The notes under the pieces were generated by a model. That model did not search any database, had not been told where the DNA came from, and saw only the letters and a list, made by a program, of their open reading frames with translations. DNA of 64,000 bases, taken from positions 596,001 to 660,000 of the forward strand of contig NC_019903.1 of the NCBI RefSeq assembly GCF_000243135.2, given 5' to 3'. Positions 1 to 64,000 of this stretch are shown one piece after another. The number at the start of each line of letters is the position of its first letter. The first letter of the stretch is position 1. Source of the stretch: Desulfitobacterium dichloroeliminans LMG P-21439. GTDB lineage: Bacteria > Bacillota > Desulfitobacteriia > Desulfitobacteriales > Desulfitobacteriaceae. The position numbers were made by a program, and so were the translations under genes.

Positions 1-353
1 AAAAATTGCTTTTCTTCTTCTCGCACCAGAGCTTTATCCACCATTTCTTCAAGAAGTCCTTTTCTTAAGCCCTTCAAGGAGCCACTCAGTTTTCCTACCC
101 AATGCTCGGGGGAGCGCTGGCGCTTGCCGGAATGGAGTAGACTGAGGGCTGAATTAAGTCGCGAATTATTTAGCGATCTGGAATCAAGAACGCTCAAAAT
201 CTTTTTATCCGCGGCAATGCGCTTATGGAGTTCTAGCTCCATAAGGATAGCTCCGGCGAGACAGTAGTTCATCACCGTACTGGCAGTAAAAGAAAAATTG
301 CCTTTATCTTCGTTGAGGGAGAGGAGAAGAACTTCTTCCATGAGGCTTAACAT
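1..353 (-). CDS. GPP34 (GOLPH3/Vps74-like) family protein, partial
   Basis: The gene runs off the left edge, so only about the first 117 residues are present. It starts at the ATG at 353-351 ([18 protein letters not shown]), and that start overlaps the stop of the upstream gene (TAATG) behind a GGAGG site. The N-terminal pattern, an LLLLSL-x-EDKG segment followed by an 'ALAGA-x-L-x-EL' type helix (here NYCLAGAILMELELHKRIAADKK), is what is expected of the GPP34 fold, known in eukaryotes as a phosphoinositide-binding Golgi protein. The role of bacterial members is not settled. Translational coupling to the small ribbon-helix-helix protein, with an SPFH protein upstream, suggests a membrane-associated module. 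The family call rests on pattern recall only. Confidence 0.6.
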   Translation of the reverse strand, partial: MLSLMEEVLLLSLNEDKGNFSFTASTVMNYCLAGAILMELELHKRIAADKKILSVLDSRSLNNSRLNSALSLLHSGKRQRSPEHWVGKLSGSLKGLRKGLLEEMVDKALVREEEKQF

Positions 354-541
354 TATCCATCGCCTCCTTCGTCAGGTGTCACGGTTTCTTTATCCTTATT
401 CAGGCGTCCCGCTTTACGGACGGATTCTCGAAGCAAAAACTCGATATGAGCATTGACACTTCTGAATTCATCGATAGCCCATTTTTCAAGGGCAGTATAT
501 AGTTTAGGGTCAAGTCGTAAGGCGAATTGTTTTTTGGGCAT
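353..541 (-). CDS. Arc-like ribbon-helix-helix protein
   Basis: This small protein has about 62 residues from [15 protein letters not shown] at 553 and ATG at 547 are alternative in-frame starts, and none has a strong ribosome site. The basic first strand (KKQFALRL), then [12 protein letters not shown] and a second helix with '[14 protein letters not shown]', match the Arc/MetJ ribbon-helix-helix fold. Family members dimerise, bind DNA through the paired beta strands, and often autoregulate or act as antitoxins. The tail after residue 50 is charged and probably disordered. The stop overlaps the GPP34 start, so the two are co-translated. No typical toxin is visible next to it, so an antitoxin role is unsupported. 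Confidence 0.75.
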
Positions 542-739
542 ACTCATCAACACCTGTCTTATCTCAGAGGTCAGAAATTAATGGTACGAGGCCGAACGTC
601 AGAACTTGCAGTTCTCCAATAGGTTGTATTTTACTTGCACATTCGAAACTCTCTTAACTCTGATTTAATATTATTGTGCGTTGCTTTGGGATCAAATGAC
701 CTGTCACCGCAGTTCTGTCCCGCGGTTTCCTAAGATTCA

Positions 740-1582
740 TCAGTAAAGAGAACCTGTGTTTATGACAGGCTGGGCAGAGCGGTCTGAGACAATAGCCACC
801 AGCAGATTGTTAATCATAGCGGCTTTGCGCTCTTCGTCGAGCTGAACCACCTTATCCTTTTCCAAACGTTCCACCGCCATTTGTACCATGCCCATAGCCC
901 CTTCGACAATGATCTGGCGGGCATCCAGAATAGCATTAGCTTGTTGACGTTGGAGCATGGCCCCGGCGATTTCGGTGGCATAGGCTAAGTGAGTTAGACG
1001 TGCTTCTATAATTTGAACTCCTGCAACCTTGAGACGCTCTTCAAGCTCAATAGTGAGCTGTCCGGCCACTTCTTCAGAGTTTCCTCGGAGAGAATAGCCT
1101 TCTTTTTGGAAATTGTCATAGGGGTAGCGGCTGGTCACATGGCGGAGTGCCGTTTCGCTTTGGATCTCGACAAACTGCTCATACTTATCCACATCAAAAA
1201 TGGCCTTGGCAGTATCCACGACCTTAAAAACGATGACTGCAGCAATCTCAATCGGGTTTCCTTCTATATCATTGACCTTGAGGGTTTTACTGTTGAAGTT
1301 ACGAACCCGTAATGAGACAGATTTGCGCATGGAAAGGGGAATGGTGAGCCAGAGTCCAGGTTCACGAATGGTCCCGGTGTAGCTACCGAAGAAAGTGATG
1401 ACATAGGATTTATTGGGCTGGACCACAACAATCCCGCTGGACAGAAGCAAGCCAATGAGGATCAGAACGCCTCCCAGGATAAACTGCATCTGGAATAGAA
1501 GTGCAATGCCGCCGACAAGTAAGGCCAAAAAGATGACCACAGCAAGATAACCATTGAGGACCCAAGCTTTTTTTTCTTTCAT
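740..1582 (-). CDS. SPFH/Band 7 domain membrane protein
   Basis: The 280-residue protein has two N-terminal membrane segments (about residues 10-30 and 33-53), then the SPFH core 'VVVQPNKSYVITFFGSYTGT' and 'GLWLTIPL', and a C-terminal helical region rich in Ala/Glu (EIAGAMLQRQQANAILDAR). SPFH proteins (stomatin, prohibitin, flotillin, slipin) oligomerise into membrane scaffolds that organise lipid domains and regulate proteases. The start ATG follows AAGGAGG at good distance. About 190 bp separates it from the downstream RHH and GPP34 genes on the same strand, so shared transcription is possible but unproven. There is no adjacent NfeD-type protease. The family call is firm; the specific role is not. 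Confidence 0.88.
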   Translation of the reverse strand: MKEKKAWVLNGYLAVVIFLALLVGGIALLFQMQFILGGVLILIGLLLSSGIVVVQPNKSYVITFFGSYTGTIREPGLWLTIPLSMRKSVSLRVRNFNSKTLKVNDIEGNPIEIAAVIVFKVVDTAKAIFDVDKYEQFVEIQSETALRHVTSRYPYDNFQKEGYSLRGNSEEVAGQLTIELEERLKVAGVQIIEARLTHLAYATEIAGAMLQRQQANAILDARQIIVEGAMGMVQMAVERLEKDKVVQLDEERKAAMINNLLVAIVSDRSAQPVINTGSLY

Positions 1583-1753
1583 AGTGGATAGCCTCCTTTG
1601 ACTCGTTAAGTCAAATATTATTTCGATAGTACTATGATATCACTGTTGCAGTAATATGTAAACAGATTTCTAGGGTATATTTTAGCGAGTTATAGTACAG
1701 TTTGTCTAACGAGAGGGAATTAGAGTTTGATCGGAACGTATGGGTATATAAAA

Positions 1754-1776
1754 AAAGCCCGGCGAAGCCGGGCTTT
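1754..1776 (-). terminator. Intrinsic terminator after the cupin gene
   Basis: A perfect 10-bp GC-rich stem (AAAGCCCGGC) with a 3-nt loop is followed on the minus strand by a T run. It lies about 70 bp beyond the end of the cupin gene. Confidence 0.85.
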
Positions 1777-1844
1777 CGTTAAGTTTCTCAGAAGAGGAGT
1801 CATTGATTGAACACGGGTTATACTTTTGGCCGTTGCGTCCTTCG

Positions 1845-2189
1845 TTAACCTTCATTGATAATCAGAGCCATCATAACAAGGTCGTCATCAGTAAGATTCT
1901 CTAGGCCATGGTGTTCTCCCACTTTAATCACGCAGACATCACCAGCACCGACTTCAGTTTTCGTCCCATCATTATCGGTGAAGATACCTTTACCGGAAAG
2001 AATATAGTAAGGCTCGGTGTTGCCAACATGCTGATGGTAACCTATACTGCTATGTGGTTTAATGGTGACCTTGGCATAGACATTCCCATGACCCATTAAC
2101 TCTTCTTTAGTCAGAATATGAGAGAATACCACCCTTCCTTCGCCCCCACGAGCGTTATAAACTGTCTCATCGATCGTTTTTCTGATCAT
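1845..2189 (-). CDS. Small single-domain cupin protein
   Basis: The 114-residue protein consists of one cupin beta barrel. Motif 1 is visible as 'HSSIGYHQHVGNTEPYYILSGKG' near residues 46-68, with two His and a Glu as metal ligands. Motif 2 is 'GDVCVIKVGEHHGLEN' near 84-99. Members bind a divalent metal and are very diverse (isomerases, sugar-binding or sensing proteins), so no reaction can be assigned. The start follows TGAGGAGG with 7 nt spacing. The gene is monocistronic: a terminator lies downstream, and the divergent MFS gene starts about 265 bp upstream, so the two could share a control region. Confidence 0.85.
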   Translation of the reverse strand: MIRKTIDETVYNARGGEGRVVFSHILTKEELMGHGNVYAKVTIKPHSSIGYHQHVGNTEPYYILSGKGIFTDNDGTKTEVGAGDVCVIKVGEHHGLENLTDDDLVMMALIINEG

Positions 2190-2406
2190 TTTATATCCTC
2201 CTCATTAGGTTATATACTTCAGAATAACCCTAGGTAATCTAAAAGTAAACCGAATAGTATATCCAATAGTTATTTCTAGGATATTTGTAAAGAGAGGTCG
2301 ATTAGAAGGGCCTTAGATTATTCTGCTATAGCTTTTTTGAATATAGAAGATAATAAAAAGTGAATAGTGGAAATGGAGAGAAAATATGGTATAGTAAACG
2401 ATGTGA

Positions 2407-2427
2407 ATTAATTATTTTTTAATTAAT
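2407..2427. promoter_or_regulatory. AT-rich dyad in the MFS leader
   Basis: A perfect 8-bp inverted repeat (ATTAATTA, 5-nt T spacer, TAATTAAT) sits 27 bp before the MFS start. It may be an operator or a weak stem; no regulator is recognised. Confidence 0.4.
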
Positions 2428-2453
2428 AACATACATCTATGGAGGAGGCTGCT

Positions 2454-3602
2454 ATGAGTAGACGAACGCTGAAATTTGGGGTGCTCGCCGTAAGTGCCAT
2501 GGGCATGGGCGCCATGGTCACAAATCCAGTCTTGGCTGATATTATGAAGGCTTTCCCTGATGTCGATCCCACAACGATTATGTTGATTTCTGGTCTGCCC
2601 TCCTTGTTTGTTGTTTTTTTCGCACCGGTCTACGGAAAATTAACTCAATACTTACCTAAGAAAACTCTTCTCGCCATTGCGACACTGTGCTTTGCCGTGG
2701 GTGGAATCATGCCGGCTTTCCTGAGTAATTTTACAATTATATTAGCCATGCGTTGTTTACTGGGAGTGGGTCTTGGGTTTCTCTTACCAATGGCAGCAGA
2801 TTTAATCTCAGACTTTTTTGATGGTCATGAAAGAGAGACTATGATGGGCTTTCAATCCGCCTTTACCAGCATCGGCGGTATTATGTATCAATTGGCGGGA
2901 GGTTTTCTCGGTTCCTATGGCTGGAATTATGCTTTCTACGCCTATATTATCGGTATTATCATCTTCTTTGCCGTTCATCTGACTTTGCCGGAACCCCAGC
3001 GCAAAGTCATCCCCCAAGGTGAAAAGATGAAAATGCCCAGTCGAGTGTACAGCAGCTTTTTTTCCTTGTTCGTCTTTCAAATTATTTTGTTTATCCTCAT
3101 GAACAACGCGGCAGTCATGCTTGATGGAGAAAAGATGGGCGATGCGGCATCCATTGGCGTAGCCTTGACCCTGATGACAGTTGGTGGTTTAATCGGTGGT
3201 TTTTTTGCAGGGAAAGTCATGCGCATTTTAAAAGAATACACCTTTCCTATACTATACCTCATCTGCGGAGTTGGTTTTGGCATTGGCTATACCTCCTACA
3301 CACTTCTCCAGTTTTTTGTCGCAACCACGATCATCGGTTTATCTATGGGTGTCTTTGTACCTTCTTGTTGGGTCAAGCTTTCGGTATCGGTCCCACCACC
3401 CTTAGTTGCCTTGGCTATATCCATTGGCGTTAGCGCCATGAACATCGGCGGCTTTTTTCAGCCCTACATCTATGCTGGTATCAGTAAGTTGTTCGGCCTC
3501 CAAATCGGCAGAGATTCCTTCTTAGTAGCAGTAGTCGCCAGTATATTGATGGCTGTTTTCGTTTTCATTGATAGTAAAACCTCGAGAAAAGCTAGCGCTT
3601 AA
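2454..3602 (+). CDS. MFS transporter
   Basis: The start is the ATG at 2454 (MSRRTLKFG), because an ideal GGAGGAGG site lies 6 nt before it. An upstream in-frame ATG at 2439 overlaps that site. The 382-residue product has about 12 hydrophobic helices, a central break near residue 190, and a loop after helix 2 (YGKLTQYLPKKTLLA) resembling the MFS motif A region. A 'PMAADLISDFFDGHERETMMGFQSAF' segment follows helix 4. It would be a proton-coupled transporter in the cytoplasmic membrane. The substrate cannot be read from sequence. The gene stands alone between a divergent cupin gene and a convergent membrane protein gene. Confidence 0.88.
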   Translation: MSRRTLKFGVLAVSAMGMGAMVTNPVLADIMKAFPDVDPTTIMLISGLPSLFVVFFAPVYGKLTQYLPKKTLLAIATLCFAVGGIMPAFLSNFTIILAMRCLLGVGLGFLLPMAADLISDFFDGHERETMMGFQSAFTSIGGIMYQLAGGFLGSYGWNYAFYAYIIGIIIFFAVHLTLPEPQRKVIPQGEKMKMPSRVYSSFFSLFVFQIILFILMNNAAVMLDGEKMGDAASIGVALTLMTVGGLIGGFFAGKVMRILKEYTFPILYLICGVGFGIGYTSYTLLQFFVATTIIGLSMGVFVPSCWVKLSVSVPPPLVALAISIGVSAMNIGGFFQPYIYAGISKLFGLQIGRDSFLVAVVASILMAVFVFIDSKTSRKASA

Positions 3603-3667
3603 CAAGGAAAGGCATAAAAAGACCACAAACAAGCGGAGCTCCTTTTATGACAAGGAGTTAGCAATAA

Positions 3668-3702
3668 AAAAAGGGCTGCCCACTTCGTGGCAGCTCTTTT
3701 GG
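3668..3702 (-). terminator. Terminator of the zinc-ribbon membrane protein gene
   Basis: A GCTGCC/GGCAGC stem with a TTCG-type loop, flanked by A and T runs, lies just beyond the stop at 3715. Its A/T symmetry means it may also stop the convergent MFS transcript. Confidence 0.7.
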
Positions 3703-3714
3703 TGTCCCTGTTCA

Positions 3715-4959
3715 CTATAACTTTGTTCCACATTGAGAACAATAGCTGGCCCCTTCGCGTGTTTTTTGACCACAGGTAGGACAGAAGTTCGCTGAATCTC
3801 TTGATGCGACCTGTGAAGTCGTAGTGGAATGAGAAGGGTTGTATGGGGAATCATAAGGAGATTCGGGTGTGCTATATGGGTCCTTGGGAGGGATATAAGA
3901 ATTACTTGGCGGTGGATAGGAAGCTGCGGGTGCCTCAGGTCGGCTGGGCGGTGTGTCTGGTGCAGCATTTGCAGGTGACTCAGTAGGTTTATTCTCTTCA
4001 TAAGCTGGATGGTACCGTGAATCAGGCGAAACAGGAAAAGGAGAAGTTTCCGGTCTCAGTACTGGCGCAGTTGGATTGTGGTATAGATTACCGATAGGCT
4101 TTGCTTTTTCCTCTTCTTCAAGGGTAAATACCCAAACGATGGGGAGGATCGTCAAAAAGGGAGTAACAATGAAGGAGAGAATCAGCCCGATCTCTGGAGA
4201 GCTTTTGTCAAACAAGCTAATCAAAAGTTGAAGACCCATTATGGTTAAAAAGGCTCCCCACAAGGGTCCCATATGGCGACGGTAGAAGCTCCAGCTTTCT
4301 CTAAAGGCTCGCCCAAAGGGAAGGTGAAGCTGGGTTAACATTCTATAAGGTGCAGCTAGGACCCAAGGAGCCAGAAAGACTCCTAGAGCAACAAAAACAA
4401 AAACATAGACGATCCCGAACAAAGCCATGGCATACTCGGACCGAAAATTTATAGCCATCACTATTCCTGAACTAATCACAATAAACGATACAATCGTGAG
4501 AATGACATACCAACCAAAGAGGCGAGCAAAGCCCTGAAGCCGGATATTCCGAAATTGGGCCTTTTCAACATAGGCTTTTTTTGTTAGATGAAAGATTCCG
4601 ACTTGGAATATGGAAGACATAAGCAACCCTAACACAATAAGCAGAGCGATCCCCAGCAATAACATAGGGGCCATATCCATATAGGGTTCCAATTCCTCAA
4701 AGTAGGGGGTTAATTCCCCGAAAGAGCCATAACCAAAGTTTGTCATAGAGCCATTGTCGGGTGGAACTGGGATGGAGGGGTCGGAAGGGAAGGATGAACT
4801 GAATTCACCTGAACGGAGGATAGGCATGACTGCTGCCACTACCGATATGGCAGCTATAAGGATGGTGGTGATCACAAAAATAATGTAGAAGCCAAAAAGA
4901 GGGAGAGTCATTCTCTTAAAGGTTTCGATGGTTTTTTTCATACGGGCAGTCCAAGTCAA
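3715..4959 (-). CDS. Polytopic membrane protein with C-terminal zinc ribbon
   Basis: The 414-residue product starts at TTG 4959 behind GGTGGGG. It has a hydrophobic helix at residues 18-42, a Pro/Ser-rich extracytoplasmic loop (about 55-80), then five or so further membrane helices up to about residue 275. A long Pro/Ser/Tyr-rich linker follows. The last 25 residues form a CPTC-x(11)-CSQC zinc ribbon. The helical part resembles DUF975-like or glycerophosphoryl-diesterase membrane domains only loosely. Zinc-ribbon-tailed membrane proteins of this type are common in Firmicutes and have no fixed function. The gene is monocistronic. Confidence 0.7.
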   Translation of the reverse strand: MTWTARMKKTIETFKRMTLPLFGFYIIFVITTILIAAISVVAAVMPILRSGEFSSSFPSDPSIPVPPDNGSMTNFGYGSFGELTPYFEELEPYMDMAPMLLLGIALLIVLGLLMSSIFQVGIFHLTKKAYVEKAQFRNIRLQGFARLFGWYVILTIVSFIVISSGIVMAINFRSEYAMALFGIVYVFVFVALGVFLAPWVLAAPYRMLTQLHLPFGRAFRESWSFYRRHMGPLWGAFLTIMGLQLLISLFDKSSPEIGLILSFIVTPFLTILPIVWVFTLEEEEKAKPIGNLYHNPTAPVLRPETSPFPVSPDSRYHPAYEENKPTESPANAAPDTPPSRPEAPAASYPPPSNSYIPPKDPYSTPESPYDSPYNPSHSTTTSQVASRDSANFCPTCGQKTREGASYCSQCGTKL

Positions 4960-5105
4960 GTATAAACCCCACCTTTCAGGTACCTTTTAAGTACTTATAA
5001 TTATTTTACATGGGGGATGACATTTTGAATAGTACATTATAGAAACTTTACGTTACCTTATGTGATTCAGAAGGTGCTTATACTATAATTAAAGAGCTGG
5101 GAATA

Positions 5106-5124
5106 TTTAAGTTGGAAGAAAGTT
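5106..5124 (+). repeat. Left copy of a flanking near-direct repeat of the IS30 element
   Basis: The sequence TTAAGTTGGAAGAAAGTT at the left flank recurs at about 6943-6962 on the right flank with one extra T. It may be a target duplication or part of the element ends. Typical IS30 duplications are only 2-3 bp, so the meaning is uncertain. Confidence 0.45.
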
Positions 5125-5128
5125 GGTT

Positions 5129-6945
5129 GAATTTCAAAGTAAGTTCCACTTTATCGAGGTAAATTCCACTGAAAGTCACCCATTCTTGTTTGTAGAAAAG
5201 AAAAGGGTGACTTTTTTTCAGTTTTGGATTAAAATAGGGCCAAATCCGGTGTAAAAGCAGCTGAAAAAGGGCGCAGGTATCTGCGAGTGGAATTTAGTAG
5301 ACTTTTTCGCATAGTAAATTCCACCCGGTTTAATGGGGTATGAAGCTGCTTCCCGGTAGTGTCATGACAGGAAGAAATTAACGGGTGAGGTTAATTTTTT
5401 TCTGTCATTTCTTTGCGTTGTTCTTCAATAGCCCGATAGGCATCAAGATAACTGGTCTCCCGTCCTGACTCATCGGTATAACCCCATGGATTGCCTAGAC
5501 AATGGACGGCAGTCTCCTTAAAAAGAGAGGAATTCATGATGACCTCATTGGGCGGAATTTTGTGACACCCCAATGCCTTAAGAAGATCTTCCCCATAGAG
5601 GAAAGCCAACATGTCATAAGGGCATTTATTCCCCAAGCTTTGCCGACTGTAGGAATTGATGTTGTCCATCATGCGGCTGATGTCGACCTGGGTAAACTCA
5701 TCCATACGGGTGCCTTTAGGAATAAAATAGCGGATCAGCTCGTGATTCCTCTCGGCAGAGCCTTTCTGCCCAGGTGAAGAGGCATCGCAGTAGAACAGAT
5801 GAGTTCTGCGGTTTTGTTGTTGGTCAAACTCCAAGGCATTTGGGTTAGAGAACTCAGAACCATTGTCCGTCAGCAAAATCGGCATAACCCTCATAAAGAT
5901 GTCTTGGCCAAGGTTGAGTTGAAGGTCTTCCAGGATAGTGATGACGGATTGAGAATCGTTGGTTTGCCGTAAAAAGGCAAGCATGAATTCTGCCTTCACG
6001 AAATGAAGGGTAAGAAGAACCTTGCCCCCTTTACGACCTTCTACGGTGTCCATTTCCACAAGAGGTAGGTGGGGATTCTCGTTGAGGAAATGCTGAAAGT
6101 CATTGTAGGTTCTACCGATTCGGCAAGCCTTGTCGACCTTGAGCTGTCTTTTTATCTTGCGCTTAGCATAGCGTACTTTCCGTGGCATATCGATGTTTCT
6201 TGCGGTGAAAATATTAAAGTCAATTAGACGATAGAGGGTGCTTTTGCTAACCATGAGGGAATCCTTATTGTTGGCACAGATATGATTCAGGGATTGCCCC
6301 TTTTTGATGAGAGGGGAAATGATGGAGTCGAGGTGTTTTACCTCATCTTCCGAGAGAGATATACCCTGTCTGGCTTCGGAAAGAACTGCCTGATATTCGG
6401 TATGGGCTGGTGCAGCATGGTAAAAGCGTTTCTCCAAAGTGCACTTATTAAGCTTATCGCATCCGTTGCAAACATAAGGCGGTTTGGCATGTCGTGGGCA
6501 GAGTTGACACTCAAAAGACGGGCACATAGCATTGCATAATTTGCAGCGGCGGCAAAAGCTGGGCCGGTGCGAATAATGACAGGGTGTGCAGAGCAGCCTA
6601 TGATCGCAAGTATAGCGGTGGCGGCAAGCATTGTAAGCATTGCCTTGACAGCCTATCCGTTTGAAGATGATATGGCGGCGAACCTCTTTGGAGATGGTGG
6701 TGCAATCCTTATCTAATTCTTTAGCGATTGCCTTAAAAGAGTAGGTTTTATCCAAAAGCGAAGAGATGGTCACCCGTTCATCAAAGGTTAAATGTTTTTG
6801 GTTAGCCATGTCAGTCCCTCTTTCTTTCTACCGGGACACAGCTATCCCAATATAACCTATTTGTCTGAGTGAATTCCACCCTTTAATCTTTCCAAATTAA
6901 ATTCCACTTTCCCAAGTGAAGGGGTGGAACTTAGTTTGGAAATTA
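5129..6945. mobile_element. IS30-family insertion sequence
   Basis: The element carries one transposase gene and imperfect terminal inverted repeats. The left end at about 5129-5150 reads AATTTC-AAAGTAAGTTCCAC. The right end (6924-6945, reverse complement) reads AATTTCCAAACTAAGTTCCAC. Extra copies of a TAAATTCCAC motif lie inside both ends, including a perfect 10-bp inverted pair at 5288-5297/5316-5325. These are probably accessory transposase sites. The 260-bp left subterminal region has no gene. The element sits directly upstream of the argF promoter. Confidence 0.8.
5391..6809 (-). CDS. IS30-family transposase
   Basis: The 472-residue protein has an N-terminal helix-turn-helix (KHLTFDERVTISSLL, then FKAIAKELDKDCTTISKEVRRH, about residues 5-46), as in IS30 transposases. 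A long Cys/His-rich insert follows at about 50-130 (several C-x2-C and H-x-C pairs, likely zinc binding). The DDE core comprises Asp in 'VEMDTVEG', Asp in 'LLTDNGSEF' and Glu in 'KGSAERNHE'. The reading frame is intact and full length, so the element may be active. The Cys-rich insert is characteristic of a long clostridial IS30 subgroup, as recalled. Confidence 0.92.
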   Translation of the reverse strand: MANQKHLTFDERVTISSLLDKTYSFKAIAKELDKDCTTISKEVRRHIIFKRIGCQGNAYNACRHRYTCDHRLLCTPCHYSHRPSFCRRCKLCNAMCPSFECQLCPRHAKPPYVCNGCDKLNKCTLEKRFYHAAPAHTEYQAVLSEARQGISLSEDEVKHLDSIISPLIKKGQSLNHICANNKDSLMVSKSTLYRLIDFNIFTARNIDMPRKVRYAKRKIKRQLKVDKACRIGRTYNDFQHFLNENPHLPLVEMDTVEGRKGGKVLLTLHFVKAEFMLAFLRQTNDSQSVITILEDLQLNLGQDIFMRVMPILLTDNGSEFSNPNALEFDQQQNRRTHLFYCDASSPGQKGSAERNHELIRYFIPKGTRMDEFTQVDISRMMDNINSYSRQSLGNKCPYDMLAFLYGEDLLKALGCHKIPPNEVIMNSSLFKETAVHCLGNPWGYTDESGRETSYLDAYRAIEEQRKEMTEKN

Positions 6946-6984
6946 AGTTTGGAAGAAAGTTTAGAAGCGAAAAGAAAAAGACTA

Positions 6985-7019
6985 TTGTATTTTTATACAT
7001 TAGTTAGTATAATAATTCA
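6985..7019 (+). promoter_or_regulatory. argF promoter with tandem ARG boxes
   Basis: The promoter is TTGTAT (6985-6990), 17 nt, TATAAT (7008-7013). The -35 lies inside a perfect palindrome TGTATTTTTATACA (6986-6999). The -10 lies inside a second ARG-box-like 14-mer (7006-7019) matching the ArgR/AhrC consensus TGAATNNNNATTCA at all but two positions. The 20-bp centre-to-centre spacing is right for an ArgR hexamer. This predicts arginine repression. Confidence 0.75.
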
Positions 7020-7050
7020 TATTAAATAAAGCTAGGAAGTGGGAGATGCA

Positions 7051-7992
7051 ATGCCAGTTTTAGATAAGGAGCATTTTGTCGGGCGAGATTTTATTTGTCT
7101 TCAGGATTTTACTCCAGAAGAGATTTTACACATGCTAAAGGTAGCTAAAGCATTGAAGGAAGAGAGAAAAGCGGGTATTCCCCATCCGGTTCTGCAGGGG
7201 AAGACCTTAGCCATGATTTTTACCAAGTCATCGACACGTACACGCGTTGCCTTTGAAGCCGGTATGATTCAATTGGGAGGGCATGCCTTGTTTTTGAGCA
7301 ACAGGGATATTCAAATCGGACGTGGGGAACCTATCAAAGATACGGCTCGAGTTTTATCTCGAATGGTGGATGGAATCATGATTCGGACCCATAGCCATCA
7401 AGATGTAATTGAGTTAGCCCAGTACGCTCAGATTCCCATCATCAATGGTTTGAGTGATTTTCTCCATCCGACCCAAGTTTTGGCTGATTTGCTCACCATC
7501 CACGAACATAAAAGTCGTCTGGAAGGCCTAAAGATGACTTACATTGGAGACGGTAACAACATGGCTCATTCTCTAATGTTTGCTGGAAAAATGGGTATGC
7601 ATGTCGTAATTGCATCACCTCCTGGCTATAAACCAGATCCCCAAGTAGTAGCCACCGCTCAAGAGCATGCCAAGAAGAACGGTGGCCTAGTGGAATGGAT
7701 GGAGGATCCACTTGTCGCAGCCAAGGAAGCGGATGTGCTTTATACGGATGTTTGGGCTAGTATGGGACAGGAAGAAGAGTCTCAAATCCGCATGAAAGAT
7801 TTCCAAGGGTATCAAATTAACGGTGAAACCATGAAAGCAGCAAAATCCTCTGCCATTGTCATGCATTGTCTCCCCGCCCATAGGGGTGAGGAAATCACCG
7901 AAGAGGTTCTAGAAGGGGCGCAGTCCGTTGTTTTTGATGAAGCGGAAAATAGGCTTCATGCTCATAAAGCAATCATGGCATTATTGCTTTAA
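7051..7992 (+). CDS. argF: Ornithine carbamoyltransferase
   Basis: The enzyme makes citrulline from ornithine and carbamoyl phosphate in the cytoplasm. The ATG at 7051 is preferred; an in-frame GTG at 7039 overlaps the ribosome site. The 313-residue length is typical. The carbamoyl-phosphate loop 'KSSTRTRVAFE' is near residue 60, 'HPTQVLADLLTI' near 140, and the ornithine-binding 'HCLPAHRGEEI' near 275; together these separate OTCase from aspartate carbamoyltransferase. It is the first gene of an argF-argG-argH row, each gene separated by more than 120 bp. Its promoter carries ARG boxes. The IS30 element lies immediately upstream but leaves the promoter whole. Confidence 0.96.
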   Translation: MPVLDKEHFVGRDFICLQDFTPEEILHMLKVAKALKEERKAGIPHPVLQGKTLAMIFTKSSTRTRVAFEAGMIQLGGHALFLSNRDIQIGRGEPIKDTARVLSRMVDGIMIRTHSHQDVIELAQYAQIPIINGLSDFLHPTQVLADLLTIHEHKSRLEGLKMTYIGDGNNMAHSLMFAGKMGMHVVIASPPGYKPDPQVVATAQEHAKKNGGLVEWMEDPLVAAKEADVLYTDVWASMGQEEESQIRMKDFQGYQINGETMKAAKSSAIVMHCLPAHRGEEITEEVLEGAQSVVFDEAENRLHAHKAIMALLL

Positions 7993-8128
7993 ATGCAGGA
8001 ATTTAGAGTTTCGCAAAGAATTAATATCGGTTAAGGCAACAAAACTTCAGTTGGAATCATTATCACCTGAAGCTAGTTTCTATTGCTAAGTGTTTTTATA
8101 TCTGAGTTAAGAAAGGAAGTTATCCTCA

Positions 8129-9334
8129 ATGAAAAAGGTAGTGCTCGCATATTCTGGGGGATTAGATACCTCGATTATTATCCCTTGGTTGAAAGAAAAT
8201 TATGGTTATGAAGTAATTGCCATGGCGGCTGATCTCGGACAAGGTGAAGAACTGGAGCCCCTTCATGAAAAGGCCATTAAGAGTGGAGCCAGTAAATTAT
8301 ATATTGAGAATCTCCAAGAAGAGTTTGTTACTGATTTTATCTATCCGACCTTAAAGGCCGGAGCAATATATGAAGGAAAATATCTATTAGGTACCTCCTT
8401 TGCCCGCCCCTTAATCGCCCAACGCTTAGTGGAGATTGCGGAGAAAGAAGGGGCTGTGGCCATCGCTCATGGTGCCACAGGAAAAGGGAATGACCAAGTT
8501 CGCTTTGAACTAGCGGTCAAGGCCTTGAACCCTGATTTGGAAATCATTGCACCTTGGCGGATTTGGGATATTAAATCACGGGAAGATGCCATCGATTATG
8601 CGGTGGAGAGAGGGATTCCCGTGCCAGTAACTAAGGATCGCCCTTACAGCATGGACCGTAATGTTTGGCATCTCAGCCATGAAGGTGGCGATTTAGAAGA
8701 TCCCTGGAATGAGCCCAAGAAGGATCTCTATCTTCTTGGAGTGTCACCCGAAGATGCACCGGATCAAGCGGAATATGTGGAGCTGGATTTTGAACAAGGT
8801 ATCCCGGTCTCCCTAAACGGCGAGAAGCTAGGCCCTGTTCAGCTGTTGGAAGCCCTCAACGCAATCGGTGGCAAGCATGGCATAGGCATTGTTGATATGG
8901 TTGAAAACCGGCTGGTAGGCATGAAGTCCCGGGGTGTTTATGAGACCCCAGGTGGAGCCATCCTTTACACTGCGCATCAAGCTTTGGAGCACTTGACTCT
9001 GGATCGTTTAACCCTACATTATAAAGAACAAATTGCCCTGAAATATGCTGAACTCGTTTATGATGGCGTTTGGTTTTCTCCTTTGCGGGAAGCCTTGGAT
9101 GCTTTTGTCGATGTCACTCAGAAAAATGTCACAGGCACTGTACGCCTGAAGCTGTACAAAGGAAACTGCAGCTTAGCCGGAACTAAGTCCCCTTATTCTC
9201 TCTATAGTGAGGAATTTGCCACCTTCGGAAGAGATGGCGTTTATAATCAAAAGGATGCTGAAGGCTTCATCAACCTTTTTGGCCTTCCTCTTAAAGTCAG
9301 AGCACTTATGGAGAAAAAGTCAGGGTTGAGATAA
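8129..9334 (+). CDS. argG: Argininosuccinate synthase
   Basis: This enzyme condenses citrulline and aspartate, using ATP, to argininosuccinate. The 401-residue length is normal. The N-terminal ATP pyrophosphatase loop '[10 protein letters not shown]' is at residues 6-15, '[14 protein letters not shown]' near 115-128 binds citrulline and aspartate, and 'EDPWNEP' lies near 190. The start ATG follows AGAAAGGAAG. A strong terminator follows the stop, so argG probably ends a transcript that may begin at argF, and argH must have its own promoter. Confidence 0.97.
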
Positions 9335-9350
9335 CAGAGATCAAGAAATG

Positions 9351-9374
9351 AAGCGCCCTCTGGGCGCTTTTTAC
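9351..9374 (+). terminator. Terminator after argG
   Basis: An 8-bp GC-rich stem (AAGCGCCC / GGGCGCTT, loop TCT) is followed by a T run, 17 bp after the argG stop. Confidence 0.88.
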
Positions 9375-9463
9375 ACTTTATTCATTACCTTATTATTGTT
9401 AGCCAGGCGTTCAAGCGACAATATCACTAGAGAGACGCCTATTAAGAAAGGACGGAATACGAA

Positions 9464-10885
9464 ATGAAACTTTGGGGTGGCCGTTTCGAAAAATCCACAG
9501 ATGCTTTGGTGGAGGATTTTCATTCTTCCATATCCTTTGACCAGCGCTTATATAAGCAGGATATACAGGGTAGCATTGCTCATGCACGGATGCTCGGGGA
9601 AATCGGGGTCCTGACCGCGGAAGAAGCGCAGGAGATTATCGAAGGCCTTAAAGGCATCTTAACGGATATCCAAGCTGGAGCGATCGAATTTGAAATAGGT
9701 GCTGAAGACATCCATATGAATGTGGAGAAACTCCTGACAGAACGGGTAGGCACCGTAGGTAAGAAGGTGCATACGGGAAGAAGTCGTAATGATCAAGTGG
9801 CTCTTGATCTACGCCTTTTCCTTAGGGAAGAAATCGATCACACCAAGGATTTGCTGGTGGCACTTCTGCGAACCATCCTTAACCTAGCCAAGGAACACCA
9901 AGAGACCTGGATGCCCGGTTATACTCATATGCAAAAAGCCCAACCGATTACCTTTGCTCACCATATGATGGCTTATGCCCAAATGCTGCTCAGGGACCTA
10001 GGTCGTCTTCGGGATACCCGTAAACGCCTCAACGTATCACCTCTAGGCTCCGGAGCTTTGGCCGGCACAACCTTTCCCCTTAAGCGGGAAATGGTAGCGG
10101 CTGAGCTGGGCTTTGACGGGATTACTTGGAACTCCCTTGATGGAGTCAGTGATCGGGACTTTGCTTTGGAATTCCTCAGTGCTGCTTCCATCATTATGAT
10201 GCATCTTAGCCGCCTCTGTGAGGAGTTGGTGCTTTGGTCGACAGGAGAATTTCAATTCGTCATCATGGATGATGGTTACTCTACCGGATCGAGCATTATG
10301 CCGCAAAAGAAGAATCCTGATGTGGCAGAATTGGTCCGCGGCAAGACAGGTCGTGTCTACGGGGATCTAATGGCGCTACTCACCGTCATGAAAGGCCTTC
10401 CTTTGGCCTATAATAAAGACATGCAGGAGGATAAGGAGCAAGTCTTTGACGCTGTAGATACCGTGCAAAAGTCGCTCCTGGTAGTCGAACCCATGTTGAG
10501 AACCATAAAGGTCAATAAAGAGGCTATGGCAAAGGGTGCCAAGGGTGGCTTTACCAACGCTACCGATTTAGCCGATTACTTAGCTAAAAAGAACGTTCCC
10601 TTCCGAGAAGCTCATGAAATCGTGGGCAAGCTGGTTCTATACTGCTCAAAGCGAAGCTGTGGCTTAGAAGATCTAACCATAGAGGAGCTTCAAGAGCAAT
10701 CTCCCGTGTTTGAAGAAGATCTCTTTACCAGCATCGGTATTGAATATTGTGTTCGTCAACGGAATATTCCCGGCGGTCCTTCACCAACACGTGTCGCTCA
10801 AGCCATTGCTTGGACAGAAGATGCCCTGGCACAACTGTCCATTCAGTGGATAAGCCGGTTAGATTTCAGTCGAGAGCTGAAGTAA
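9464..10885 (+). CDS. argH: Argininosuccinate lyase
   Basis: The enzyme splits argininosuccinate into arginine and fumarate, the last step of the pathway. At 473 residues it is full length. 'KLWGGRFEK' opens the protein, 'VHTGRSRNDQVALDLRL' lies near 105-120, and the fumarase-superfamily signature 'GSSIMPQKKNPD' with the catalytic Ser loop lies near 280-291. A GAAAGGA site precedes the ATG. The gene follows argG at 130 bp with a terminator between. No promoter was confidently identified in that gap. Confidence 0.97.
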   Translation: MKLWGGRFEKSTDALVEDFHSSISFDQRLYKQDIQGSIAHARMLGEIGVLTAEEAQEIIEGLKGILTDIQAGAIEFEIGAEDIHMNVEKLLTERVGTVGKKVHTGRSRNDQVALDLRLFLREEIDHTKDLLVALLRTILNLAKEHQETWMPGYTHMQKAQPITFAHHMMAYAQMLLRDLGRLRDTRKRLNVSPLGSGALAGTTFPLKREMVAAELGFDGITWNSLDGVSDRDFALEFLSAASIIMMHLSRLCEELVLWSTGEFQFVIMDDGYSTGSSIMPQKKNPDVAELVRGKTGRVYGDLMALLTVMKGLPLAYNKDMQEDKEQVFDAVDTVQKSLLVVEPMLRTIKVNKEAMAKGAKGGFTNATDLADYLAKKNVPFREAHEIVGKLVLYCSKRSCGLEDLTIEELQEQSPVFEEDLFTSIGIEYCVRQRNIPGGPSPTRVAQAIAWTEDALAQLSIQWISRLDFSRELK

Positions 10886-10894
10886 GTTTTCTTA

Positions 10895-11120
10895 AGTGGA
10901 TAATGTGGATAACTCAAAAATCTGTGGATAACCCTTAATTATACCCATACGGGGTATATAAATAATTAAAAAACTCTTGGAAAAACAGGTGTACAGGCCC
11001 CGAAAGAAATAAAGAGCATAATTACCCTGTGCATAGTGTGGATAATTCTGTGGATAACCTTCGAATAAGTTCCCTATTGAAGTGGGTAATTCTGTATAGT
11101 TTTTTCTTTCCTGTGGACAA
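10895..11120. promoter_or_regulatory. DnaA-box cluster upstream of pncB
   Basis: The 334-bp gene-free gap between argH and pncB holds four perfect copies of TGTGGATAA (10904-10912, 10923-10931, 11037-11045, 11049-11057), the complement of the DnaA box TTATCCACA. Two one-mismatch copies lie at 10895-10903 and 11112-11120. All are in the same orientation. Such clusters outside oriC titrate or recruit DnaA. No dnaA or dnaN gene is near, so this is not evidently the origin. Confidence 0.7.
10940..10958. promoter_or_regulatory. CsoR-like palindromic operator
   Basis: TATACCC, a 5-bp spacer ATACG, then GGGTATA form a perfect 7-bp dyad that resembles the copper-sensor CsoR operator pattern (TACCC-N-GGGTA). 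No copper gene is adjacent, so its target is unclear. Confidence 0.4.
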
Positions 11121-11219
11121 ACTGAAGAGAGATATAATGACTTAAGGTGTGTTTTCTTTATAAATTGAAGAATGGTAGAAAAGAAGAAAAGTTGGAATTC
11201 AGGAAGGGGGAGGATTAAA

Positions 11220-12671
11220 ATGCGTGATGTAGCGCTGCTAACAGATCTATATCAACTGACTATGATGCAAGGCTATTACCAAAATGGTTATGCGGATAAG
11301 GATGCAGTTTTTGATCTGTACTTTCGCAAAATTCCAAGCGGCGGCGGTTATGCCATCGCTGCCGGACTAGAGCAGGTTGTGGAGTATATTGAGGGTCTGC
11401 AGTTTTCCGTGGACGATCTGGATTACCTAAAGGGATTAAATCTATTTGCTGAGGATTTTCTCAAGGTCTTACAGGACTTCCGCTTTCATGGGGATATCGA
11501 TGCCGTGCCCGAAGGTACGGTGGTGTTTCCCTATGAACCGATCCTGCGAGTGAAAGCGAGGATTTCAGAGGCTCAGTTGATTGAGACGGCGCTCTTAAAC
11601 ATCGTGAATTTTGAGACCCTGATCGCCAGCAAGGCTTCCCGGGTGGTGGCTGCCACCGGAGGGGGTAGTGTCATGGAATTTGGCCTCAGACGTGCCCAAG
11701 GACCTGACGCAGGAATTATGGGCTCGCGAGCCGCCTTTATCGGAGGGTGTCAATCGACTTCCAATGTGTTAGCAGGAAAGAGGTATGGGATACCCGTTTC
11801 CGGAACCCAGGCCCATAGTTGGATTCAATGCTTCCCTAGTGAATTGGCTGCGTTCCGTGCCTATGCTCGTACCTTCCCAGATCAGTGCCTGCTGTTGGTC
11901 GATACGTATAATGTCCTCAAATCGGGGGTCCCCAACGCCATTCAGGTGGGTTTAGAGCTGGAGGCAGAGGGACATCCTTTCTTAGGTATCCGCATTGACA
12001 GCGGTGATTTGACCTATCTATCCCGCGAAGCCCGCAAGAAGCTTGATGCTGCGGGCTTGAAGCATGCCAAGATTGTGGGCTCTAATGACTTGGATGAACA
12101 CACCATCACGGCTATACGAGCTCAGGGAGCGGCTATCGATTCCTGGGGGGTGGGCACCCATCTGATTACATCTAAAGACACGCCTGCTTTAGGCGGAGTG
12201 TATAAGCTGGCTGCGGAAGGCAAAGATGGACTATTCGAACCGCGTCTTAAGGTCTCTGAGAATATCAGCAAGATTACCAATCCGGGTATTAAGAAGATCG
12301 TGCGTTTTTACGATCAACAAGGGAAAGCCATGGCTGATCTCATTGCCTTAGAAGACGAACAGTTTCAAGAGCCCTTGACTATCTTTGATCCCATCCAGAC
12401 CTGGAAAAGGAAGACCCTGACCAATTTTAAGACTCGAGAGCTTCTGGTACCGGTTTTCCGAGGAGGCAAGCGGGTCTACGATCTTCCGAACCTTAAGGAG
12501 ATTCAAACCTATGCTCAAAGGGAATGTGATAGCTTGTGGGATGAAGTAAAGCGTTTGGTTAACCCGCATCACTATATCGTAGACCTATCTCCTAAACTTT
12601 TCGAGCTGAGACAGTCCTTATTGCTGGAGATTAGCAATTCAGTGGAAAAGGTAAGCAAAACCATGAAATAA
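11220..12671 (+). CDS. pncB: Nicotinate phosphoribosyltransferase
   Basis: It converts nicotinate and PRPP to nicotinate mononucleotide, the entry of the niacin salvage route. ATG 11220 (MRDVALLTDLYQLTMMQGY) is chosen because GGGGGAGG lies just before it; the open frame extends upstream to 11172 through that site. The product is 483 residues. Visible family segments are 'DLYQLTMMQGYYQNG' at the N-terminus, 'EFGLRRAQGPDAG' near 150 and 'GIRIDSGDL' near 255. It is followed by nadE 64 bp on, so the two genes likely form a nicotinate-to-NAD unit. A 7-bp hairpin (AGCGCTC/GAGCGCT) lies in the gap, without a T run. Confidence 0.93.
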   Translation: MRDVALLTDLYQLTMMQGYYQNGYADKDAVFDLYFRKIPSGGGYAIAAGLEQVVEYIEGLQFSVDDLDYLKGLNLFAEDFLKVLQDFRFHGDIDAVPEGTVVFPYEPILRVKARISEAQLIETALLNIVNFETLIASKASRVVAATGGGSVMEFGLRRAQGPDAGIMGSRAAFIGGCQSTSNVLAGKRYGIPVSGTQAHSWIQCFPSELAAFRAYARTFPDQCLLLVDTYNVLKSGVPNAIQVGLELEAEGHPFLGIRIDSGDLTYLSREARKKLDAAGLKHAKIVGSNDLDEHTITAIRAQGAAIDSWGVGTHLITSKDTPALGGVYKLAAEGKDGLFEPRLKVSENISKITNPGIKKIVRFYDQQGKAMADLIALEDEQFQEPLTIFDPIQTWKRKTLTNFKTRELLVPVFRGGKRVYDLPNLKEIQTYAQRECDSLWDEVKRLVNPHHYIVDLSPKLFELRQSLLLEISNSVEKVSKTMK

Positions 12672-12735
12672 GCGCTCTCAGAGCGAGCGCTATCAGGATT
12701 ACAAGTGTATTATGACATAGAGGAGGCTAAAACCT

Positions 12736-13503
12736 ATGTGGAGTCCTGAAGAATTAGAAGCACGAATCAATCAGACTGTAGAGTGGCTACGGGAGCGTGT
12801 TCAAGAGGCTCATGCTCAAGGTCTGGTAATTGGTGTCTCTGGCGGGGTAGATTCGGCTGTGGTGGCCGGCTTAAGTAAGCGTGCCTTTCCAGACAACTCC
12901 GTTGGGGTAGTGTTACCTGCTGGGTCGAACTCTGTGGATCGGGAGGATGCCCTCCTGACAACGACGACCTTGTCCTTGCCGACCATGGAAGTGGATCTGA
13001 CCCATGCTCACCAGGACATCCTAGCCTCAGTCAAAGCAGCACTGAGCGTACAAGGCTATACATTTGAGGAAAAATTAAGTCAGGGTAACTTAAAAGCGCG
13101 CTTGCGCATGGCTGCCTTATATACGGTAGCCAATGCCCTTAATTACCTTGTGGTCGGAACGGACAATGCCCCCGAGTCGTATACTGGGTATTTCACGAAA
13201 TATGGTGATGGTGGGGTTGATATTCTCCCCCTAGCCTCCCTAACCAAAGCTGAAGTGAGAGCCTGGGCAGCTCAGCTAGGGCTACCGGATAAAATCGTCA
13301 ATCGGGTTCCTACCGCTGGATTATGGGAGGGGCAAACCGATGAGCAAGAGATGGGAGTTACCTATGAACTCATCGATCGTTACCTCTTAGGGAAAGAGGT
13401 TCCCGAGGCTATCCAAACGAAGATTGAAGACATGCATCATCGAAGCGAACATAAGAGACAGGTGCCACCGGCTCTTGCCTTGCCTAAACTTACTGAGCTT
13501 TAG
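12736..13503 (+). CDS. nadE: NH3-dependent NAD+ synthetase
   Basis: It amidates deamido-NAD to NAD with ATP. The 255-residue single-domain form lacks the glutaminase domain, so it uses ammonia. The PP-loop 'GVSGGVDSAVVAGL' is at residues 33-46, 'GNLKARLRMAALYTVAN' near 116 and 'GTDNAPESYTGYFTKYGDGGVDILPL' near 137-162, all typical of NadE. A GGAGG site precedes the ATG. With pncB it supplies NAD from nicotinate; the intermediate adenylyltransferase NadD is not in the window. Confidence 0.95.
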   Translation: MWSPEELEARINQTVEWLRERVQEAHAQGLVIGVSGGVDSAVVAGLSKRAFPDNSVGVVLPAGSNSVDREDALLTTTTLSLPTMEVDLTHAHQDILASVKAALSVQGYTFEEKLSQGNLKARLRMAALYTVANALNYLVVGTDNAPESYTGYFTKYGDGGVDILPLASLTKAEVRAWAAQLGLPDKIVNRVPTAGLWEGQTDEQEMGVTYELIDRYLLGKEVPEAIQTKIEDMHHRSEHKRQVPPALALPKLTEL

Positions 13504-13605
13504 GTTTTTCAGCCTTGGTCTTGGGTAAATGCTTGTTTCCTGTGGCATATTTGTTAAGATTTAAATAGTATAGATGATGATATGCAAAAAAAGGGGGCAA
13601 GGTAG

Positions 13606-14181
13606 TTGCGAATCGGAGTAGACATCGATGGTGTGGTTTCTGATAGTTATAGGGCTTGGGTCAGGGAACTGAACGGGCATTTTGGAACCAATATTCTAGA
13701 ACTCAAGAATTACGATATGCATTTGGATTTTGGGGTATCTTGGGAAGCTATGGGCAAGTACTTCGATGATAATGTGGCTCATCTATTTGACATACCACAC
13801 CCTGTGGCTGGTGCAAAGGAAGGCATTGACAAGCTCATCAGGGAAGGCCATGAGGTGGTCTATGTTACTGCACGCTCCTTGGAGGAAGAAAAGTATACAG
13901 TGCGTTGGCTGGAAAAATACAAAATTCCTTATGAGCACATTCTTTTCACCAGCTTCCAATGCAAAGTAGAATACGCTTTGCATTGGAAACTGGAGATTTT
14001 CTTGGAAGATTACCTTGGTAATGCCCAGGCAATTTCTGAAGCAGGGATTCCTGTGCTCCTTTTGGATGCCAGCTATAACAAAGGGGAATTACCCTCGGGA
14101 ATCACTCGTTGCCAAGATTGGCATGAGATTATAAAAGAAATCAGAGAAAGGTCGTCCTATCCTAAATCCGCCTCAATATAA
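13606..14181 (+). CDS. HAD-family 5'-nucleotidase-like protein
   Basis: The 191-residue product starts at TTG 13606 behind AGGGGGCAAGG. The N-terminal 'RIGVDIDGVVSDS' has the HAD nucleophile Asp and the acid/base Asp two residues later. 'VVYVTARS' near residue 85 is motif II (Thr). A Lys and 'EIFLEDYLGNA' near 130-140 give motifs III and IV. The layout matches the 5'(3')-deoxyribonucleotidase/NagD-like C-type group, so phosphate hydrolysis on a small nucleotide or sugar phosphate is likely. The substrate is not assignable. It follows nadE by 100 bp and ends in a terminator. Confidence 0.82.
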   Translation: MRIGVDIDGVVSDSYRAWVRELNGHFGTNILELKNYDMHLDFGVSWEAMGKYFDDNVAHLFDIPHPVAGAKEGIDKLIREGHEVVYVTARSLEEEKYTVRWLEKYKIPYEHILFTSFQCKVEYALHWKLEIFLEDYLGNAQAISEAGIPVLLLDASYNKGELPSGITRCQDWHEIIKEIRERSSYPKSASI

Positions 14182-14185
14182 AAAT

Positions 14186-14213
14186 AAGGGAAGCCGTTTG
14201 GCTTCCCTTTAAC
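14186..14213. terminator. Bidirectional terminator
   Basis: A perfect 10-bp stem (AAGGGAAGCC, loop GTTT) lies between convergent genes. The stop of the minus-strand gene at 14209 overlaps its right arm. Confidence 0.8.
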
Positions 14214-14538
14214 GTTCCCTATTGTATTTCGAAGCGGACTTTAAAGAGCTGATTTGCTCATCTTTGCTCTGAGGTTTGTGTTTCTTATCCACTAGATGCT
14301 GGATTGCCATTATCGGATGTTGGAGAAGCATCCGAGGGCCAGCGTAACGCATGACTTCGCGAATCTTTTCACGCCTATCCTTTTTATAACAATGGACGGT
14401 GCAATCCCCGCATACGGGTTTGTCTTCCCCAAACATACAGTTCTCTGCTCGCTTCTGGGAATACTCTAAGAGCTCCTGGCATTCAGGGCATAGTCCAGTC
14501 TCAATCTTATGGTTATCTTTGCAGTAGAGCTTAATCAT
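14209..14538 (-). CDS. YgbA-like (nitric/nitrous-oxide-regulated) family protein
   Basis: The 109-residue cytoplasmic protein is Cys-rich in its first half: 'LYCKDNH', 'LCPECQELLEYSQKRAENC' and 'PVCGDCTVHCYKKDRREKIREVMRYAGPRMLLQHP'. This matches the YgbA_NO family as recalled, where E. coli ygbA is induced by nitrosative stress through NsrR. The conserved 'MRYAGPRMLL-x-HP' block is clear. The cysteines could bind metal or an Fe-S cluster, but this is not shown. The last 25 residues are basic and variable. No NsrR site was recognised upstream. It is a single gene. Confidence 0.8.
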   Translation of the reverse strand: MIKLYCKDNHKIETGLCPECQELLEYSQKRAENCMFGEDKPVCGDCTVHCYKKDRREKIREVMRYAGPRMLLQHPIMAIQHLVDKKHKPQSKDEQISSLKSASKYNRER

Positions 14539-14709
14539 GACCTCAACGGTCCTTTTTTCACGTTGTGCACGGGTGGTCTGAGCTATACTAACCCCTCCTC
14601 ATATCGAAAGTATCTCTCAATAGGGTTAGTATACCATAGCAAGGCGTATCCTAAGAAATGAAAGCTGTTTTCCAAAGCAATACCTTGTATAGAGAAAAAG
14701 TCCTGTTTT

Positions 14710-16059
14710 TTAGCCCACTAGGCTTTGCCCGACCTTATAGATATCTCCGGCACCTAAGGTTAAGACAAGATCCTCAGGAGCTAGGGTCTGAGCAAGATAG
14801 TCCCTGATGCCGTCAAGTGAGCTAATATAGCGGGCATTACCTCCTTGCTGGCAAATCAAGTCAGCTAGGGAGGAAGCAGAGACAGTGTTGAGATTTTTTT
14901 CCCGCGCAGAGGCAAAGATGTCCGCAATGACTACTTCATCAGCGGCCTGGAAGGATTCGGAGAACTCCCGGAGGAGCTTTTCTGTACGACTATAGGTATG
15001 GGGCTGGAACACAGCTCGAATACGACGGTCCGGGAAGGAGAGTCTTGCACCCTCCAAAGTGGAGCGAATTTCAGTGGGGTGATGGGCATAATCATCGACG
15101 ATCAGAGCGCCCGCATTCATGCCGATATGCTCAAAGCGGCGCTTAGTACCATTAAAGAGGCCCAACTTCTTTAATATCTGCTCCGGCGGAATTCCGATCT
15201 CGAGGCAGAGTGCGATGGCAGCCATGGCGTTCAAGATATTGTGCCTACCACTCACGTGGAGGTGTAGATCCCCAAGGTAGGCACCATGAGCCATGATTTT
15301 CATGGAGCTTCCGCCATCATGGAACTGGATATCCTTCGCGTAGATATCCGCTTCCTCGCTGAAGCCAAAGGTTATGATGGGTGCCTGGGAGTGAATGGAC
15401 TCCCGGTGCGGATCCTCATGCCAAATAAAAACTTTGCCTTGGGGCGGAATTTTCAGGGCGATTTCCGAAAAAGCCAAGATAACATCATCTAAGTTATGAA
15501 AATAATCAGGGTGATCAAATTCGATATTGGTGATTATTAAGTACTCTGGAGAATAATTAAGGAAATGGCGACGATATTCACAGGATTCAGCCAAGAAAAA
15601 ATCCCCTTGACCGGAATAAGCGTTACCACCGATGCTGGGAACATCGCTACCCACGACGATAGTGGGATCAATTCCGGACTGAAGCAGAGTCAGTCCGATC
15701 ATGGCAGTGGTTGTAGTCTTACCATGAGTTCCTGAGACAGCTATGCCACGTTTTTTGGACATGAGTCTACCCAGAAATTGAGCATAAGAGTAAACAGGGA
15801 TATTCAATTCCCTAGCGCGGGAAATTTCTTCATGGTTTTCATTATAGGCGGCTGAAGCCACAACCAAATCTGATTTTTCAACATTGGCGGCAGCAAAGGG
15901 AAGGACAGAAATATTGGCTCGCTCTAAGACCGCATCCGTGAAGAAGCGTTCGGAGACATCTGAACCCGTGATCTCTGCCCCTTCGATTTGAGCGGTAACT
16001 TGTGCTAAGGCACTCATGCCTGTTCCTTTAATCCCAACAAAATGAATATGTAACGGCAA
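14710..16059 (-). CDS. murC: UDP-N-acetylmuramate--L-alanine ligase
   Basis: MurC adds the first amino acid to UDP-MurNAc in peptidoglycan synthesis. TTG 16059 (LPLHIHFVGIKGTGMS) is preferred: GGAAGGGAAG precedes it by 7 nt and the glycine-rich nucleotide loop begins at once, as in other MurC proteins. The frame is open back to 16191, where it would overlap the cytochrome gene. The product is about 449 residues. 'VSGTHGKTTTTAMIG' is the ATP loop, 'ITNIEFDHPDYF' the metal site, and 'VDDYAHHPTEI' starts the C-terminal domain. It stands apart from any mur/div cluster. Confidence 0.93.
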   Translation of the reverse strand: MPLHIHFVGIKGTGMSALAQVTAQIEGAEITGSDVSERFFTDAVLERANISVLPFAAANVEKSDLVVASAAYNENHEEISRARELNIPVYSYAQFLGRLMSKKRGIAVSGTHGKTTTTAMIGLTLLQSGIDPTIVVGSDVPSIGGNAYSGQGDFFLAESCEYRRHFLNYSPEYLIITNIEFDHPDYFHNLDDVILAFSEIALKIPPQGKVFIWHEDPHRESIHSQAPIITFGFSEEADIYAKDIQFHDGGSSMKIMAHGAYLGDLHLHVSGRHNILNAMAAIALCLEIGIPPEQILKKLGLFNGTKRRFEHIGMNAGALIVDDYAHHPTEIRSTLEGARLSFPDRRIRAVFQPHTYSRTEKLLREFSESFQAADEVVIADIFASAREKNLNTVSASSLADLICQQGGNARYISSLDGIRDYLAQTLAPEDLVLTLGAGDIYKVGQSLVG

Positions 16060-16171
16060 GATACATCTTCCCTTCCAGTTTCGAACTCTACATTCCATTA
16101 TACCCAATCGCGACAGAAAATGTATCATTTTATACACGGAAATTTTTGGCGAGTTTATAGATGCTTTAGGC

Positions 16172-16834
16172 CTACGGTTTTTTCTGTTCATAACCTGTAA
16201 CCATGGACTGTAGATTGCATAGATCTTGCGTGACGCTGAGGTAGACGTGGAGAAGAATGGTGGAGGTCAAGTAGACCGCCCCCGTATATTTGACCATCCG
16301 CAGGACTTGAAGTCCTCCTAAGAGCTTTATAACCCAGTCGAGACGTTCCCCTGCCCAGTAGGAAGCCAGGGAGATGAAGACTAGAAAAGGAAAAAGGAGA
16401 AACCAGCTGCTAAAGATCATCTTTTGTCCCGGATTATACTGTCCATGGGGTGGAAGGCTCTGACGAAGATAAAAATAATAGGCAAAAACACTAGGGATAG
16501 TTTTAATATCCTGCCAAGAGAGAAGTAGGGTTTTATCCTTGCGCAGGACCATGTCCACCAAACGAAAGACAAAGAAGGCTGAAGCCAGCCAGCCAAAGCT
16601 CACGTGCACTACAAAAACCTTGCCGTAGGGGAGAGCAAGAAAGGGCAAGGGTTGATGAAGAATTAGGCCGGTAAGAATAATTCCAGTAAGGGAAAAGGCA
16701 AATCCCCAATGAAAAATCCGTACAGTGACTGGAAACCCCATGATTAGAGCATCTATCAGCTTTCCTTTGCGTAATTCTTTAAGGACAGGTGTACGAAGCT
16801 GAGGTTGAGAGGCATGATGTTTTTTATTATTCAA
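16172..16834 (-). CDS. [NiFe] hydrogenase cytochrome b subunit
   Basis: This would be the membrane anchor that takes electrons from the periplasmic-side hydrogenase to menaquinone. TTG 16834 is chosen for its GGAGG site and because it avoids the overlap with the large-subunit stop at 16854. The product is about 220 residues. 'VTVRIFHWGFAFSLTGIILTG', 'VFVVHVSFGWLASAFFVFRLV' and 'STILLHVYLSV' supply helices with the His haem ligands expected of HyaC/HydC, and 'YTGAVYLTSTILLHVY' is the last one. The gene itself is intact, but its partners upstream are disrupted, so it is probably an orphan in this strain. Confidence 0.85.
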   Translation of the reverse strand: MNNKKHHASQPQLRTPVLKELRKGKLIDALIMGFPVTVRIFHWGFAFSLTGIILTGLILHQPLPFLALPYGKVFVVHVSFGWLASAFFVFRLVDMVLRKDKTLLLSWQDIKTIPSVFAYYFYLRQSLPPHGQYNPGQKMIFSSWFLLFPFLVFISLASYWAGERLDWVIKLLGGLQVLRMVKYTGAVYLTSTILLHVYLSVTQDLCNLQSMVTGYEQKKP

Positions 16835-17636
16835 GTGCTTGACCTCCGGGCTGTTATACTCGAACGTTGAGGGTGTGCAGACGCTCGCCATCGATTAAAT
16901 GGACACTACAGGAGAAGCAAGGATCAAAGGAACGAATGACTCTCCCAGCCTCTTTTAATTCCGGATGTTCAATCTTGAGCCCGCGAATGGATAATTCTCC
17001 GACACTGCAATTTCCTGCTTCATCTCGGGAACTAAAGTTCCAAGCAGAGGGCGTGATGATTTGGTAATGTTTGACGCGTCCTTTTTCGATTTTTACCCAA
17101 TGACCCAAGGAGCCTCTCATCGCTTCGACATAGCCAATACCCATTCCCGATTCCTGCTCTACTTTGGTGTTTAGGGTCTCAGCACCGGGAACTAAGCGTT
17201 CTAGCCAGATCATCGCTGCCTCAGCGATCTTCTTGGCCTCCATGGCCCGAGACCAATGACGTCCAATGGCCCCATAACCGATGATTTTTTCCTTAGCCAC
17301 GACGGCACGAGCTAAGGGGCCTACCTCTAGAGCATGTCCTTGGTAACGAGGCGCTTTAATCCAAGTGTAACCATGAGGCTGATTCTTGTCGGGTACGGTT
17401 TTTTCCTGCCAAGGATGCACAGGTCCGGTTTGTTTATACCAGGCTGTCGTCACTTCTTCTGTAATAAAATGATCTTCGAAGGGGTGATGGTTATCTTGAA
17501 GGACGATCCCGTGGGGGAACAAGGTACTACCATCAGGCTGTGTGTAGCCACCTACTGAGAGGAAGTTGCCGTTTCCTTTGCCTAAATGAACATATTCTGA
17601 ATAACGCTCGGCCAAAAATTCCACATCCGGAATCAT

Positions 17637-19302
17637 TACATCCTAGATTCTACGTCAGTACTTCAAAAAGCATAATCAAAGCCTTGATAAATATGCGTTC
17701 CTTCGAAATTCAGCTTTCACCCATTGGGTGAAAGAAAAGTGCTCAAAAATATGTTAAATTATCAGCTTTTATGACTCGATATATGGTAAAATAATAGTAA
17801 GAAAAGTAGTAAAAAGGGGTTCTAATTATGATTAATAAAATTGATTTCAAAGCTAAGAATCTAACATCAAATGCAGGTCTTTTTCTGCTCCTTGAGAATG
17901 CAAAAAGCAATGGGATTTTTGATTTTATTGAAAATGACCTCGTATTTGATAATGACTCAACAAATAAAATCAAGATGAATCATATAAAGACCATGCTCTG
18001 CGGTCACTTCATTGGCATTGATAAGTTAGAACGTCTAAAGCTACTTCAAAATGATCCCCTCGTCAACGAGTTTGATATTTCCGTAAAAGAACCTGAAACA
18101 GTGTCACGGTTTCTAGGAAACTTCAACTTCAAGACAACCCAAATGTTTAGAGACATTAATTTTAAAGTCTTTAAAAAACTGCTCACTAAAAGTAAATTGA
18201 CATCCATTACGATTGATATTGATAGTAGTGTAATTAACGTAGAAGGTCATCAAGAAGGTGCGTCAAAAGGATATAATCCTAAGAAACTGGGAAACCGATG
18301 CTACAATATCCAATTTGCATTTTGCGACGAATTAAAAGCATATGTTACCGGATTTGTAAGAAGTGGCAATACTTACACTGCAAACGGTGCTGCGGAAATG
18401 ATCAAAGAAATTGTTGCTAACATCAAATCAGACGATTTAGAAATTTTATTTCGAATGGATAGTGGCTACTTTGATGAAAAAATTATCGAAACGATAGAAT
18501 CTCTTGGATGCAAATATTTAATTAAAGCCAAAAGTTATTCTACACTCACCTCACAAGCAACGAATTCATCAATTGTATTCGTTAAAGGAGAAGAAGGTAG
18601 AGAAACTACAGAACTGTATACAAAATTAGTTAAATGGGAAAAAGACAGAAGATTTGTCGTATCTCGCGTACTGAAACCAGAAAAAGAAAGAGCACAATTA
18701 TCACTTTTAGAAGGTTCCGAATACGACTACTTTTTCTTTGTAACAAATACTACCTTGCTTTCTGAAAAAGTAGTTATATACTATGAAAAGCGTGGTAATG
18801 CTGAAAACTATATCAAAGAAGCCAAATACGACATGGCGGTGGGTCATCTCTTGCTAAAGTCATTTTGGGCGAATGAAGCCGTGTTTCAAATGATGATGCT
18901 TTCATATAACCTATTTTTGTTGTTCAAGTTTGATTCCTTGGACTCTTCAGAATACAGACAGCAAATAAAGACCTTTCGTTTGAAGTATGTATTTCTTGCA
19001 GCAAAAATAATCAAAACCGCAAGATATGTAATCATGAAGTTGTCGGAAAACTATCCGTACAAGGGAGTGTATGAAAAATGTCTGGTATAATAAGAATATC
19101 ATCAATAAAATTGAGTGTTGCTCTGTGGATAACTTGCAGAGTTTATTAAGTATCATTGCAGCAAAGATGAAATCAATGATTTATCAAAAATGATTGAAAG
19201 GTGGTTGTAAATAATGTTACAATGTGTGAGAAGCAGTCTAAATTCTTCGTGAAATAGTGATTTTTGAAGCTAATAAAAAACACACGTGGAATTTAGGTAC
19301 AT
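17637..19302. mobile_element. IS1380-family insertion sequence with 5-bp target duplication
   Basis: The element proper is 17642-19297 (1656 bp). Its ends are inverted repeats beginning CCTA: CCTAGATTCTACGT at the left and CCTAAATTCCACGT (reverse complement) at the right. TACAT occurs at both flanks (17637-17641 and 19298-19302). About 185 bp at the left and 207 bp at the right of its gene are noncoding. Short duplications and CCT-starting ends fit the IS1380 family. Confidence 0.92.
17828..19090 (+). CDS. IS1380-family transposase
   Basis: The 420-residue DDE transposase is intact. The first Asp lies in 'SITIDIDSSVINVEGHQEGASKGYNPKK', near residue 140 and diagnostic for IS1380. The second lies in 'LFRMDSGYFDEKII'. 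The Glu lies in 'YEKRGNAENYIKEAKYDM'. The base composition is clearly more AT-rich than in the neighbouring hydrogenase genes, consistent with recent arrival. It reads opposite to the host gene. An intact frame and a perfect duplication suggest a recent, possibly still mobile copy. Confidence 0.95.
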   Translation: MINKIDFKAKNLTSNAGLFLLLENAKSNGIFDFIENDLVFDNDSTNKIKMNHIKTMLCGHFIGIDKLERLKLLQNDPLVNEFDISVKEPETVSRFLGNFNFKTTQMFRDINFKVFKKLLTKSKLTSITIDIDSSVINVEGHQEGASKGYNPKKLGNRCYNIQFAFCDELKAYVTGFVRSGNTYTANGAAEMIKEIVANIKSDDLEILFRMDSGYFDEKIIETIESLGCKYLIKAKSYSTLTSQATNSSIVFVKGEEGRETTELYTKLVKWEKDRRFVVSRVLKPEKERAQLSLLEGSEYDYFFFVTNTTLLSEKVVIYYEKRGNAENYIKEAKYDMAVGHLLLKSFWANEAVFQMMMLSYNLFLLFKFDSLDSSEYRQQIKTFRLKYVFLAAKIIKTARYVIMKLSENYPYKGVYEKCLV

Positions 19303-19973
19303 TATTAATAAACTCGAGGATAGTGATAAGATAACCGCGATAGCGGTTGATTTTATCGGCATCCACGTGCATGGTACACCCTCCGGGTACAATCCCGTGC
19401 CCATGGGGAGCCTTGCCCCCGAAAACTCCGAACGCCGCATGTGCATACCGAGAAACTTCGATGGCTTGGAAATAATGATCAGTCATACGTTGATCTTCTT
19501 GGGGAGTAAGGCGAATATCTCCCTCCAAATGAGGTAGGAAGGGGGGGATGTCGGGGCCTTTGAAATAATCAGGCATGCTCAGAAGGTAGAAATGACGGAG
19601 ATGATTCTGCAGGAAATCACTACCCATAATAAGATTGCGGAGGACCAATCCGTTCGGTGGAACGGCCATCCCCAGGGCTTGCTCCACTGCATAAGACGCC
19701 GCCACCCCATGAACTGAGGAGCAGATGCCGCAGATGCGCTGCGTATAATAAGGCATATCAAAAGCGGATCGACCTTCGAGAATTTGCTCAAAGCCTCGGT
19801 AGAGGGTATCCGCGATCAAGGCGTCTTGGATCACTCCGTTTTCTAGATGGGCCTCTACCAACATCGGATTGTGGATTCGGGTAAACGGAAAAACAACCTT
19901 CTTCTCCAGTAAGCTCACTCCTCGTTCACTTGTAAAATCAACCGCCCATGTCGATTGGCGGCATCACTTTTGG

Positions 19974-21100
19974 TCATTGCTGAGATTTCTTGGGCCGATA
20001 GGTATGATACGTCTTGGCTTTCTTCAGCTGGATCTTTTTCTTCACCTGGTTCGTCGATTGAATTAGATTCCGATGAAGACGTCCTTTATAAAGTGAGCTT
20101 AGAAAATGTCCGCCAATCCCTAGGGTAGCTAAGCCTAAGACCCCTCTACCGATTCGATCGGTTGTTTCGCGGGTTCCTCCGGGGAAGGTGATGTCGGAAA
20201 AATGATTGGTAAAAGGCTCCATAAGATCAGGAAACCCGGGCTCGGTGCAGCCGATGCAGGGAGAGTTACAGCCGATTGGCCAGTTGTAGCGGTCGTTCCA
20301 GCGACGGATAGGGCAGTCGGCATAGGTGACGGGTCCTTTGCAGCCTACGCGGTAAAGACATTCCTTCTGACCGATATCTGTAGCAAAGATACCTTGGTCG
20401 TAGTAACGACGTCGCGGGCAGTTGTTATGAATGGTTTCTCCGTAAAACATTTTGGGACGGCCGAATTTTTCTAGTTCAGGCTCCCCATATAGAGCCAAAT
20501 GCAGAAGGGTACCCATAATCCAATCCGGATGGGCAGGGCAACCGGAGACATTGATAATTCGGCGTTCGGGGAGGATCGTTTGTGTACCGGTACTCTGGGA
20601 CGGGTTAGGATACCCAGAGGCAGGCCCCCCATAAGTAGCACAATTACCTATGGCCACGATATATTTAGCTTTTAAACCCAGCCTACGAACCAGGTCCAGG
20701 CCTGTGACCATTTGGCCGTTTTCGAGGCCGGCGTAATTATAATGACCATTATCTCTACGCGCGATAGATCCTTGGACAATAAGTATGAATTCATGGGCTA
20801 GAGTTTCTTCCATATCCAATAAGACCTTATAGGCTGACTCCCCTTGGGTTTGCATCATGGTCCAGTCATAACGCCATTCAGTGATGTTGGTAAAAATATC
20901 GGATAGTGTCGGTGTCCAAATATTATCTAAAGAGATACTATCTCCGGTACAGGTTCCCGTCTCTACCATCAGAATGGGTAGCTTCTTTTAATATCTCCTT
21001 GAGCTAAGGCTTTTTCTAATTCGGGGGTTACTAAGCTGATAAAGTTGCCAAGAATGGCTCCTTTGACGACCAGCTTAAGAAATTCTCGACGGTTCAGCAC
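19974..21100 (-). pseudogene. [NiFe] hydrogenase small subunit, frameshifted between Tat signal and mature chain
   Basis: A Tat-type leader starts at GTG 21100 behind AAGGAGGG: 'LNRREFLKLVVKGAILG', with the twin-arginine NRREFLK. It reads into 'GDIKRSYPF' and a stop. The mature subunit follows in another frame: 'KKLPILMVETGTCTGDS', then Cys clusters ('GNCATYGGP', 'VSGCPAHP', 'CYRVGCKGP', 'GCNSPCIGCTEPGFPD') for three Fe-S centres, and a C-terminal membrane helix (VLGLATLGIGGHFLSSL). One extra A in the A4 run at 20986-20989 would join both frames as 'DIKKKLPIL'. A single-base deletion, a sequencing error, or less likely recoding could explain it. Confidence 0.85.
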
Positions 21101-21150
21101 ATCATAACCCTCCTTAAAGGAATATTTTCCCCCAAAGAAGGGCTAATCAT

Positions 21151-21285
21151 TCAAAAAACAAGAAGTGGAGTTATGAAAAATCATAACTCCACTTCTTGTT
21201 TGGGTAACGAAGTAGACTGGTCACAAATTCCTGCGTCCAGGAATTTATTACGCAACATCAGGGAAACGCGGCATTTCTCCTGACT
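21151..21285 (-). ncRNA. Candidate small RNA or hydrogenase leader, copy A
   Basis: A minus-strand promoter (TTGATA at 21319-21314, 17 nt, TATTTT at 21296-21291) faces a 135-nt unit that begins near AGTCAGGAG. The unit contains a perfect 9-bp hairpin (AAATTCCTG, loop GACG) and ends in a 19-bp perfect terminator stem (21158-21199) with a T run. The hydrogenase small-subunit start lies 50 bp beyond the terminator, so it could be an attenuated leader or a free RNA. Copy B at 23620-23720 shares promoter and start sequence. Confidence 0.6.
21152..21201 (-). terminator. Very strong terminator hairpin before the hydrogenase operon
   Basis: A perfect stem of about 19 bp (arms at 21158-21176 and 21181-21199, 4-nt loop) is followed by six T on the minus strand. 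Confidence 0.85.
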
Positions 21286-21553
21286 ATGACAAAATATCAT
21301 GGAACATGTCTAATATCAAGGAACAATTTTATCTACCATAGGAAAATAGTACCGAAATTCATTCAAGTATGAGAAAGAACTTGCTTTTTTGCCCTTTTTC
21401 TTTTTGTTTGGGTATTTTCCTTTTTCGGCTGCACTGTTCCAATAATTTTCCCTCTTCTACGGACAATGACCCAATGCTTGATACTTTCATATAATGCTAG
21501 AGTGGTAGAAATAAGGTATGAATATTCGATTCTATGACTTAGGAGGTTAAAGG

Positions 21554-22912
21554 ATGAACTTTCGGTTTTTCCCTTTTGCACAAAGAATGAACTATGGCCA
21601 TCTTTTTCTTGGTCTAGATACTCAAGTCCCCCTAGCTTCGGGAAGTTCAATTACAGGAATTAACTTTGATAACGGGGCGACCACCCCGCCGCTCCGATCC
21701 GTCATGGAAGAAATTAATCGCTTTGCTCCCATGTATGGATCAGTTCATCGAGGAGCAGGGTATAAATCCGTTGTATCCTCCCAGATTTATGAGCAAGCCC
21801 GGACAGAAGTTCTCAAGTTTGTCGGTGGAGATCCTCGAACCGATGTTGTGATCTTCGTTAAAAATGCTTCCGAGGCACTTAATAAGTTAGCCAATCGTTT
21901 ATACCATAAGCATAAGCGGGAAGTCGTTTTGACGACTTGGATGGAACACCACTCCAACCTTCTGCCATGGCGGGAAAAATTTTCTGTCGACTACATAGAG
22001 GTTGATGAACAAGGTCGCCTGCGCTTGGACGATCTTGTGGCCAAACTAGAGCGCTACCAAGGGGCTGTCAAGCTGGTGACGGTCACCGGAGCTTCCAATG
22101 TGACAGGCCATCGGAATCCCATCTATAAGATTGCCGAGCTAGCCCATCGTTATGGAGCGAAGATCTGTGTGGATGGAGCCCAGCTGGTTCCCCATGCTCC
22201 TGTCGATATGCGTCCAAGCCATTCCCCTGAGCATATTGATTTTTTAGCCTTCTCAGCCCATAAAATGTATGCGCCCTTCGGAACCGGAGTGTTGATTGGT
22301 CCCCGGGCTTTTTTTGAACAGGGTGCCCCAGATTATTCGGGCGGGGGAACAGCCCAACTGGTGACGCCTGACCGGATAATTTGGGAGGATGCGCCTCATA
22401 AAGAAGAAGCCGGAACGCCTAACCTGATGGGGGTCGTTGCCCTCGTTGCAGCAATCCGAACCCTAAGCGCTCTTGGTATGAAAAAGGTGCTACAGCATGA
22501 AGAAGAGTTATTGGGATACGCCTATGAACGTCTGCGCTGGATGGATGGCCTAACGTTCTATGGTGGAATCCCTCTTAATCAGCAACAGCTCTCACAAAGG
22601 ATTGGAGTCATCCCTTTCAATGTAGAAGGATTATTTCATGAAGATGTGGCCGAGCTTCTCGCCCGCGAGGGAGGAATCGCCGTGCGGAATGGTTGTTTTT
22701 GTGCCCAACCCTATGTTCAGAGACTTCTGCATATCTCTAAGCAGGAGATGGAACAGCATATGGCCAATCCCTCCTTGCCTCATCCAGGAATGGTCAGAGT
22801 GAGCCTTGGCCTTTATAACACCAAAGAAGAAATTGATGTTTTTATTGATATATTAGGGCGAATTGTCAGTACTCGGTCAAGATCCTTACGCTCAGCGAAG
22901 ATGGGATATTAA
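21554..22912 (+). CDS. Class V aminotransferase, cysteine desulfurase (SufS/Csd-like)
   Basis: The 452-residue PLP enzyme starts behind TTAGGAGG. 'NFDNGATTPPL' and 'MYGSVHRGAGYKS' near residues 36-70, 'TWMEHHSNLLPW' near 132, 'DGAQLVPHAPVD' near 210 and the PLP lysine in 'FSAHKMYAPFGTG' near 235 are the standard order. The catalytic Cys lies in 'VRNGCFCAQPYVQRL' near 375, the SufS/Csd-type position. It would release sulfur from cysteine as an enzyme persulfide. No suf, isc or NifU-like partner is adjacent, so its acceptor is unknown. The N-terminal 30 residues extend beyond typical SufS. Confidence 0.85.
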   Translation: MNFRFFPFAQRMNYGHLFLGLDTQVPLASGSSITGINFDNGATTPPLRSVMEEINRFAPMYGSVHRGAGYKSVVSSQIYEQARTEVLKFVGGDPRTDVVIFVKNASEALNKLANRLYHKHKREVVLTTWMEHHSNLLPWREKFSVDYIEVDEQGRLRLDDLVAKLERYQGAVKLVTVTGASNVTGHRNPIYKIAELAHRYGAKICVDGAQLVPHAPVDMRPSHSPEHIDFLAFSAHKMYAPFGTGVLIGPRAFFEQGAPDYSGGGTAQLVTPDRIIWEDAPHKEEAGTPNLMGVVALVAAIRTLSALGMKKVLQHEEELLGYAYERLRWMDGLTFYGGIPLNQQQLSQRIGVIPFNVEGLFHEDVAELLAREGGIAVRNGCFCAQPYVQRLLHISKQEMEQHMANPSLPHPGMVRVSLGLYNTKEEIDVFIDILGRIVSTRSRSLRSAKMGY

Positions 22913-22919
22913 CCCCTGA

Positions 22920-22957
22920 CTAACATACAGAGGGCTGAATCGCCCTCTGTATGTTAG
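22920..22957 (+). terminator. Hairpin after the desulfurase gene
   Basis: A perfect 16-bp stem (arms 22920-22935 and 22942-22957) with a 6-nt loop lies 7 bp after the stop. The following T content is modest, so it may work poorly as a plus-strand terminator, or serve both strands. Confidence 0.7.
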
Positions 22958-22982
22958 TGTTGCTCAATAGAGCTAGTATTAA

Positions 22983-23303
22983 TTAGCTTGCGTGATTTCT
23001 AAAAAGTCTAGAACCTTCTTCGTTGCTAGTAGAAGCCCTATAGGAATGAGAATGGCCACAGTCACAGGTTGTGCAGCCCTGCAGGCAGTGGACATGCCCG
23101 CCATTAGGACAGGGTATACTCGGTCCTGTACACCCTCTATAATGATGAACATGACCATGATCACAGGTGGTTACACCTGCATAATAGTGGACGTGAGAAT
23201 TGCCATAAGAGACAACTGGGCCGGTTATGCCACTCGTGCAGTGTATATGCGCATTCACACAAGAAGTCAGTGCACCATAGGAATGCACATGATTTGAATA
23301 CAT
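22983..23303 (-). CDS. YmaF-family His-rich repeat protein
   Basis: The 106-residue protein is built of about six repeats of an 'H-x-H-x-Y-x-G-x-T' type unit: HVHSYGALTS, HIHCTSGITG, HVHYYAGVTT, HVHHYRGCTG, HVHCLQGCTT and HSHSYRASTS. Gly, Asn and Cys fill the turns. This matches the small Bacillus YmaF family as recalled, whose function is not known. The regular His pairs suggest metal binding or a beta-rich surface structure; spore or coat association is a guess. The start follows GAGGCGA. There is no signal peptide. The 600 bp upstream contain several noncoding signals. Confidence 0.75.
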   Translation of the reverse strand: MYSNHVHSYGALTSCVNAHIHCTSGITGPVVSYGNSHVHYYAGVTTCDHGHVHHYRGCTGPSIPCPNGGHVHCLQGCTTCDCGHSHSYRASTSNEEGSRLFRNHAS

Positions 23304-23472
23304 AAAATCGCCTCGCTTTGAATCAAGTATCGTTCAATACAGGATATGCTTTATAAGCGTGACTTGGGATAGTTAGGGATTGGCTTTCTTATACAATCCT
23401 ATTCCGTGGAATAGATATAGTTTCAGTAATTTGTTATAACTTTTCACAAATCGTTCACAAACTAGCAACATA

Positions 23473-23501
23473 TTGCTCACTTTTATGGGCTATTATATAA
23501 T
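23473..23501 (+). promoter_or_regulatory. Promoter of candidate C-rich small RNA
   Basis: TTGCTC (23473-23478), 17 nt, then a consensus TATAAT (23496-23501). There is no open reading frame downstream before a terminator. Confidence 0.6.
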
Positions 23502-23507
23502 CATACC

Positions 23508-23575
23508 TTTTCCTTTTAGCCTCCTTTGAAGATATATATTTTCTTCCCCTGCCAGAAATGGCAGGGTCTTATTTT
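23508..23575 (+). ncRNA. Candidate short C-rich regulatory RNA
   Basis: A unit of about 68 nt lies between the TATAAT promoter and a strong terminator. It contains CCTCCTTT (an anti-Shine-Dalgarno-like sequence) and TTCCCC just before the terminator stem. This layout is like that of Firmicute C-rich small RNAs (FsrA, RoxS/RsaE type), which pair with ribosome sites. The boundaries are estimates. Confidence 0.5.
23547..23575 (+). terminator. Terminator of the plus-strand small RNA
   Basis: The stem CCCTGCC/GGCAGGG (23547-23553, 23560-23566) with a 6-nt loop is followed by TCTTATTTTTT. Confidence 0.82.
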
Positions 23576-23619
23576 TTATGTACACGAGTGTATTGCACTC
23601 GAGTGTAGCATTACCTTGT

Positions 23620-23720
23620 GAAAATGAAAAGAATCCCCACATCTGGGGATTCCATTGCGCAAATCCAGAAGATAAAGCGCCAGTTATTGTATGGCTTTGA
23701 TTGCTTTATTTCCTGACTCT
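23620..23720 (-). ncRNA. Candidate small RNA, copy B
   Basis: The minus-strand promoter TTGACT (23755-23750), 17 nt, TACTTT (23732-23727) drives a unit of about 100 nt beginning AGTCAGGAAAT. It can fold into a long stem (AGGAAATAAAGC with GCTTTATCTTCT, inner GCCA/TGGC) and ends in a 9-bp terminator stem (23631-23652) with a TTTTCATTTT tail. There is no open frame. The start sequence and the promoter spacer CATGTCCCATGATA are nearly those of copy A at 21.2 kb. Confidence 0.6.
23621..23652 (-). terminator. Terminator of small RNA copy B
   Basis: The perfect stem GAATCCCCA/TGGGGATTC with a 4-nt loop is followed on the minus strand by TTTTCATTTT. Confidence 0.8.
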
Positions 23721-23893
23721 TACAAAAAAGTATCATGGGACATGCGTAAAGTCAATGTTTTCAACAAAAATAGACATCAAAATATACGAATTTTCTCAAA
23801 TAAGCAAAAATAGCGCTTATAATTGAGAATAGGTGGGTACCTGTTCAAGATGCCTTAAGACATCACTGAGCAACACAACTCAATCAATGACAG

Positions 23894-23922
23894 TTGACTT
23901 CCCTATTAAAATCAGGTAGAAT
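23894..23922 (+). promoter_or_regulatory. Promoter of tRNA-Thr(CGU)
   Basis: TTGACT (23894-23899), 17 nt, TAGAAT (23917-23922), ending 18 bp before the tRNA. Confidence 0.75.
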
Positions 23923-23940
23923 TACAATCGTTAAAAAAAT

Positions 23941-24015
23941 GCCAATGTGGCTCAGGGGTAGAGCAGCTCACTCGTAATGAGCAGGTCGTCGGTTCGATTC
24001 CGACCATTGGCTCCA
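23941..24015 (+). tRNA. tRNA-Thr (anticodon CGU)
   Basis: The cloverleaf is complete. The acceptor arms GCCAATG/CATTGGC pair fully. The D arm is GCTC..GAGC and the anticodon arm GCTCA-CTCGTAA-TGAGC has CGT at its centre. The T arm carries GGTTCGATTCC, and CCA is encoded (24013-24015). It reads ACG threonine codons. Confidence 0.97.
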
Positions 24016-24026
24016 GTAGGACTTAG

Positions 24027-24053
24027 ACACCGCAAGAGATTGCGGTGTTTTTT
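24027..24053 (+). terminator. Terminator after tRNA-Thr(CGU)
   Basis: The stem ACACCGCAA/TTGCGGTGT with loop GAGA is followed by six T. Confidence 0.88.
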
Positions 24054-24113
24054 ATTATACTAGCACAAAGCACAGTAGATTCAATATGCGCAATAAGTAA
24101 GCTAAATAAACAA

Positions 24114-24131
24114 GGGCACCTTCGGGTGCCC
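24114..24131 (-). terminator. Terminator after the DUF378 gene
   Basis: The stem GGGCACC/GGTGCCC with a TTCG loop lies 20 bp beyond the stop, with a T-rich stretch on the minus strand. Confidence 0.75.
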
Positions 24132-24150
24132 ATTGTACGTTAATTATTTA

Positions 24151-24372
24151 TTATTTAGATCGTACATCAGAGTCATTAAAAAGAAAAGTGATTGAATAAA
24201 GACCGGCAAGGCCGACTAGAGAATAAATTATTCTGCTTAATCCAGAGGAAGGTCTTACTGTATCCCCTCCAAAAAGAGAAGTTACAAGATCCCACTGGAA
24301 TACTCCAACTAGTAGCCAATTGAGGGCCCCAACTATCACGAGGATAAGAGCTGTTCTTGATAACCAATTCAT
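24151..24372 (-). CDS. DUF378 family small membrane protein (YuzA-like)
   Basis: The 73-residue protein has two membrane helices: 'TALILVIVGALNWLLVGVF' (about 7-25) and 'IIYSLVGLAGLYSITFLF' (about 48-65). 'GALNWLLVGVFQWDLV' is the hallmark of DUF378, a widespread family of unknown role in the cytoplasmic membrane. The start follows AGGAGGC. The gene is monocistronic with its own terminator. Confidence 0.88.
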   Translation of the reverse strand: MNWLSRTALILVIVGALNWLLVGVFQWDLVTSLFGGDTVRPSSGLSRIIYSLVGLAGLYSITFLFNDSDVRSK

Positions 24373-24527
24373 TAATAAAGCCTCCTATTATAATTTATTA
24401 AAGTGATAATGATATTATTGGTAAATTCTACTAACTTTATACCTATTTATAAGGTCCAAATTTAAAAAGGTGTTTTTTTACGGCAAAGAGTTTACAAGTT
24501 ATACAACTGCCCACTTAAAATACATAT

Positions 24528-24558
24528 AAGCCGCCAAAAGTATCAGTTTTGGCGGCTT
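24528..24558 (-). terminator. Terminator after the DEAD-box helicase
   Basis: A perfect 12-bp stem (AAGCCGCCAAAA, 7-nt loop) lies just beyond the helicase stop on the minus strand. Confidence 0.8.
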
Positions 24559-24561
24559 GGT

Positions 24562-24582
24562 TTATCTATCTATCTATCTATT
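24562..24582. repeat. Tetranucleotide (CTAT) microsatellite over the helicase stop codon
   Basis: About five tandem CTAT units run across the helicase TAG stop (24576-24574). A gain or loss of one unit could shift the stop by a few codons. Confidence 0.7.
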
Positions 24583-26076
24583 TGTTTTATCGCTGTTACG
24601 GCTACTGGCTCCGGAATAACCACGTGCACCTGCCGAGTTACTACGAGAATTTCCTTTGCCTTGTCTGCCGCGATAGTTTCCACCGGGTCCGCCATCGCGA
24701 TAATTTCCGCGTCGACCATACCCACCTTGATCGGGACGTCCTTGATTACCTTTTACTCGTAAGGGAGCGACTCCTGTCAATTCGGTTACAGCCTGAACAG
24801 GTTCCTTTGTCATTATTTTTAAGGCTGCCGATAATAAGGTTACTGAATCGGTATCTTCCAATAAATTTTCAGCTAGGTGTTTGTAATTCTGGAGGTCTTC
24901 CTCAGCTATGACGCGTAGCATTTTTTCTATGGCAACCCGTTGTTGAACCTCGATAGCTTCGATCATAGTAGGAATATTTTTGCGCGTTATTTTACGTTTA
25001 GTAAGCTGTTCAATCAGCCTTAGATGACCTATCTCCCGTGGGGTGACAAAGGTTACAGCTAGGCCTGTTTTTCCCGCTCTGCCTGTACGACCAATTCGAT
25101 GCACATAGCTTTCTGGATCTTGAGGAATATCGAAATTATAGACATGAGTTACTCCGCTAATATCCAATCCCCTCGCCGCAACATCCGTTGCCACTAAGAC
25201 TTCGATGGATCCCTCCTTGAACTGTCTCATGACGCTATCCCGTTTGCTCTGGGATAAATCTCCATGAATGCCTTCCGCTGAATAGCCCCGTTTGTTTAAG
25301 GCTTCGGAAAGCTCATCAACTCTACTTTTTGTCCGTCCAAAAACAATGGCTAAATCAGGAGATTGAATATCTAACAAACGACAAAGAACATCAAATTTCA
25401 TCTTTTCCGGTACTTCAAGGTAATCTTGTTCGATGTTCGCAACCGTAACCTCTTTGCCCTTTATGCTGATGAGCTCTGGATCTTTCATAAATTTTTGGGC
25501 GAGATTTTGGATTTGCCTTGGCATGGTCGCTGAAAACAGCAAGGTTTGTCGTGCTTCTGGGATTTCCTGAAGTATGGTTTCAATATCTTCTACGAAACCC
25601 ATGTTTAGCATTTCGTCGGCCTCATCCAAAATAACCATATTGATATTTTGCAGGCGAATGGTGCGTCTGCGCATATGATCCATGAGGCGACCCGGCGTCG
25701 CTACGATGATATGGGGTCTTTTTTTAAGCGCCCTAATCTGGCGGTCAATCTCTTGTCCACCGTATATCGGCAGGGTGCGGATTCCCTTAAACTGACCGAT
25801 TTTATTGAGTTCTTCAGCGACCTGTACCGCTAATTCTCGAGTAGGTGTAAGTACGATTCCTTGAATATCTTCGGAGGTCTCGGCGATTTTCTGAATCAAA
25901 GGGATTCCAAAGGCCGCCGTTTTTCCCGTACCCGTTTGAGCTTGTCCGATGACATCCTTGCCTTCTAAGGCAAGGGGTATTGTTTGTTCTTGAATCGGGG
26001 TGGCTTCTTCGAAACCCATATTGAGCACAGATTTAATTAGAGGTTCTGATAAACCAAGTTCTTTAAAGGTTGACAT
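24574..26076 (-). CDS. DEAD-box ATP-dependent RNA helicase (CshA/DeaD type)
   Basis: The 500-residue cytoplasmic RNA helicase remodels structured RNA in ribosome assembly or decay. In order it has the Q motif ([10 protein letters not shown]...[11 protein letters not shown]), motif I '[10 protein letters not shown]' near residue 50, '[13 protein letters not shown]', the DEAD box '[14 protein letters not shown]' near 152, 'SATMP', '[12 protein letters not shown]' and '[11 protein letters not shown]'. A helical extension of about 100 residues follows, then a Gly/Arg/Asn/Ser-rich tail with RGG-like repeats that bind RNA. The length fits CshA. It is a single gene with a terminator. Confidence 0.94.
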
Positions 26077-26199
26077 GATAATTTTAATCTCCTTTTTATA
26101 TCTATATTGATGTAGTTTTCCAATTCGACCAAGATTTAATACAAGGCCTTATCTAAAATAGTATACCACAAGGGGTGCCAAGAGATATGTATTAGCCAT

Positions 26200-26622
26200 T
26201 TACCGCTCTTGGAAAACCTTCAACTCCGCATTTAATCGTGTGGCTTCCCTATAATCGATAGCATAGGAAAAGAAGTGAACCACAAGAAAGACAGCAAATA
26301 CAGCTCCGGCAACAGCAAACATCATTGGTCCATACATGATGTCCATTAAGTAACCAAAGGACAGGATCATTGCTTCTAGGACAGAGAGTTGCAGAATCTT
26401 TCGGATAATCATCTGCCTAATTGTAAGTTCCCTTTTCGAATAGGTCGCGAAAGAAGGGACCACCCCAATTAAACCAAAAATAAATGGTGAAAAATAGGCG
26501 TCATAGCCAAAACGTCGATCCGGCTCATAGATTAGGCCGAGGACAGCAATGACGAGGGTGACGCAAGTCACGATGATAAAAAAGCTCATCAGACTTTTTT
26601 TGAAAAATTCACTGAAGCTCAT
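26200..26622 (-). CDS. DUF3021 family membrane protein
   Basis: The 140-residue protein has four membrane helices (about 13-31, 44-60, 75-92, 100-122). Its gene starts 1 nt after the stop of a LytTR regulator gene, a pairing characteristic of DUF3021 as recalled. Such pairs resemble LytTR regulatory systems in which the membrane partner restrains the DNA-binding partner. The function is otherwise unknown. The start ATG overlaps the coupling region TAGCATG, so translation is probably coupled. Confidence 0.82.
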   Translation of the reverse strand: MSFSEFFKKSLMSFFIIVTCVTLVIAVLGLIYEPDRRFGYDAYFSPFIFGLIGVVPSFATYSKRELTIRQMIIRKILQLSVLEAMILSFGYLMDIMYGPMMFAVAGAVFAVFLVVHFFSYAIDYREATRLNAELKVFQER

Positions 26623-26623
26623 G

Positions 26624-27064
26624 CTAACACCCTTTTAACCTTTCCTTGAGTTGGGGAACATATTGCCTTGAGATAATCACCGATTCTTCGTTGGTCAGTT
26701 TCGCTAGAAAGCGACCATTAAGGGCGGGCTTGATGGAGTGAACCTTCATCAGATTCACGATGACTGACTTAGAACAACGAAAGAAGTGGCATTCTTCATA
26801 GCCGGACTCCAATTCATATAACTTACTTTTAAGCTCATAAACCTTGCTTTCTAAATAAGCAAACACCTTGTTGTCCACGGCTTCGATATAATATATATCC
26901 TTCAAGGAGATATAGAAGATTTGCGAACCTTGGAAGGCTTCCATTGAAATTTCCCTAGATTTAAGAAAATCCACAATCTCACTAATACTGGCAGTGACTT
27001 CATGGCATTGGATTAAAACCTGTTCTTCTTCTGTCTCGTCGATAGTTTCCACATTGATCTTCAT
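26624..27064 (-). CDS. LytTR-domain transcriptional regulator
   Basis: ATG 27064 (MKINVETIDETEEE) is chosen, giving 146 residues. The frame is open upstream into the hydrolase gene without a start site of quality. The LytTR domain spans about residues 40-143: 'IFYISLKDIYYIEAVDNKVFAYLESKVYELKSKLYELE', 'CHFFRCSKSVIVNLMKVHSIKPALNGRFLAKL' and 'VIISRQYVPQLKERL'. There is no receiver domain, as in the stand-alone LytTR regulators paired with DUF3021. It probably controls its own operon and perhaps the hydrolase gene 74 bp upstream. Confidence 0.88.
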   Translation of the reverse strand: MKINVETIDETEEEQVLIQCHEVTASISEIVDFLKSREISMEAFQGSQIFYISLKDIYYIEAVDNKVFAYLESKVYELKSKLYELESGYEECHFFRCSKSVIVNLMKVHSIKPALNGRFLAKLTNEESVIISRQYVPQLKERLKGC

Positions 27065-27137
27065 GGGGAAAGCAACCTCATTCCTTAGCCATCTTGTTGT
27101 AGAGAAGAAAGTGGAAGCCGCCTGAACATGTGGCTTG

Positions 27138-28451
27138 TCAATAAACTGCTTTGATCTTAAGGCCCCCTGAGTCCTTGAGGTAATAATCAAAGTAATTGAG
27201 CACAACCTCATTCATCGTCTCAAGACAATAGCGGCTGTCTATATTTCCGGTACCTAACATCCCAGCCAATACCGGTGAAAATAAGGGCAGATCCGTAAAG
27301 TTTAAATGTCCGGCTCCTACGAAAACCACTTGGCGAGCATCAACAGCATGCTTGGTTGCCTTCATATTACCATAGTTTTCCCCCGCTGCGGACGCCTCAG
27401 CAAAATGTTCTTCATTGAAAATATCCAAGAGAGGGGTGGGATAAGGCTCTTGATTTAAGATTACTTGGTTATCAACATAATCGATTTCTTCACCAAGCAT
27501 GGTTCCATCCAAGACGATTACGGCATCAATATCCATGCGCTTTCTTCCTAAGTCAGCAGCGGTGGCACCTCCTAAGGAATGGCCTAAGAGGCCGATGCGT
27601 TCAGGGTCAATGATAGTGTAGACCTCTGATGCCCTTTCTTTTTTTACATTTTCGAGGATGGCATTCAAGACCAGATTCATATCCTCACTTCTTAGTTTCA
27701 ACCATCGATGGGTGAGTTCATAGGTCTCTTGCTCATTGTACTTACCCGTTTGGGATTGGATAGCGATAGCATCATTCATGAAGTTAGTATCAACAAAGAT
27801 CATTTTGTCATCCGTTTGTTTTGTAAAAAAGGCGTGATAGGTATGATCGATACTGCCGACCACATAGCCATGGCTGGCCAGTTCCATAAAGGTGGAATAA
27901 TTGCTGCCGCGAAAACCAAAAGAGCCGTGGGAAAAGAGGATCAAAGGATAGGTTTCGTTCTCTTGCTGTTTTTCCGGATACCAAAACTGGATGGTTACGT
28001 TCCGATAACTACCAGTATCGTCATAGCTTTCAATTCGGGTGGGGTCTGTCAGGGTATGGCTTTCTGTTTGCACTGGGTAAGTTCCTGTAACCGGGAGTGC
28101 TTCAAATTGTGGAAAGATTAGAGCGGGTACAAGTACGACGGTTAGGAAGAGGCAGTGTCCTAAGGATATTAGGATGGCGCGTTTTATTTTCAAAGGCTTT
28201 TCAGGTGTTGGGCTATTTCTCACAAGGTAAAATCCACTTAACACAGCCTCGATGAGTAATACCAAAAAAAGAGGAATCCATTGAAAACCCCATTGGATGA
28301 CTTGGAAGACGAGGAGTAGGGCAAAAAGGCCAAAGGTGGCAAGGCGGACAATAGGCTTGAATCGGTTTTGCATTACGTTTGTTTTTAGAGAATAAATTAC
28401 TAAGCCAACTTCAATTCCCAGAACTAAGAGCAAAATGATAGTACTCATCAT
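27138..28451 (-). CDS. Membrane-anchored alpha/beta hydrolase, PAF-acetylhydrolase-like
   Basis: ATG 28451 (MMSTIILLLV) is chosen for its GGGAGGG site. The open frame upstream to 28556 has no site. The product is 437 residues. Four hydrophobic helices fill the first 120 residues. The catalytic domain carries 'YPLILFSHGSFG' (oxyanion hole) and the nucleophile in 'GLLGHSLGGATAADLG'. The Asp is probably in 'AVIVLDGTM' and the His in 'VGAGHLNFTD'. The fold and spacing resemble platelet-activating-factor acetylhydrolase/dienelactone hydrolase types, acting on lipid esters. The substrate is unknown. It is upstream of the LytTR/DUF3021 pair on the same strand. Confidence 0.82.
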   Translation of the reverse strand: MMSTIILLLVLGIEVGLVIYSLKTNVMQNRFKPIVRLATFGLFALLLVFQVIQWGFQWIPLFLVLLIEAVLSGFYLVRNSPTPEKPLKIKRAILISLGHCLFLTVVLVPALIFPQFEALPVTGTYPVQTESHTLTDPTRIESYDDTGSYRNVTIQFWYPEKQQENETYPLILFSHGSFGFRGSNYSTFMELASHGYVVGSIDHTYHAFFTKQTDDKMIFVDTNFMNDAIAIQSQTGKYNEQETYELTHRWLKLRSEDMNLVLNAILENVKKERASEVYTIIDPERIGLLGHSLGGATAADLGRKRMDIDAVIVLDGTMLGEEIDYVDNQVILNQEPYPTPLLDIFNEEHFAEASAAGENYGNMKATKHAVDARQVVFVGAGHLNFTDLPLFSPVLAGMLGTGNIDSRYCLETMNEVVLNYFDYYLKDSGGLKIKAVY

Positions 28452-28562
28452 TAAAGTACCCTCCCATAATTTAGATTCTACAAGGAGAATAATCCTAATC
28501 TTGGGATCCATCAATAGGTCAGGAGGTAGGTTGCAGAAACCAAAGGTAAGTTGCACAAAAGA

Positions 28563-28590
28563 AAAAGGCCAAGAAAATTCTTGGCTTTTT
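28563..28590. terminator. Bidirectional terminator-like hairpin
   Basis: The stem GCCAAGAA/TTCTTGGC with a 2-nt loop is flanked by A5 on the left and T5 on the right. Confidence 0.7.
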
Positions 28591-28615
28591 CTCGAATCAG
28601 AAAAGGTTAAGCGAA

Positions 28616-28744
28616 CTAGCCTAGCAGCAATTCACTGAGGAGACTTCTAAGAGCACCTAGCACAATTCTTAGTGCTAAGAGAATAGCCACACTAGCAGCA
28701 ATGACGGTTGAAAGGGGGATGGCTTCCATATTGATATCAAACAT
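28616..28744 (-). CDS. Small hydrophobic peptide, 42 residues
   Basis: A short open frame starts at ATG 28744 behind a GGTGGTGAAG purine stretch and ends with TAG. The peptide (MFDINMEAIPLSTVIAASV, then AILLALRIVLGALRSLLSELLLG) has one predicted membrane or amphipathic helix from about residue 12 to 41. It lies about 100 bp downstream of the DsrE-like gene on the same strand. I do not recognise the family. Support comes from its ribosome site and composition only, so it could be a chance frame. Confidence 0.5.
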   Translation of the reverse strand: MFDINMEAIPLSTVIAASVAILLALRIVLGALRSLLSELLLG

Positions 28745-28841
28745 TACTTCACCACCTTTTTGGATTCTCATGATTCACGAGAAGAAGATAGCCTTGTCTG
28801 CTATAACTTATTCACGTTGTCCAAAGGTTGTGAGTCAAAAG

Positions 28842-29405
28842 CTAGATAAACAACTGGATTTGAGACTCTAGGGCCTCCTGTAGAAAATCAGTGGCGGTTA
28901 TGATCTGCACTTCAGAGAGTAATTCTTCTTGCTTAAAGCCCATCACATCCACGGAGAGCTTGCAAACATAGAATTTTACACCCTTTTTCCGTGCTCCATT
29001 GAGGAAGGCTGTGAGAGGTGGAGTGTCATCGTCCTCCATCATTTCTTTAAGCATGGCTTTACCCAGCCCTGCCATATTCATGCGGGAGAGGGGTAACTCT
29101 TCGATTCCCTTGGGAGTGACGAGGCCAAACATCTGCTCAAAAAGGGTTTTATCCTCAAAGGTCATTTTGTCAGGATCCCGTACTAGGGTCAGTCCCCAAA
29201 AAGCAAAAAACATGGTGACCTCCAGGCCCATCTCTCGCCCGGCATTGGCAAGAACCAAACCTGCGAGTGCCTTGTCATAATCACCGCTGAACATCAGCAG
29301 GGTCATTTTCTTATTTTTAGCTAGGTTCGTGCTCAAATCTCCTGAGTTCGTTTTTTGCTCTTTGACTTGGCCAGTTTGCGTGGCCTTTTTTTGTTGTGCA
29401 TTCAT
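28842..29405 (-). CDS. DsrE/DsrF/DrsH-like family protein
   Basis: ATG 29405 (MNAQQKK) is favoured because GGAGG lies 8 nt before it, overlapping an earlier in-frame ATG. The product is 187 residues. After a polar Gln/Lys-rich N-terminus of about 32 residues comes the DsrE fold: 'KMTLLMFSGDYDKALAGLVLANAGREMGLEVTMFFAFWGLTLV', then a helical insert, then 'GVKFYVCKLSVDVMGF' with a single conserved Cys. This DsrE subfamily (peroxiredoxin-like, COG2210 type) is linked to sulfur transfer. It lies downstream of the [FeFe] hydrogenase gene, separated by about 135 bp, perhaps in one operon. Confidence 0.85.
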   Translation of the reverse strand: MNAQQKKATQTGQVKEQKTNSGDLSTNLAKNKKMTLLMFSGDYDKALAGLVLANAGREMGLEVTMFFAFWGLTLVRDPDKMTFEDKTLFEQMFGLVTPKGIEELPLSRMNMAGLGKAMLKEMMEDDDTPPLTAFLNGARKKGVKFYVCKLSVDVMGFKQEELLSEVQIITATDFLQEALESQIQLFI

Positions 29406-29539
29406 ATTCTCGGCCTCCATGTCGATTGCAAATTGAGCATGATATCAAAAGTGAACACTGGACTACCCGTCCTGTCGCCTGCCTCGATAGGGGTGGGGCG
29501 TCAAAGGGCGGTTAACTCCCATTATGGACTCGACTTCGT

Positions 29540-30817
29540 TTAAAAGTCCCGCTGGAAGATTGCGGCTGACTCCCCGCCCAGCAACTCTTCCACGCTATCG
29601 ATGCCTAGTTGTTGAAGCAGCCCAAGAACATACTGGTTATCTGCCGGAGTAGGGGCCTCAGCTTCTGCCCCGTAATTGTTTACAAATGCCGTACCTTTAT
29701 CTACCTGGAGCAAAGCTTTGGGGCCACCGACGCAGCCACCAACACAGCCCATTCCTTCGTAAAAGTTAGCTTTAATATCATCGTTCATAAGGTCACTGAG
29801 CATGGCCTTGCATTCTTTGATTCCGTCCGCCTGGATCGATTTGATCTTCACCGGCTTATCCGGTCGAATCCGGTTTAAAGTATCGGAGATGGATTTCGAT
29901 ACCCCGCCAGTACGGGCATAAATCCTACCACTGGTCGAGGAGTGTTCGCTGGGGATATCCTCCATATCTTCAGGATGGATATCGGTAGCTTCGAAAATCT
30001 GCTTTAACTCATGAAAGGTGAGAACTGCATCGACAGCATCCCGAATATCCGGCTCCTTGGCTTCTGCCTTCTTAGCAATACAAGGACCGATAAATACAGT
30101 TTTAGCACAGGGATGCATACGTTTGATTCCACGTCCACAGGCAACCATAGGAGAAACGGAGGGTGAGATATGAGGAACGAGTTTATCATAAACCTTTTTG
30201 ACCATACTTACCCAGATAGGGCAGCAGCAGCTGGTTAAAACGAAGTCCTTATCTGTTTTAACATGTTCATCAAACTCCAAGGCTTCTTTTAAACTTAAGA
30301 CATCGGCAAAGAGTGCCACTTCGACCATTCCGTAAAAGCCCAGATGCTTCAGGGCCGCACGAAGCTTACCCATTGTAACTTCACTGCCGAATTGCCCAAT
30401 AATGGCGGGAGCGACCATGGCAAAGACGGGTACTTCCTTCCCTTGCAATAGCTCCACAAGAGGAATAAATTCTTTTTTATCCACTAAACTATCGAGGGAA
30501 CAGGTCTCAATACATTCGCCACAATGGGTACAGTTACGATCTTGGATAACCACATGGCCTTCCATATCACGGACCACCGCATCAAAGAGACAGGCGGCCT
30601 CGCAATTGTGATTTTCATCATCGCTTCCCTTATCACATGACTTAACCTGAAATACAACCTTGTCGGGGTCGCCTTTTCCTAAGGCATACTGGATATACTG
30701 TTTAGTATGCTCATCCCCAGTAGACTCTATGGCATCGATTTCCTCTTGAAGATTTCCCTGATAAGAGGCTTTGACCAAGCGGCCGAATATTTCTTCATAA
30801 GTTAGATGACTCATCAT
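29540..30817 (-). CDS. [FeFe] hydrogenase-like protein, divergent H-cluster motifs
   Basis: The 425-residue cytoplasmic protein has two N-terminal Fe-S segments: 'NHNCEAACLFDAV' and 'CTHCGECIETC' near residue 96. The hydrogenase large C-terminal domain begins at about 125 ('PVFAMVAPAIIGQFG'). H-cluster motif 1 is TSCCCPIW, with an extra Cys. Motif 2 is 'FIGPCIAKKAEA' rather than MPC-x-AKK-x-E. Motif 3 is 'EGMGCVGGCVGG' rather than E-x-MAC-x-GGC. All cysteines for the H-cluster are kept. This pattern suits a putative sensory or ancillary [FeFe] group better than the M1 catalytic enzyme; function is inferred only. AGGGAGGG precedes the ATG. Confidence 0.85.
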   Translation of the reverse strand: MMSHLTYEEIFGRLVKASYQGNLQEEIDAIESTGDEHTKQYIQYALGKGDPDKVVFQVKSCDKGSDDENHNCEAACLFDAVVRDMEGHVVIQDRNCTHCGECIETCSLDSLVDKKEFIPLVELLQGKEVPVFAMVAPAIIGQFGSEVTMGKLRAALKHLGFYGMVEVALFADVLSLKEALEFDEHVKTDKDFVLTSCCCPIWVSMVKKVYDKLVPHISPSVSPMVACGRGIKRMHPCAKTVFIGPCIAKKAEAKEPDIRDAVDAVLTFHELKQIFEATDIHPEDMEDIPSEHSSTSGRIYARTGGVSKSISDTLNRIRPDKPVKIKSIQADGIKECKAMLSDLMNDDIKANFYEGMGCVGGCVGGPKALLQVDKGTAFVNNYGAEAEAPTPADNQYVLGLLQQLGIDSVEELLGGESAAIFQRDF

Positions 30818-31059
30818 TTGCCCTCCCTTTTCATAGAAGACTCGGCTTTGTTAGGCCTCATGTCAATACATGGAAAGGCGAAGTCGTTGTTTGCCTTTGT
30901 ACACCGTGAAAGCTAGCCTTTCCGATATGCTGACCGAAATTAGTATACCCCTAACCTGCTTTGCTCACTCCACTTTTACATAAATGGGCAATGCAATAAC
31001 AATTACTAAGAGAAGAAGGCGAGAATTTTAGCTGGAAAAATTTTTATTTAGTTTTAGTG

Positions 31060-31088
31060 TTGAAAAAGTTTTTGCCTTATGCTATTAT
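31060..31088 (+). promoter_or_regulatory. Promoter of tRNA-Thr(UGU)
   Basis: TTGAAA (31060-31065), 17 nt, TATTAT (31083-31088), ending 19 bp before the tRNA. Confidence 0.72.
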
Positions 31089-31107
31089 AAGTTCTGTCGC
31101 AAGACAA

Positions 31108-31183
31108 GCCGATGTAGCTCAATTGGTAGAGCAGCTGATTTGTAATCAGCAGGTTACAGGTTCGAGTCCTGCCATCGGCTCCA
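31108..31183 (+). tRNA. tRNA-Thr (anticodon UGU)
   Basis: The cloverleaf is complete. The acceptor arms are GCCGATG/CATCGGC, and the anticodon arm GCTGA-TTTGTAA-TCAGC has TGT at its centre. The T arm has GGTTCGAGTCC, and CCA is encoded (31181-31183). It reads ACA/ACG codons and complements the CGU isoacceptor at 23.9 kb. Confidence 0.97.
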
Positions 31184-31194
31184 TATGAAGTATA

Positions 31195-31221
31195 AGCCCG
31201 CAAGCAATTGCGGGCTTTTTG
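31195..31221 (+). terminator. Terminator after tRNA-Thr(UGU)
   Basis: The stem AGCCCGCAA/TTGCGGGCT is followed by T5. Confidence 0.88.
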
Positions 31222-31251
31222 TTATACCTATTTTGCAAAGCAAGTGAAAAA

Positions 31252-31290
31252 AGATCTCCTGAGAGAAGCCGAAGCAACCACTCAGGAGAC
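31252..31290 (-). terminator. Terminator after the MFS gene
   Basis: The stem TCTCCTGAG/CTCAGGAGA with a 17-nt loop is followed on the minus strand by TCTTTTTTC, about 35 bp past the MFS stop. Confidence 0.75.
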
Positions 31291-31322
31291 TAAAAACGAG
31301 AATAATCGTTATAACTGAAGGT

Positions 31323-32528
31323 CTAAGCGCTTCGCTGAGCTCGTGCCGCAGGATGGCTTTTCATGAAAAGCGCAATTATACCGGCGATGAGTGGTAGGAC
31401 AAAGAGGGTGGAAATAGCCATTTGCAGTCCCCATAGATCGGCGATGCCTCCGATCAGAACCACTGCCAGCCCTCCGATTCCTCCAGCAAAGCCTAATGTC
31501 AAACCTGCTGCCATGGCCTTGTTATGAGGAATAACTTCCTGAGCTGCAACCACGGTCACAGAAAAGCTCGAAAGCAGAGAGGCCCCAGCTAAGGCGAGAA
31601 AGATAGTGCTCAATGTTCCCTCTGTAAAGAGGAAGGCAAAGAACAAAGGGGTTGCCAGGAAGAGAGAACCCACAATCAACGGCTTCCGACCAAACCGATC
31701 AGAGATAAAACCGCCAGTGATTCCACCCATCGCCCCAGCAGCCAGCATGATGGTGACCAAGTGGCTGGCTGCAATATTGGATAGGTTTTGGGATTTAAAA
31801 TACAGAGGAAGCATAGTGAGCATTCCCGTATAAGCTAAAGAGCGTACAGCGATGACTCCGACGATCGCGATCAATTCTTTGGCAGCGGCTTTCAGGGATA
31901 CCAGCAAAGCAGAAAATTCAGGCGGCTTTTGGGGAGAGAGATCGACTCGGGGAGCAAAGAAGAGCAGCAGCAAGGATACCATTACGCCGGGAATCACCAT
32001 ATAAAGGGTTCCCTGCAAGCCTTGGGCCTCGAATAAGGGCACTAAGAGCAGGGGGCTTAGAGCAAAACCAAAATTACCAAAGGCAATAAAGGCAGAAAGC
32101 AACACCGCTTTATATTCCCCGCTGAGTATATTGACCATGGTGGAGGCTTGGGGATGGAAAGCTGCCGTACCAAGTCCGGCCAGAGTCGCTAAGATGACGA
32201 GAAGGACATAATTCTCATGAACCACCCCCGTCAAGCTGAGCATGATGGCCATCCAAAGGGTTCCGACATAGAGAAACCAGCGTTTACCTCGGCGATCCAG
32301 ATAGTAGCCGATAAAAGGTTGAACTAAGGAAGATGAGATGGTAAAGGAAGATACAAGGATGGCTGCTTGAGTTGCTGTAAAGTCCGGATGTAGAATAATG
32401 AGAAAGGGAAGCATCTGGGGAAGAAAGTTACTATAGAGATCATTAAGCATATGGGCTAGAGATAATACACCAATCTTAGAGTATTCAATCGGTTGTTTTT
32501 CAATCGATTGTTTTACTGTAACGGACAT
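31323..32528 (-). CDS. MFS transporter, fosmidomycin-resistance (Fsr)-like
   Basis: The 401-residue protein has 12 helices. The first, 'IGVLSLAHMLNDLYSNFLPQMLPFLI', is the hallmark of Fsr-type exporters. Motif A is visible as 'GYYLDRRGKRWFLYVG' near residue 75, and 'GGFISDRFGRKPLIVGSL' repeats it in the second half near 275. It would be a proton antiporter for a small drug or metabolite; the true substrate is unknown. It sits 24 bp downstream of an Rrf2 regulator gene on the same strand, so the regulator probably governs it. Confidence 0.88.
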   Translation of the reverse strand: MSVTVKQSIEKQPIEYSKIGVLSLAHMLNDLYSNFLPQMLPFLIILHPDFTATQAAILVSSFTISSSLVQPFIGYYLDRRGKRWFLYVGTLWMAIMLSLTGVVHENYVLLVILATLAGLGTAAFHPQASTMVNILSGEYKAVLLSAFIAFGNFGFALSPLLLVPLFEAQGLQGTLYMVIPGVMVSLLLLFFAPRVDLSPQKPPEFSALLVSLKAAAKELIAIVGVIAVRSLAYTGMLTMLPLYFKSQNLSNIAASHLVTIMLAAGAMGGITGGFISDRFGRKPLIVGSLFLATPLFFAFLFTEGTLSTIFLALAGASLLSSFSVTVVAAQEVIPHNKAMAAGLTLGFAGGIGGLAVVLIGGIADLWGLQMAISTLFVLPLIAGIIALFMKSHPAARAQRSA

Positions 32529-32552
32529 AAAGTTACCCCTCTCTATCAGTCC

Positions 32553-32933
32553 TTAGGCAAGATCTGATAGTTTCGTATTTCTTAATTTCTGTTCCATACT
32601 CATCTCTGCGGCGAGCATGACTTTCTTTATTGAGCAATCTGGGTTCGAGTTCAGACAGCAGTCAAACAAGGAGGTTTTCCCTTCGATAGCTTGAATGATA
32701 TCCAAGAACGAAATCTCTTCCCAATGGGGACTTAGAGAATACCCACCATTAACTCCTGGTGAAGAGCGAATCATCCCTTCCTTAACCAGCTTGTTAAGTA
32801 TTTTGGATAAGTAGGTCGGTGAAACACTTTGTTTTTCAGCTAATTCCTGAACCCCCATGTTTTTTTCTGAGCCGTTTTTGGCGAGAAATAAGATCGTGTG
32901 AAGAGCATAGTCCGTCGCCCGAGAATATTTCAC
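32553..32933 (-). CDS. Rrf2-family transcriptional regulator
   Basis: The 126-residue protein starts at GTG 32933 behind AGGAGGGTG. The winged helix covers about residues 1-80: 'MKYSRATDYALHTILFLAK', 'GVQELAEKQSVSPTYLSKILNKLVKEGMI' and 'SPGVNGGYSLS'. Three Cys in 'FDCCLNSNPDCSIKK' near 92-105 occupy the Fe-S ligand region of IscR/NsrR-type members, so it may sense NO, oxygen or cluster status. It precedes the Fsr-like exporter gene by 24 bp. Its promoter carries a dyad near the -10 that could be its own operator. Confidence 0.92.
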   Translation of the reverse strand: MKYSRATDYALHTILFLAKNGSEKNMGVQELAEKQSVSPTYLSKILNKLVKEGMIRSSPGVNGGYSLSPHWEEISFLDIIQAIEGKTSLFDCCLNSNPDCSIKKVMLAAEMSMEQKLRNTKLSDLA

Positions 32934-32970
32934 AAAAAAACACCCTCCTAATTATAAACTTCGTGTATCC

Positions 32971-32999
32971 ATGATATCCATAAATAGAATAGGTGTCAA
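32971..32999 (-). promoter_or_regulatory. Promoter of the Rrf2-MFS operon
   Basis: On the minus strand: TTGACA (32999-32994), 17 nt, TATCAT (32976-32971). A dyad around GATATC (ATGGATATCAT) overlaps the -10 and could be the Rrf2 operator. Confidence 0.75.
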
Positions 33000-33183
33000 T
33001 CTTTTTTGTGACGTATTCATGAAGTGCAATCAATGAGGATAGAACTATGGCATAAAGATAAAATAGTATATAATAAGCGGCAAGTGTTTGATAGTGTCAT
33101 AGGGATAAGCACAAAGATATAAGCACGAAGAGTGGAGCCTTAGGTAGGCATAGATAATAGAAGGATTGCTACAGGAAACGAGG

Positions 33184-34515
33184 ATGATGGTTTTGGGCAG
33201 TTTGGGAACCTCGATTATAATCGTGATCATTCTAATCATGGCTAACGGTTTATTTGCCATGACAGAAATCGCCATTGTGACATCTAAAAAGAATAGGTTG
33301 GTGAGTGCCAAGGAAAAAGGAGATTCCCGAGCAGCCTATGCGTTAAAGCTGACGGAAGACCCGAATCAGTTGCTTTCAACCATTCAGATCGGCATTACTC
33401 TCATTGGGGTAATTACCGGGGCCTTTGGTGGTGCAACTATCGCTGGACAGCTGGCCGAATATGTGGATGATATTGCAGTTCTGGCACCGATAAGCTATCA
33501 GTTCAGCTTTTTTTTAGTGGTCGGGTTATCGACTTATTTATCTCTAATCATTGGTGAACTCGTCCCCAAGCGGATCGGTATGGGCAATCCGGAAAAAGTC
33601 GCCTGTAGGGTGGCTAAACCAATGTATTACTTTTCGAAATTTGGTCGCCCTCTAATCTGGTTTCTCAGCAAATCCACAGAACTCGTCTTGAAGCTCCTGC
33701 GCATTAAACCCAGTACAGAACCAAATGTGACCGAGGAAGAGATTACTTCACTCATCGAGCAAGGGGTATACAGCGGTGTGGTCGAAGAGATCGAACAGGA
33801 CATGATGGAACAGATTTTTGATCTGGGAGATAGGCGTTTGGCCGATATTTTAACTCCCCGTACCCAAATAGTCTGGATTGATATAGAAGATTCCTTTGTG
33901 GATATTATTAGTCAAATGAATGAAAGTCCGCACTCTAAATTCCCCGTGGGGAAGGATAGCTTGGATGATTTTCAAGGGATACTCCATACCAAAGATGTTT
34001 TCGCCAAGATGGTATCCGGTGAAGACTTTGAGATTGCGGACTGCATTAAGGATACCTTAATTCATCCCGAGTCTATGAAGGTATTCCAAGCCTTAAAAAC
34101 CTTTCAAGTAGCTGGTCGCCATGAAGCTATGGTTATCGATGAGTATGGTGGGATTGAGGGCTTTGTCACCCTTCACGACATCATGGAGAACATCATCGGC
34201 GATATGCCCTTAAGAGAAGAACAAACCGATCCGGAAATCATCGAGAAGGATGAACTTTCCTGGTTAGCTGATGGCCTAGTGGCTATCGATACCTTCAGAC
34301 GTTACTTTGACTTAGAGGACGCAGACATGCCTTACACTGGGAGTTATCACACCTTAGGGGGTTTTATCACCAATCACATCGGGGATATACCGAAAGTGAC
34401 AGAGAGGGTCATTGTCGGGAATCTGCGTTTGGAAGTTGTGGATATGGATCATGTGCGCGTGGACAAGGTGATGATTACGAAGGTCAATCGAGAGGAACCA
34501 GAGTTCCAGATCTAA
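33184..34515 (+). CDS. CNNM/CorC-type membrane protein (DUF21, CBS pair, CorC_HlyC)
   Basis: The start is ATG 33184 or 33187 after GGAAACGAGG; an upstream TTG at 33166 has a poor site. The product is about 443 residues. The DUF21 domain has four helices (about 1-190) with 'FAMTEIAIVTSKKNRL' and 'PNQLLSTIQIGITLIGVITGAFGG'. A CBS pair follows at about 210-340 ('LTPRTQIVWIDIEDSF', 'MVIDEYGGIEGFVTLHDIMENIIG'). The C-terminal CorC_HlyC domain is at 355-435. Homologues export magnesium or sodium, or affect divalent-cation homeostasis; the old name hemolysin is not informative. A terminator follows. Confidence 0.92.
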   Translation: MMVLGSLGTSIIIVIILIMANGLFAMTEIAIVTSKKNRLVSAKEKGDSRAAYALKLTEDPNQLLSTIQIGITLIGVITGAFGGATIAGQLAEYVDDIAVLAPISYQFSFFLVVGLSTYLSLIIGELVPKRIGMGNPEKVACRVAKPMYYFSKFGRPLIWFLSKSTELVLKLLRIKPSTEPNVTEEEITSLIEQGVYSGVVEEIEQDMMEQIFDLGDRRLADILTPRTQIVWIDIEDSFVDIISQMNESPHSKFPVGKDSLDDFQGILHTKDVFAKMVSGEDFEIADCIKDTLIHPESMKVFQALKTFQVAGRHEAMVIDEYGGIEGFVTLHDIMENIIGDMPLREEQTDPEIIEKDELSWLADGLVAIDTFRRYFDLEDADMPYTGSYHTLGGFITNHIGDIPKVTERVIVGNLRLEVVDMDHVRVDKVMITKVNREEPEFQI

Positions 34516-34531
34516 AACTGAATCTTAACTC

Positions 34532-34578
34532 GAGGAGGTGCTGCCAGCGAACGTGTTCGTAGACAGCACCTCCTTTCT
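34532..34578 (+). terminator. Terminator after the CorC-like gene
   Basis: The 11-bp stem AGGAGGTGCTG/CAGCACCTCCT with a 20-nt loop is followed by a short T run. Confidence 0.78.
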
Positions 34579-34746
34579 AGTGAGACCTATAAAGCAGCTG
34601 ATTTATTATGCATAAGGTGGAAAAAGAAAACAACGAGTTATGGATTAAAGATTAAGGTAAGGATTTAAGGATTATGGATTAAAGGGATATGGAAAATGAA
34701 GGCGAATTAAAAAGGAAAACGCTGTAAAAATTGGTGGAGGTTCAAC

Positions 34747-36030
34747 ATGAAGAAGGGTTACTCCCCGCAACATATTCCTTTAACGTCCTTACTTGTTTTT
34801 CTCTTGTTGCTTTTTCTGTCATTATCCTTAGCAGGCTGCCAGAGTCAATCGTTCACCTCCTTAGCCCCAATTGGGCAAACTGGCAATCCTGTGCCAGCAC
34901 TAGAACCTGATCCAGTCCCTGAGTCTATTACCCAGAAGGACACCATTACCTTGACAGCCTTAGGGGATATTCTGATGCATAATACCTTGACTTGGGCAGG
35001 TGGACAGCCTGATGGAAGTTATGCCTTTGACTTCTTTGGGGAAGTTCGGGACCTGATGGAGGAGGGGGATTATTGCACTACGAATTTAGAGACGGCTTTA
35101 GCCGGACCGGAAACGGGCTATACAGGATATCCACTTTTTAATAGTCCTGACCCTATCGTAGATCATCTCAAAGAATACGGAGTGGATGGAGTAGTCGCAA
35201 CTAATAATCATCTTCTTGATCGGGGTTACCTAGGAGCTTTAAGGACTGTGAAAGTCATCGAAGAAGCGGGCCTAGATACTCTTGGTATTAAGAAAAGCGC
35301 TGAAGAATCCGGATTTTTGATCAAGGATATTCGTGGCACTCAGGTTGGTTATCTATCCTATACCTACGGAACCAATGGCCTAAGTCTCCCTGCCGAGCAT
35401 TCTTACTTTATAAACATGCTGGAAAAAGAGCGCATTCTCCAAGATATTGATGCTCTTAGACCCCAAGTGGAGCTATTGATTCTAGTTCTGCATTGGGGAG
35501 TGGAATACAGCACAGAGCCTACAGCAGAACAGAGGAGCCTGGCCCGAGAGTTTTTGGAAGCAGGGGCCGATGCTATCGTAGGCAGCCATCCTCATGTCAT
35601 TCAGCCTGTTGAGTATTTTACTATTAATGGCAAAAAGAAATTTGTAGCCTATTCCATTGGGAACTTTATTGGGGATCAACGGGGTCAAGAACGCAATAGC
35701 GGGGTTATTCTTCAACTGAAGTTTGGTGTTGAAAAAGTACTGCAGCCAAGCACAGCGGAATCTGTGGCATCACCCGAGGCAATGAAGACCAATGCTAGTT
35801 TGATTTCACACACCGTAGAACTTGACGAGGTCAAGCTTATTTCTACCTTCTCCCATAGCTATACCAAAGAAGGCAGGCAACACTTCCGTGTCATCCCCGT
35901 GGAAGAAACCGTCGAGAAGATCAAGGCCAATAAAGAAGAGATCTTAACCAGCGTCGATCTACCTCTTCTGGAAAACGTCCTAAAAACGACCCGTGATCGC
36001 CTGAGCCAACTCACAGCAAGCGAGACCTAG
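34747..36030 (+). CDS. CapA-family lipoprotein (metallophosphatase-like)
   Basis: The 427-residue protein starts behind GGTGGAGG. A signal peptide ends in the lipobox 'LSLAGC' near residues 24-29, so it is a lipoprotein on the outer face of the membrane. The CapA domain spans about 65-310, with metal-site motifs 'LGDILMHNTLTW', 'TTNLETALAG', 'VVATNNHLLDRGYLGA', 'LVLHWGVEY' and 'GADAIVGSHPHVIQPVEYF'. CapA/PgsA proteins assist poly-gamma-glutamate or capsule assembly, but many Firmicute copies occur without that system, as here. A 100-residue charged C-terminal extension has no clear match. Confidence 0.9.
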   Translation: MKKGYSPQHIPLTSLLVFLLLLFLSLSLAGCQSQSFTSLAPIGQTGNPVPALEPDPVPESITQKDTITLTALGDILMHNTLTWAGGQPDGSYAFDFFGEVRDLMEEGDYCTTNLETALAGPETGYTGYPLFNSPDPIVDHLKEYGVDGVVATNNHLLDRGYLGALRTVKVIEEAGLDTLGIKKSAEESGFLIKDIRGTQVGYLSYTYGTNGLSLPAEHSYFINMLEKERILQDIDALRPQVELLILVLHWGVEYSTEPTAEQRSLAREFLEAGADAIVGSHPHVIQPVEYFTINGKKKFVAYSIGNFIGDQRGQERNSGVILQLKFGVEKVLQPSTAESVASPEAMKTNASLISHTVELDEVKLISTFSHSYTKEGRQHFRVIPVEETVEKIKANKEEILTSVDLPLLENVLKTTRDRLSQLTASET

Positions 36031-36130
36031 AAAATATTATTCGAAGATTTCGACACTCACCCTTTGGGATAAGAAGGAATTTTATAAGTAATCTAGAATA
36101 TATCTTTTTATAACCTATAACATAGTATAA

Positions 36131-36275
36131 AAGTATCATGGAGATACTTCTTGTTCTGTAAGAACAACTAGTTTTATAAGATAACTAGGTTTATTAGTAG
36201 TGATAAATTCAAACGATGGATATGACCATGAAGGTCTTGCCTGAGGAAATGGGCGGATCTTCATGGTTTTATTTT
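36131..36275 (+). promoter_or_regulatory. Structured leader with attenuator before cbiM (riboswitch candidate)
   Basis: Three back-to-back perfect hairpins (36131-36149, AAGTATC/GATACTT; 36151-36167, TTGTTCT/AGAACAA; 36168-36188, CTAGTT/AACTAG) are followed by a terminator-like stem ACCATGAAG/CTTCATGGT (36225-36233, 36259-36267) with TTTATTTTT. The terminator ends about 20 bp before the cbiM start. No cobalamin-box sequence was seen, nor the NiCo consensus as I recall it. Its position before a Ni/Co importer suggests metal control. Confidence 0.6.
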
Positions 36276-36295
36276 TGGAGAGGGAGATGATTAGT

Positions 36296-37348
36296 ATGCA
36301 TATGGCTGATGCCTTGATTTCACCGGCAGTAGGGGTAACCATGTGGGCAGCGACCGCAGGTGTCGCCGCATACTCCATAAAGAAAATCCAAGACGATATG
36401 GATGAAAAGAAGATTCCTTTGATGGGGGTCATGGGGGCATTTGTTTTTGCTGCTCAGATGATTAACTTTACGATACCCGGAACAGGATCTAGCGGACATC
36501 TCGGTGGGGGGTTGTTACTGGCGATTCTTCTCGGGCCTTATGCTGGATTTTTGACAATGGCCGCGATTCTGACTATACAGGCCTTATTCTTTGCCGATGG
36601 AGGGCTTTTGGCATTAGGGGCGAATATATTTAATCTTGGCTTTTTTACATGCTTTGTAGTCTACCCTCTTATCTATAAACCGCTGATGGCCAAAGGATAT
36701 AATTCGAAACGGATATTAGGTGCTGCTCTCTTGGCAGCAGTTATTGGTCTTCAGTTGGGTTCCTTGAGCGTTGTCCTTGAGACTCTTTTTTCAGGGAAGA
36801 CCGAATTGCCTTTTAACACTTTCCTCCTACTTATGCAGCCCATCCACTTGGCAATTGGGATAGTTGAGGGTCTGGTGATAGCTGCAGTGGTTACTTTTGT
36901 CTGGAAGGAACGTCCAGAGATACTTGAGAATGCAAGATGGGGAGAAAGGCTAGGTAGCATCTCCTTGAAACGGGTCCTTACGGTTCTTGTCTTGGCTGCA
37001 GTCCTTACCGGTGGAGTGTTCTCTTGGTTTGCTTCGTCTAATCCTGATGGACTGGAATGGTCTATGCATAAAGCGGCAGGAGTGGAAGAGCTGGAGGCAA
37101 CGGGGGGAATTCATCAAATGCTTGCTGATCTTCAAAGCAATATTGCTTTTTTACCGGATTATGGTTTCAGAGCTTCAGAGGAAGAAAGTGCACCAGCTAC
37201 TGCCGAAGGCAGCGAAGTATGGCCTGCAGTCGATAGCGGCACGACCACAGCGGGAATCGTGGGAGCGGGCTTGACCCTTGTTTTGGCGGGTATAATCGGC
37301 TTTGTTGTAACATTACTAAAAAAAAGAAATTCTAGCCCAGCGAAATAA
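36296..37348 (+). CDS. cbiM: Cobalt/nickel ECF transporter substrate-binding subunit CbiM, with PDGLE domain
   Basis: This is the integral S component that binds Co2+ or Ni2+. ATG 36296 is required because the family begins Met-His ('MHMADALISP'), where His2 is a metal ligand. GGAGAGGGAG precedes it. The product is about 350 residues. Seven or so helices fill residues 1-240, with 'FTIPGTGSSGHLGGGLL' carrying another conserved His. 'SNPDGLEWSMHKAAG' begins the CbiN-like PDGLE domain, followed by a final membrane helix. The cbiM-N fusion explains the absence of a separate cbiN. Metal specificity, Co or Ni, cannot be told. Confidence 0.92.
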   Translation: MHMADALISPAVGVTMWAATAGVAAYSIKKIQDDMDEKKIPLMGVMGAFVFAAQMINFTIPGTGSSGHLGGGLLLAILLGPYAGFLTMAAILTIQALFFADGGLLALGANIFNLGFFTCFVVYPLIYKPLMAKGYNSKRILGAALLAAVIGLQLGSLSVVLETLFSGKTELPFNTFLLLMQPIHLAIGIVEGLVIAAVVTFVWKERPEILENARWGERLGSISLKRVLTVLVLAAVLTGGVFSWFASSNPDGLEWSMHKAAGVEELEATGGIHQMLADLQSNIAFLPDYGFRASEEESAPATAEGSEVWPAVDSGTTTAGIVGAGLTLVLAGIIGFVVTLLKKRNSSPAK

Positions 37349-37412
37349 TATCAACTCAATTGAGCAGTAGAAGATCGGAAATTACCCCTAGTCTTTGTGA
37401 GGTGTGGAGATT

Positions 37413-38210
37413 ATGGCGAATATGATGGATACAGTCTTTGATATGCGGCTTTTGGATGATTTATCCGGCAAGGAAACGTTGATCCATAGAGTTCATCCTT
37501 TAGCAAAGCTTCTCACAACACTTCTCTTTATCGTTGTGGTTGTATCCTACGACCGCTATGAAATCTTTGGCCTTCTGCCCTTGGTTTTCTTTCCGGTGCT
37601 GGTAATGTCCTTGGGGGAGCTGCCTCTTGGCCCCATCATGAAGCGCATGCTCTTGGCGGCCCCCTTCGCTTTGGGAATAGGAGTACTCAACCCCTTTTTT
37701 GATCATCAGGTCTTTATGGTTGGTGGAATCACCCTGTCTAGAGGCTGGATCACCTTTTTATCAATTCTTATTAAATCTATCCTGACGGTAAGTGCAGCCC
37801 TTTTGCTGATAGCCACTACGGGGATGGATAAATTAGGATCTGCTTTGCGGTTGCTCAAGATCCCCAAATTGTTTGTCCTTCAGCTCCTTCTAACCTATCG
37901 CTATATCTCTGTCTTACTGGAAGAGGTTTCGACGATTTGGAGAGCTTATTCCTTACGGTCCCCTCAGCAGAAGGGGATTAATCACAAGGTTTGGGGGCCC
38001 TTAATCGGACAACTGTTACTACGGACCTATGAGAGGGCCCAGAGGGTCTATCAATCTATGTGTTTAAGAGGATTTACAGGGGAATATAATACGGGAGAGC
38101 AGCAGAAGCCTACGGGTAAGGATTTCATTTATGCGTTGAGCTGGGGTGCCTTTTTTATTCTTGCTAAAATGATCAATATTCCTCTGCTGATAGGTAACTT
38201 ATTTTATTAA
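37413..38210 (+). CDS. cbiQ: ECF transporter transmembrane subunit CbiQ
   Basis: The 265-residue T component couples the ATPase to CbiM. ATG 37413 (MANMMDTVFDMR) follows GAGGTGTGGAG. About five helices are seen, with 'KSILTVSAALLLIATTGMDKLGSALRLLKIPKLFV' and 'LLEEVSTIWRAYSLRSPQQKG' near residue 170 giving the ATPase-contact A-R-x motifs of CbiQ/EcfT, including 'YQSMCLRGF' near 215. It lies 64 bp after cbiM and 114 bp before cbiO, in one operon. Confidence 0.92.
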   Translation: MANMMDTVFDMRLLDDLSGKETLIHRVHPLAKLLTTLLFIVVVVSYDRYEIFGLLPLVFFPVLVMSLGELPLGPIMKRMLLAAPFALGIGVLNPFFDHQVFMVGGITLSRGWITFLSILIKSILTVSAALLLIATTGMDKLGSALRLLKIPKLFVLQLLLTYRYISVLLEEVSTIWRAYSLRSPQQKGINHKVWGPLIGQLLLRTYERAQRVYQSMCLRGFTGEYNTGEQQKPTGKDFIYALSWGAFFILAKMINIPLLIGNLFY

Positions 38211-38324
38211 TATGAGTGCGCACAGGTAGCACAGGATACATCGCTTCGCTTAGTATGACAGAGGTCCCAACTATTTGGCATACTGAAGGAAGACTGACGG
38301 ATGGATATGTACAGGAGGAACCTT

Positions 38325-39089
38325 ATGAGTCACCATATGACAGAAGTTAGAGATCTACAATTTATATACCCTGATGGGCATAAGGCGATCAAGCGGATGA
38401 CCTTCACCATTCATCACGGGGAATCAGTAGGGATTATCGGAGCTAACGGTGCGGGGAAATCTACTTTACTTATGCTACTCATGGGAGTTTTGTTCCCTAG
38501 CCAAGGGGAAGTTCGGGTTGGGGAGGTTCTTGTCACAAAAAAAACCCTGCCCATAGTCCGCCAACGGATGGGGATGGTTTTTCAAAACCCTGATGATCAG
38601 CTGTTTATGAATACAGTCTATGAGGATGTGGCCTTTGGACCTCGCAATTATAAGCTGGATGAACAAGAAGTAGAGAAACGGGTCCTTCAAGCTTTAGAAA
38701 TGGTCGGAATCTCTCATTTAAAGGATCGAGCTCCCTATAAATTATCCGGCGGCGAAAAACGGGCAGCTGCTATTGCCGCCGTGCTTTCTATGCAACCGGA
38801 TATCTTAATTATGGATGAGCCCTCTTCAGCCCTAGATCCCAAATCCAGACGTAGGCTAATGAAGTTACTTCAGGGTTTTGAACATACCAAGATTATTACA
38901 AGTCACGATATCGACATGGTTTATGAATTATGTGACAGAATTATCGTCATTCATCAGGGTCAAGTTGCCGCTGACGGCCCGACCGCGGAAATCTTAACCA
39001 ATGCGGAACTCCTGGATGCCTGCGGCTTAGAGATGCCCCTGTCTCTGCAGGGGTGCCCGGTCTGTGGATGTGGAAAAGGAAAGCAATAA
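38325..39089 (+). CDS. cbiO: ECF transporter ATPase CbiO, with C-terminal Cys tail
   Basis: ATG 38325 (MSHHMTEVRDLQF) is chosen for its AGGAGG site 6 nt upstream. The product is 254 residues. Walker A is 'GANGAGKST', the Q loop 'MVFQNPDDQLF', the signature 'LSGGEKRAAAIAAVLS' and Walker B 'ILIMDEPSSALD', with the His switch in 'ITSHDIDMV'. It powers Co/Ni import with CbiM and CbiQ. The last residues, 'LQGCPVCGCGKGKQ', form a C-x2-C-x-C tail that is unusual for an ECF ATPase and could bind metal. A terminator follows at once. Confidence 0.94.
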   Translation: MSHHMTEVRDLQFIYPDGHKAIKRMTFTIHHGESVGIIGANGAGKSTLLMLLMGVLFPSQGEVRVGEVLVTKKTLPIVRQRMGMVFQNPDDQLFMNTVYEDVAFGPRNYKLDEQEVEKRVLQALEMVGISHLKDRAPYKLSGGEKRAAAIAAVLSMQPDILIMDEPSSALDPKSRRRLMKLLQGFEHTKIITSHDIDMVYELCDRIIVIHQGQVAADGPTAEILTNAELLDACGLEMPLSLQGCPVCGCGKGKQ

Positions 39090-39096
39090 AAAAATG

Positions 39097-39121
39097 ACGT
39101 TTCCAAGAAGCGTTTTTTTAT
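39097..39121 (+). terminator. Terminator after cbiO
   Basis: The stem ACGTTTC/GAAGCGT (39097-39103, 39107-39113) is followed by T7, 8 bp after the cbiO stop. Confidence 0.78.
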
Positions 39122-39210
39122 TACCCATGACTTCTTTCGCCGTAATAATACCAAACCAAAAGATGGAGCATAGGGAAAGCTGGAGCATAGAATATAAACG
39201 ATCGAAGACC

Positions 39211-40005
39211 ATGATTAAAGGAGGGATTGCTACGGGATATGAAGTTAGAGAACAGATATTGGTCAATAATCGACCGCAAGAACCTTTGCAGCCTCAAGGA
39301 TTTGTGATTCATTCTACCGCTACTCCTGGGGCTACGGCTCAAAATGAGTTCAACTATTTCAACAGCGAATACCGGGCGGCCTCTGCCCACTACTTTGTGG
39401 ACTGGAGTGAGATTATCCGAGCCATTCCGGAAAATGAAGTGGCTTGGCATGCGGGTCACACGGGCAATCACCGCTTTTTATCTGTGGAGATGAGCGAACC
39501 CCAAGGTTACGACACGGATAAATTTCATGAAGTCTGGAAACGCACCCTGTGGCTAGTTGCCGATGCGTGTGTCCGCTATGGTTGGACACAAAAAAATGTC
39601 TTCTCCCATCGGGATATATCCCTAAACTATGGAGAATCGAACCATACGGATCCTATCGATTATTTTAAGACGTACGGTTACACATGGGAGGATCTGTTAA
39701 TGGCCCTCGAGGGGGAAATTGATGGACTACAGAAGAACAATGGAGGAGGAGATGACCAAGTGGATAACCTGATTTTAGTGGGTCGCGGTGCGGATGAGAG
39801 GGCTGCAGGCTATCTAGCAGATTACCTCCAGGCGCCTATTCTCTATTTAGATCGGCTAAGTAAGGGATACCTTGATGCAGCTAAGAAGATTTATGTGGTC
39901 GGTGGCAGTAGTAAGCCAGTGGAGCGTGCAATCCTGATTTCAGGTGGGGATCGCTATGCTACCTGCCAAAAAGTGCTTGATTTTATTCGTACAGGCAAGG
40001 TTTAG
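39211..40005 (+). CDS. N-acetylmuramoyl-L-alanine amidase with cell-wall-binding repeat-like tail
   Basis: The start is uncertain. ATG 39211 is chosen because the open frame upstream crosses the cbiO terminator; a GGAGGG inside the frame may serve a later non-ATG start. The product is about 264 residues. The amidase_2 domain has zinc-ligand regions 'FVIHSTATPGATA', 'EVAWHAG' and 'NVFSHRDISLNYGESNHTDPIDYF', so it should cut the amide between MurNAc and L-Ala. The C-terminal 80 residues ('LILVGRGADERAAGYLADYL...ISGGDRYAT') resemble one cell-wall-binding repeat 2 unit. No signal peptide is seen, which suits a spore mother-cell or prophage-type enzyme. Confidence 0.82.
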   Translation: MIKGGIATGYEVREQILVNNRPQEPLQPQGFVIHSTATPGATAQNEFNYFNSEYRAASAHYFVDWSEIIRAIPENEVAWHAGHTGNHRFLSVEMSEPQGYDTDKFHEVWKRTLWLVADACVRYGWTQKNVFSHRDISLNYGESNHTDPIDYFKTYGYTWEDLLMALEGEIDGLQKNNGGGDDQVDNLILVGRGADERAAGYLADYLQAPILYLDRLSKGYLDAAKKIYVVGGSSKPVERAILISGGDRYATCQKVLDFIRTGKV

Positions 40006-40012
40006 ACAATGG

Positions 40013-41011
40013 CTAGCTCTCCAGTAGATGTCGATAGGCAGCCAAAGTCAATTCTCCGACCCTAGCCCAAGAATAATGCTTGTGAATATGTTCTGTTAAA
40101 GGCTTTGGCGAGATCGTCAAGGCCTTTTCTAAAGCAGGGATCAGACTATCTTCCTCAAAGGGATTCACATAAACAGCCATATCTTGAAAATACTCTCTGG
40201 ACCATCCTTGATTAGTGGTAAGGACTCTAGCTCCACAAGCCCCAGCTTCCAAGCTGGATAAGCCCGTGGTTTCATACCAACTCGGCATAGCATGAACTTT
40301 AGCTGCCGCGTAGGCAGAGGCAAGAAGTCTCCCTTGGAGTGTACCCAGATAGATTACATGGGGATAAGCTTGCACTTCCTCAAAGTACTGGGGTTCATCG
40401 ATAGGACCGGCTAAGACGAGGGTGAGCCCCAGTTCCTGGCAGCACTGGGCAAGCCATTTTTGATTCTTACGAGAGGAGATACGACCTACCGACAGTACAA
40501 ACTCCTCGGGAAGTCCGGGGCATTGCTCCCGAAAGCAGGTTTCGTCGATGCCGAGATATTCGGTGGGGAATCCATTGGGGATAACCTGGTAGGATGTAGT
40601 GACTTGAAAATCCTTTTGGATATGCTCCATTTCTGAGTGCCCACTCGGAAGAAGAAGGTCGCATTCCCGCAGTAACTGTCCCCGCCAGGGTTGATAGGAC
40701 TCCCATTGCTCGAAAGCCGGTGAACGTGCATTATCATTTTTAAGGTAAGATTCCATATTCCAATAGCTGGGAGAAACCACAAGGGGCTTATTTTGCTTTT
40801 TGGCGTTCTCAAAGAACATAGATACATCCACCACCGGGGTGACATTGAAAATATGAACCAAGTCATATTCTTCAAGTTGGACCTTGGGGTTAAGATTTAA
40901 AAATACTTGAACCCCAAGGTTTTTAAGAGCTTGAGCGGTGGCTAAGAGCTGTATGGTATCTCCTGCTGGGTGTTTGCGATAATCCTGACGTACTTGAAAA
41001 AGAACCTTCAC
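40013..41011 (-). CDS. Glycosyltransferase, GT4/GT-B type
   Basis: The 332-residue protein starts at GTG 41011 behind AAAGGGG. The Rossmann-like N-terminal half ends near 160. The donor-binding half has 'VLSVGRISSRKNQKWLAQCC', 'LAGPIDEPQYFEEV', 'YLGTLQGRLLASAYAAAKVHAMPSWYETTGLSSLEAGACGARVLTT', with the E-x7-E-type motif in the last segment. It transfers a nucleotide-activated sugar to an unknown acceptor in the cytoplasm. Its gene follows the DUF1858-like and unknown 473-residue genes with a gap of 1 bp or a short overlap, so all three are one operon. Surface or spore glycan decoration is possible. Confidence 0.88.
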   Translation of the reverse strand: MKVLFQVRQDYRKHPAGDTIQLLATAQALKNLGVQVFLNLNPKVQLEEYDLVHIFNVTPVVDVSMFFENAKKQNKPLVVSPSYWNMESYLKNDNARSPAFEQWESYQPWRGQLLRECDLLLPSGHSEMEHIQKDFQVTTSYQVIPNGFPTEYLGIDETCFREQCPGLPEEFVLSVGRISSRKNQKWLAQCCQELGLTLVLAGPIDEPQYFEEVQAYPHVIYLGTLQGRLLASAYAAAKVHAMPSWYETTGLSSLEAGACGARVLTTNQGWSREYFQDMAVYVNPFEEDSLIPALEKALTISPKPLTEHIHKHYSWARVGELTLAAYRHLLES

Positions 41012-41012
41012 T

Positions 41013-41213
41013 TTAATATCCCCTTTGCAATACTTTCAGCAAGGTTTCCGTTGCGAGATTATAGCGCTGAGCAAGCTGATCGAGGGTCATATCCAGTAAG
41101 TAATAGATGCCGCACCCGGAGACTGGAATGCCTAGTCTACGGAAGAGAGGCTTGAGCTGGGGATATTGCTTTAGAACATCCCCATATTTCATCAGACTGT
41201 TTATGTTAACCAT
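41013..41213 (-). CDS. DUF1858-like small protein
   Basis: The 66-residue protein 'INSLMKYGDVLKQYPQLKPLFRRLGIPVSGCG...' then 'LDQLAQRYNLATETLLKVLQ' resembles the DUF1858/ScdA N-terminal helical fold, in which a Cys-Gly-Cys type loop follows 'LG'. Here only one Cys remains (SGCG). The first ATG at 41213 overlaps the end of the upstream gene by 13 bp, and a downstream ATG at 41192 is an alternative. It is wedged between the unknown propeller-like gene and the glycosyltransferase. The domain is known mainly in redox and Fe-S repair settings; that role is not shown here. Confidence 0.6.
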   Translation of the reverse strand: MVNINSLMKYGDVLKQYPQLKPLFRRLGIPVSGCGIYYLLDMTLDQLAQRYNLATETLLKVLQRGY

Positions 41214-42622
41214 CGTTGCCAGAATCCTTTCTTACTTGCAACTTCTTTTTGAGTTTGCATATCGCATATTTTTGTCTCAAGTTCTTGGAGGACATTCAAG
41301 GTCAGTTCATTTTGGCTTCTCAATAGTTTTAGGATATTCAGCATCTCAGGAAGGGAATTGATCTTTTCGTCCCAGTTCTCCAAATTGCTGGGTAACGTTG
41401 AAGTAGTTTCTTCAAGCTTGCTAAAGATAGACTTTAAATTATCGCTATCTGTTACGGTATTTACAGAGATGCGTTGGCCTGTCTCCAAAACATCTTGATT
41501 TTCGTGATGGGTTTTGAGTGGAGCTTCCAGCTGCCACTGTGATTTGGAGGGATCTACAGTCGGTTCTGTTGAGAGCCAACTAGGAGGAACCGTATTAGGA
41601 AAAGCTGGGGATATGGGTAATCCTAAGAGGTCAGCATACAAGGGGCCTTGTTCATCTTCCTGATGCAACCAATGGGTATAGTTGGTTACTCCTTCGGACT
41701 TTTGAGCAATTTGCAAAGGAGAGAAGCTCCCGGTAAGGGCCCTTACAGGTTTCCAGCCCGAGCCTTGGGTTTGCAGGAGAATGGCTTGGTTACTATGCGC
41801 TAAGAGGCTGAGCACACCCCGAGACTGAAGAATACCCATGCCCTGCCATGGCCCCTCAAGATTGGCAGCTGGTGTAGCCTCAATGCGCCAGGAATTTCTA
41901 AACCCGTTCATCTTATCAAGAACCCCATGACCGATTTCGAAGGAATCACTTCCCGGTTGTTTGGCTGCCCAAAACAAATGGCCCTGATCCTGAGTTGTAA
42001 GGATAGCGGCTATATCGACCACTTCGCGAGGAATTGATAATACTTCCTGGCGCTTCGACCAGATATAGAAGCTTCCGTTGAAGACGCTGGTGAGTAATAT
42101 CGATCGACTTCCGGAGAAGGTCATCATGAGGGCATGAAGATTGGAGTTTGAATCCACCAACACTTGGTACAGGGGATAGCGGGGATGGACCACTTCCCCC
42201 AGTTGGGCAGACTTCCAGGTTTGGCCATTCCAAAAAAGATGGGTGATGCGCCAAACATCAGGCAGGCTATTATGGGAACTCGCATAAAAGAGATGAATCA
42301 CTTTGCCCATAGGGAAAAGGAGAAGCTGGTCGTAACGCTGGCTACGGATATCTAGTTTTCCTAAAGTCATCGTCTGCTGATCCCCTGTGGTCAGGATGAT
42401 CGAATAACAGAGCTCTCCAGATTCTTTTATGTAGGCTAGATGGACTTGATTGGCATCATCCATGATTCCTTGGGCGAGGAGAACGGATTCCTTTAGTTCA
42501 AACAATAACTGCGGGCTGGTTGAAGATCTTAGGGTCATACCATCCTTGTTCCGAACCAAGGAAAAGAAAGAAGTTTCATTAAGTAAAAAACTGGATTGAG
42601 GTATAATCGTAAAAGAAGGCAA
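41201..42622 (-). CDS. Unknown protein, propeller-like N-terminal region and coiled-coil tail
   Basis: TTG 42622 (LPSFTIIPQSSFLLN) is chosen for the GGAGGTGG site. The product is 473 residues. Residues 1-320 show recurring beta patterns ('VHLAYIKESGELCYSII', 'VIHLFYASSHNSLPDVWRI', 'NLHALMMTFSG', 'DQGHLFWAAKQ'), like the blades of a beta propeller with repeated 'H-L-x-Y/F/W' strands. Residues 400-470 are Leu/Glu/Asn-rich and probably coiled coil. There is no signal peptide. I do not recognise a family. The link with a glycosyltransferase suggests a part in surface or spore glycosylation, as a guess. Confidence 0.65.
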   Translation of the reverse strand: MPSFTIIPQSSFLLNETSFFSLVRNKDGMTLRSSTSPQLLFELKESVLLAQGIMDDANQVHLAYIKESGELCYSIILTTGDQQTMTLGKLDIRSQRYDQLLLFPMGKVIHLFYASSHNSLPDVWRITHLFWNGQTWKSAQLGEVVHPRYPLYQVLVDSNSNLHALMMTFSGSRSILLTSVFNGSFYIWSKRQEVLSIPREVVDIAAILTTQDQGHLFWAAKQPGSDSFEIGHGVLDKMNGFRNSWRIEATPAANLEGPWQGMGILQSRGVLSLLAHSNQAILLQTQGSGWKPVRALTGSFSPLQIAQKSEGVTNYTHWLHQEDEQGPLYADLLGLPISPAFPNTVPPSWLSTEPTVDPSKSQWQLEAPLKTHHENQDVLETGQRISVNTVTDSDNLKSIFSKLEETTSTLPSNLENWDEKINSLPEMLNILKLLRSQNELTLNVLQELETKICDMQTQKEVASKKGFWQRWLT

Positions 42623-42697
42623 CGTGCTCCACCTCCTAAAGTGATTGACTAGGGCTGTCAAAAGACAGCCCTAGTATTTTGGTCTACTTAGAGATTT

Positions 42698-43354
42698 TTA
42701 GCTGAGATTTACATACGTGGCCCGACCAGGAACTGGACTGGGCAATTGTGGTGGGAAGAAATCGGTGGGGAATGGAGTGAGATTTGGATTCAAGAAGTCG
42801 ATACAAGGCTCTTCGGTTGGGAATTCTTCGCAGAATGGAGGCTCTGGGCAATAGCCAAAGGCATCTATAGCCAGTTGCACAAATCCTGTCAGCTTAGTGA
42901 TGACAAAAGAACCAACGGTGACAATAAGATCATCTCCAGAAATTAAGGCTGGAACCAGAAGTTCGCTTCGTGTTTCAACTCTTAAGTTGAAATCGAATTC
43001 AGGACGAGTAGGCGGATAATAGATGACGATGTCCTTGAAAATATCCGGTAGACAACCTGGAACGGAGATGAGCTGCCCTGCGCCATTTCTTACTGTGGCT
43101 GTGAAGCAAATACGGACGGTAAATTGAGCGCGAGCGAAATTGGGGCGACTGGGAATAGGAGTGATTACAATACTGTCGGGGAGTATGACCCCATTTTGGA
43201 AAAGGATGTCGACGAAGGTGAAGGGACCGCCGATATTAGGCAAGTCGATGGGGAAGTTTGGAAAACACTCTCTTTGTTGGCAACTGAAGAAGACTTTTTC
43301 AACGATTATGCATACTCTCTCTTGAGTTGGGTCGTATGGATAGAGGTCGGCCAT
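42698..43354 (-). CDS. Unknown protein, possible spore-surface protein
   Basis: ATG 43354 (MADLYPYDPTQERVCIIVEKV) is chosen for AAAGGAGGG. The product is 218 residues. The sequence is beta-rich with scattered Cys ('FFSCQQRECFPNFP', 'ICFTATVRNGAG', 'GYCPEPPFCEEFPTEEPC'), a Pro-rich C-terminus and no signal peptide or membrane helix. 'VRVNKVY'-like starts and Cys-Gln motifs occur in SPOCS/DUF3794-type spore proteins, which it resembles weakly. The gene stands alone, 75 bp before the propeller-like gene's start, reading the same way. Function is unknown; the spore idea rests on resemblance only. Confidence 0.55.
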   Translation of the reverse strand: MADLYPYDPTQERVCIIVEKVFFSCQQRECFPNFPIDLPNIGGPFTFVDILFQNGVILPDSIVITPIPSRPNFARAQFTVRICFTATVRNGAGQLISVPGCLPDIFKDIVIYYPPTRPEFDFNLRVETRSELLVPALISGDDLIVTVGSFVITKLTGFVQLAIDAFGYCPEPPFCEEFPTEEPCIDFLNPNLTPFPTDFFPPQLPSPVPGRATYVNLS

Positions 43355-43566
43355 GAGTTGTTTCCCTCCTTTTTTGTATTTTCGGGGTATTCTATTCAAG
43401 TATCGTCTCAAGTGTTACAGGATTACTTAGGCGAGAGTCTACGTTAGAATTTTATTGTAAATTTCTGCAGCTCGCTTTGGTGAAATGATACCTGCCCCCC
43501 TTGATTCATTGAATGCCAGAAAGCTTTAGGCATGAATAACCCGAACGTCCCCTAAGGATCATTCAA

Positions 43567-43616
43567 TAAAAAAGACAGCGACTAACTTTTAATAAGTTAT
43601 AGTCGTTGTCTTTTTT
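43567..43616. terminator. Bidirectional terminator
   Basis: AAAAAAGACAGCGACTA pairs with TAGTCGTTGTCTTTTTT around a 15-nt loop, with runs of A and T on either side. Confidence 0.8.
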
Positions 43617-43653
43617 GTGTTTTAGAAATAGTATAAACTGTGCAAATGATGGT

Positions 43654-44493
43654 TTACAGCTGAGCAAAGATTTGCACGTAGTAGTTACCTGAGCTGCTGC
43701 TGACGACACCGACACCGACGTGTGTGTAGGCTGGATTCAAGATGTTTTTGCGGTGACCGTCACTGCTCATGAAGGCAGCCATAGCAAAGTCTACAGACCT
43801 ATTGCGGGCGATATTCTCACCGGCGGCTCGGTATTGAATGCCAGCGGCTCTTAACATATCAAAAGGAGAACCATAGGTTGGCGAGGTGTGACTAAAGTAA
43901 CCATTAGTTTTCATATCATTAGCTTTTAACTGAGCGACTTCCGCTAAGCGAAGATCTATTTTCACAGGAGCAAGACCTGCAGATGCTCTTTCTTTATTGA
44001 TCTCATTAATCATAGCCTGTTCTTGGGTGCTTACTGTAGTAGTTCCGCTAGTAGGAGGGGTTGCCGGTTGAGTAGGAGTACTAGGCTGAGTCGGTGCAGG
44101 CTGGGTTGGAGCGGGCTGAGTCGGGGCAGGTTGAGAGGGTGCAGGTTGCGTTGGTGCGGGTGTTGGGGTTGAAGGAGAAGTGAATCTAAAATTCTTTAAG
44201 GAAATAATGCTACCATACCCTTTGGATGTATTCACGGGATTCGTGTTAACGGGTGCGGAACCCGTTTGAGTAGAACCGCCGTTATTTATAGGAGTTGTTG
44301 GTGTGCTTGGGGTGATTGGGATCGTATTATTAACCCAGGGGATATTATATGAGCCGAGGGAGATAATCGAACCACTAGAACCGCTGGAAGAATAAGAATT
44401 GCTCACCTTAATTGCCGCCTGAACAGGCGCAGCAGCAACTGCCAATAATACGACTAAGGATACGCCAATCGTCAATTTTTTGGTTTTTTTCAT
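43654..44493 (-). CDS. Secreted CAP-domain (SCP/PR1-like) protein
   Basis: ATG 44493 (MKKTKKLTIGVSLVVLLAVAAAPVQA) is used, 7 nt after GGAGG. The product is 279 residues. A signal peptide is cut near residue 26. A low-complexity Ser/Thr/Pro region follows, with about five 'APTQP' repeats near 110-140. The CAP domain is at about 155-279: 'EQAMINEINKERASAGL', 'LAEVAQLKANDMKTNGYFSHTSPTYGSPFDMLRAAG', 'AGENIARN', 'SDGHRKNILNPAYTHVGVGVV'. Related YkwD/SafA-linked proteins act at the cell or spore surface; catalysis is not established. The 380-bp upstream gap holds hairpins. Confidence 0.9.
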   Translation of the reverse strand: MKKTKKLTIGVSLVVLLAVAAAPVQAAIKVSNSYSSSGSSGSIISLGSYNIPWVNNTIPITPSTPTTPINNGGSTQTGSAPVNTNPVNTSKGYGSIISLKNFRFTSPSTPTPAPTQPAPSQPAPTQPAPTQPAPTQPSTPTQPATPPTSGTTTVSTQEQAMINEINKERASAGLAPVKIDLRLAEVAQLKANDMKTNGYFSHTSPTYGSPFDMLRAAGIQYRAAGENIARNRSVDFAMAAFMSSDGHRKNILNPAYTHVGVGVVSSSSGNYYVQIFAQL

Positions 44494-44536
44494 TAGAAGA
44501 CCTCCAAACATTTTTTGTGATCCTTTTCCGTTAATA

Positions 44537-44596
44537 ACTTAGAACTAAGTCGTCTAGTCGAAAATCTTTTGCCGTGCTTGTCCGTTTTAGGACAAG
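44537..44596 (-). promoter_or_regulatory. Hairpin-rich leader of the CAP-protein gene
   Basis: Two perfect stems, CTTGTCC/GGACAAG (44577-44583, 44590-44596) and ACTTAG/CTAAGT (44537-44542, 44545-44550), lie 45-100 bp upstream of the start. No riboswitch class is recognised. The rest of the gap to 44876 shows nothing clear. Confidence 0.35.
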
Positions 44597-44875
44597 TCGA
44601 GTATAACATTCTAAACTACAGAAACCTACTAGAACATCTTACCAACTTTCTTTGGACATTGGAGTTGTCGGGTGATTTCCCAAAGCAAATCAAAAAAGGT
44701 ATAATATTATTATCCTACATAATCCAAAGGATTAACGTGAACCTTAGTTAGAGACAATTACTCCATAGGTCTTAATTTTAATACGGTTAATCACGACGAT
44801 TTCATTGGGTCTCAACTCTAGATTTCGTTCAAAGGAAAGAGGATAAAGAAATCATTTCGGAGAGGTTGTGAGCTC

Positions 44876-46024
44876 GTGGGCTCCAAAGTCGTCATGAAAT
44901 ATTGTCCAGAATATACTTCTGGAGTCGAAGAATTTTTAAGAGCTGGATTACAAGAATTAGGAGGGGTGGAAGCTTTTGTTAAGCCTGGTCAGAGAGTCTT
45001 TCTAAAAGTAAATTTATTGATGAAGAAACGCCCTGATGAAGCTGTCACTACACATCCCACCGTAGTAGAGGCTGTAGTCCGCCTCGTGCAGGAAGCGGGA
45101 GGAATCCCGATTATCGGGGATAGCCCAGGTGGACCCTATACAGTAGGAGCGTTGCAAGGAATTTATACTCGATCAGGTCTCAAGGACGTAGCTGAACGCA
45201 CCGGTGCAGAACTCAATTTTGACGTCGGGCAGGAAGTGGTATCGCATCCCGCCGGACAATTAATCAAAAGCTTAACGGTGACCAAAAGCGTCTATGATGC
45301 TGATGTGGTTATTTCTTTATCTAAATTAAAAACTCACGCAATGATGACCTTTACCGGTGCAGTAAAGAACCTTTTTGGGGTTATACCCGGGCTGCTGAAA
45401 GCAGAATATCATTTTAAGATGCCAGAGGTGAAGCAATTTGCTGAACTTCTCGTGGATATTGCTACCTGGGTTAAACCAGCTTTAAGTATTATGGATGGAA
45501 TCGTAGGGATGGAGGGAGATGGTCCCTCTGCCGGACAACCTCGGGCTGTGGGCGCTTTGCTCATCAGTGAGAATCCCTTCGCTTTAGATGTAGTAGCTAC
45601 CCACCTGATCGGACTAAAGCCTGAGCACGTACCAACTGTCGTGGCTGCACGGCAGAGGGGCTTTGTCAGTCGGTTAGAGGAAGTAAGTCTTGTAGGAGAT
45701 CCATTATCCTTATGGCGTGTTGAGAACTTCAGGGTCCCCAAATCCATGTCTGTAAACTTTATCGATCGAGTGCCCCTTCCTCAGAGTGCGAAAAGATTTA
45801 TCCTCAACCAAGTTCGGCCTCAGCCGGTATTTAACTACGACCAGTGTGTGGGCTGTGCGGATTGCATTAATAACTGTCCTCCTAAGGCGTTAGCCTTTAA
45901 TGACAAAAAAAGACCCGAGATTGATCTCGAGGCCTGTATACGTTGTTTTTGCTGTCAAGAGCTTTGTCCCCGACAGGCAGTAGGAATTCGTAAGCCGAGG
46001 CTGGGTAGAAGGTTATTTAAGTAG
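44876..46024 (+). CDS. DUF362 protein with two C-terminal [4Fe-4S] clusters
   Basis: The 382-residue protein starts at GTG 44876 after GGAGAGG. The DUF362 domain (about 1-290) has '[27 protein letters not shown]', 'IIGDSPGG' and '[26 protein letters not shown]'. Residues 320-370 hold two ferredoxin motifs, '[16 protein letters not shown]' and '[16 protein letters not shown]'. It is a cytoplasmic Fe-S protein of an uncharacterised family common in anaerobes. Electron transfer is likely, but partners are unknown. It is a single gene, convergent with mazG. Confidence 0.9.
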
Positions 46025-46043
46025 TAAGATTAAGCAATTATAA

Positions 46044-46376
46044 TTATTCATCCACCCTTTGCTCTTTGCGTGTCCAGCGGTCGCTGTCCCGCACGCGATA
46101 TTTTTCCATCATGCGAGCGAAGGCGTCCTCTAAGTCAATATTTAGAGAATTGGCCATGGATATAATGATAAAAAGGATGTCGGCCATCTCTAAGGCCAAG
46201 TCGCCTTCTGGTTCGTTGGGTTTTTTGGGCTTTTCTCCAAAACGATGGTTGACTTCTCGAGCCAATTCCCCCACTTCTTCTGTGAGACGGAGCATCATGG
46301 AAGAGGGTTGCCAATAGCCCTCTTCAAATTGAGAAATCCAGTCATCCACTTGTTTTTGCCAATCTTTAATCTCCAT
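46044..46376 (-). CDS. MazG-like nucleotide pyrophosphohydrolase
   Basis: The 110-residue all-helical protein belongs to the short MazG/YpjD type. 'LRLTEEVGELAREVNHRFGEK' (E-E-x2-E metal motif near 29-35) and 'LALEMADILFIIISMANSLNIDLEDAFARMMEKY' (E-x2-D, near 63-66) supply the metal site. Such enzymes hydrolyse non-canonical dNTPs or NTPs to the monophosphate and limit mutagenesis or tune nucleotide stress. The start follows AGGAGG. It is monocistronic. Confidence 0.9.
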   Translation of the reverse strand: MEIKDWQKQVDDWISQFEEGYWQPSSMMLRLTEEVGELAREVNHRFGEKPKKPNEPEGDLALEMADILFIIISMANSLNIDLEDAFARMMEKYRVRDSDRWTRKEQRVDE

Positions 46377-46553
46377 GATGAAAAACCTCCTGATGTTTTG
46401 ATAAGCAATTTGAAATATTAATAAAATGTTAATAAGTAAATGCCTTTTATTTACACCTATTAAAGTGTAAAATAATTTCTTAGGACACGCAAGGGATTTA
46501 GGCCCTTTACGAAGAATTGAATGGGGAAGCTAGAAAAGCAGAGGAGGTAGACC

Positions 46554-47369
46554 GTGAGCCAGTTTCTTTCACAACTTCAATCATCATTTGATTGGCGGAC
46601 CATTCTAGATATTGCGGTCGTTACTATTGTCCTTTATCAGCTTTTGATGCTGATTAAGGGAACTCGTGCTGTTCAGCTTCTTAAAGGCATCCTTGTCCTA
46701 CTTATTATTTCAAATTTTGCACAGTTTCTTAAATTGTCGACCATGGGTTGGCTGCTGGACCAAGTCTGGGCTATGTTGTTTATAGCCTTGCCCGTGGTCT
46801 TTCAACCGGAGTTGCGTCGGGCTTTGGAGCAAATCGGAAGAGGTAAGTTTTTCATCCGCCATCCACAGACGATTGGCAATGAGGCCATGATTCAAGTCGT
46901 TGATGAATTGGTTCGATGCACTCAAGTTCTTTCTAAGAACCGCATTGGTGCCCTTATCGTCATAGAGCGTACGACGGGTCTGCAAAATTATGTGGAGACC
47001 GGAATCAAAATCGATGGGGTGGTTTCTTCGGAATTCTTGCTGAACGTATTTATTCCCAATACACCTCTCCATGATGGCGCAGTCATTATCCGTAGTGATC
47101 GTGTGGCAGCTGCAGGATGCTTTTTGCCCCTTTCCGAGAATAATTCTATCCAAAAAGAACTTGGAACCCGTCACAGGGCTGCTATCGGCCTCACTGAGGT
47201 GTCGGATTCGGTGGTCCTTGTCGTCTCCGAAGAGACAGGAGGCATATCGGTATCTATCGATGGAGTTCTTACTCGTTTTCTTGATGAGAAAAGCCTTAAG
47301 GAATTATTGTCTAGGGAGTTACAAGTGGATACCACGGCCAAAAGTTATGTGCCCTTTTGGAGGTCTTAA
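46554..47369 (+). CDS. cdaA: Diadenylate cyclase CdaA
   Basis: CdaA makes c-di-AMP from two ATP at the membrane. The 271-residue protein starts at GTG 46554 behind GGAGG. Three N-terminal helices (about residues 14-75) are followed by the DAC domain, with the catalytic 'PLHDGAVIIR' near 170 and 'LGTRHRAAIGLTE' near 201. The order cdaA-cdaR-glmM is conserved in Firmicutes and ties c-di-AMP to wall precursor supply; GlmM and CdaR modulate CdaA. The gap to cdaR is 3 bp. Confidence 0.96.
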   Translation: MSQFLSQLQSSFDWRTILDIAVVTIVLYQLLMLIKGTRAVQLLKGILVLLIISNFAQFLKLSTMGWLLDQVWAMLFIALPVVFQPELRRALEQIGRGKFFIRHPQTIGNEAMIQVVDELVRCTQVLSKNRIGALIVIERTTGLQNYVETGIKIDGVVSSEFLLNVFIPNTPLHDGAVIIRSDRVAAAGCFLPLSENNSIQKELGTRHRAAIGLTEVSDSVVLVVSEETGGISVSIDGVLTRFLDEKSLKELLSRELQVDTTAKSYVPFWRS

Positions 47370-47372
47370 GTA

Positions 47373-48695
47373 ATGAAAGAGTTTTTACAACGGAACTTAG
47401 GATATAAGTCAATTTCATTGGTCTTAGCCATTCTTTTTTGGCTTTGGGTGACCAGCCAAGGAACGAGTCAAACTTTGGATCGCGACCCAACCCTGACCCT
47501 CTCCCTGGTCACTAAGAATACTCCGGCTAACTCCGTGATTATGACCAAGCTACCCTCGGTACGGGTCAAGACGGAAGGATACAACCCCAGTATCAATGTC
47601 AATGAGATCTTTGCTTATGTGGATCTTAGCGGCAGCGAGCCTGGTGAGCATGAGTTTGAAGTGAAGGTTGATCCCATACCAAATATTAAAATTGTCGAGA
47701 TTACTCCAAGGGTGGTCAGTTTGCAATTAGATACTGTGGAGGAGAAAATGCTCCAGGTGACCGTCGATCTTACCGGTCAACCTGCCCCGGGAAGTAGAGT
47801 AGAAGACCCCATAGTTAAACCGAGTATGGTTAATGTTAGAGGACCGAGTAGCTTGCTCAATGCTGTAGACAAAGTTCTCGTTGAGCTTAGTGTGGCTGGT
47901 GCTAGCGATACTTTACAAGTTTCGCGACCTCTGCTTTTCCGTGATGAAAATGGGTCGGCCATCTTCGGTCCGGACCCTAGTGCAGAAACCATCACCTCCA
48001 GCCCAACCAGTGTAGATATTATTGTACCCATAGTGGCAAAAGAACTGGAAAGCAAAAGAGTTCCCTTGAATGCGCCAACCACAGGGACACCGGCAGAAGG
48101 AAAAGCAGTACGCTCGGTTCGGGTGGTTCCTAATGGGGTTCAAGTCTATGGGGAAGCCGAGGCACTGGACAACTTTGATCTTTTAAACATAGGTCCGGTG
48201 AACATCAATGGAATTTCGAGAACGACGACTTATGAGATTTCCTCTGATAAAGTAAGCTTGCCTGACGGTTTGAGCTATGTTTCCAGAACTAGCTTTTCCG
48301 TTATCGTAGAAATTGGCAATGCGATCCAGGATAAAACCCTTTATAATCTTCCCATCACCATGAAAAACCTCTCGCAGGATTTGGTCCTTGAACAGCCCCT
48401 TCCTGCGGTTAGCATTACAATAAGAGCCTATCCGGAAGTCCTCGACCCCTTGACCCATGAGCAAATAGCCCTTTGGCTTGATGCGACCGGGAAGGTTGCA
48501 GGGGAGTATACGGTCAAGCCTTATTGGCAGCTACCTGCGGGGGTGGAAGTAGTTTCTGTGCCGGATATAACCTATACCCTAAAAGCCAAGGCGGCTCCGG
48601 AAAATCCTGGGGATCCGGATGATCCGGATGGATCAGATAAACCGGGTGACCCGAATAAACCAGATAATCCGGATACTAAGCCTTCGGTGGAATAA
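47373..48695 (+). CDS. cdaR: CdaA regulatory protein CdaR (YbbR repeats)
   Basis: The 440-residue protein has one N-terminal membrane helix ('SISLVLAILFWLWVTSQG', about 13-30), then about four YbbR domains of 80-90 residues on the outer face, each with 'P-x-V-x-V-x-G-P'-like strands (for example 'PSMVNVRGPSSLLNAVDKV'). An Asp/Pro-rich tail of about 35 residues ends it (DPDDPDGSDKPGDPNKPDNP), possibly wall-spanning or disordered. It controls the diadenylate cyclase encoded just upstream. The start ATG lies 3 bp after the cdaA stop, so the two are co-translated. Confidence 0.93.
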   Translation: MKEFLQRNLGYKSISLVLAILFWLWVTSQGTSQTLDRDPTLTLSLVTKNTPANSVIMTKLPSVRVKTEGYNPSINVNEIFAYVDLSGSEPGEHEFEVKVDPIPNIKIVEITPRVVSLQLDTVEEKMLQVTVDLTGQPAPGSRVEDPIVKPSMVNVRGPSSLLNAVDKVLVELSVAGASDTLQVSRPLLFRDENGSAIFGPDPSAETITSSPTSVDIIVPIVAKELESKRVPLNAPTTGTPAEGKAVRSVRVVPNGVQVYGEAEALDNFDLLNIGPVNINGISRTTTYEISSDKVSLPDGLSYVSRTSFSVIVEIGNAIQDKTLYNLPITMKNLSQDLVLEQPLPAVSITIRAYPEVLDPLTHEQIALWLDATGKVAGEYTVKPYWQLPAGVEVVSVPDITYTLKAKAAPENPGDPDDPDGSDKPGDPNKPDNPDTKPSVE

Positions 48696-48753
48696 GCCAT
48701 AACTCTCGATTTAGAGTTTACCAAATACCCTAAGAAAAGTGGAGGAATATCCC

Positions 48754-50358
48754 TTGAATCTCATATGGACGAATTTGCGAGTGCCGGTAGACGAGGATGA
48801 GCGTGAGCTTCCTCTGTTGATGGCCCGTAAGCTAAAAGTTCCTCAAATGAGCATTGACAATCTACAGATTTTACGTCGCTCAGTAGATGCTCGGAAGAAA
48901 CCTCAGCTATTTTTCTCATATACCCTCCGATTTTCCTTGGATATTCCGTATAATGAAATGAATCGTGTTCTGCGGCGGATGCCTGAGCTCAAGCCTGAGC
49001 CTCAGGGTAGGCCGGTGCAGCTGTTTAAACCTGAAAAGAAATTGAGCCATCGCCCTATTATTGTGGGCGCTGGCCCTGCTGGATATTTTGCTGCTCTGGC
49101 TTTAGGGAAAAGAGGCTATGCTCCCATAGTCTTGGAGCGCGGGGATGATGTAGAGACCCGAACTCAGAAAGTTGAGGCTTTCTGGAAAACCGGCAAGCTA
49201 GATTGTGAAAGCAATGTTCAATTTGGTGAAGGAGGAGCGGGAACTTTCTCTGACGGCAAATTAACTACTCGCATTGCAGATCCCCGAATTACGGAAGTAT
49301 TAGAGACCTTCGTGGAACAAGGAGCACCTCCGGAAATCCTTTTCTTAGCGAAGGCGCATATAGGAACAGATAGATTAAGAATCGTTACCCAGGGCTTAAG
49401 GAAAAAGATCGAAGCCTTGGGAGGGGAAGTGCGTTTTCGCACTCAGCTTACAGGTCTGCAACATCAGAATGGTAGAATCACCGGCGTCCAGGTTAATCAC
49501 TCGGAAGTGATTCCGGCAGAGGCAGTAATTTTGGCAATCGGACACAGTGCTCGGGAAACCTATCGGTTTTTACAGGAGCAAGGTGTTCATTTTGAGTCGA
49601 AGTCCTTTGCCATCGGTCTTCGAGTAGAACATCCCCAAGAGCTCATCAACTTTTCTCAATTTGGAGTAGAACACCATCACAAGCTAGGTCCGGCCGATTA
49701 TCAGCTCACCTATCAAGACGCATTGACCGGTCGAGGTGCCTATGCTTTTTGCATGTGCCCCGGTGGCAAAGTGGTAGCGGCTGCATCGGAAGAAGGTCGG
49801 GTCGTGACCAACGGCATGAGCGAATACAGGCGGGACTCTGGTGTGGCCAATAGTGCTCTGGTGGTGACAGTAGGTAGAAAGGACTTTTGGGGAGATGATC
49901 CCTTGGCGGGAGTGGAGTTTCAGCAGTATTGGGAGCACCAGGCTTTCCTAGCAGGGGGTAAGGATTATAATGCTCCGGCACAAAGTGTCCGGGATTTTTT
50001 AGCGAGACGTGTTAGCGGAGAATTTCCTTTGCAATCAAGCTATGCTCCGGGAACTAAGGCCGTTGATTTGCACACGGTATTGCCTCAGGAAGTAGGGGAT
50101 GTTTTGGATCGCGCCCTCCTTGCATTTGATCATAAAATTCACGGTTTTGCAGGAGATATGGGGACCTTGACTGGAATTGAAACGCGTACCAGTGCCCCTG
50201 TGCGCATGACTCGGGATAAGACCGGGGAAGCCTTAAATTTCTTAGGCCTATTTCCAGCGGGAGAAGGGGCAGGATACGCCGGGGGGATAATGAGCGCTGC
50301 AGTGGATGGTATCCGCAGTGCGGAGCAAGTAATGGCGCAATATTATCCTGCTGAGTAG
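48754..50358 (+). CDS. FAD-dependent oxidoreductase of the COG2509 type
   Basis: TTG 48754 (LNLIWTNLRVPVDEDE) is preferred, 8 nt after GGAGG. The product is 534 residues. A domain of about 85 residues is followed by the FAD Rossmann motif 'PIIVGAGPAGYFAALALGKRGYAPIVLERG' near 90, then 'NVQFGEGGAGTFSDGKL', 'GAYAFCMCPGGKVVAA', 'GTLTGIETRTSAPVRM' and 'GLFPAGEGAGYAGGIMSAAVDGI'. The family is conserved beside cdaR/glmM in many Firmicutes, but the electron acceptor and substrate are unknown. It is about 58 bp after cdaR, within the wall operon. Confidence 0.9.
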   Translation: MNLIWTNLRVPVDEDERELPLLMARKLKVPQMSIDNLQILRRSVDARKKPQLFFSYTLRFSLDIPYNEMNRVLRRMPELKPEPQGRPVQLFKPEKKLSHRPIIVGAGPAGYFAALALGKRGYAPIVLERGDDVETRTQKVEAFWKTGKLDCESNVQFGEGGAGTFSDGKLTTRIADPRITEVLETFVEQGAPPEILFLAKAHIGTDRLRIVTQGLRKKIEALGGEVRFRTQLTGLQHQNGRITGVQVNHSEVIPAEAVILAIGHSARETYRFLQEQGVHFESKSFAIGLRVEHPQELINFSQFGVEHHHKLGPADYQLTYQDALTGRGAYAFCMCPGGKVVAAASEEGRVVTNGMSEYRRDSGVANSALVVTVGRKDFWGDDPLAGVEFQQYWEHQAFLAGGKDYNAPAQSVRDFLARRVSGEFPLQSSYAPGTKAVDLHTVLPQEVGDVLDRALLAFDHKIHGFAGDMGTLTGIETRTSAPVRMTRDKTGEALNFLGLFPAGEGAGYAGGIMSAAVDGIRSAEQVMAQYYPAE

Positions 50359-50573
50359 GTTAAGAAGTATTACGCAACATGGTTTATGTTCACTATTATG
50401 TTTTGTGTTGATTATTTACTTAGTTGAGTGAATAACAAAAGAAATAACGTATTTAACTATAGAATCAGATTAAGTAGGGTTTTATAGTCTATTCATTCGG
50501 AATAGAATGTTAACGATAGCTGAGGATATAGTATGCTCTGAAGATAGAAAGCAATATGGAAGGAGAAGATGTC

Positions 50574-51911
50574 TTGGGTAAACTATTTGGAACTGATGGG
50601 GTACGCGGTATCGCCAATCAAGAGCTCACGCCGAATTTGGCGTTTCGTCTAGGTCAAGCAGGCGCGTATGTCTTGAGTAAAGAACATCCCCATCCTCGCA
50701 TTGTCATTGGCAAGGATACCCGGATTTCCGGAGATATGTTAGAAGCGGCCCTCATGGCAGGAATTTGTTCTGTGGGAGCCGATGTTTTACGGGTCAGCGT
50801 TTTACCTACACCTGGAATAGCCTACTTAACGCGCACTTTGGACGCTAGTGCTGGGGTCGTCATCTCAGCATCTCATAATCCGGTTCAAGATAATGGTATT
50901 AAATTCTTCTCATCCACAGGCTACAAACTCCCCGACACCTTGGAAGAAGAAATAGAAGAGCTTGTATTGAACAATCAAAGACCCTGGAGCATTCCTACTG
51001 GTGGGGAAGTAGGAAGAGTCATTGAAATTACTGACGCCGAGCGTCAATATATAGATTTTCTTAAAGGCACGGTAGGCTCTCTCGAAGGGCTCAAGGTAGT
51101 ATATGATGGATCGAATGGTGCTGCCTATCGGGTGGGCCCGCAAGTGCTTCAGGAATTAGGGGCAGAGGTTATCCCACTCGCCGTTTCTCCTGATGGGGTC
51201 AATATTAATGCGGGTTGCGGGTCGACGCATCCTGAGGTTCTTCAACGAGCCGTCATTGAGCATCAGGCAGATATTGGACTAGCCAATGATGGTGATGCAG
51301 ACCGACTGATTGCCGTAGACGAAAAGGGTGAGATTATTGATGGCGATTTTATCATGGTCATCTGTGCCCTTGCTCTAAAGGCCAAAGGGGGGCTTGCCAA
51401 GGATTCCATCGTGGTCACTGTCATGAGCAATCTGGGCCTGTATATTGCATTAAAGGATGCGGGTATTAAGATTCATGAGACCCAAGTAGGAGACCGTTAT
51501 GTCATGGAAGAGCTACTGAATACGGGAGCAAAGCTCGGTGGGGAACAATCCGGTCATATTATTTTCTTGGATTACAATACCACCGGTGATGGTCTACTTA
51601 CAGCATTGCAACTTATGGCTGTCCTCAAGGAACAAGGTAAACCTATATCTAAGCTGGCGGCTCAAATGCAACGTCTGCCTCAAGTACTCATTAATGTTAA
51701 AGTCAAGGATAAAAAGAAATCCATGGAGAACCCCTATGTTTTACAAAAGGTTGAGGAAGTTAAGCGCTTCCTTGGGGACCGTGGTCGAGTGCTCGTCCGA
51801 CCCTCAGGCACCGAATCATTAGTTCGGGTGATGGTCGAAGGGCAGGATCATGATCAACTGACAAGGCTTGCACAATCCGTCGTTGAGATTATTAAGCGCG
51901 AAGAACGATAA
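50574..51911 (+). CDS. glmM: Phosphoglucosamine mutase
   Basis: GlmM converts glucosamine-6-P to glucosamine-1-P for UDP-GlcNAc. TTG 50574 ([12 protein letters not shown]) is used, after AAGGAGAAG; 445 residues. The phosphoserine loop '[18 protein letters not shown]' is near 97, the metal loop '[11 protein letters not shown]' near 238, the sugar loop '[10 protein letters not shown]' near 320 and the phosphate loop '[13 protein letters not shown]' near 405. GlmM binds and inhibits CdaA in Firmicutes. The 200 bp before it contain no clear feature. Confidence 0.96.
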
Positions 51912-52019
51912 GAGTTGAGTAAGGTTGTATTTAAAGGCAAGGGTGTTCTTCTGAAGCGAAGTTTTTGGTCAAAATCTTGCAAAGCAAATATTAACTGTAG
52001 CTATTTTTTAAAAAACACG

Positions 52020-52248
52020 TATAATGTTCATGTACCTCTAACTTTATCTTTGTTGCAAGAACAATAGGTAAAGCTAAGGAGCTCAATAGGCTTGAGAGCG
52101 TACATGAACACCTTTAAGGGGAGGGATGCCATGTTCATAGCGAAGCGCGAGGTTCCAATATCTGCGAGCTTCGAGCTTAAGTCTAATCTTACTGAGCGTT
52201 AGCGAAGTATTGAATCCAGTGTGGTTTGAAAATCTGGCAAGTTAATAC
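52020..52248 (+). promoter_or_regulatory. Promoter and structured 5' leader of the glmS ribozyme transcript
   Basis: TATAAT (52020-52025) precedes a long leader. Its first bases form an 11-bp perfect stem, TGTTCATGTAC (52026-52036 approx.) with GTACATGAACA (about 52099-52109), enclosing smaller hairpins. A short coding frame follows at 52131-52202, then the ribozyme. Together the 220-nt leader is far longer than the ribozyme needs. Confidence 0.6.
52131..52202 (+). CDS. Leader peptide upstream of the glmS ribozyme, 23 residues
   Basis: ATG 52131 follows GGGGAGG by 7 nt, a stronger site than that of glmS itself. The frame encodes MFIAKREVPISASFELKSN then LTER and stops with TAG, 47 bp before the ribozyme cleavage site. 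No similarity is recognised. It may be translated to protect or fold the leader. It could also be fortuitous. Confidence 0.5.
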   Translation: MFIAKREVPISASFELKSNLTER

Positions 52249-52400
52249 AGCGCCTGGACCGTGAGCGAACATCAAGTATTGAGCATGGTTGACGAGGAAG
52301 AGGGTTATCGAAAGATTCGGCGGATGCCCTCTCGGTGTCTTGGCACCGCAGGCTTATTACAAAACCGCGAAGTGATTTGCGGAACAAAGAGTAAGCATCA
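52249..52400 (+). ncRNA. glmS ribozyme (glucosamine-6-phosphate-activated)
   Basis: The self-cleaving RNA acts in the glmS mRNA leader. Cleavage is expected before GCGCC at 52250. Conserved core pieces follow in order: 'TTGACGAGGAAGAGGG', 'TTATCGAAAGATTCGGCGGA', 'TGCCCTC', then P3/P4 helices to about 52400. The core wording (GAGG, TTATCGAAA-x-TTCGGCGGATGCC) is diagnostic. GlcN-6-P triggers cleavage and RNase J decay, lowering GlmS. An extra hairpin lies at 52403-52440, and a terminator at 52459-52485. Confidence 0.93.
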
Positions 52401-52458
52401 AGGAACGGGAGCAGTCTACCCTTTTGGGTTTTCCCTGTTCATATCGCCAGAATAGTTC

Positions 52459-52490
52459 AAACCGCTTAGAAAAGCGGTTTTTTATTTTAT
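52459..52490 (+). terminator. Intrinsic terminator between the ribozyme and glmS
   Basis: The 9-bp stem AAACCGCTT/AAGCGGTTT with loop AGAA is followed by TTTATTTTAT, 90 bp before the glmS start. It would stop the ribozyme transcript before glmS unless it is read through or controlled. Confidence 0.8.
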
Positions 52491-52577
52491 CAGCAGTTTA
52501 ACTAAAAAATTCACTTTAATGTTTTTCGTGCGTAAGTATGCATGAGAATCATGATTTGAGAGGAGAACAGAATAAAT

Positions 52578-54401
52578 ATGTGTGGTATCGTTGGATATAT
52601 CGGTCATCGTCCGGCTATTCCCGTCCTGTTAGATGGCTTAAAAAAGTTGGAGTATCGCGGGTATGATTCTGCCGGCGTGGCCGTGCTTGAGCAGGGAGGC
52701 ATTACCACCTGCAAGGCAGTGGGCAAACTAGTCGCTTTAGAAGATAAATTAGGTGCAGATTTTTCTCAGACCTGTATGGGCATTGGGCATACGCGTTGGG
52801 CAACCCATGGCCGCCCCTCCGATCTGAATGCTCACCCTCATATGGATACAGAAGCCAAATTTGCCGTCGTCCATAATGGGATCATAGAGAACTATCTAGA
52901 GTTGAAGGAATGGTTGATCGAGCAAGGTCATCACTTCATTTCGGAGACGGATACCGAAGTATTGCCGCACTTGGTAGAATATTTCTATCAGGGAGACCTC
53001 GTCGCAACCGTTCGTGAAGTACTTAATCATTTAAAAGGGTCCTTCGCCATCTTGGTCATGAGTCGTCAAAATCCAGATATTCTCGTGGCTGCCCGCAAAG
53101 ACAGTCCGATGGTCGTAGGGTTGGGAGAGAATGAGTTCTTTGTCGCCAGTGATATTCCTGCTATCCTTAACTATACCCGTAATACCTATATCATCGAAGA
53201 TGGTGAGATGGTTGTTCTTACTAAAGACGGAGTCAAGGTTATGGATTTTAAGGGTCAAGAAAAAGAAAAGCAGCTTTATGAAGTGAAGTGGGATGCTGTA
53301 GCAGCTGAAAAAGGTGGCTATGACCATTTCATGCTTAAAGAAATCCACGAACAACCACGGGCGCTGCGTGATACTTTAATCAGTCGCTTAGAAGATGATA
53401 AAGTTGTCCTTCAAGAAGTTGATCTTACTGCAGAACAGCTGCAAAACTTCCGGAAAGTCTTTATCGTGGCATGTGGCACTGCCTGGCATGCTGGCTTAGT
53501 GGGCAAGACCTTGATTGAGCGCTGGGTTCGCCTCCCAGTGGAAGTGGATATAGCTTCAGAATTTCGTTATCGCGCACCATTAGTGGATGAGCATACCTTA
53601 GTTGTCGTTGTCAGCCAATCTGGGGAAACCGCTGACACCCTAGCGGCTCTGCGGGAAGCCAAAAGAAACGGTGCCCGTGTGGTCGCCGTCACTAACGTAG
53701 TCGGTAGCTCCGTAGCCCGGGAAGCTCATGATGTCATCTACACTTGGGCCGGACCGGAAATCGCCGTAGCCTCGACTAAAGCCTATACTACTCAGCTAGA
53801 AGGCATGGTCCTTTTGGGACTTTACCTTGCCCAGATTAGAGGCACCCTAGCACCTGAAAAAATTAAAGAGGTCATCGCTGCCTTAAAGAGGATTCCTGCT
53901 CAAGCACAGGAAGTTATTGATGAGGCTGAGCATATTAGAGACTTTGCTGAATCCTTTGTGGATGTAGAAGACACCTTCTTCATCGGCCGCAGCTTAGATT
54001 GGAATGTGGCTATGGAAGGCGCCCTGAAGCTCAAGGAAATCTCTTATATTCACGCAGAGGCCTATGCAGCAGGAGAGCTAAAACACGGTACCTTGGCCTT
54101 GATCACCGAAAAGACACCTGTAATTGCCCTAGCTACCCAGATGGATGTCTATGAAAAAACTCTTTCCAATATCATCGAGGTCAGAGCCCGGGATGCTCGC
54201 GTTATCGGAGTTACCTTCAAGGGTAATAAGGATTTAGTTAAGTCTGTGGATCATGTGATCTATATACCTGAGACCATTGCTGAGCTTGCTCCGATTCTTA
54301 CAGTGATTCCACTGCAACTGTTGTCTTACTATGTGTCAGTGGCCAGAGGTTGTGACGTGGATAAGCCACGGAATTTGGCTAAGAGTGTGACGGTGGAGTA
54401 G
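52578..54401 (+). CDS. glmS: Glutamine--fructose-6-phosphate aminotransferase
   Basis: GlmS makes glucosamine-6-P from fructose-6-P and glutamine. The 607-residue enzyme begins 'MCGIVGYIG', with Cys2 the glutaminase nucleophile after Met removal. 'GHTRWATHGRPSDLNAHPH' near 70 and 'HNGIIENY' near 97 complete that domain. Two SIS domains follow (for example 'VVSQSGETADTLAAL' near 350 and 'FFIGRSLDWNVAMEGALKLKEISYIHAEAYAAGELKHG' near 470). 'DKPRNLAKSVTVE' is the standard C-terminus. GAGAGGAG precedes the ATG. It is controlled by the upstream ribozyme. Confidence 0.97.
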   Translation: MCGIVGYIGHRPAIPVLLDGLKKLEYRGYDSAGVAVLEQGGITTCKAVGKLVALEDKLGADFSQTCMGIGHTRWATHGRPSDLNAHPHMDTEAKFAVVHNGIIENYLELKEWLIEQGHHFISETDTEVLPHLVEYFYQGDLVATVREVLNHLKGSFAILVMSRQNPDILVAARKDSPMVVGLGENEFFVASDIPAILNYTRNTYIIEDGEMVVLTKDGVKVMDFKGQEKEKQLYEVKWDAVAAEKGGYDHFMLKEIHEQPRALRDTLISRLEDDKVVLQEVDLTAEQLQNFRKVFIVACGTAWHAGLVGKTLIERWVRLPVEVDIASEFRYRAPLVDEHTLVVVVSQSGETADTLAALREAKRNGARVVAVTNVVGSSVAREAHDVIYTWAGPEIAVASTKAYTTQLEGMVLLGLYLAQIRGTLAPEKIKEVIAALKRIPAQAQEVIDEAEHIRDFAESFVDVEDTFFIGRSLDWNVAMEGALKLKEISYIHAEAYAAGELKHGTLALITEKTPVIALATQMDVYEKTLSNIIEVRARDARVIGVTFKGNKDLVKSVDHVIYIPETIAELAPILTVIPLQLLSYYVSVARGCDVDKPRNLAKSVTVE

Positions 54402-54529
54402 GGGAAGAGATTGAGATGCTTAATGTTGTCTTCGAGTAATATAGTTATGGACTAAATAATAAAGAAATGGACTTGATAATAAAGTTAGGGACTAAAAGAC
54501 TTGCTTTAAGAGAGTAGGGAATAACGGGG

Positions 54530-54578
54530 CGTTATGAAAAGAAGCAGTATTTATCAGCTCTTTTCATAACGTTCTTTT
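54530..54578 (+). terminator. Terminator after glmS
   Basis: The stem CGTTATGAAAAG/CTTTTCATAACG (54530-54541, 54560-54571) is followed by TTCTTTTTG. The preceding 100 bp are AT-rich with no gene. Confidence 0.8.
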
Positions 54579-54653
54579 TGTAGGACTCTGAAGGATATTT
54601 ATCCTAATGTGATGAAAAACATATATCTATAAGCATAAAGGAGTTTAATTGGT

Positions 54654-54743
54654 ATGGGAAACTTTCTAGGCAAGGTTAAAGATTACACAGCCTCGCTAGG
54701 TGAAACTCCTAATGACGATAAAAAATCCCAGTGTATACTATAA
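54654..54743 (+). CDS. Small ORF, 29 residues
   Basis: ATG 54654 lies 11 nt after AAAGGAG and encodes MGNFLGKVKDYTASLGETPN, then DDKKSQCIL. There is no recognisable family. It may be a leader, or the broken start of a larger gene, in an AT-rich zone. Confidence 0.4.
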   Translation: MGNFLGKVKDYTASLGETPNDDKKSQCIL

Positions 54744-54796
54744 AGATTAGTTCGATTTGATGAGCTTATAAAGCTTTTATTTTTGGAGGTGTTATT

Positions 54797-55606
54797 TTGT
54801 TACCGGTATATCTTAATAAAGTATCAGATGAATTCATTAAAAGAATTAATCAAAATATTAGTGACATGTTTGATATGTTTATTGTTACAGCGGATGGGGC
54901 TGATTGTTATAAAGAAATGTTACCTATCGTATTTCCCAAGCATTACTGTAAAAACATAGTAAAATGTAAGGGGGTTTTATATGAGCTTAGGGACATGGTT
55001 TTGGATAATTACAAACGAAACTATTTAAAACCATTATACGAGTATATATTATTCCAAATGATTAATTGGTGGTTTGACGTTACTGAGGAAAATTTTCGCG
55101 ATGGTTATATTACTTTTATAACCAATTTTGATGGTTATGAGTTTAAAAACGAACAAGAACAGTATTGGATAAATGATGATATTCATTTTTACATTGAGAA
55201 CATGTTCCAAGATCTCGATTTCTTAGATTTACATATGTTTATTGACGTTTATAGATTAAATCCAGATTTTGCCGAAAACGCCTTTGGCATTAATTTTAGT
55301 GATTATACAGATTTATTGCCTGATGATATTATAAAAGAATTCGATAAAAGAATGGCCGATATATCCAATGATGAGAAGTTTTTTGAAAAGCTTCTTAAAG
55401 CTATAATTTTTGCATGTCTTCAACTACAAGGCAATAGAAAATTTAAAGATGCAATTGAGAATGAAAGAAATTCTTTTATTTCCTCTATACTTGAATATTA
55501 CGGTTCGAGAGAGCCGATGTTCCGGATGTCGCTGAGCCATCTCTCCGGAAAAACTGAGCCGTCCTTCCGGGTTGAGAGCCACGTTTGGATTGCAAATTCG
55601 TGTTAA
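54797..55606 (+). CDS. Orphan AT-rich ORF, 3' end replaced by IS-end sequence
   Basis: The start at TTG 54797 follows TTTGGAGG. The product is 269 residues: the first roughly 233 are an acidic, aromatic, Asn/Asp-rich sequence with no family I recognise (for example 'MFIVTADGADCYKEMLP', 'WWFDVTEENFRDGYITFI'). The last 36 residues ('SREPMFRMSLSHLSGKTEP' onward) are read from an array of GAGCC-N-TTCCGG repeats that belong to a mobile-element end. The original gene was therefore probably longer or different at its 3' end. Low GC against its neighbours points to transfer. A defence role is possible but has no support beyond context. Confidence 0.6.
   Translation: MLPVYLNKVSDEFIKRINQNISDMFDMFIVTADGADCYKEMLPIVFPKHYCKNIVKCKGVLYELRDMVLDNYKRNYLKPLYEYILFQMINWWFDVTEENFRDGYITFITNFDGYEFKNEQEQYWINDDIHFYIENMFQDLDFLDLHMFIDVYRLNPDFAENAFGINFSDYTDLLPDDIIKEFDKRMADISNDEKFFEKLLKAIIFACLQLQGNRKFKDAIENERNSFISSILEYYGSREPMFRMSLSHLSGKTEPSFRVESHVWIANSC
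55487..55581 (-). repeat. Repeat array 1, IS21-like element end
   Basis: Four GAGCC boxes at 55511, 55534, 55556 and 55576 (spacing 23, 22, 20) alternate with CCGG boxes. On the minus strand the unit is GGCTC-N5..8-CCGGA. The array is the mirror image of that at 62650-62733 (spacing 20, 22, 22). The outermost flank (ending near TATTCA) is also similar in both. Confidence 0.65.
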
Positions 55607-55630
55607 TCAAATATTTCTCCAGTGAACAGA

Positions 55631-55680
55631 TTAGCAAAGCTCGCTTCTCTTAAAGATCAAGACAAGGTGAGCTTTGCTAA
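55631..55680. repeat. Long stem-loop
   Basis: TTAGCAAAGCTC (55631-55642) and GAGCTTTGCTAA (55669-55680) form a perfect 12-bp inverted repeat around a 26-nt loop, in a 350-bp gene-free gap. No T run follows. Confidence 0.55.
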
Positions 55681-55960
55681 ATAATGGCATTTTGATATTC
55701 TTTTGTTAAGTACGCAGTATAAGAATAACTGGAAGTCAAAGTTTTAAAGATACGTTCATAATTTGGGTCTTTAGCGAATGTAATTCTGCAAGTAATTCCT
55801 ATCGCGCTAAGTAATTGTGAGTGGTAAAATAAATTGATCGGTTTTCGGACATCAAAACTGATCGGAATTTGGCCACAAATTGATCGGTATCATCTTGAAA
55901 AAATACAACTACACCCTCATGCTAAATAAGACAAAGAATCAAGCATGAGAGGAAGAAAAG

Positions 55961-57493
55961 ATGAAGGAGATTAAGGTGTACAGTCAAATTCAACAATTGA
56001 AAGCCCAAGGATTTAAGAAAGAACCCGTAGCTAAGTTGCTACACATGAGCAAGAACACAGTACGTAAGTACTGGGACATGACCCCTGATGAATACGTCGC
56101 CCGTGCAGAAGTTATTAGGAAATCTCATACCTTAGCCCAATATGAACCGGTAATACTTAAATGGCTTTACGAGTATCCATCGATTAGTTCGGCTCAGATC
56201 CATGACTGGTTGTTGGAGCATTACAAAATTAAGACAGCCGAACGAACTACGCGAAGACTTGTAGAGTTACTTCGTGAAACCCACAAGATCAAGAAGGCAT
56301 CGATTCCCCGATCGTACGAGGCCGTTGATGAACTTCCCATGGGGCACCAGATGCAAGTAGACTTTGGGCAAAAGCACATCAGAACTCCAGATGGACAGTA
56401 CGTCAAAGTGCACTTTGTGGGATTTGTCCTGTCTCATTCTCGTTACAAGTGGGGGTGCTTTAAGGATAAGCCATTTACCAGTGGGGAACTTGTTCAAAGC
56501 CTCTACGGATGCTTTGAATACATGGGGGGTAAACCCCGTGAGTTAGTATTTGACCAAGACAGTATCGTTTCCGCGAATGAAAATTATGGGGATATTATGT
56601 TCACCTATGAGTTTGAGCAGTTCAAGCAAGCCGAGAAAATTGATGTGTATCTCTGTCGAAAGGCCGACCCTGAGAGTAAAGGCAAGGTCGAATCGGTTGT
56701 AAAGTTCATCAAGATTAATTTTCTTCAGAATCGGTTCTACATGGGCTTAGATCTTTTAAATCAAAGTTTTGAAGCCTGGCTTGAACGCACAGGGAATGCG
56801 AAAGTTCATGGAACAACAAAAAAAGTACCGGCTAAAGTGTTTCTGCTCGAACAAGAACACTTAAAACCAGTACTTCCCACGAAAATATCTATGTGTGAGG
56901 AAAGTATAACTCGAAGTGTTCGAAAAGACAATACCGTTCTTTACCTAAGCAATCGATACTCAGTCCCTCAAGGGACATTTGGTAAGAAGGAAGATGTTGT
57001 CTTAAGGATTGACGGTGAAAAGCTTGTCGTCGAGCAAGTTTATGGCGACTATATCATCGCAGAGCATACTATTTCAACGGAGAAAGGGAAACTCATAAAA
57101 CTCCCAGCTCACAGAAAGGATTATGAGCAAAGTGCACATCGCCATCTAGATAATCTTTGCGAAGTTCTTGGTCATGAATACCATGACTACTTCGAAACCA
57201 TGAGAACCTTGAAGCCACGGTATTTTAAAGACCAGAGCCAGCTCGTCATGGAGCTTGTACGCCAGCATGAAGTTAATTTGGTAAGAGAGTCGATCGACTA
57301 TTGTCGGTCTCTGGAAATCTACAGTGCGACAGATCTTCGAGATACGGTAATCTATCTTAAAGGCAAAAAATGTGAGGATAATCTTCCTGAAGTTGCCCCT
57401 GTCATTAAGACCCTGACCAATCCAAAGGCTGCAGCTGTAATCACTCAAAAGCGGTCGATTAAGCAGTATGAACGGGTTGGTGGGTTATCATGA
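55961..57493 (+). CDS. istA: IS21-family transposase IstA
   Basis: The 510-residue DDE transposase has an N-terminal HTH '[30 protein letters not shown]' at about 8-38. The catalytic core follows: '[11 protein letters not shown]' (first Asp near residue 131), '[13 protein letters not shown]' (second Asp) and '[15 protein letters not shown]' (Glu). The length is typical for the family. The stop overlaps the istB start (ATGA), the usual IS21 coupling. The intact frame and duplicated target suggest a functional copy. Confidence 0.95.
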
Positions 57494-58221
57494 GGACAAA
57501 AACCATGGAATCTATTGAATCAATGCTGACAGCACTCCATCTTGAAAAAGTAGAATTCGAGAATCTTTTCCAAGGAGAACACAGTCCGCTGGAAAGCCTA
57601 AGCCTTTTCCTGTCCGAGCAGATTCGTCTTAAAGATCAAAAGGCTACTGAGAGCAGAATCAAGCGATCAGGTATGCCACAACTTAAGACCCTAGAAGAAT
57701 TCGACTTTGGCTTTCAACAAAGTATAACCAAGGAACAAATGCTCAGGTTATCCGACTTTACATGGGTTGAACAGGCTTATAACATTATGTTTTTGGGACC
57801 ACCAAGCGTTGGGAAGTCGCATTTGGCCAGTGCCCTCGGTTATCTAGCGCTTCAGAAAGGGTATACCGTATCATTTTTATGCTTGGATGAATTGATCAAA
57901 ATCCTTAAAACGGCCGAAATTACGGCGTCATCAAGGAGAAAGCTTAAATATCTCTATAAGGCGGATCTCATCATAATAGATGAAGTCGGGTTCTTGCCTG
58001 TGAGCAAAACGGAATCTAATCTATTCTTTACATTCATTGCAGCCATGCATGAAAAGACTTCGCTCATTATTACATCCAATAAAGGTTTTAGCGAATGGAG
58101 TGGTTTCTTGGGAGATGAGGTCATTACAACGGCTATCCTAGATCGACTGGTATACAAGTGTGAGATTTTCAACATGACTGGAGAAGGTTACCGGCTCAAA
58201 AACCGAAAGACGATATTATAA
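57490..58221 (+). CDS. istB: IS21-family helper ATPase IstB
   Basis: The 243-residue AAA+ protein, related to DnaC/DnaA, activates IstA and chooses targets. Walker A is '[18 protein letters not shown]' near residue 98. Walker B is '[14 protein letters not shown]' near 160. Sensor-like segments are '[13 protein letters not shown]' and '[22 protein letters not shown]'. It overlaps istA by 4 bp. Confidence 0.95.
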
Positions 58222-58658
58222 TCTCACAAGAGTTATCCACAATGTGATGCTAAATATTCTAGTACTGTTATTAAGATCAATGCGGTCAAAAAAACCGATC
58301 AATTTGTGGCCAAAAAGAGATCATTTTACTTGACCGCTTACAGTAATTTAAAAATCGCCTGAGGTCGTCCTCTTGTGTTGCGTTTTCCATCTCTTTTGCG
58401 GTTACATAAAGTCCAAAATTTGTTGTTAAAAAATCAATACTAGATCCCTTAACCCATACACCATCTTCTTTTAAAAATCCATCTATATCTAACACTATAT
58501 GAACAACGCTATACGTGCGAGTTGCATCCTGTGCAAAAAACCACAGATTAAACTGTGAGATGCTAATAGCAATGTTTAGATTAGTCGAGTAACTTTATTT
58601 GATGTATTTGAGATGTGATTGTCCACTAATCAACGACCAATCTTAATTCATCCATCAC

Positions 58659-59747
58659 TTATTTGTTCACATTCGTCATTGTTTGGAGATCAAGCTGATA
58701 ATTGATCTGTAATTCCATATTCCCCCATTTCCTTAACCACTCTTCGTCCTTGATCGGTTGCGAGAAGGGGGTAAGCGAGTGTGTCCCCACTTGCAAAGGA
58801 TCAACTTTCCACTGTTGCATATTCTGTAGTAACGCAGTTGTTTGTATTTCTAAATAGGATTTGATCTCTTGATTAAGGTCCTCTAATTCGTCACTATCGC
58901 TTATATTTTTATCCCCCCGGTACTCCTCGATTCTGCCGACCAAATTCACCTTAATTGAAATTGACGAGTAGTCTGGAGCTAATTTTATAATAACCTTTGA
59001 ACGAATCTGACCTAAAGAGACGGCTAAGGACGGAATCGGTAAAATTTTGAGGTAATAATCGTTATTAAGGAGTTGGTGAATTTGATCATTCATGTCGCTG
59101 ATGGTTGCAACTAATTTGTCATCCTTGAAAAAGGCAGTTCCATCGTAGATGAAATTTTCTTTGTTAACTTTAAAAACAGGCAGTATGGGATCTGAAAATG
59201 GAGAGTACAACCGTTTCAAGAATTGATGCAAATTAATTACAGTGATATCCCCTTGATTTTTTGTTTCATAATGTTTAAGCATACGATAAAGAAAATAATC
59301 TAGGTTCTCTTGTTTATCTACTTGATTTCTGATGTAATCCTCAAAATTTCCTTTGATGACCACGAGATAGAGCCGTTGGGAGATATCGGGATCTGTGAGA
59401 AGGGTGTCGATAAGGGGAAGAATCCCTTTCTTGGCAAGCTCTTCGCTGATAAACAACATTCGGAGTTGTCCTGATTTCAATTCGCGATAATAAACTAAAT
59501 TAAAGTCCTTTCTTCCCTGTTTTAATAGATTAACTTGGAGGGTGAGCATACTTTTCTTCTCATTGATCAATGGCGGCACCAATGTGCTTATTTTCAATTT
59601 ACCTGATTCACCTTCTTGGATAGACCAGAAAATAACAGGAGCGATTTCTTCGACCGTATTGTTCTCCACAAAAAAAGAAGAACATCCGCTCAACAAGACG
59701 ATATTCATTATTATCATCAATAAAACTACTGGTTTTATATGCGTCAT
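58659..59747 (-). CDS. Spore germination lipoprotein, GerAC family
   Basis: ATG 59747 (MTHIKPVVLLMIIMNIVLLSGC) is used; the open frame upstream lies inside the B-subunit gene. The product is about 362 residues. A lipoprotein signal ends in 'VLLSGCSS'. The Ger(x)C fold follows in three domains, with strands near 30-60 and the conserved C-terminal domain at about 220-345. It anchors to the outer leaflet and with A and B forms a nutrient germinant receptor in the inner spore membrane. Its start overlaps the B stop (ATGA). It is the last gene of the operon; the family-typical C-terminal part looks complete. Confidence 0.88.
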   Translation of the reverse strand: MTHIKPVVLLMIIMNIVLLSGCSSFFVENNTVEEIAPVIFWSIQEGESGKLKISTLVPPLINEKKSMLTLQVNLLKQGRKDFNLVYYRELKSGQLRMLFISEELAKKGILPLIDTLLTDPDISQRLYLVVIKGNFEDYIRNQVDKQENLDYFLYRMLKHYETKNQGDITVINLHQFLKRLYSPFSDPILPVFKVNKENFIYDGTAFFKDDKLVATISDMNDQIHQLLNNDYYLKILPIPSLAVSLGQIRSKVIIKLAPDYSSISIKVNLVGRIEEYRGDKNISDSDELEDLNQEIKSYLEIQTTALLQNMQQWKVDPLQVGTHSLTPFSQPIKDEEWLRKWGNMELQINYQLDLQTMTNVNK

Positions 59748-60865
59748 ACTTTGAAACGCCCCTTCAGTTTTGTGGCTACCAGAAGGAAGGCCGGAACTAA
59801 AAGGTAGGTGAATGCCCCTACTCCAATCTGAAGGTTCAGCCAAATGTTCTGTTCTTCGGCGGATTTCCAGAACCACTGATTGACTATGAGGATACTTACA
59901 AGAATTATTATAAAACTTGCCGCAAAACCCATTCGTGTGGTCTGTCGCACCCCTTTTCCCAAGAGGATTCGGGTAGCCCCATAAAATAATAAAATGAAAA
60001 TTGAGTTAACAAATACAAGGACAAACAGATGGACCGAGATCAAAACTATATCAATTCGTTCATAGGCAGGAAATTGCAGGTACCGAACCATATCGAGTAC
60101 AGGATACTTCGTTTTGTCTAAGTAATTGGAACTAAAAAATAATAACGATGATATAAATAAAACCATATATTCAAAGACTGAGATCGTATTGGCGATCGTC
60201 AAGTATTTTAGCATCTTTTGCTTTGGCCTTAGCCAAGGAGTCAAACATACCAAAAATTCAACTCCTGACAGTGATGACCAAACCAATAACAACCCTTTCC
60301 AAGAAATTGCCGACCATTCCGGCGGCATCAAAGGATATAAATCATGCATAGAAGCAATCGGCGGAAAGAAAAATGAATAATATATGATCACCATCCAAAT
60401 TGTACTTAGAAATGCGATCACAACAAAACGTATGGTATTCTCCATCCCTTGAGAGGCTAGGTAAAAGCAGACTATAAAGATGGAAAGAATTAACCAATTG
60501 GAAGTCATCGAGGGAAATATATATTGGTGCGCGATTTCCACAAATCCCAGTGTCATTACAGTTATTCTGAGCAAGATTAGAAACAAACCAAGAAAAGCAA
60601 ATACTCTAACCGTCCTTTCACCTAATAGCTGCACGAATCCTTGATAACCCTGCACTGAAAAATCAGATGAAAACCACTTGGATAACAGCATCAAATTAAC
60701 TTGCGATAAGATTCCTACGGCCATAATCCCCATAATCATATAAGGATGAACTAAATGCCTCGGCATGATTATAAAATAGTAAAGCATTTGCATTCGATTG
60801 ACCATCAACATGAAATAAACGCCGCTAAAGGGAGACGATTTTTCAAATAACGAAGGTGAGGGCAA
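59744..60865 (-). CDS. Spore germination permease, GerAB family
   Basis: The 373-residue protein starts at TTG 60865 behind GAAGGAGATG and has about ten membrane helices in an APC-type fold. 'YYFIIMPRHLVHPYMIMGIMAVG' opens it and 'FLVCLTPWLRPKQKMLKYL' near residue 206 is typical of GerAB. In germinant receptors this subunit binds the amino acid or sugar germinant. It begins 4 bp after the A-subunit stop and overlaps the C subunit, so the three are translated together. Confidence 0.9.
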   Translation of the reverse strand: MPSPSLFEKSSPFSGVYFMLMVNRMQMLYYFIIMPRHLVHPYMIMGIMAVGILSQVNLMLLSKWFSSDFSVQGYQGFVQLLGERTVRVFAFLGLFLILLRITVMTLGFVEIAHQYIFPSMTSNWLILSIFIVCFYLASQGMENTIRFVVIAFLSTIWMVIIYYSFFFPPIASMHDLYPLMPPEWSAISWKGLLLVWSSLSGVEFLVCLTPWLRPKQKMLKYLTIANTISVFEYMVLFISSLLFFSSNYLDKTKYPVLDMVRYLQFPAYERIDIVLISVHLFVLVFVNSIFILLFYGATRILLGKGVRQTTRMGFAASFIIILVSILIVNQWFWKSAEEQNIWLNLQIGVGAFTYLLVPAFLLVATKLKGRFKV

Positions 60866-60869
60866 GTGA

Positions 60870-62357
60870 TCATCTCCTTCGGCTGGATCGCCATTTCTGT
60901 CGGGGATATAAAGAAACAGGACGCGTCTTGATCCACTGCAGGGGTGCTCGAATAAAAAGATCCTTCCAATCGCTCATATGTAAAGGAGCGATTGGGGCAA
61001 AGTAAGGCTGCTTCAGTGATGTAAGCCCATTTAAATGAACGAGAACTATAATGAACCCAAGTGCCATACCAAATATTCCAAGAATTGACGAAAGTAGCAT
61101 AAAAGCAAATAAAAGTAGCCTGTTAGCTTTGACCATCAGATAATTGGGAACTAAAAACGAAGCAATTGTGGAAATACCTACTGTGACAATTAACACTTTA
61201 CTTGCGAATCCGGCTTCAACAGAAGCCTGCCCAATGACAATCCCGCCAATTACTCCTAAAGTTTGTCCAGTCTTCGTAGGCATTCGAAGACTGGCTTCAA
61301 TTATGATTTCGATTATGATTAACATTAGAAATGCTTCCCAAAATGGGGTAAAAGGCAATTTGCTTCTGGATTCTAATAAAACGAATAGCACTTGAAGGGG
61401 AAACATCTGATAATGATGTGTGTTTAAAGCGACATAGAGAGGGATCATGGTCAACGAAAGAAAAAAGCTTACAAAGCGAACGCCACGCAAAAAACTTCCA
61501 ATCAGCCATCGATGGATATAATCGTCGGGAGAGATAAAGAGATCAAAAAATGTGATAGGGGCAATTAATGCAAATGGAGTATTGCCAACCAAAATCGTGA
61601 GTTTTCCGGCGCCCAAAGCATAAACACATGAGTCCGGACGGTCTGTCTGTTGGAATTGGGGGAAGATACTATGAACGTGATCCTCCATAAACGCGGCAAC
61701 TTGAGATGAATCTAAAAACAAATCATAATCAATCGTAAGAATTTTACTTTTCGCAATGGTAATTAATTCAGGATTAGTCAATCCCTCAATGTACATAAGT
61801 ACAATCGGTGTTTTAGTTAGAGAACCGACTGTGAACTTTTCCGTTTTGAGTGTCGTCAGTGGTAGCCGCCTTCGAATCAGTGTAACATTTTGTTCTATTT
61901 GTTCACTAAAGCTATCTTTTGGACCGAATAAAATGGTTTCCGTTTCAGAGGATTCAATGGAACGGCTTAATGGATTTTCTAGTTTAATGGCCAACCATTG
62001 GTCCTCACTACGATCACGAAGAAGTATCGCCCCCTCCATCAGTTGCCTCTGAGCCTCATCTAAGTCATTGACTTTCGATGCTTTACAAACGTTTATACAT
62101 TCGTGAATAGGGGCTGGAGAATGATGGATCAACGGTTCAATAATTTCATCATTCAAACGTTCTTGATTAATCAACGTTCTTATATACAGAAGTGTAACCT
62201 TATGGTCTGGATTAATTTGACGTTCAATGATTTCTGCATCATCCATGTTCACCACAATGTTTTTCAGAGTATCTAGTGTTAAAGTTGTATTTTCAACTTC
62301 CTTGTTAGGGTCATTTTGTTTCCGGTCGCTTCCACTCTTCCTCTTTTTCCAAAACAT
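60870..62357 (-). CDS. Spore germination protein, GerAA family
   Basis: The 495-residue protein has a soluble N-terminal domain of about 250 residues ('RQINPDHKVTLLYIRTLINQERLNDEIIEPLIHH' and 'PTTLKTEKF...TPIVLMYIEGLTNPELI'), then four or five membrane helices in the C-terminal half, with 'TPFWEAFLMLIIIEIIIEASLRMPTKTGQTLGVIGGIVIGQASVEAGF', the GerAA core signature. It forms the ring-like ion channel of the germinant receptor. Upstream of 62357 lies a 440-bp stretch without a gene, apart from the repeat array; no forespore promoter was confidently seen. Confidence 0.92.
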   Translation of the reverse strand: MFWKKRKSGSDRKQNDPNKEVENTTLTLDTLKNIVVNMDDAEIIERQINPDHKVTLLYIRTLINQERLNDEIIEPLIHHSPAPIHECINVCKASKVNDLDEAQRQLMEGAILLRDRSEDQWLAIKLENPLSRSIESSETETILFGPKDSFSEQIEQNVTLIRRRLPLTTLKTEKFTVGSLTKTPIVLMYIEGLTNPELITIAKSKILTIDYDLFLDSSQVAAFMEDHVHSIFPQFQQTDRPDSCVYALGAGKLTILVGNTPFALIAPITFFDLFISPDDYIHRWLIGSFLRGVRFVSFFLSLTMIPLYVALNTHHYQMFPLQVLFVLLESRSKLPFTPFWEAFLMLIIIEIIIEASLRMPTKTGQTLGVIGGIVIGQASVEAGFASKVLIVTVGISTIASFLVPNYLMVKANRLLLFAFMLLSSILGIFGMALGFIIVLVHLNGLTSLKQPYFAPIAPLHMSDWKDLFIRAPLQWIKTRPVSLYPRQKWRSSRRR

Positions 62358-62649
62358 AAGCGGTCAACACCTTAGATTAATAATTTAGCGATAAAGGTAA
62401 AATATAGAATTTTATTATTCGCATTTATTATGATTAGTTCCGCTTCATTTTATACTGGACAAGAAATTCAAAAAAGGCCCTGAAAGATACAATAGCCTAA
62501 TTAAATGATACCTGCATAAATTTATTTGGAGGAGATCGCTGAGGAATAGAAAAGAATTTCGGTGATTGCGTCTTTACCCCGACAGGGATGTTCGCTAAAC
62601 TCCCATTTAGTGAACTTCCAGTTATTCTACATTCGCGGAATAACATCAG

Positions 62650-62733
62650 GTGGCTCCCTATCCAGAATGGTGGCTCTGAAATTCCAGAAATGTGGCTCTC
62701 ACAGCCCGGAATCGAGGCTCATTTTGACCCGGA
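62650..62733 (+). repeat. Repeat array 2, IS21-like element end
   Basis: Four GGCTC boxes at 62652, 62672, 62694 and 62716 (spacing 20, 22, 22) alternate with CC(A/G)GAA boxes. The array is inverted relative to the one at 55487-55581. Together they bracket a 7.2-kb segment carrying the IS21, the split gene and the gerA operon. The bases around it read as degraded noncoding sequence. Confidence 0.65.
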
Positions 62734-62803
62734 GTATTCATATTTGGTGTAAGTTCAAATTCCCAAACGTGGGTCTGTTGACAAACAGGGTAAATAATAG
62801 CTA

Positions 62804-64000
62804 TTAAGGACAATTAGCAAAGTTAACTGAGAGATTTTTCTGCAGCCCCAACATCATCAGCCCAACACGCGGATATGCGACAGCCGGCCTTAGCGGTGCT
62901 GCCCCATACTTTACCAGTCTTTTTAGGTTCAGGGCCATCGCCGAAAAGAGGCATTGTTCCTGGACTTTCTCAATGCCTCGCTTCCGAGTGAACCTTAGAT
63001 TGTGACATCGTTTTTGAAGAGCAAAATTCCCTTCGCATATTATCTGCCGCTTGCGCATGATGTAGCGGTATAAGGCTGTTCCCACTAATGCGTGATGGCG
63101 TTCCTGATCCTCTTGATAGAAGTCCCGTCTGACTTCTTTATAATTAGCCTTACCGGCAATACATTGGCTTTTCAACGGGCAGTTTTTACAATCTTCTGAT
63201 CGTGTGACATAATTTTTGCCCACTCTGTATCGTACTTTTCTTACACCTATGTAACGCAGCGTACAGCCGTTAGGGCAGATGTAGCAGTCATTCAGAGCAT
63301 CATAGTGGAAATCCTCAATGGCAAATAATCCTCTTTCTTTACGCCAATGGGCTGTATGACCGGGGTTAATAGGGATATAAGCTCTTACTCCGAGCTGATG
63401 TAAACCATGATGAACAGCCACTGTATCATAACCACTATCCAATCCGGCATAACGGAAGGGAAGCCGTAATTCTTTCTTTTGGTAAGCTATCCGTTCGACA
63501 CAATAAGGTGCGTCGGTCACATCCCCTGGCGTGACATGGACATCGGTTACGATGCCATAGCGGATATCTGAGCTTTGATGGCAAAGGTAGTGAAAGCCAG
63601 CCGGCTTGGGATGTCTGTGCATCCACCCTGCTTCAGGATCGGCGAGGGACTTCTTTTTTACCGTCGAAGTGATGTCGGCCGCCTCTGATTTTTGCTGGAT
63701 ATGACCACCATGCTCGTCGTTAAGCTTAAGCCAGTAGTCACTGGGACCTTCCATAAGGATAACTTTCTCCGCATGACCGTTAGCAGCATTGGCTTTGAGA
63801 TGGGTTGAATCCATGACAACACATTCTCCTCCGATGAGTCCCGCTTCAGCGCAACGCTCAACCACGGTGGTGAATATCTCCCGAAATACTTCTGTATCCT
63901 TAAATCGGCGTCTGCGATTTTGGGAGAAAACGGAGTGATCCGGAACCTTATCTTCTAAGTCAAGGCCTAGAAACCAGCGATAGGCGTTATTCACAATAAT
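62804..64000 (-). CDS. IS1182-family transposase, partial
   Basis: About 398 residues are present, and the frame continues past the right edge, so the N-terminus is missing. 'VPDHSVFSQNRRRRF' and the first catalytic Asp in 'CVVMDSTHLKANAAN' near the start of the visible part are followed by 'YAGLDSGYDTVAVHHGL' (second Asp) and a Cys-rich C-terminal region 'YICPNGCTLRY...CKNCPLKSQCI', typical of IS1182. The C-terminal 'RCHNLRFTRKRGIEKVQEQCLFSAMALNLKRLV' is also standard. The 3' end of the element lies near 62.78 kb; its inverted repeat was not defined. Confidence 0.9.
   Translation of the reverse strand: MIVNNAYRWFLGLDLEDKVPDHSVFSQNRRRRFKDTEVFREIFTTVVERCAEAGLIGGECVVMDSTHLKANAANGHAEKVILMEGPSDYWLKLNDEHGGHIQQKSEAADITSTVKKKSLADPEAGWMHRHPKPAGFHYLCHQSSDIRYGIVTDVHVTPGDVTDAPYCVERIAYQKKELRLPFRYAGLDSGYDTVAVHHGLHQLGVRAYIPINPGHTAHWRKERGLFAIEDFHYDALNDCYICPNGCTLRYIGVRKVRYRVGKNYVTRSEDCKNCPLKSQCIAGKANYKEVRRDFYQEDQERHHALVGTALYRYIMRKRQIICEGNFALQKRCHNLRFTRKRGIEKVQEQCLFSAMALNLKRLVKYGAAPLRPAVAYPRVGLMMLGLQKNLSVNFANCP

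Follow-up and report, generated by a model that had tools for sequence, protein, structure and literature searches.

In Desulfitobacterium dichloroeliminans the nickel/cobalt importer genes cbiMQO are preceded by a leader that probably works as a transcription attenuator in the response to scarce nickel (or cobalt), under the control of an RNA-binding factor. Two mutually exclusive folds compete within this leader, an intrinsic terminator and a small hairpin, P2, that reuses the terminator's 5' arm, while a further hairpin with the same loop pattern, P1, lies upstream. On the comparative sequence evidence set out below, the functional unit is this combination of P1 with the P2 and terminator folds, not the stack of hairpins of which P1 is the first member.

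The window analysed here is a 64,000 nucleotide stretch corresponding to bases 596001–660000 of the 3.62 Mb single-contig genome, and all features of the locus are on its forward strand. The leader (36031–36295) adjoins the 5' end of cbiM (36296–37348), which encodes the importer substrate component with a fused PDGLE domain (Pfam CbiM, 1.9e-59; PDGLE, 2e-31), and whose ATG at 36296 was chosen by homology, the relatives beginning MHMADALIS. It is followed by cbiQ, the T component (37404–38210; Pfam CbiQ, TIGR02454 above cut-off), and cbiO, the ATPase (38301–39089; Pfam ABC_tran). Sequence and position ahead of the ATG identify GGAGAGGGAG (36277–36286) as the cbiM ribosome-binding site. The hexamer TAGAAT at 36094–36099 is likely the −10 box of the leader transcript, the same hexamer being found in the 170 nt preceding 56 of 112 element copies (15.7 expected from shuffles); a sigma-70 consensus scan gave no match. 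The window also contains a glmS ribozyme-riboswitch (52238–52406, forward strand, E 3.9e-24), an ordinary known element.

A preliminary description of this DNA reported three perfect hairpins separated by 0–1 nt, and all are present between 36131 and 36188. Hairpin 1, here P1 (AAGTATC-ATGGA-GATACTT, or AAGUAUC-AUGGA-GAUACUU as RNA; 36131–36149), has seven perfect pairs and belongs to an enriched class of upstream hairpins; hairpin 2 (TTGTTC-TGTAA-GAACAA, 36151–36167) starts 1 nt beyond it, and hairpin 3 (CTAGTT-N9-AACTAG, 36168–36188) follows with no spacing, both lying in the stretch that links P1 to P2. None of 200 shuffled versions folds as stably as the 265-nt leader when treated as single-stranded RNA (z −4.3); the stability of hairpins 1–3 taken alone is ordinary (z −1.2, with 23 of 200 shuffles equally good), and no counterpart of hairpin 2 or hairpin 3 was seen in those leaders of relatives that were inspected. 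We therefore rejected the three hairpins as a single structured sensor. The earlier suggestion of an RNA sensor survives in part: a structured leader with an attenuator and a link to nickel or cobalt stands, while the stacked hairpins as its sensing part do not, since just hairpin 1 recurs.

The terminator-like stem with a T-rich tail ahead of cbiM, also pointed out in the preliminary description, begins 35 nt past hairpin 3. The stem spans 36224–36268, its 3' arm occupying 36255–36268, and the tail, TTTTATTTTT (36267–36276), runs directly up to the ribosome-binding site. This segment folds at −26.5 kcal/mol (z −5.5) and beats all shuffles, although a simple terminator scan misses it, probably on account of the long, interrupted shape of the stem. 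As the hairpins alone are ordinary and the scan passes over the stem, the evidence for hairpin 1 and for the terminator comes from comparison with relatives. The 5' arm of the stem is also the sequence of P2 (GACC-AUGAA-GGUC, 36224–36236), the proposed antiterminator and recognition site. By itself P2 is weak: its window copy folds at −3.7 kcal/mol, far short of the terminator's −26.5, so P2 would need stabilising in order to block termination.

When the leader DNA was searched against 61 relatives, the best matches fell at 36222–36291 rather than on the three hairpins, and were partly located before other metal genes. A covariance model, R1, was built from an alignment of 24 copies. The copies, read in cbiM leaders and at nearby loci, share the core R-A-CC-A-Y-G-R-A-GG-U, a short G+C stem, the complement of the core and a T run. 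With R1 the window copy scores E 1.1e-9, and another copy of this genome, directly ahead of cooT, scores E 3.5e-5. The model detects the element in 40 of the 61 relatives, among whose named records are Desulfosporosinus species, at up to 20 copies per genome. At class level, 35 of 62 genomes have it; a sample of 299 genomes from the phylum gave 23 carriers, which belong to 12 families. The counts of pairs, loops and target genes below refer to 114 distinct copies. In one record (L156:5462–5587, reverse strand) two complete copies stand in tandem ahead of a CobN-like gene.

Downstream of single-hairpin copies in Desulfosporosinus-like genomes there is also a conserved segment, some 250 nt long, that appears to be non-coding. 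It begins AAGGAGGTG, contains a hairpin with an invariant TGATCTGACCGTCA, and occurs at L113:7610–7866 (−), L009:585–845 (−), L015:3236–3480, L018:640–882 (−), L010:3014–3270, L017:755–987 (−), L110:15477–15735, L112:5012–5268 (−), L112:3785–4034 (−) and L006:846–1086 (−). It is followed by cooT at some loci and by no recognised gene at others, and had no Rfam match in those loci scanned; it is possibly an unannotated metal-regulated small RNA.

Both folds have left compensatory changes in the relatives' leaders, and neither of the results that the preliminary description had named as refuting its reading came about, there being also no hit to a known class. In the terminator helix 98% of cells are paired and four pairs have changed on both sides; for the alternative helix of P2 the figures are 87% and three pairs, counts which, being drawn from related sequences, are support and not proof. 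R1 was built without the P2 fold. Column 5 shifts together with both of its partners (G-C-C in 48 copies, A-U-U in 33), the expected trace of competing folds. P2 overlaps the terminator in every copy. The two conserved folds exclude each other and one of them is an intrinsic terminator, as befits an attenuator.

The loop of P2 is more constrained than its place in the terminator requires. Its A1, G3 and A5, and the G that follows, are identical in 114 of 114 aligned copies, while three of their four partners in the terminator are freer, with G-U wobbles common (2.0 bits for the loop bases against 1.67, 1.07 and 0.95 at three partner positions). Because the partners vary, pairing in the terminator does not account for the invariant loop; recognition of the P2 hairpin would. 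Five-base AYGRA loops are found in 112 of the 114 copies, position 4 being A in 27. A leader peptide was considered and rejected, since the AUG of the loop is ACG in eight copies and AAG in one, and the frames beyond it differ among copies. For the record, the window has a 24-codon frame, MDMTMKVLPEEMGGSSWFYFWRGR (36216–36290, forward strand), that overlaps the terminator and stops just ahead of cbiM; no obvious ribosome-binding site precedes its start codon, and the frame itself shows no conservation.

The shared loop pattern identifies P1 as an upstream copy of P2, the hairpin contained in the 5' arm of the terminator. Upstream of P2, the strand that carries it has 31 hairpins with N-N-G-R-A loops and perfect stems, against 2.5 expected, and the reverse strand has 2, which is the chance level; with one bulge allowed, P1 is found in 61 of the 114 copies (7.9 expected), the search rule leaving about half of them without one. 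Across species the arms vary freely and the loop pattern is constant: GGUAUC-AAGAA-GAUACC in relatives L032 and L164, CGUCUC-CGGAA-GAGACG in L160 and UUUGAGU-AAGAA-ACUCAAA in L163. The linker between P1 and P2 measures 74 nt in the window and 2–3 nt in many Desulfosporosinus copies, and over all copies the P1 loop lies 14–119 nt from P2.

The first recognisable gene downstream belongs to a metal-linked set in 95 of the 114 copies, a count in which some references were taken from the same loci, with 19 copies not assigned. CbiM, of two types, leads with 24 copies, followed by CooT with 20, cooT often standing 12–40 nt past the terminator. Other targets comprise SAM methyltransferases, FecB-type binding proteins, FmdE, Nik/Opp-type ABC transporters, TsaA/TrmO-like proteins, DUF3842, an RcnR/CsoR-like repressor, CobN-like proteins and one ZnuA-like protein, of which the methyltransferases, FmdE, FecB-type and ZnuA-like proteins are not clearly nickel genes. 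A NiCoT-type permease lies downstream of the copy in L043, and two copies are upstream of [FeFe]-hydrogenase genes, at distances of about 400 and 916 nt. CooT serves CO dehydrogenase (PMC6006190), and the placing of the element ahead of nickel-free [FeFe]-hydrogenase genes fits nickel sparing; from these two kinds of target we favour nickel over cobalt as the metal. That expression would be on when the metal is scarce is likewise suggested by the targets, namely importers, CooT, the RcnR-like gene and the [FeFe]-hydrogenase genes. At one hydrogenase locus (L168, minus strand; element 4992–5048, hydrogenase gene 2760–4076) an MvhD-like protein seems to be encoded in the gap between the two, with read-through of an in-frame TGA that may be a selenocysteine codon.

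These features can be joined in a putative mechanism. RNA polymerase would make P1 first and then P2, and an active regulator, presumably in its metal-starved form, would recognise the hairpins with N-N-G-R-A loops and keep P2 closed. The complementary 3' arm would then be left unpaired and transcription would continue into cbiMQO. In metal-replete cells the regulator would be inactive, the P2 sequence would pair with the 3' arm, and the resulting terminator would end transcription just ahead of the cbiM ribosome-binding site. More tentatively, the element may define a nickel-starvation RNA regulon spread over many families, with a small nickel-binding protein, CooT or another, acting as metal-responsive antiterminator on N-N-G-R-A hairpins that precede importers, nickel chaperones and nickel-free hydrogenase genes. 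To our knowledge, the regulators of nickel uptake, NikR and RcnR, all act on DNA. If the proposal is correct, a compact element common to importers, CooT and nickel-linked genes would make up a large regulon in many families of anaerobes, would offer clues to the functions of DUF3842, CooT, FmdE-like and CGGC proteins, and would open the way to testing, in sulfate reducers and their anaerobic relatives, whether nickel controls CO dehydrogenase and hydrogenase metabolism.

Which molecule would read the hairpins can be approached through gene co-occurrence. CooT as the regulator would be one particular version of the favoured mechanism, and is a candidate only, one we regard as doubtful. The protein binds one Ni per dimer with a Kd of 9 nM and its role has been given as unclear (PMC6006190); its gene is among the commonest targets, at a short distance from the terminator as in autoregulation, and is carried by 22 of the 23 element-bearing phylum genomes against 70 of the 276 others. 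DUF3842 also occurs in 22 of the 23, and the enrichments (p = 1.4e-11 for CooT, 1.3e-7 for DUF3842 and 1.8e-5 for ANTAR) are uncorrected for shared ancestry. Against CooT, many genomes carry it without the element, the co-occurrence may merely reflect its being a target, and a structure search with its fold returned just CooT and weak RimM-like matches, with no direct sign of RNA binding. Genome G076 (99% complete) has the element and neither CooT nor DUF3842, for which reason both were rejected as a universal partner. An ANTAR-domain regulator, to which the element would be an antiterminator with an unusual five-base loop, is an unlikely reader in our judgement, even though the architecture is the same, with two small hairpins whose loops begin with A and contain G, the second over a terminator, and ANTAR genes are present in 21 of the 23 genomes. 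In known ANTAR sites the loop is six bases long, the first base being A and the fourth G, and the eut sites have linkers of 5–12 nt and need that length (PMC3369931); here essentially all 114 copies have a five-base loop, which in 27 of them carries A as its fourth base, and the 74-nt linker of the window is far from the eut range, though the 2–3 nt of many Desulfosporosinus copies is not long. Moreover, element-bearing G229 (99% complete) and G150 have no ANTAR gene, and the sole ANTAR gene of D. dichloroeliminans sits after glnA, the leader of which has its own six-base-loop site. The hairpin of that leader (L117:1150–1765), AGAAC-AAAGGC-GTTCT over a terminator, is likely a canonical ANTAR site, and the receiver domain of the protein seems to be without the phosphorylated Asp.

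The finding that no protein is common to all element-bearing genomes tested would also suit a protein-free riboswitch, in which Ni2+, Co2+ or a cobamide would bind directly to the small hairpins and so shift the balance between P2 and the terminator, and the invariant loop purines could conceivably coordinate metal, by analogy with the NiCo aptamer. Such a sensor is possible and not favoured, and we give it little credence: the conserved core is a single short hairpin of about a dozen nucleotides, known metal aptamers being far larger, the second hairpin is missing in half of the copies, and no Rfam class matched. Least probable is that the hairpins serve as DNA operators for a NikR- or RcnR-type metal repressor, with an unregulated terminator after them. 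Hairpin 1 is indeed a perfect dyad near the promoter, and the preliminary description had offered a NikR-type operator as an alternative, but this is disfavoured by P1 arms that vary around a kept loop and by the strand-specificity of the hairpins, and a plain terminator would neither hold an invariant loop on one arm only nor recur specifically ahead of nickel genes. Relatives without the element do have a sequence like a repressor operator, ATCCCCC..GG, ahead of cbiM. It lies some 50–150 nt upstream in L007, L020, L022, L024, L025, L027, L028 and L030 (the L025 version being TATCCCTATCCGGGGGATA) and resembles a DNA operator of CsoR/RcnR type. The favoured reading is an RNA attenuator read by a trans-acting factor, probably a protein.

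The element can be compared with several characterised RNA systems, none of which has its exact form. At gathering score no Rfam 15 family, TwoAYGGAY and guanidine-II included, coincided with the element, whether in the window or in relatives, and matches of the leader at E up to 10 were at chance level; neither the NiCo (RF02683) nor the cobalamin (RF00174) model matched the leader at either threshold, NiCo being absent from the relatives' copies as well, in keeping with the preliminary description, which had recognised neither riboswitch. Nor did we find the element described in the open-licence literature. The NiCo (czcD) riboswitch is alike in controlling nickel/cobalt homeostasis genes by termination at the RNA level. 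It is reported to switch efflux on with metal (PMC7689651), whereas the genes of the element serve mainly uptake and nickel use, and the element lacks its four-way-junction aptamer. Cobalamin riboswitches also precede cobalt importer genes, and one lies about 1 kb upstream of an element copy (L157), but the element has none of their long conserved structure. P1 and many P2 copies have the loop AUGGA, which is similar to the A-N-GGA loops of CsrA/RsmE hairpins; a CsrA/RsmE site was rejected, as the GGA core is absent from 27 of the 114 P2 loops (AUGAA, ACGAA, AAGAA), that of the window among them. The likeness extends furthest to the ANTAR sites of EutV, NasR and AmiR (PMC3369931, PMC8934654), where a pair of small hairpins, of which the second shares sequence with the 5' arm of an intrinsic terminator, combines conserved loop bases with variable stems and recurs in a multi-leader regulon per genome. 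The element differs from these sites in its five-base N-N-G-R-A loops in place of six-base A1/G4 loops, in a linker that ranges from 2–3 to about 80 nt, in a P1 that is missing from around half of the copies, in its occurrence also in genomes without ANTAR, and in targets that are related to nickel.
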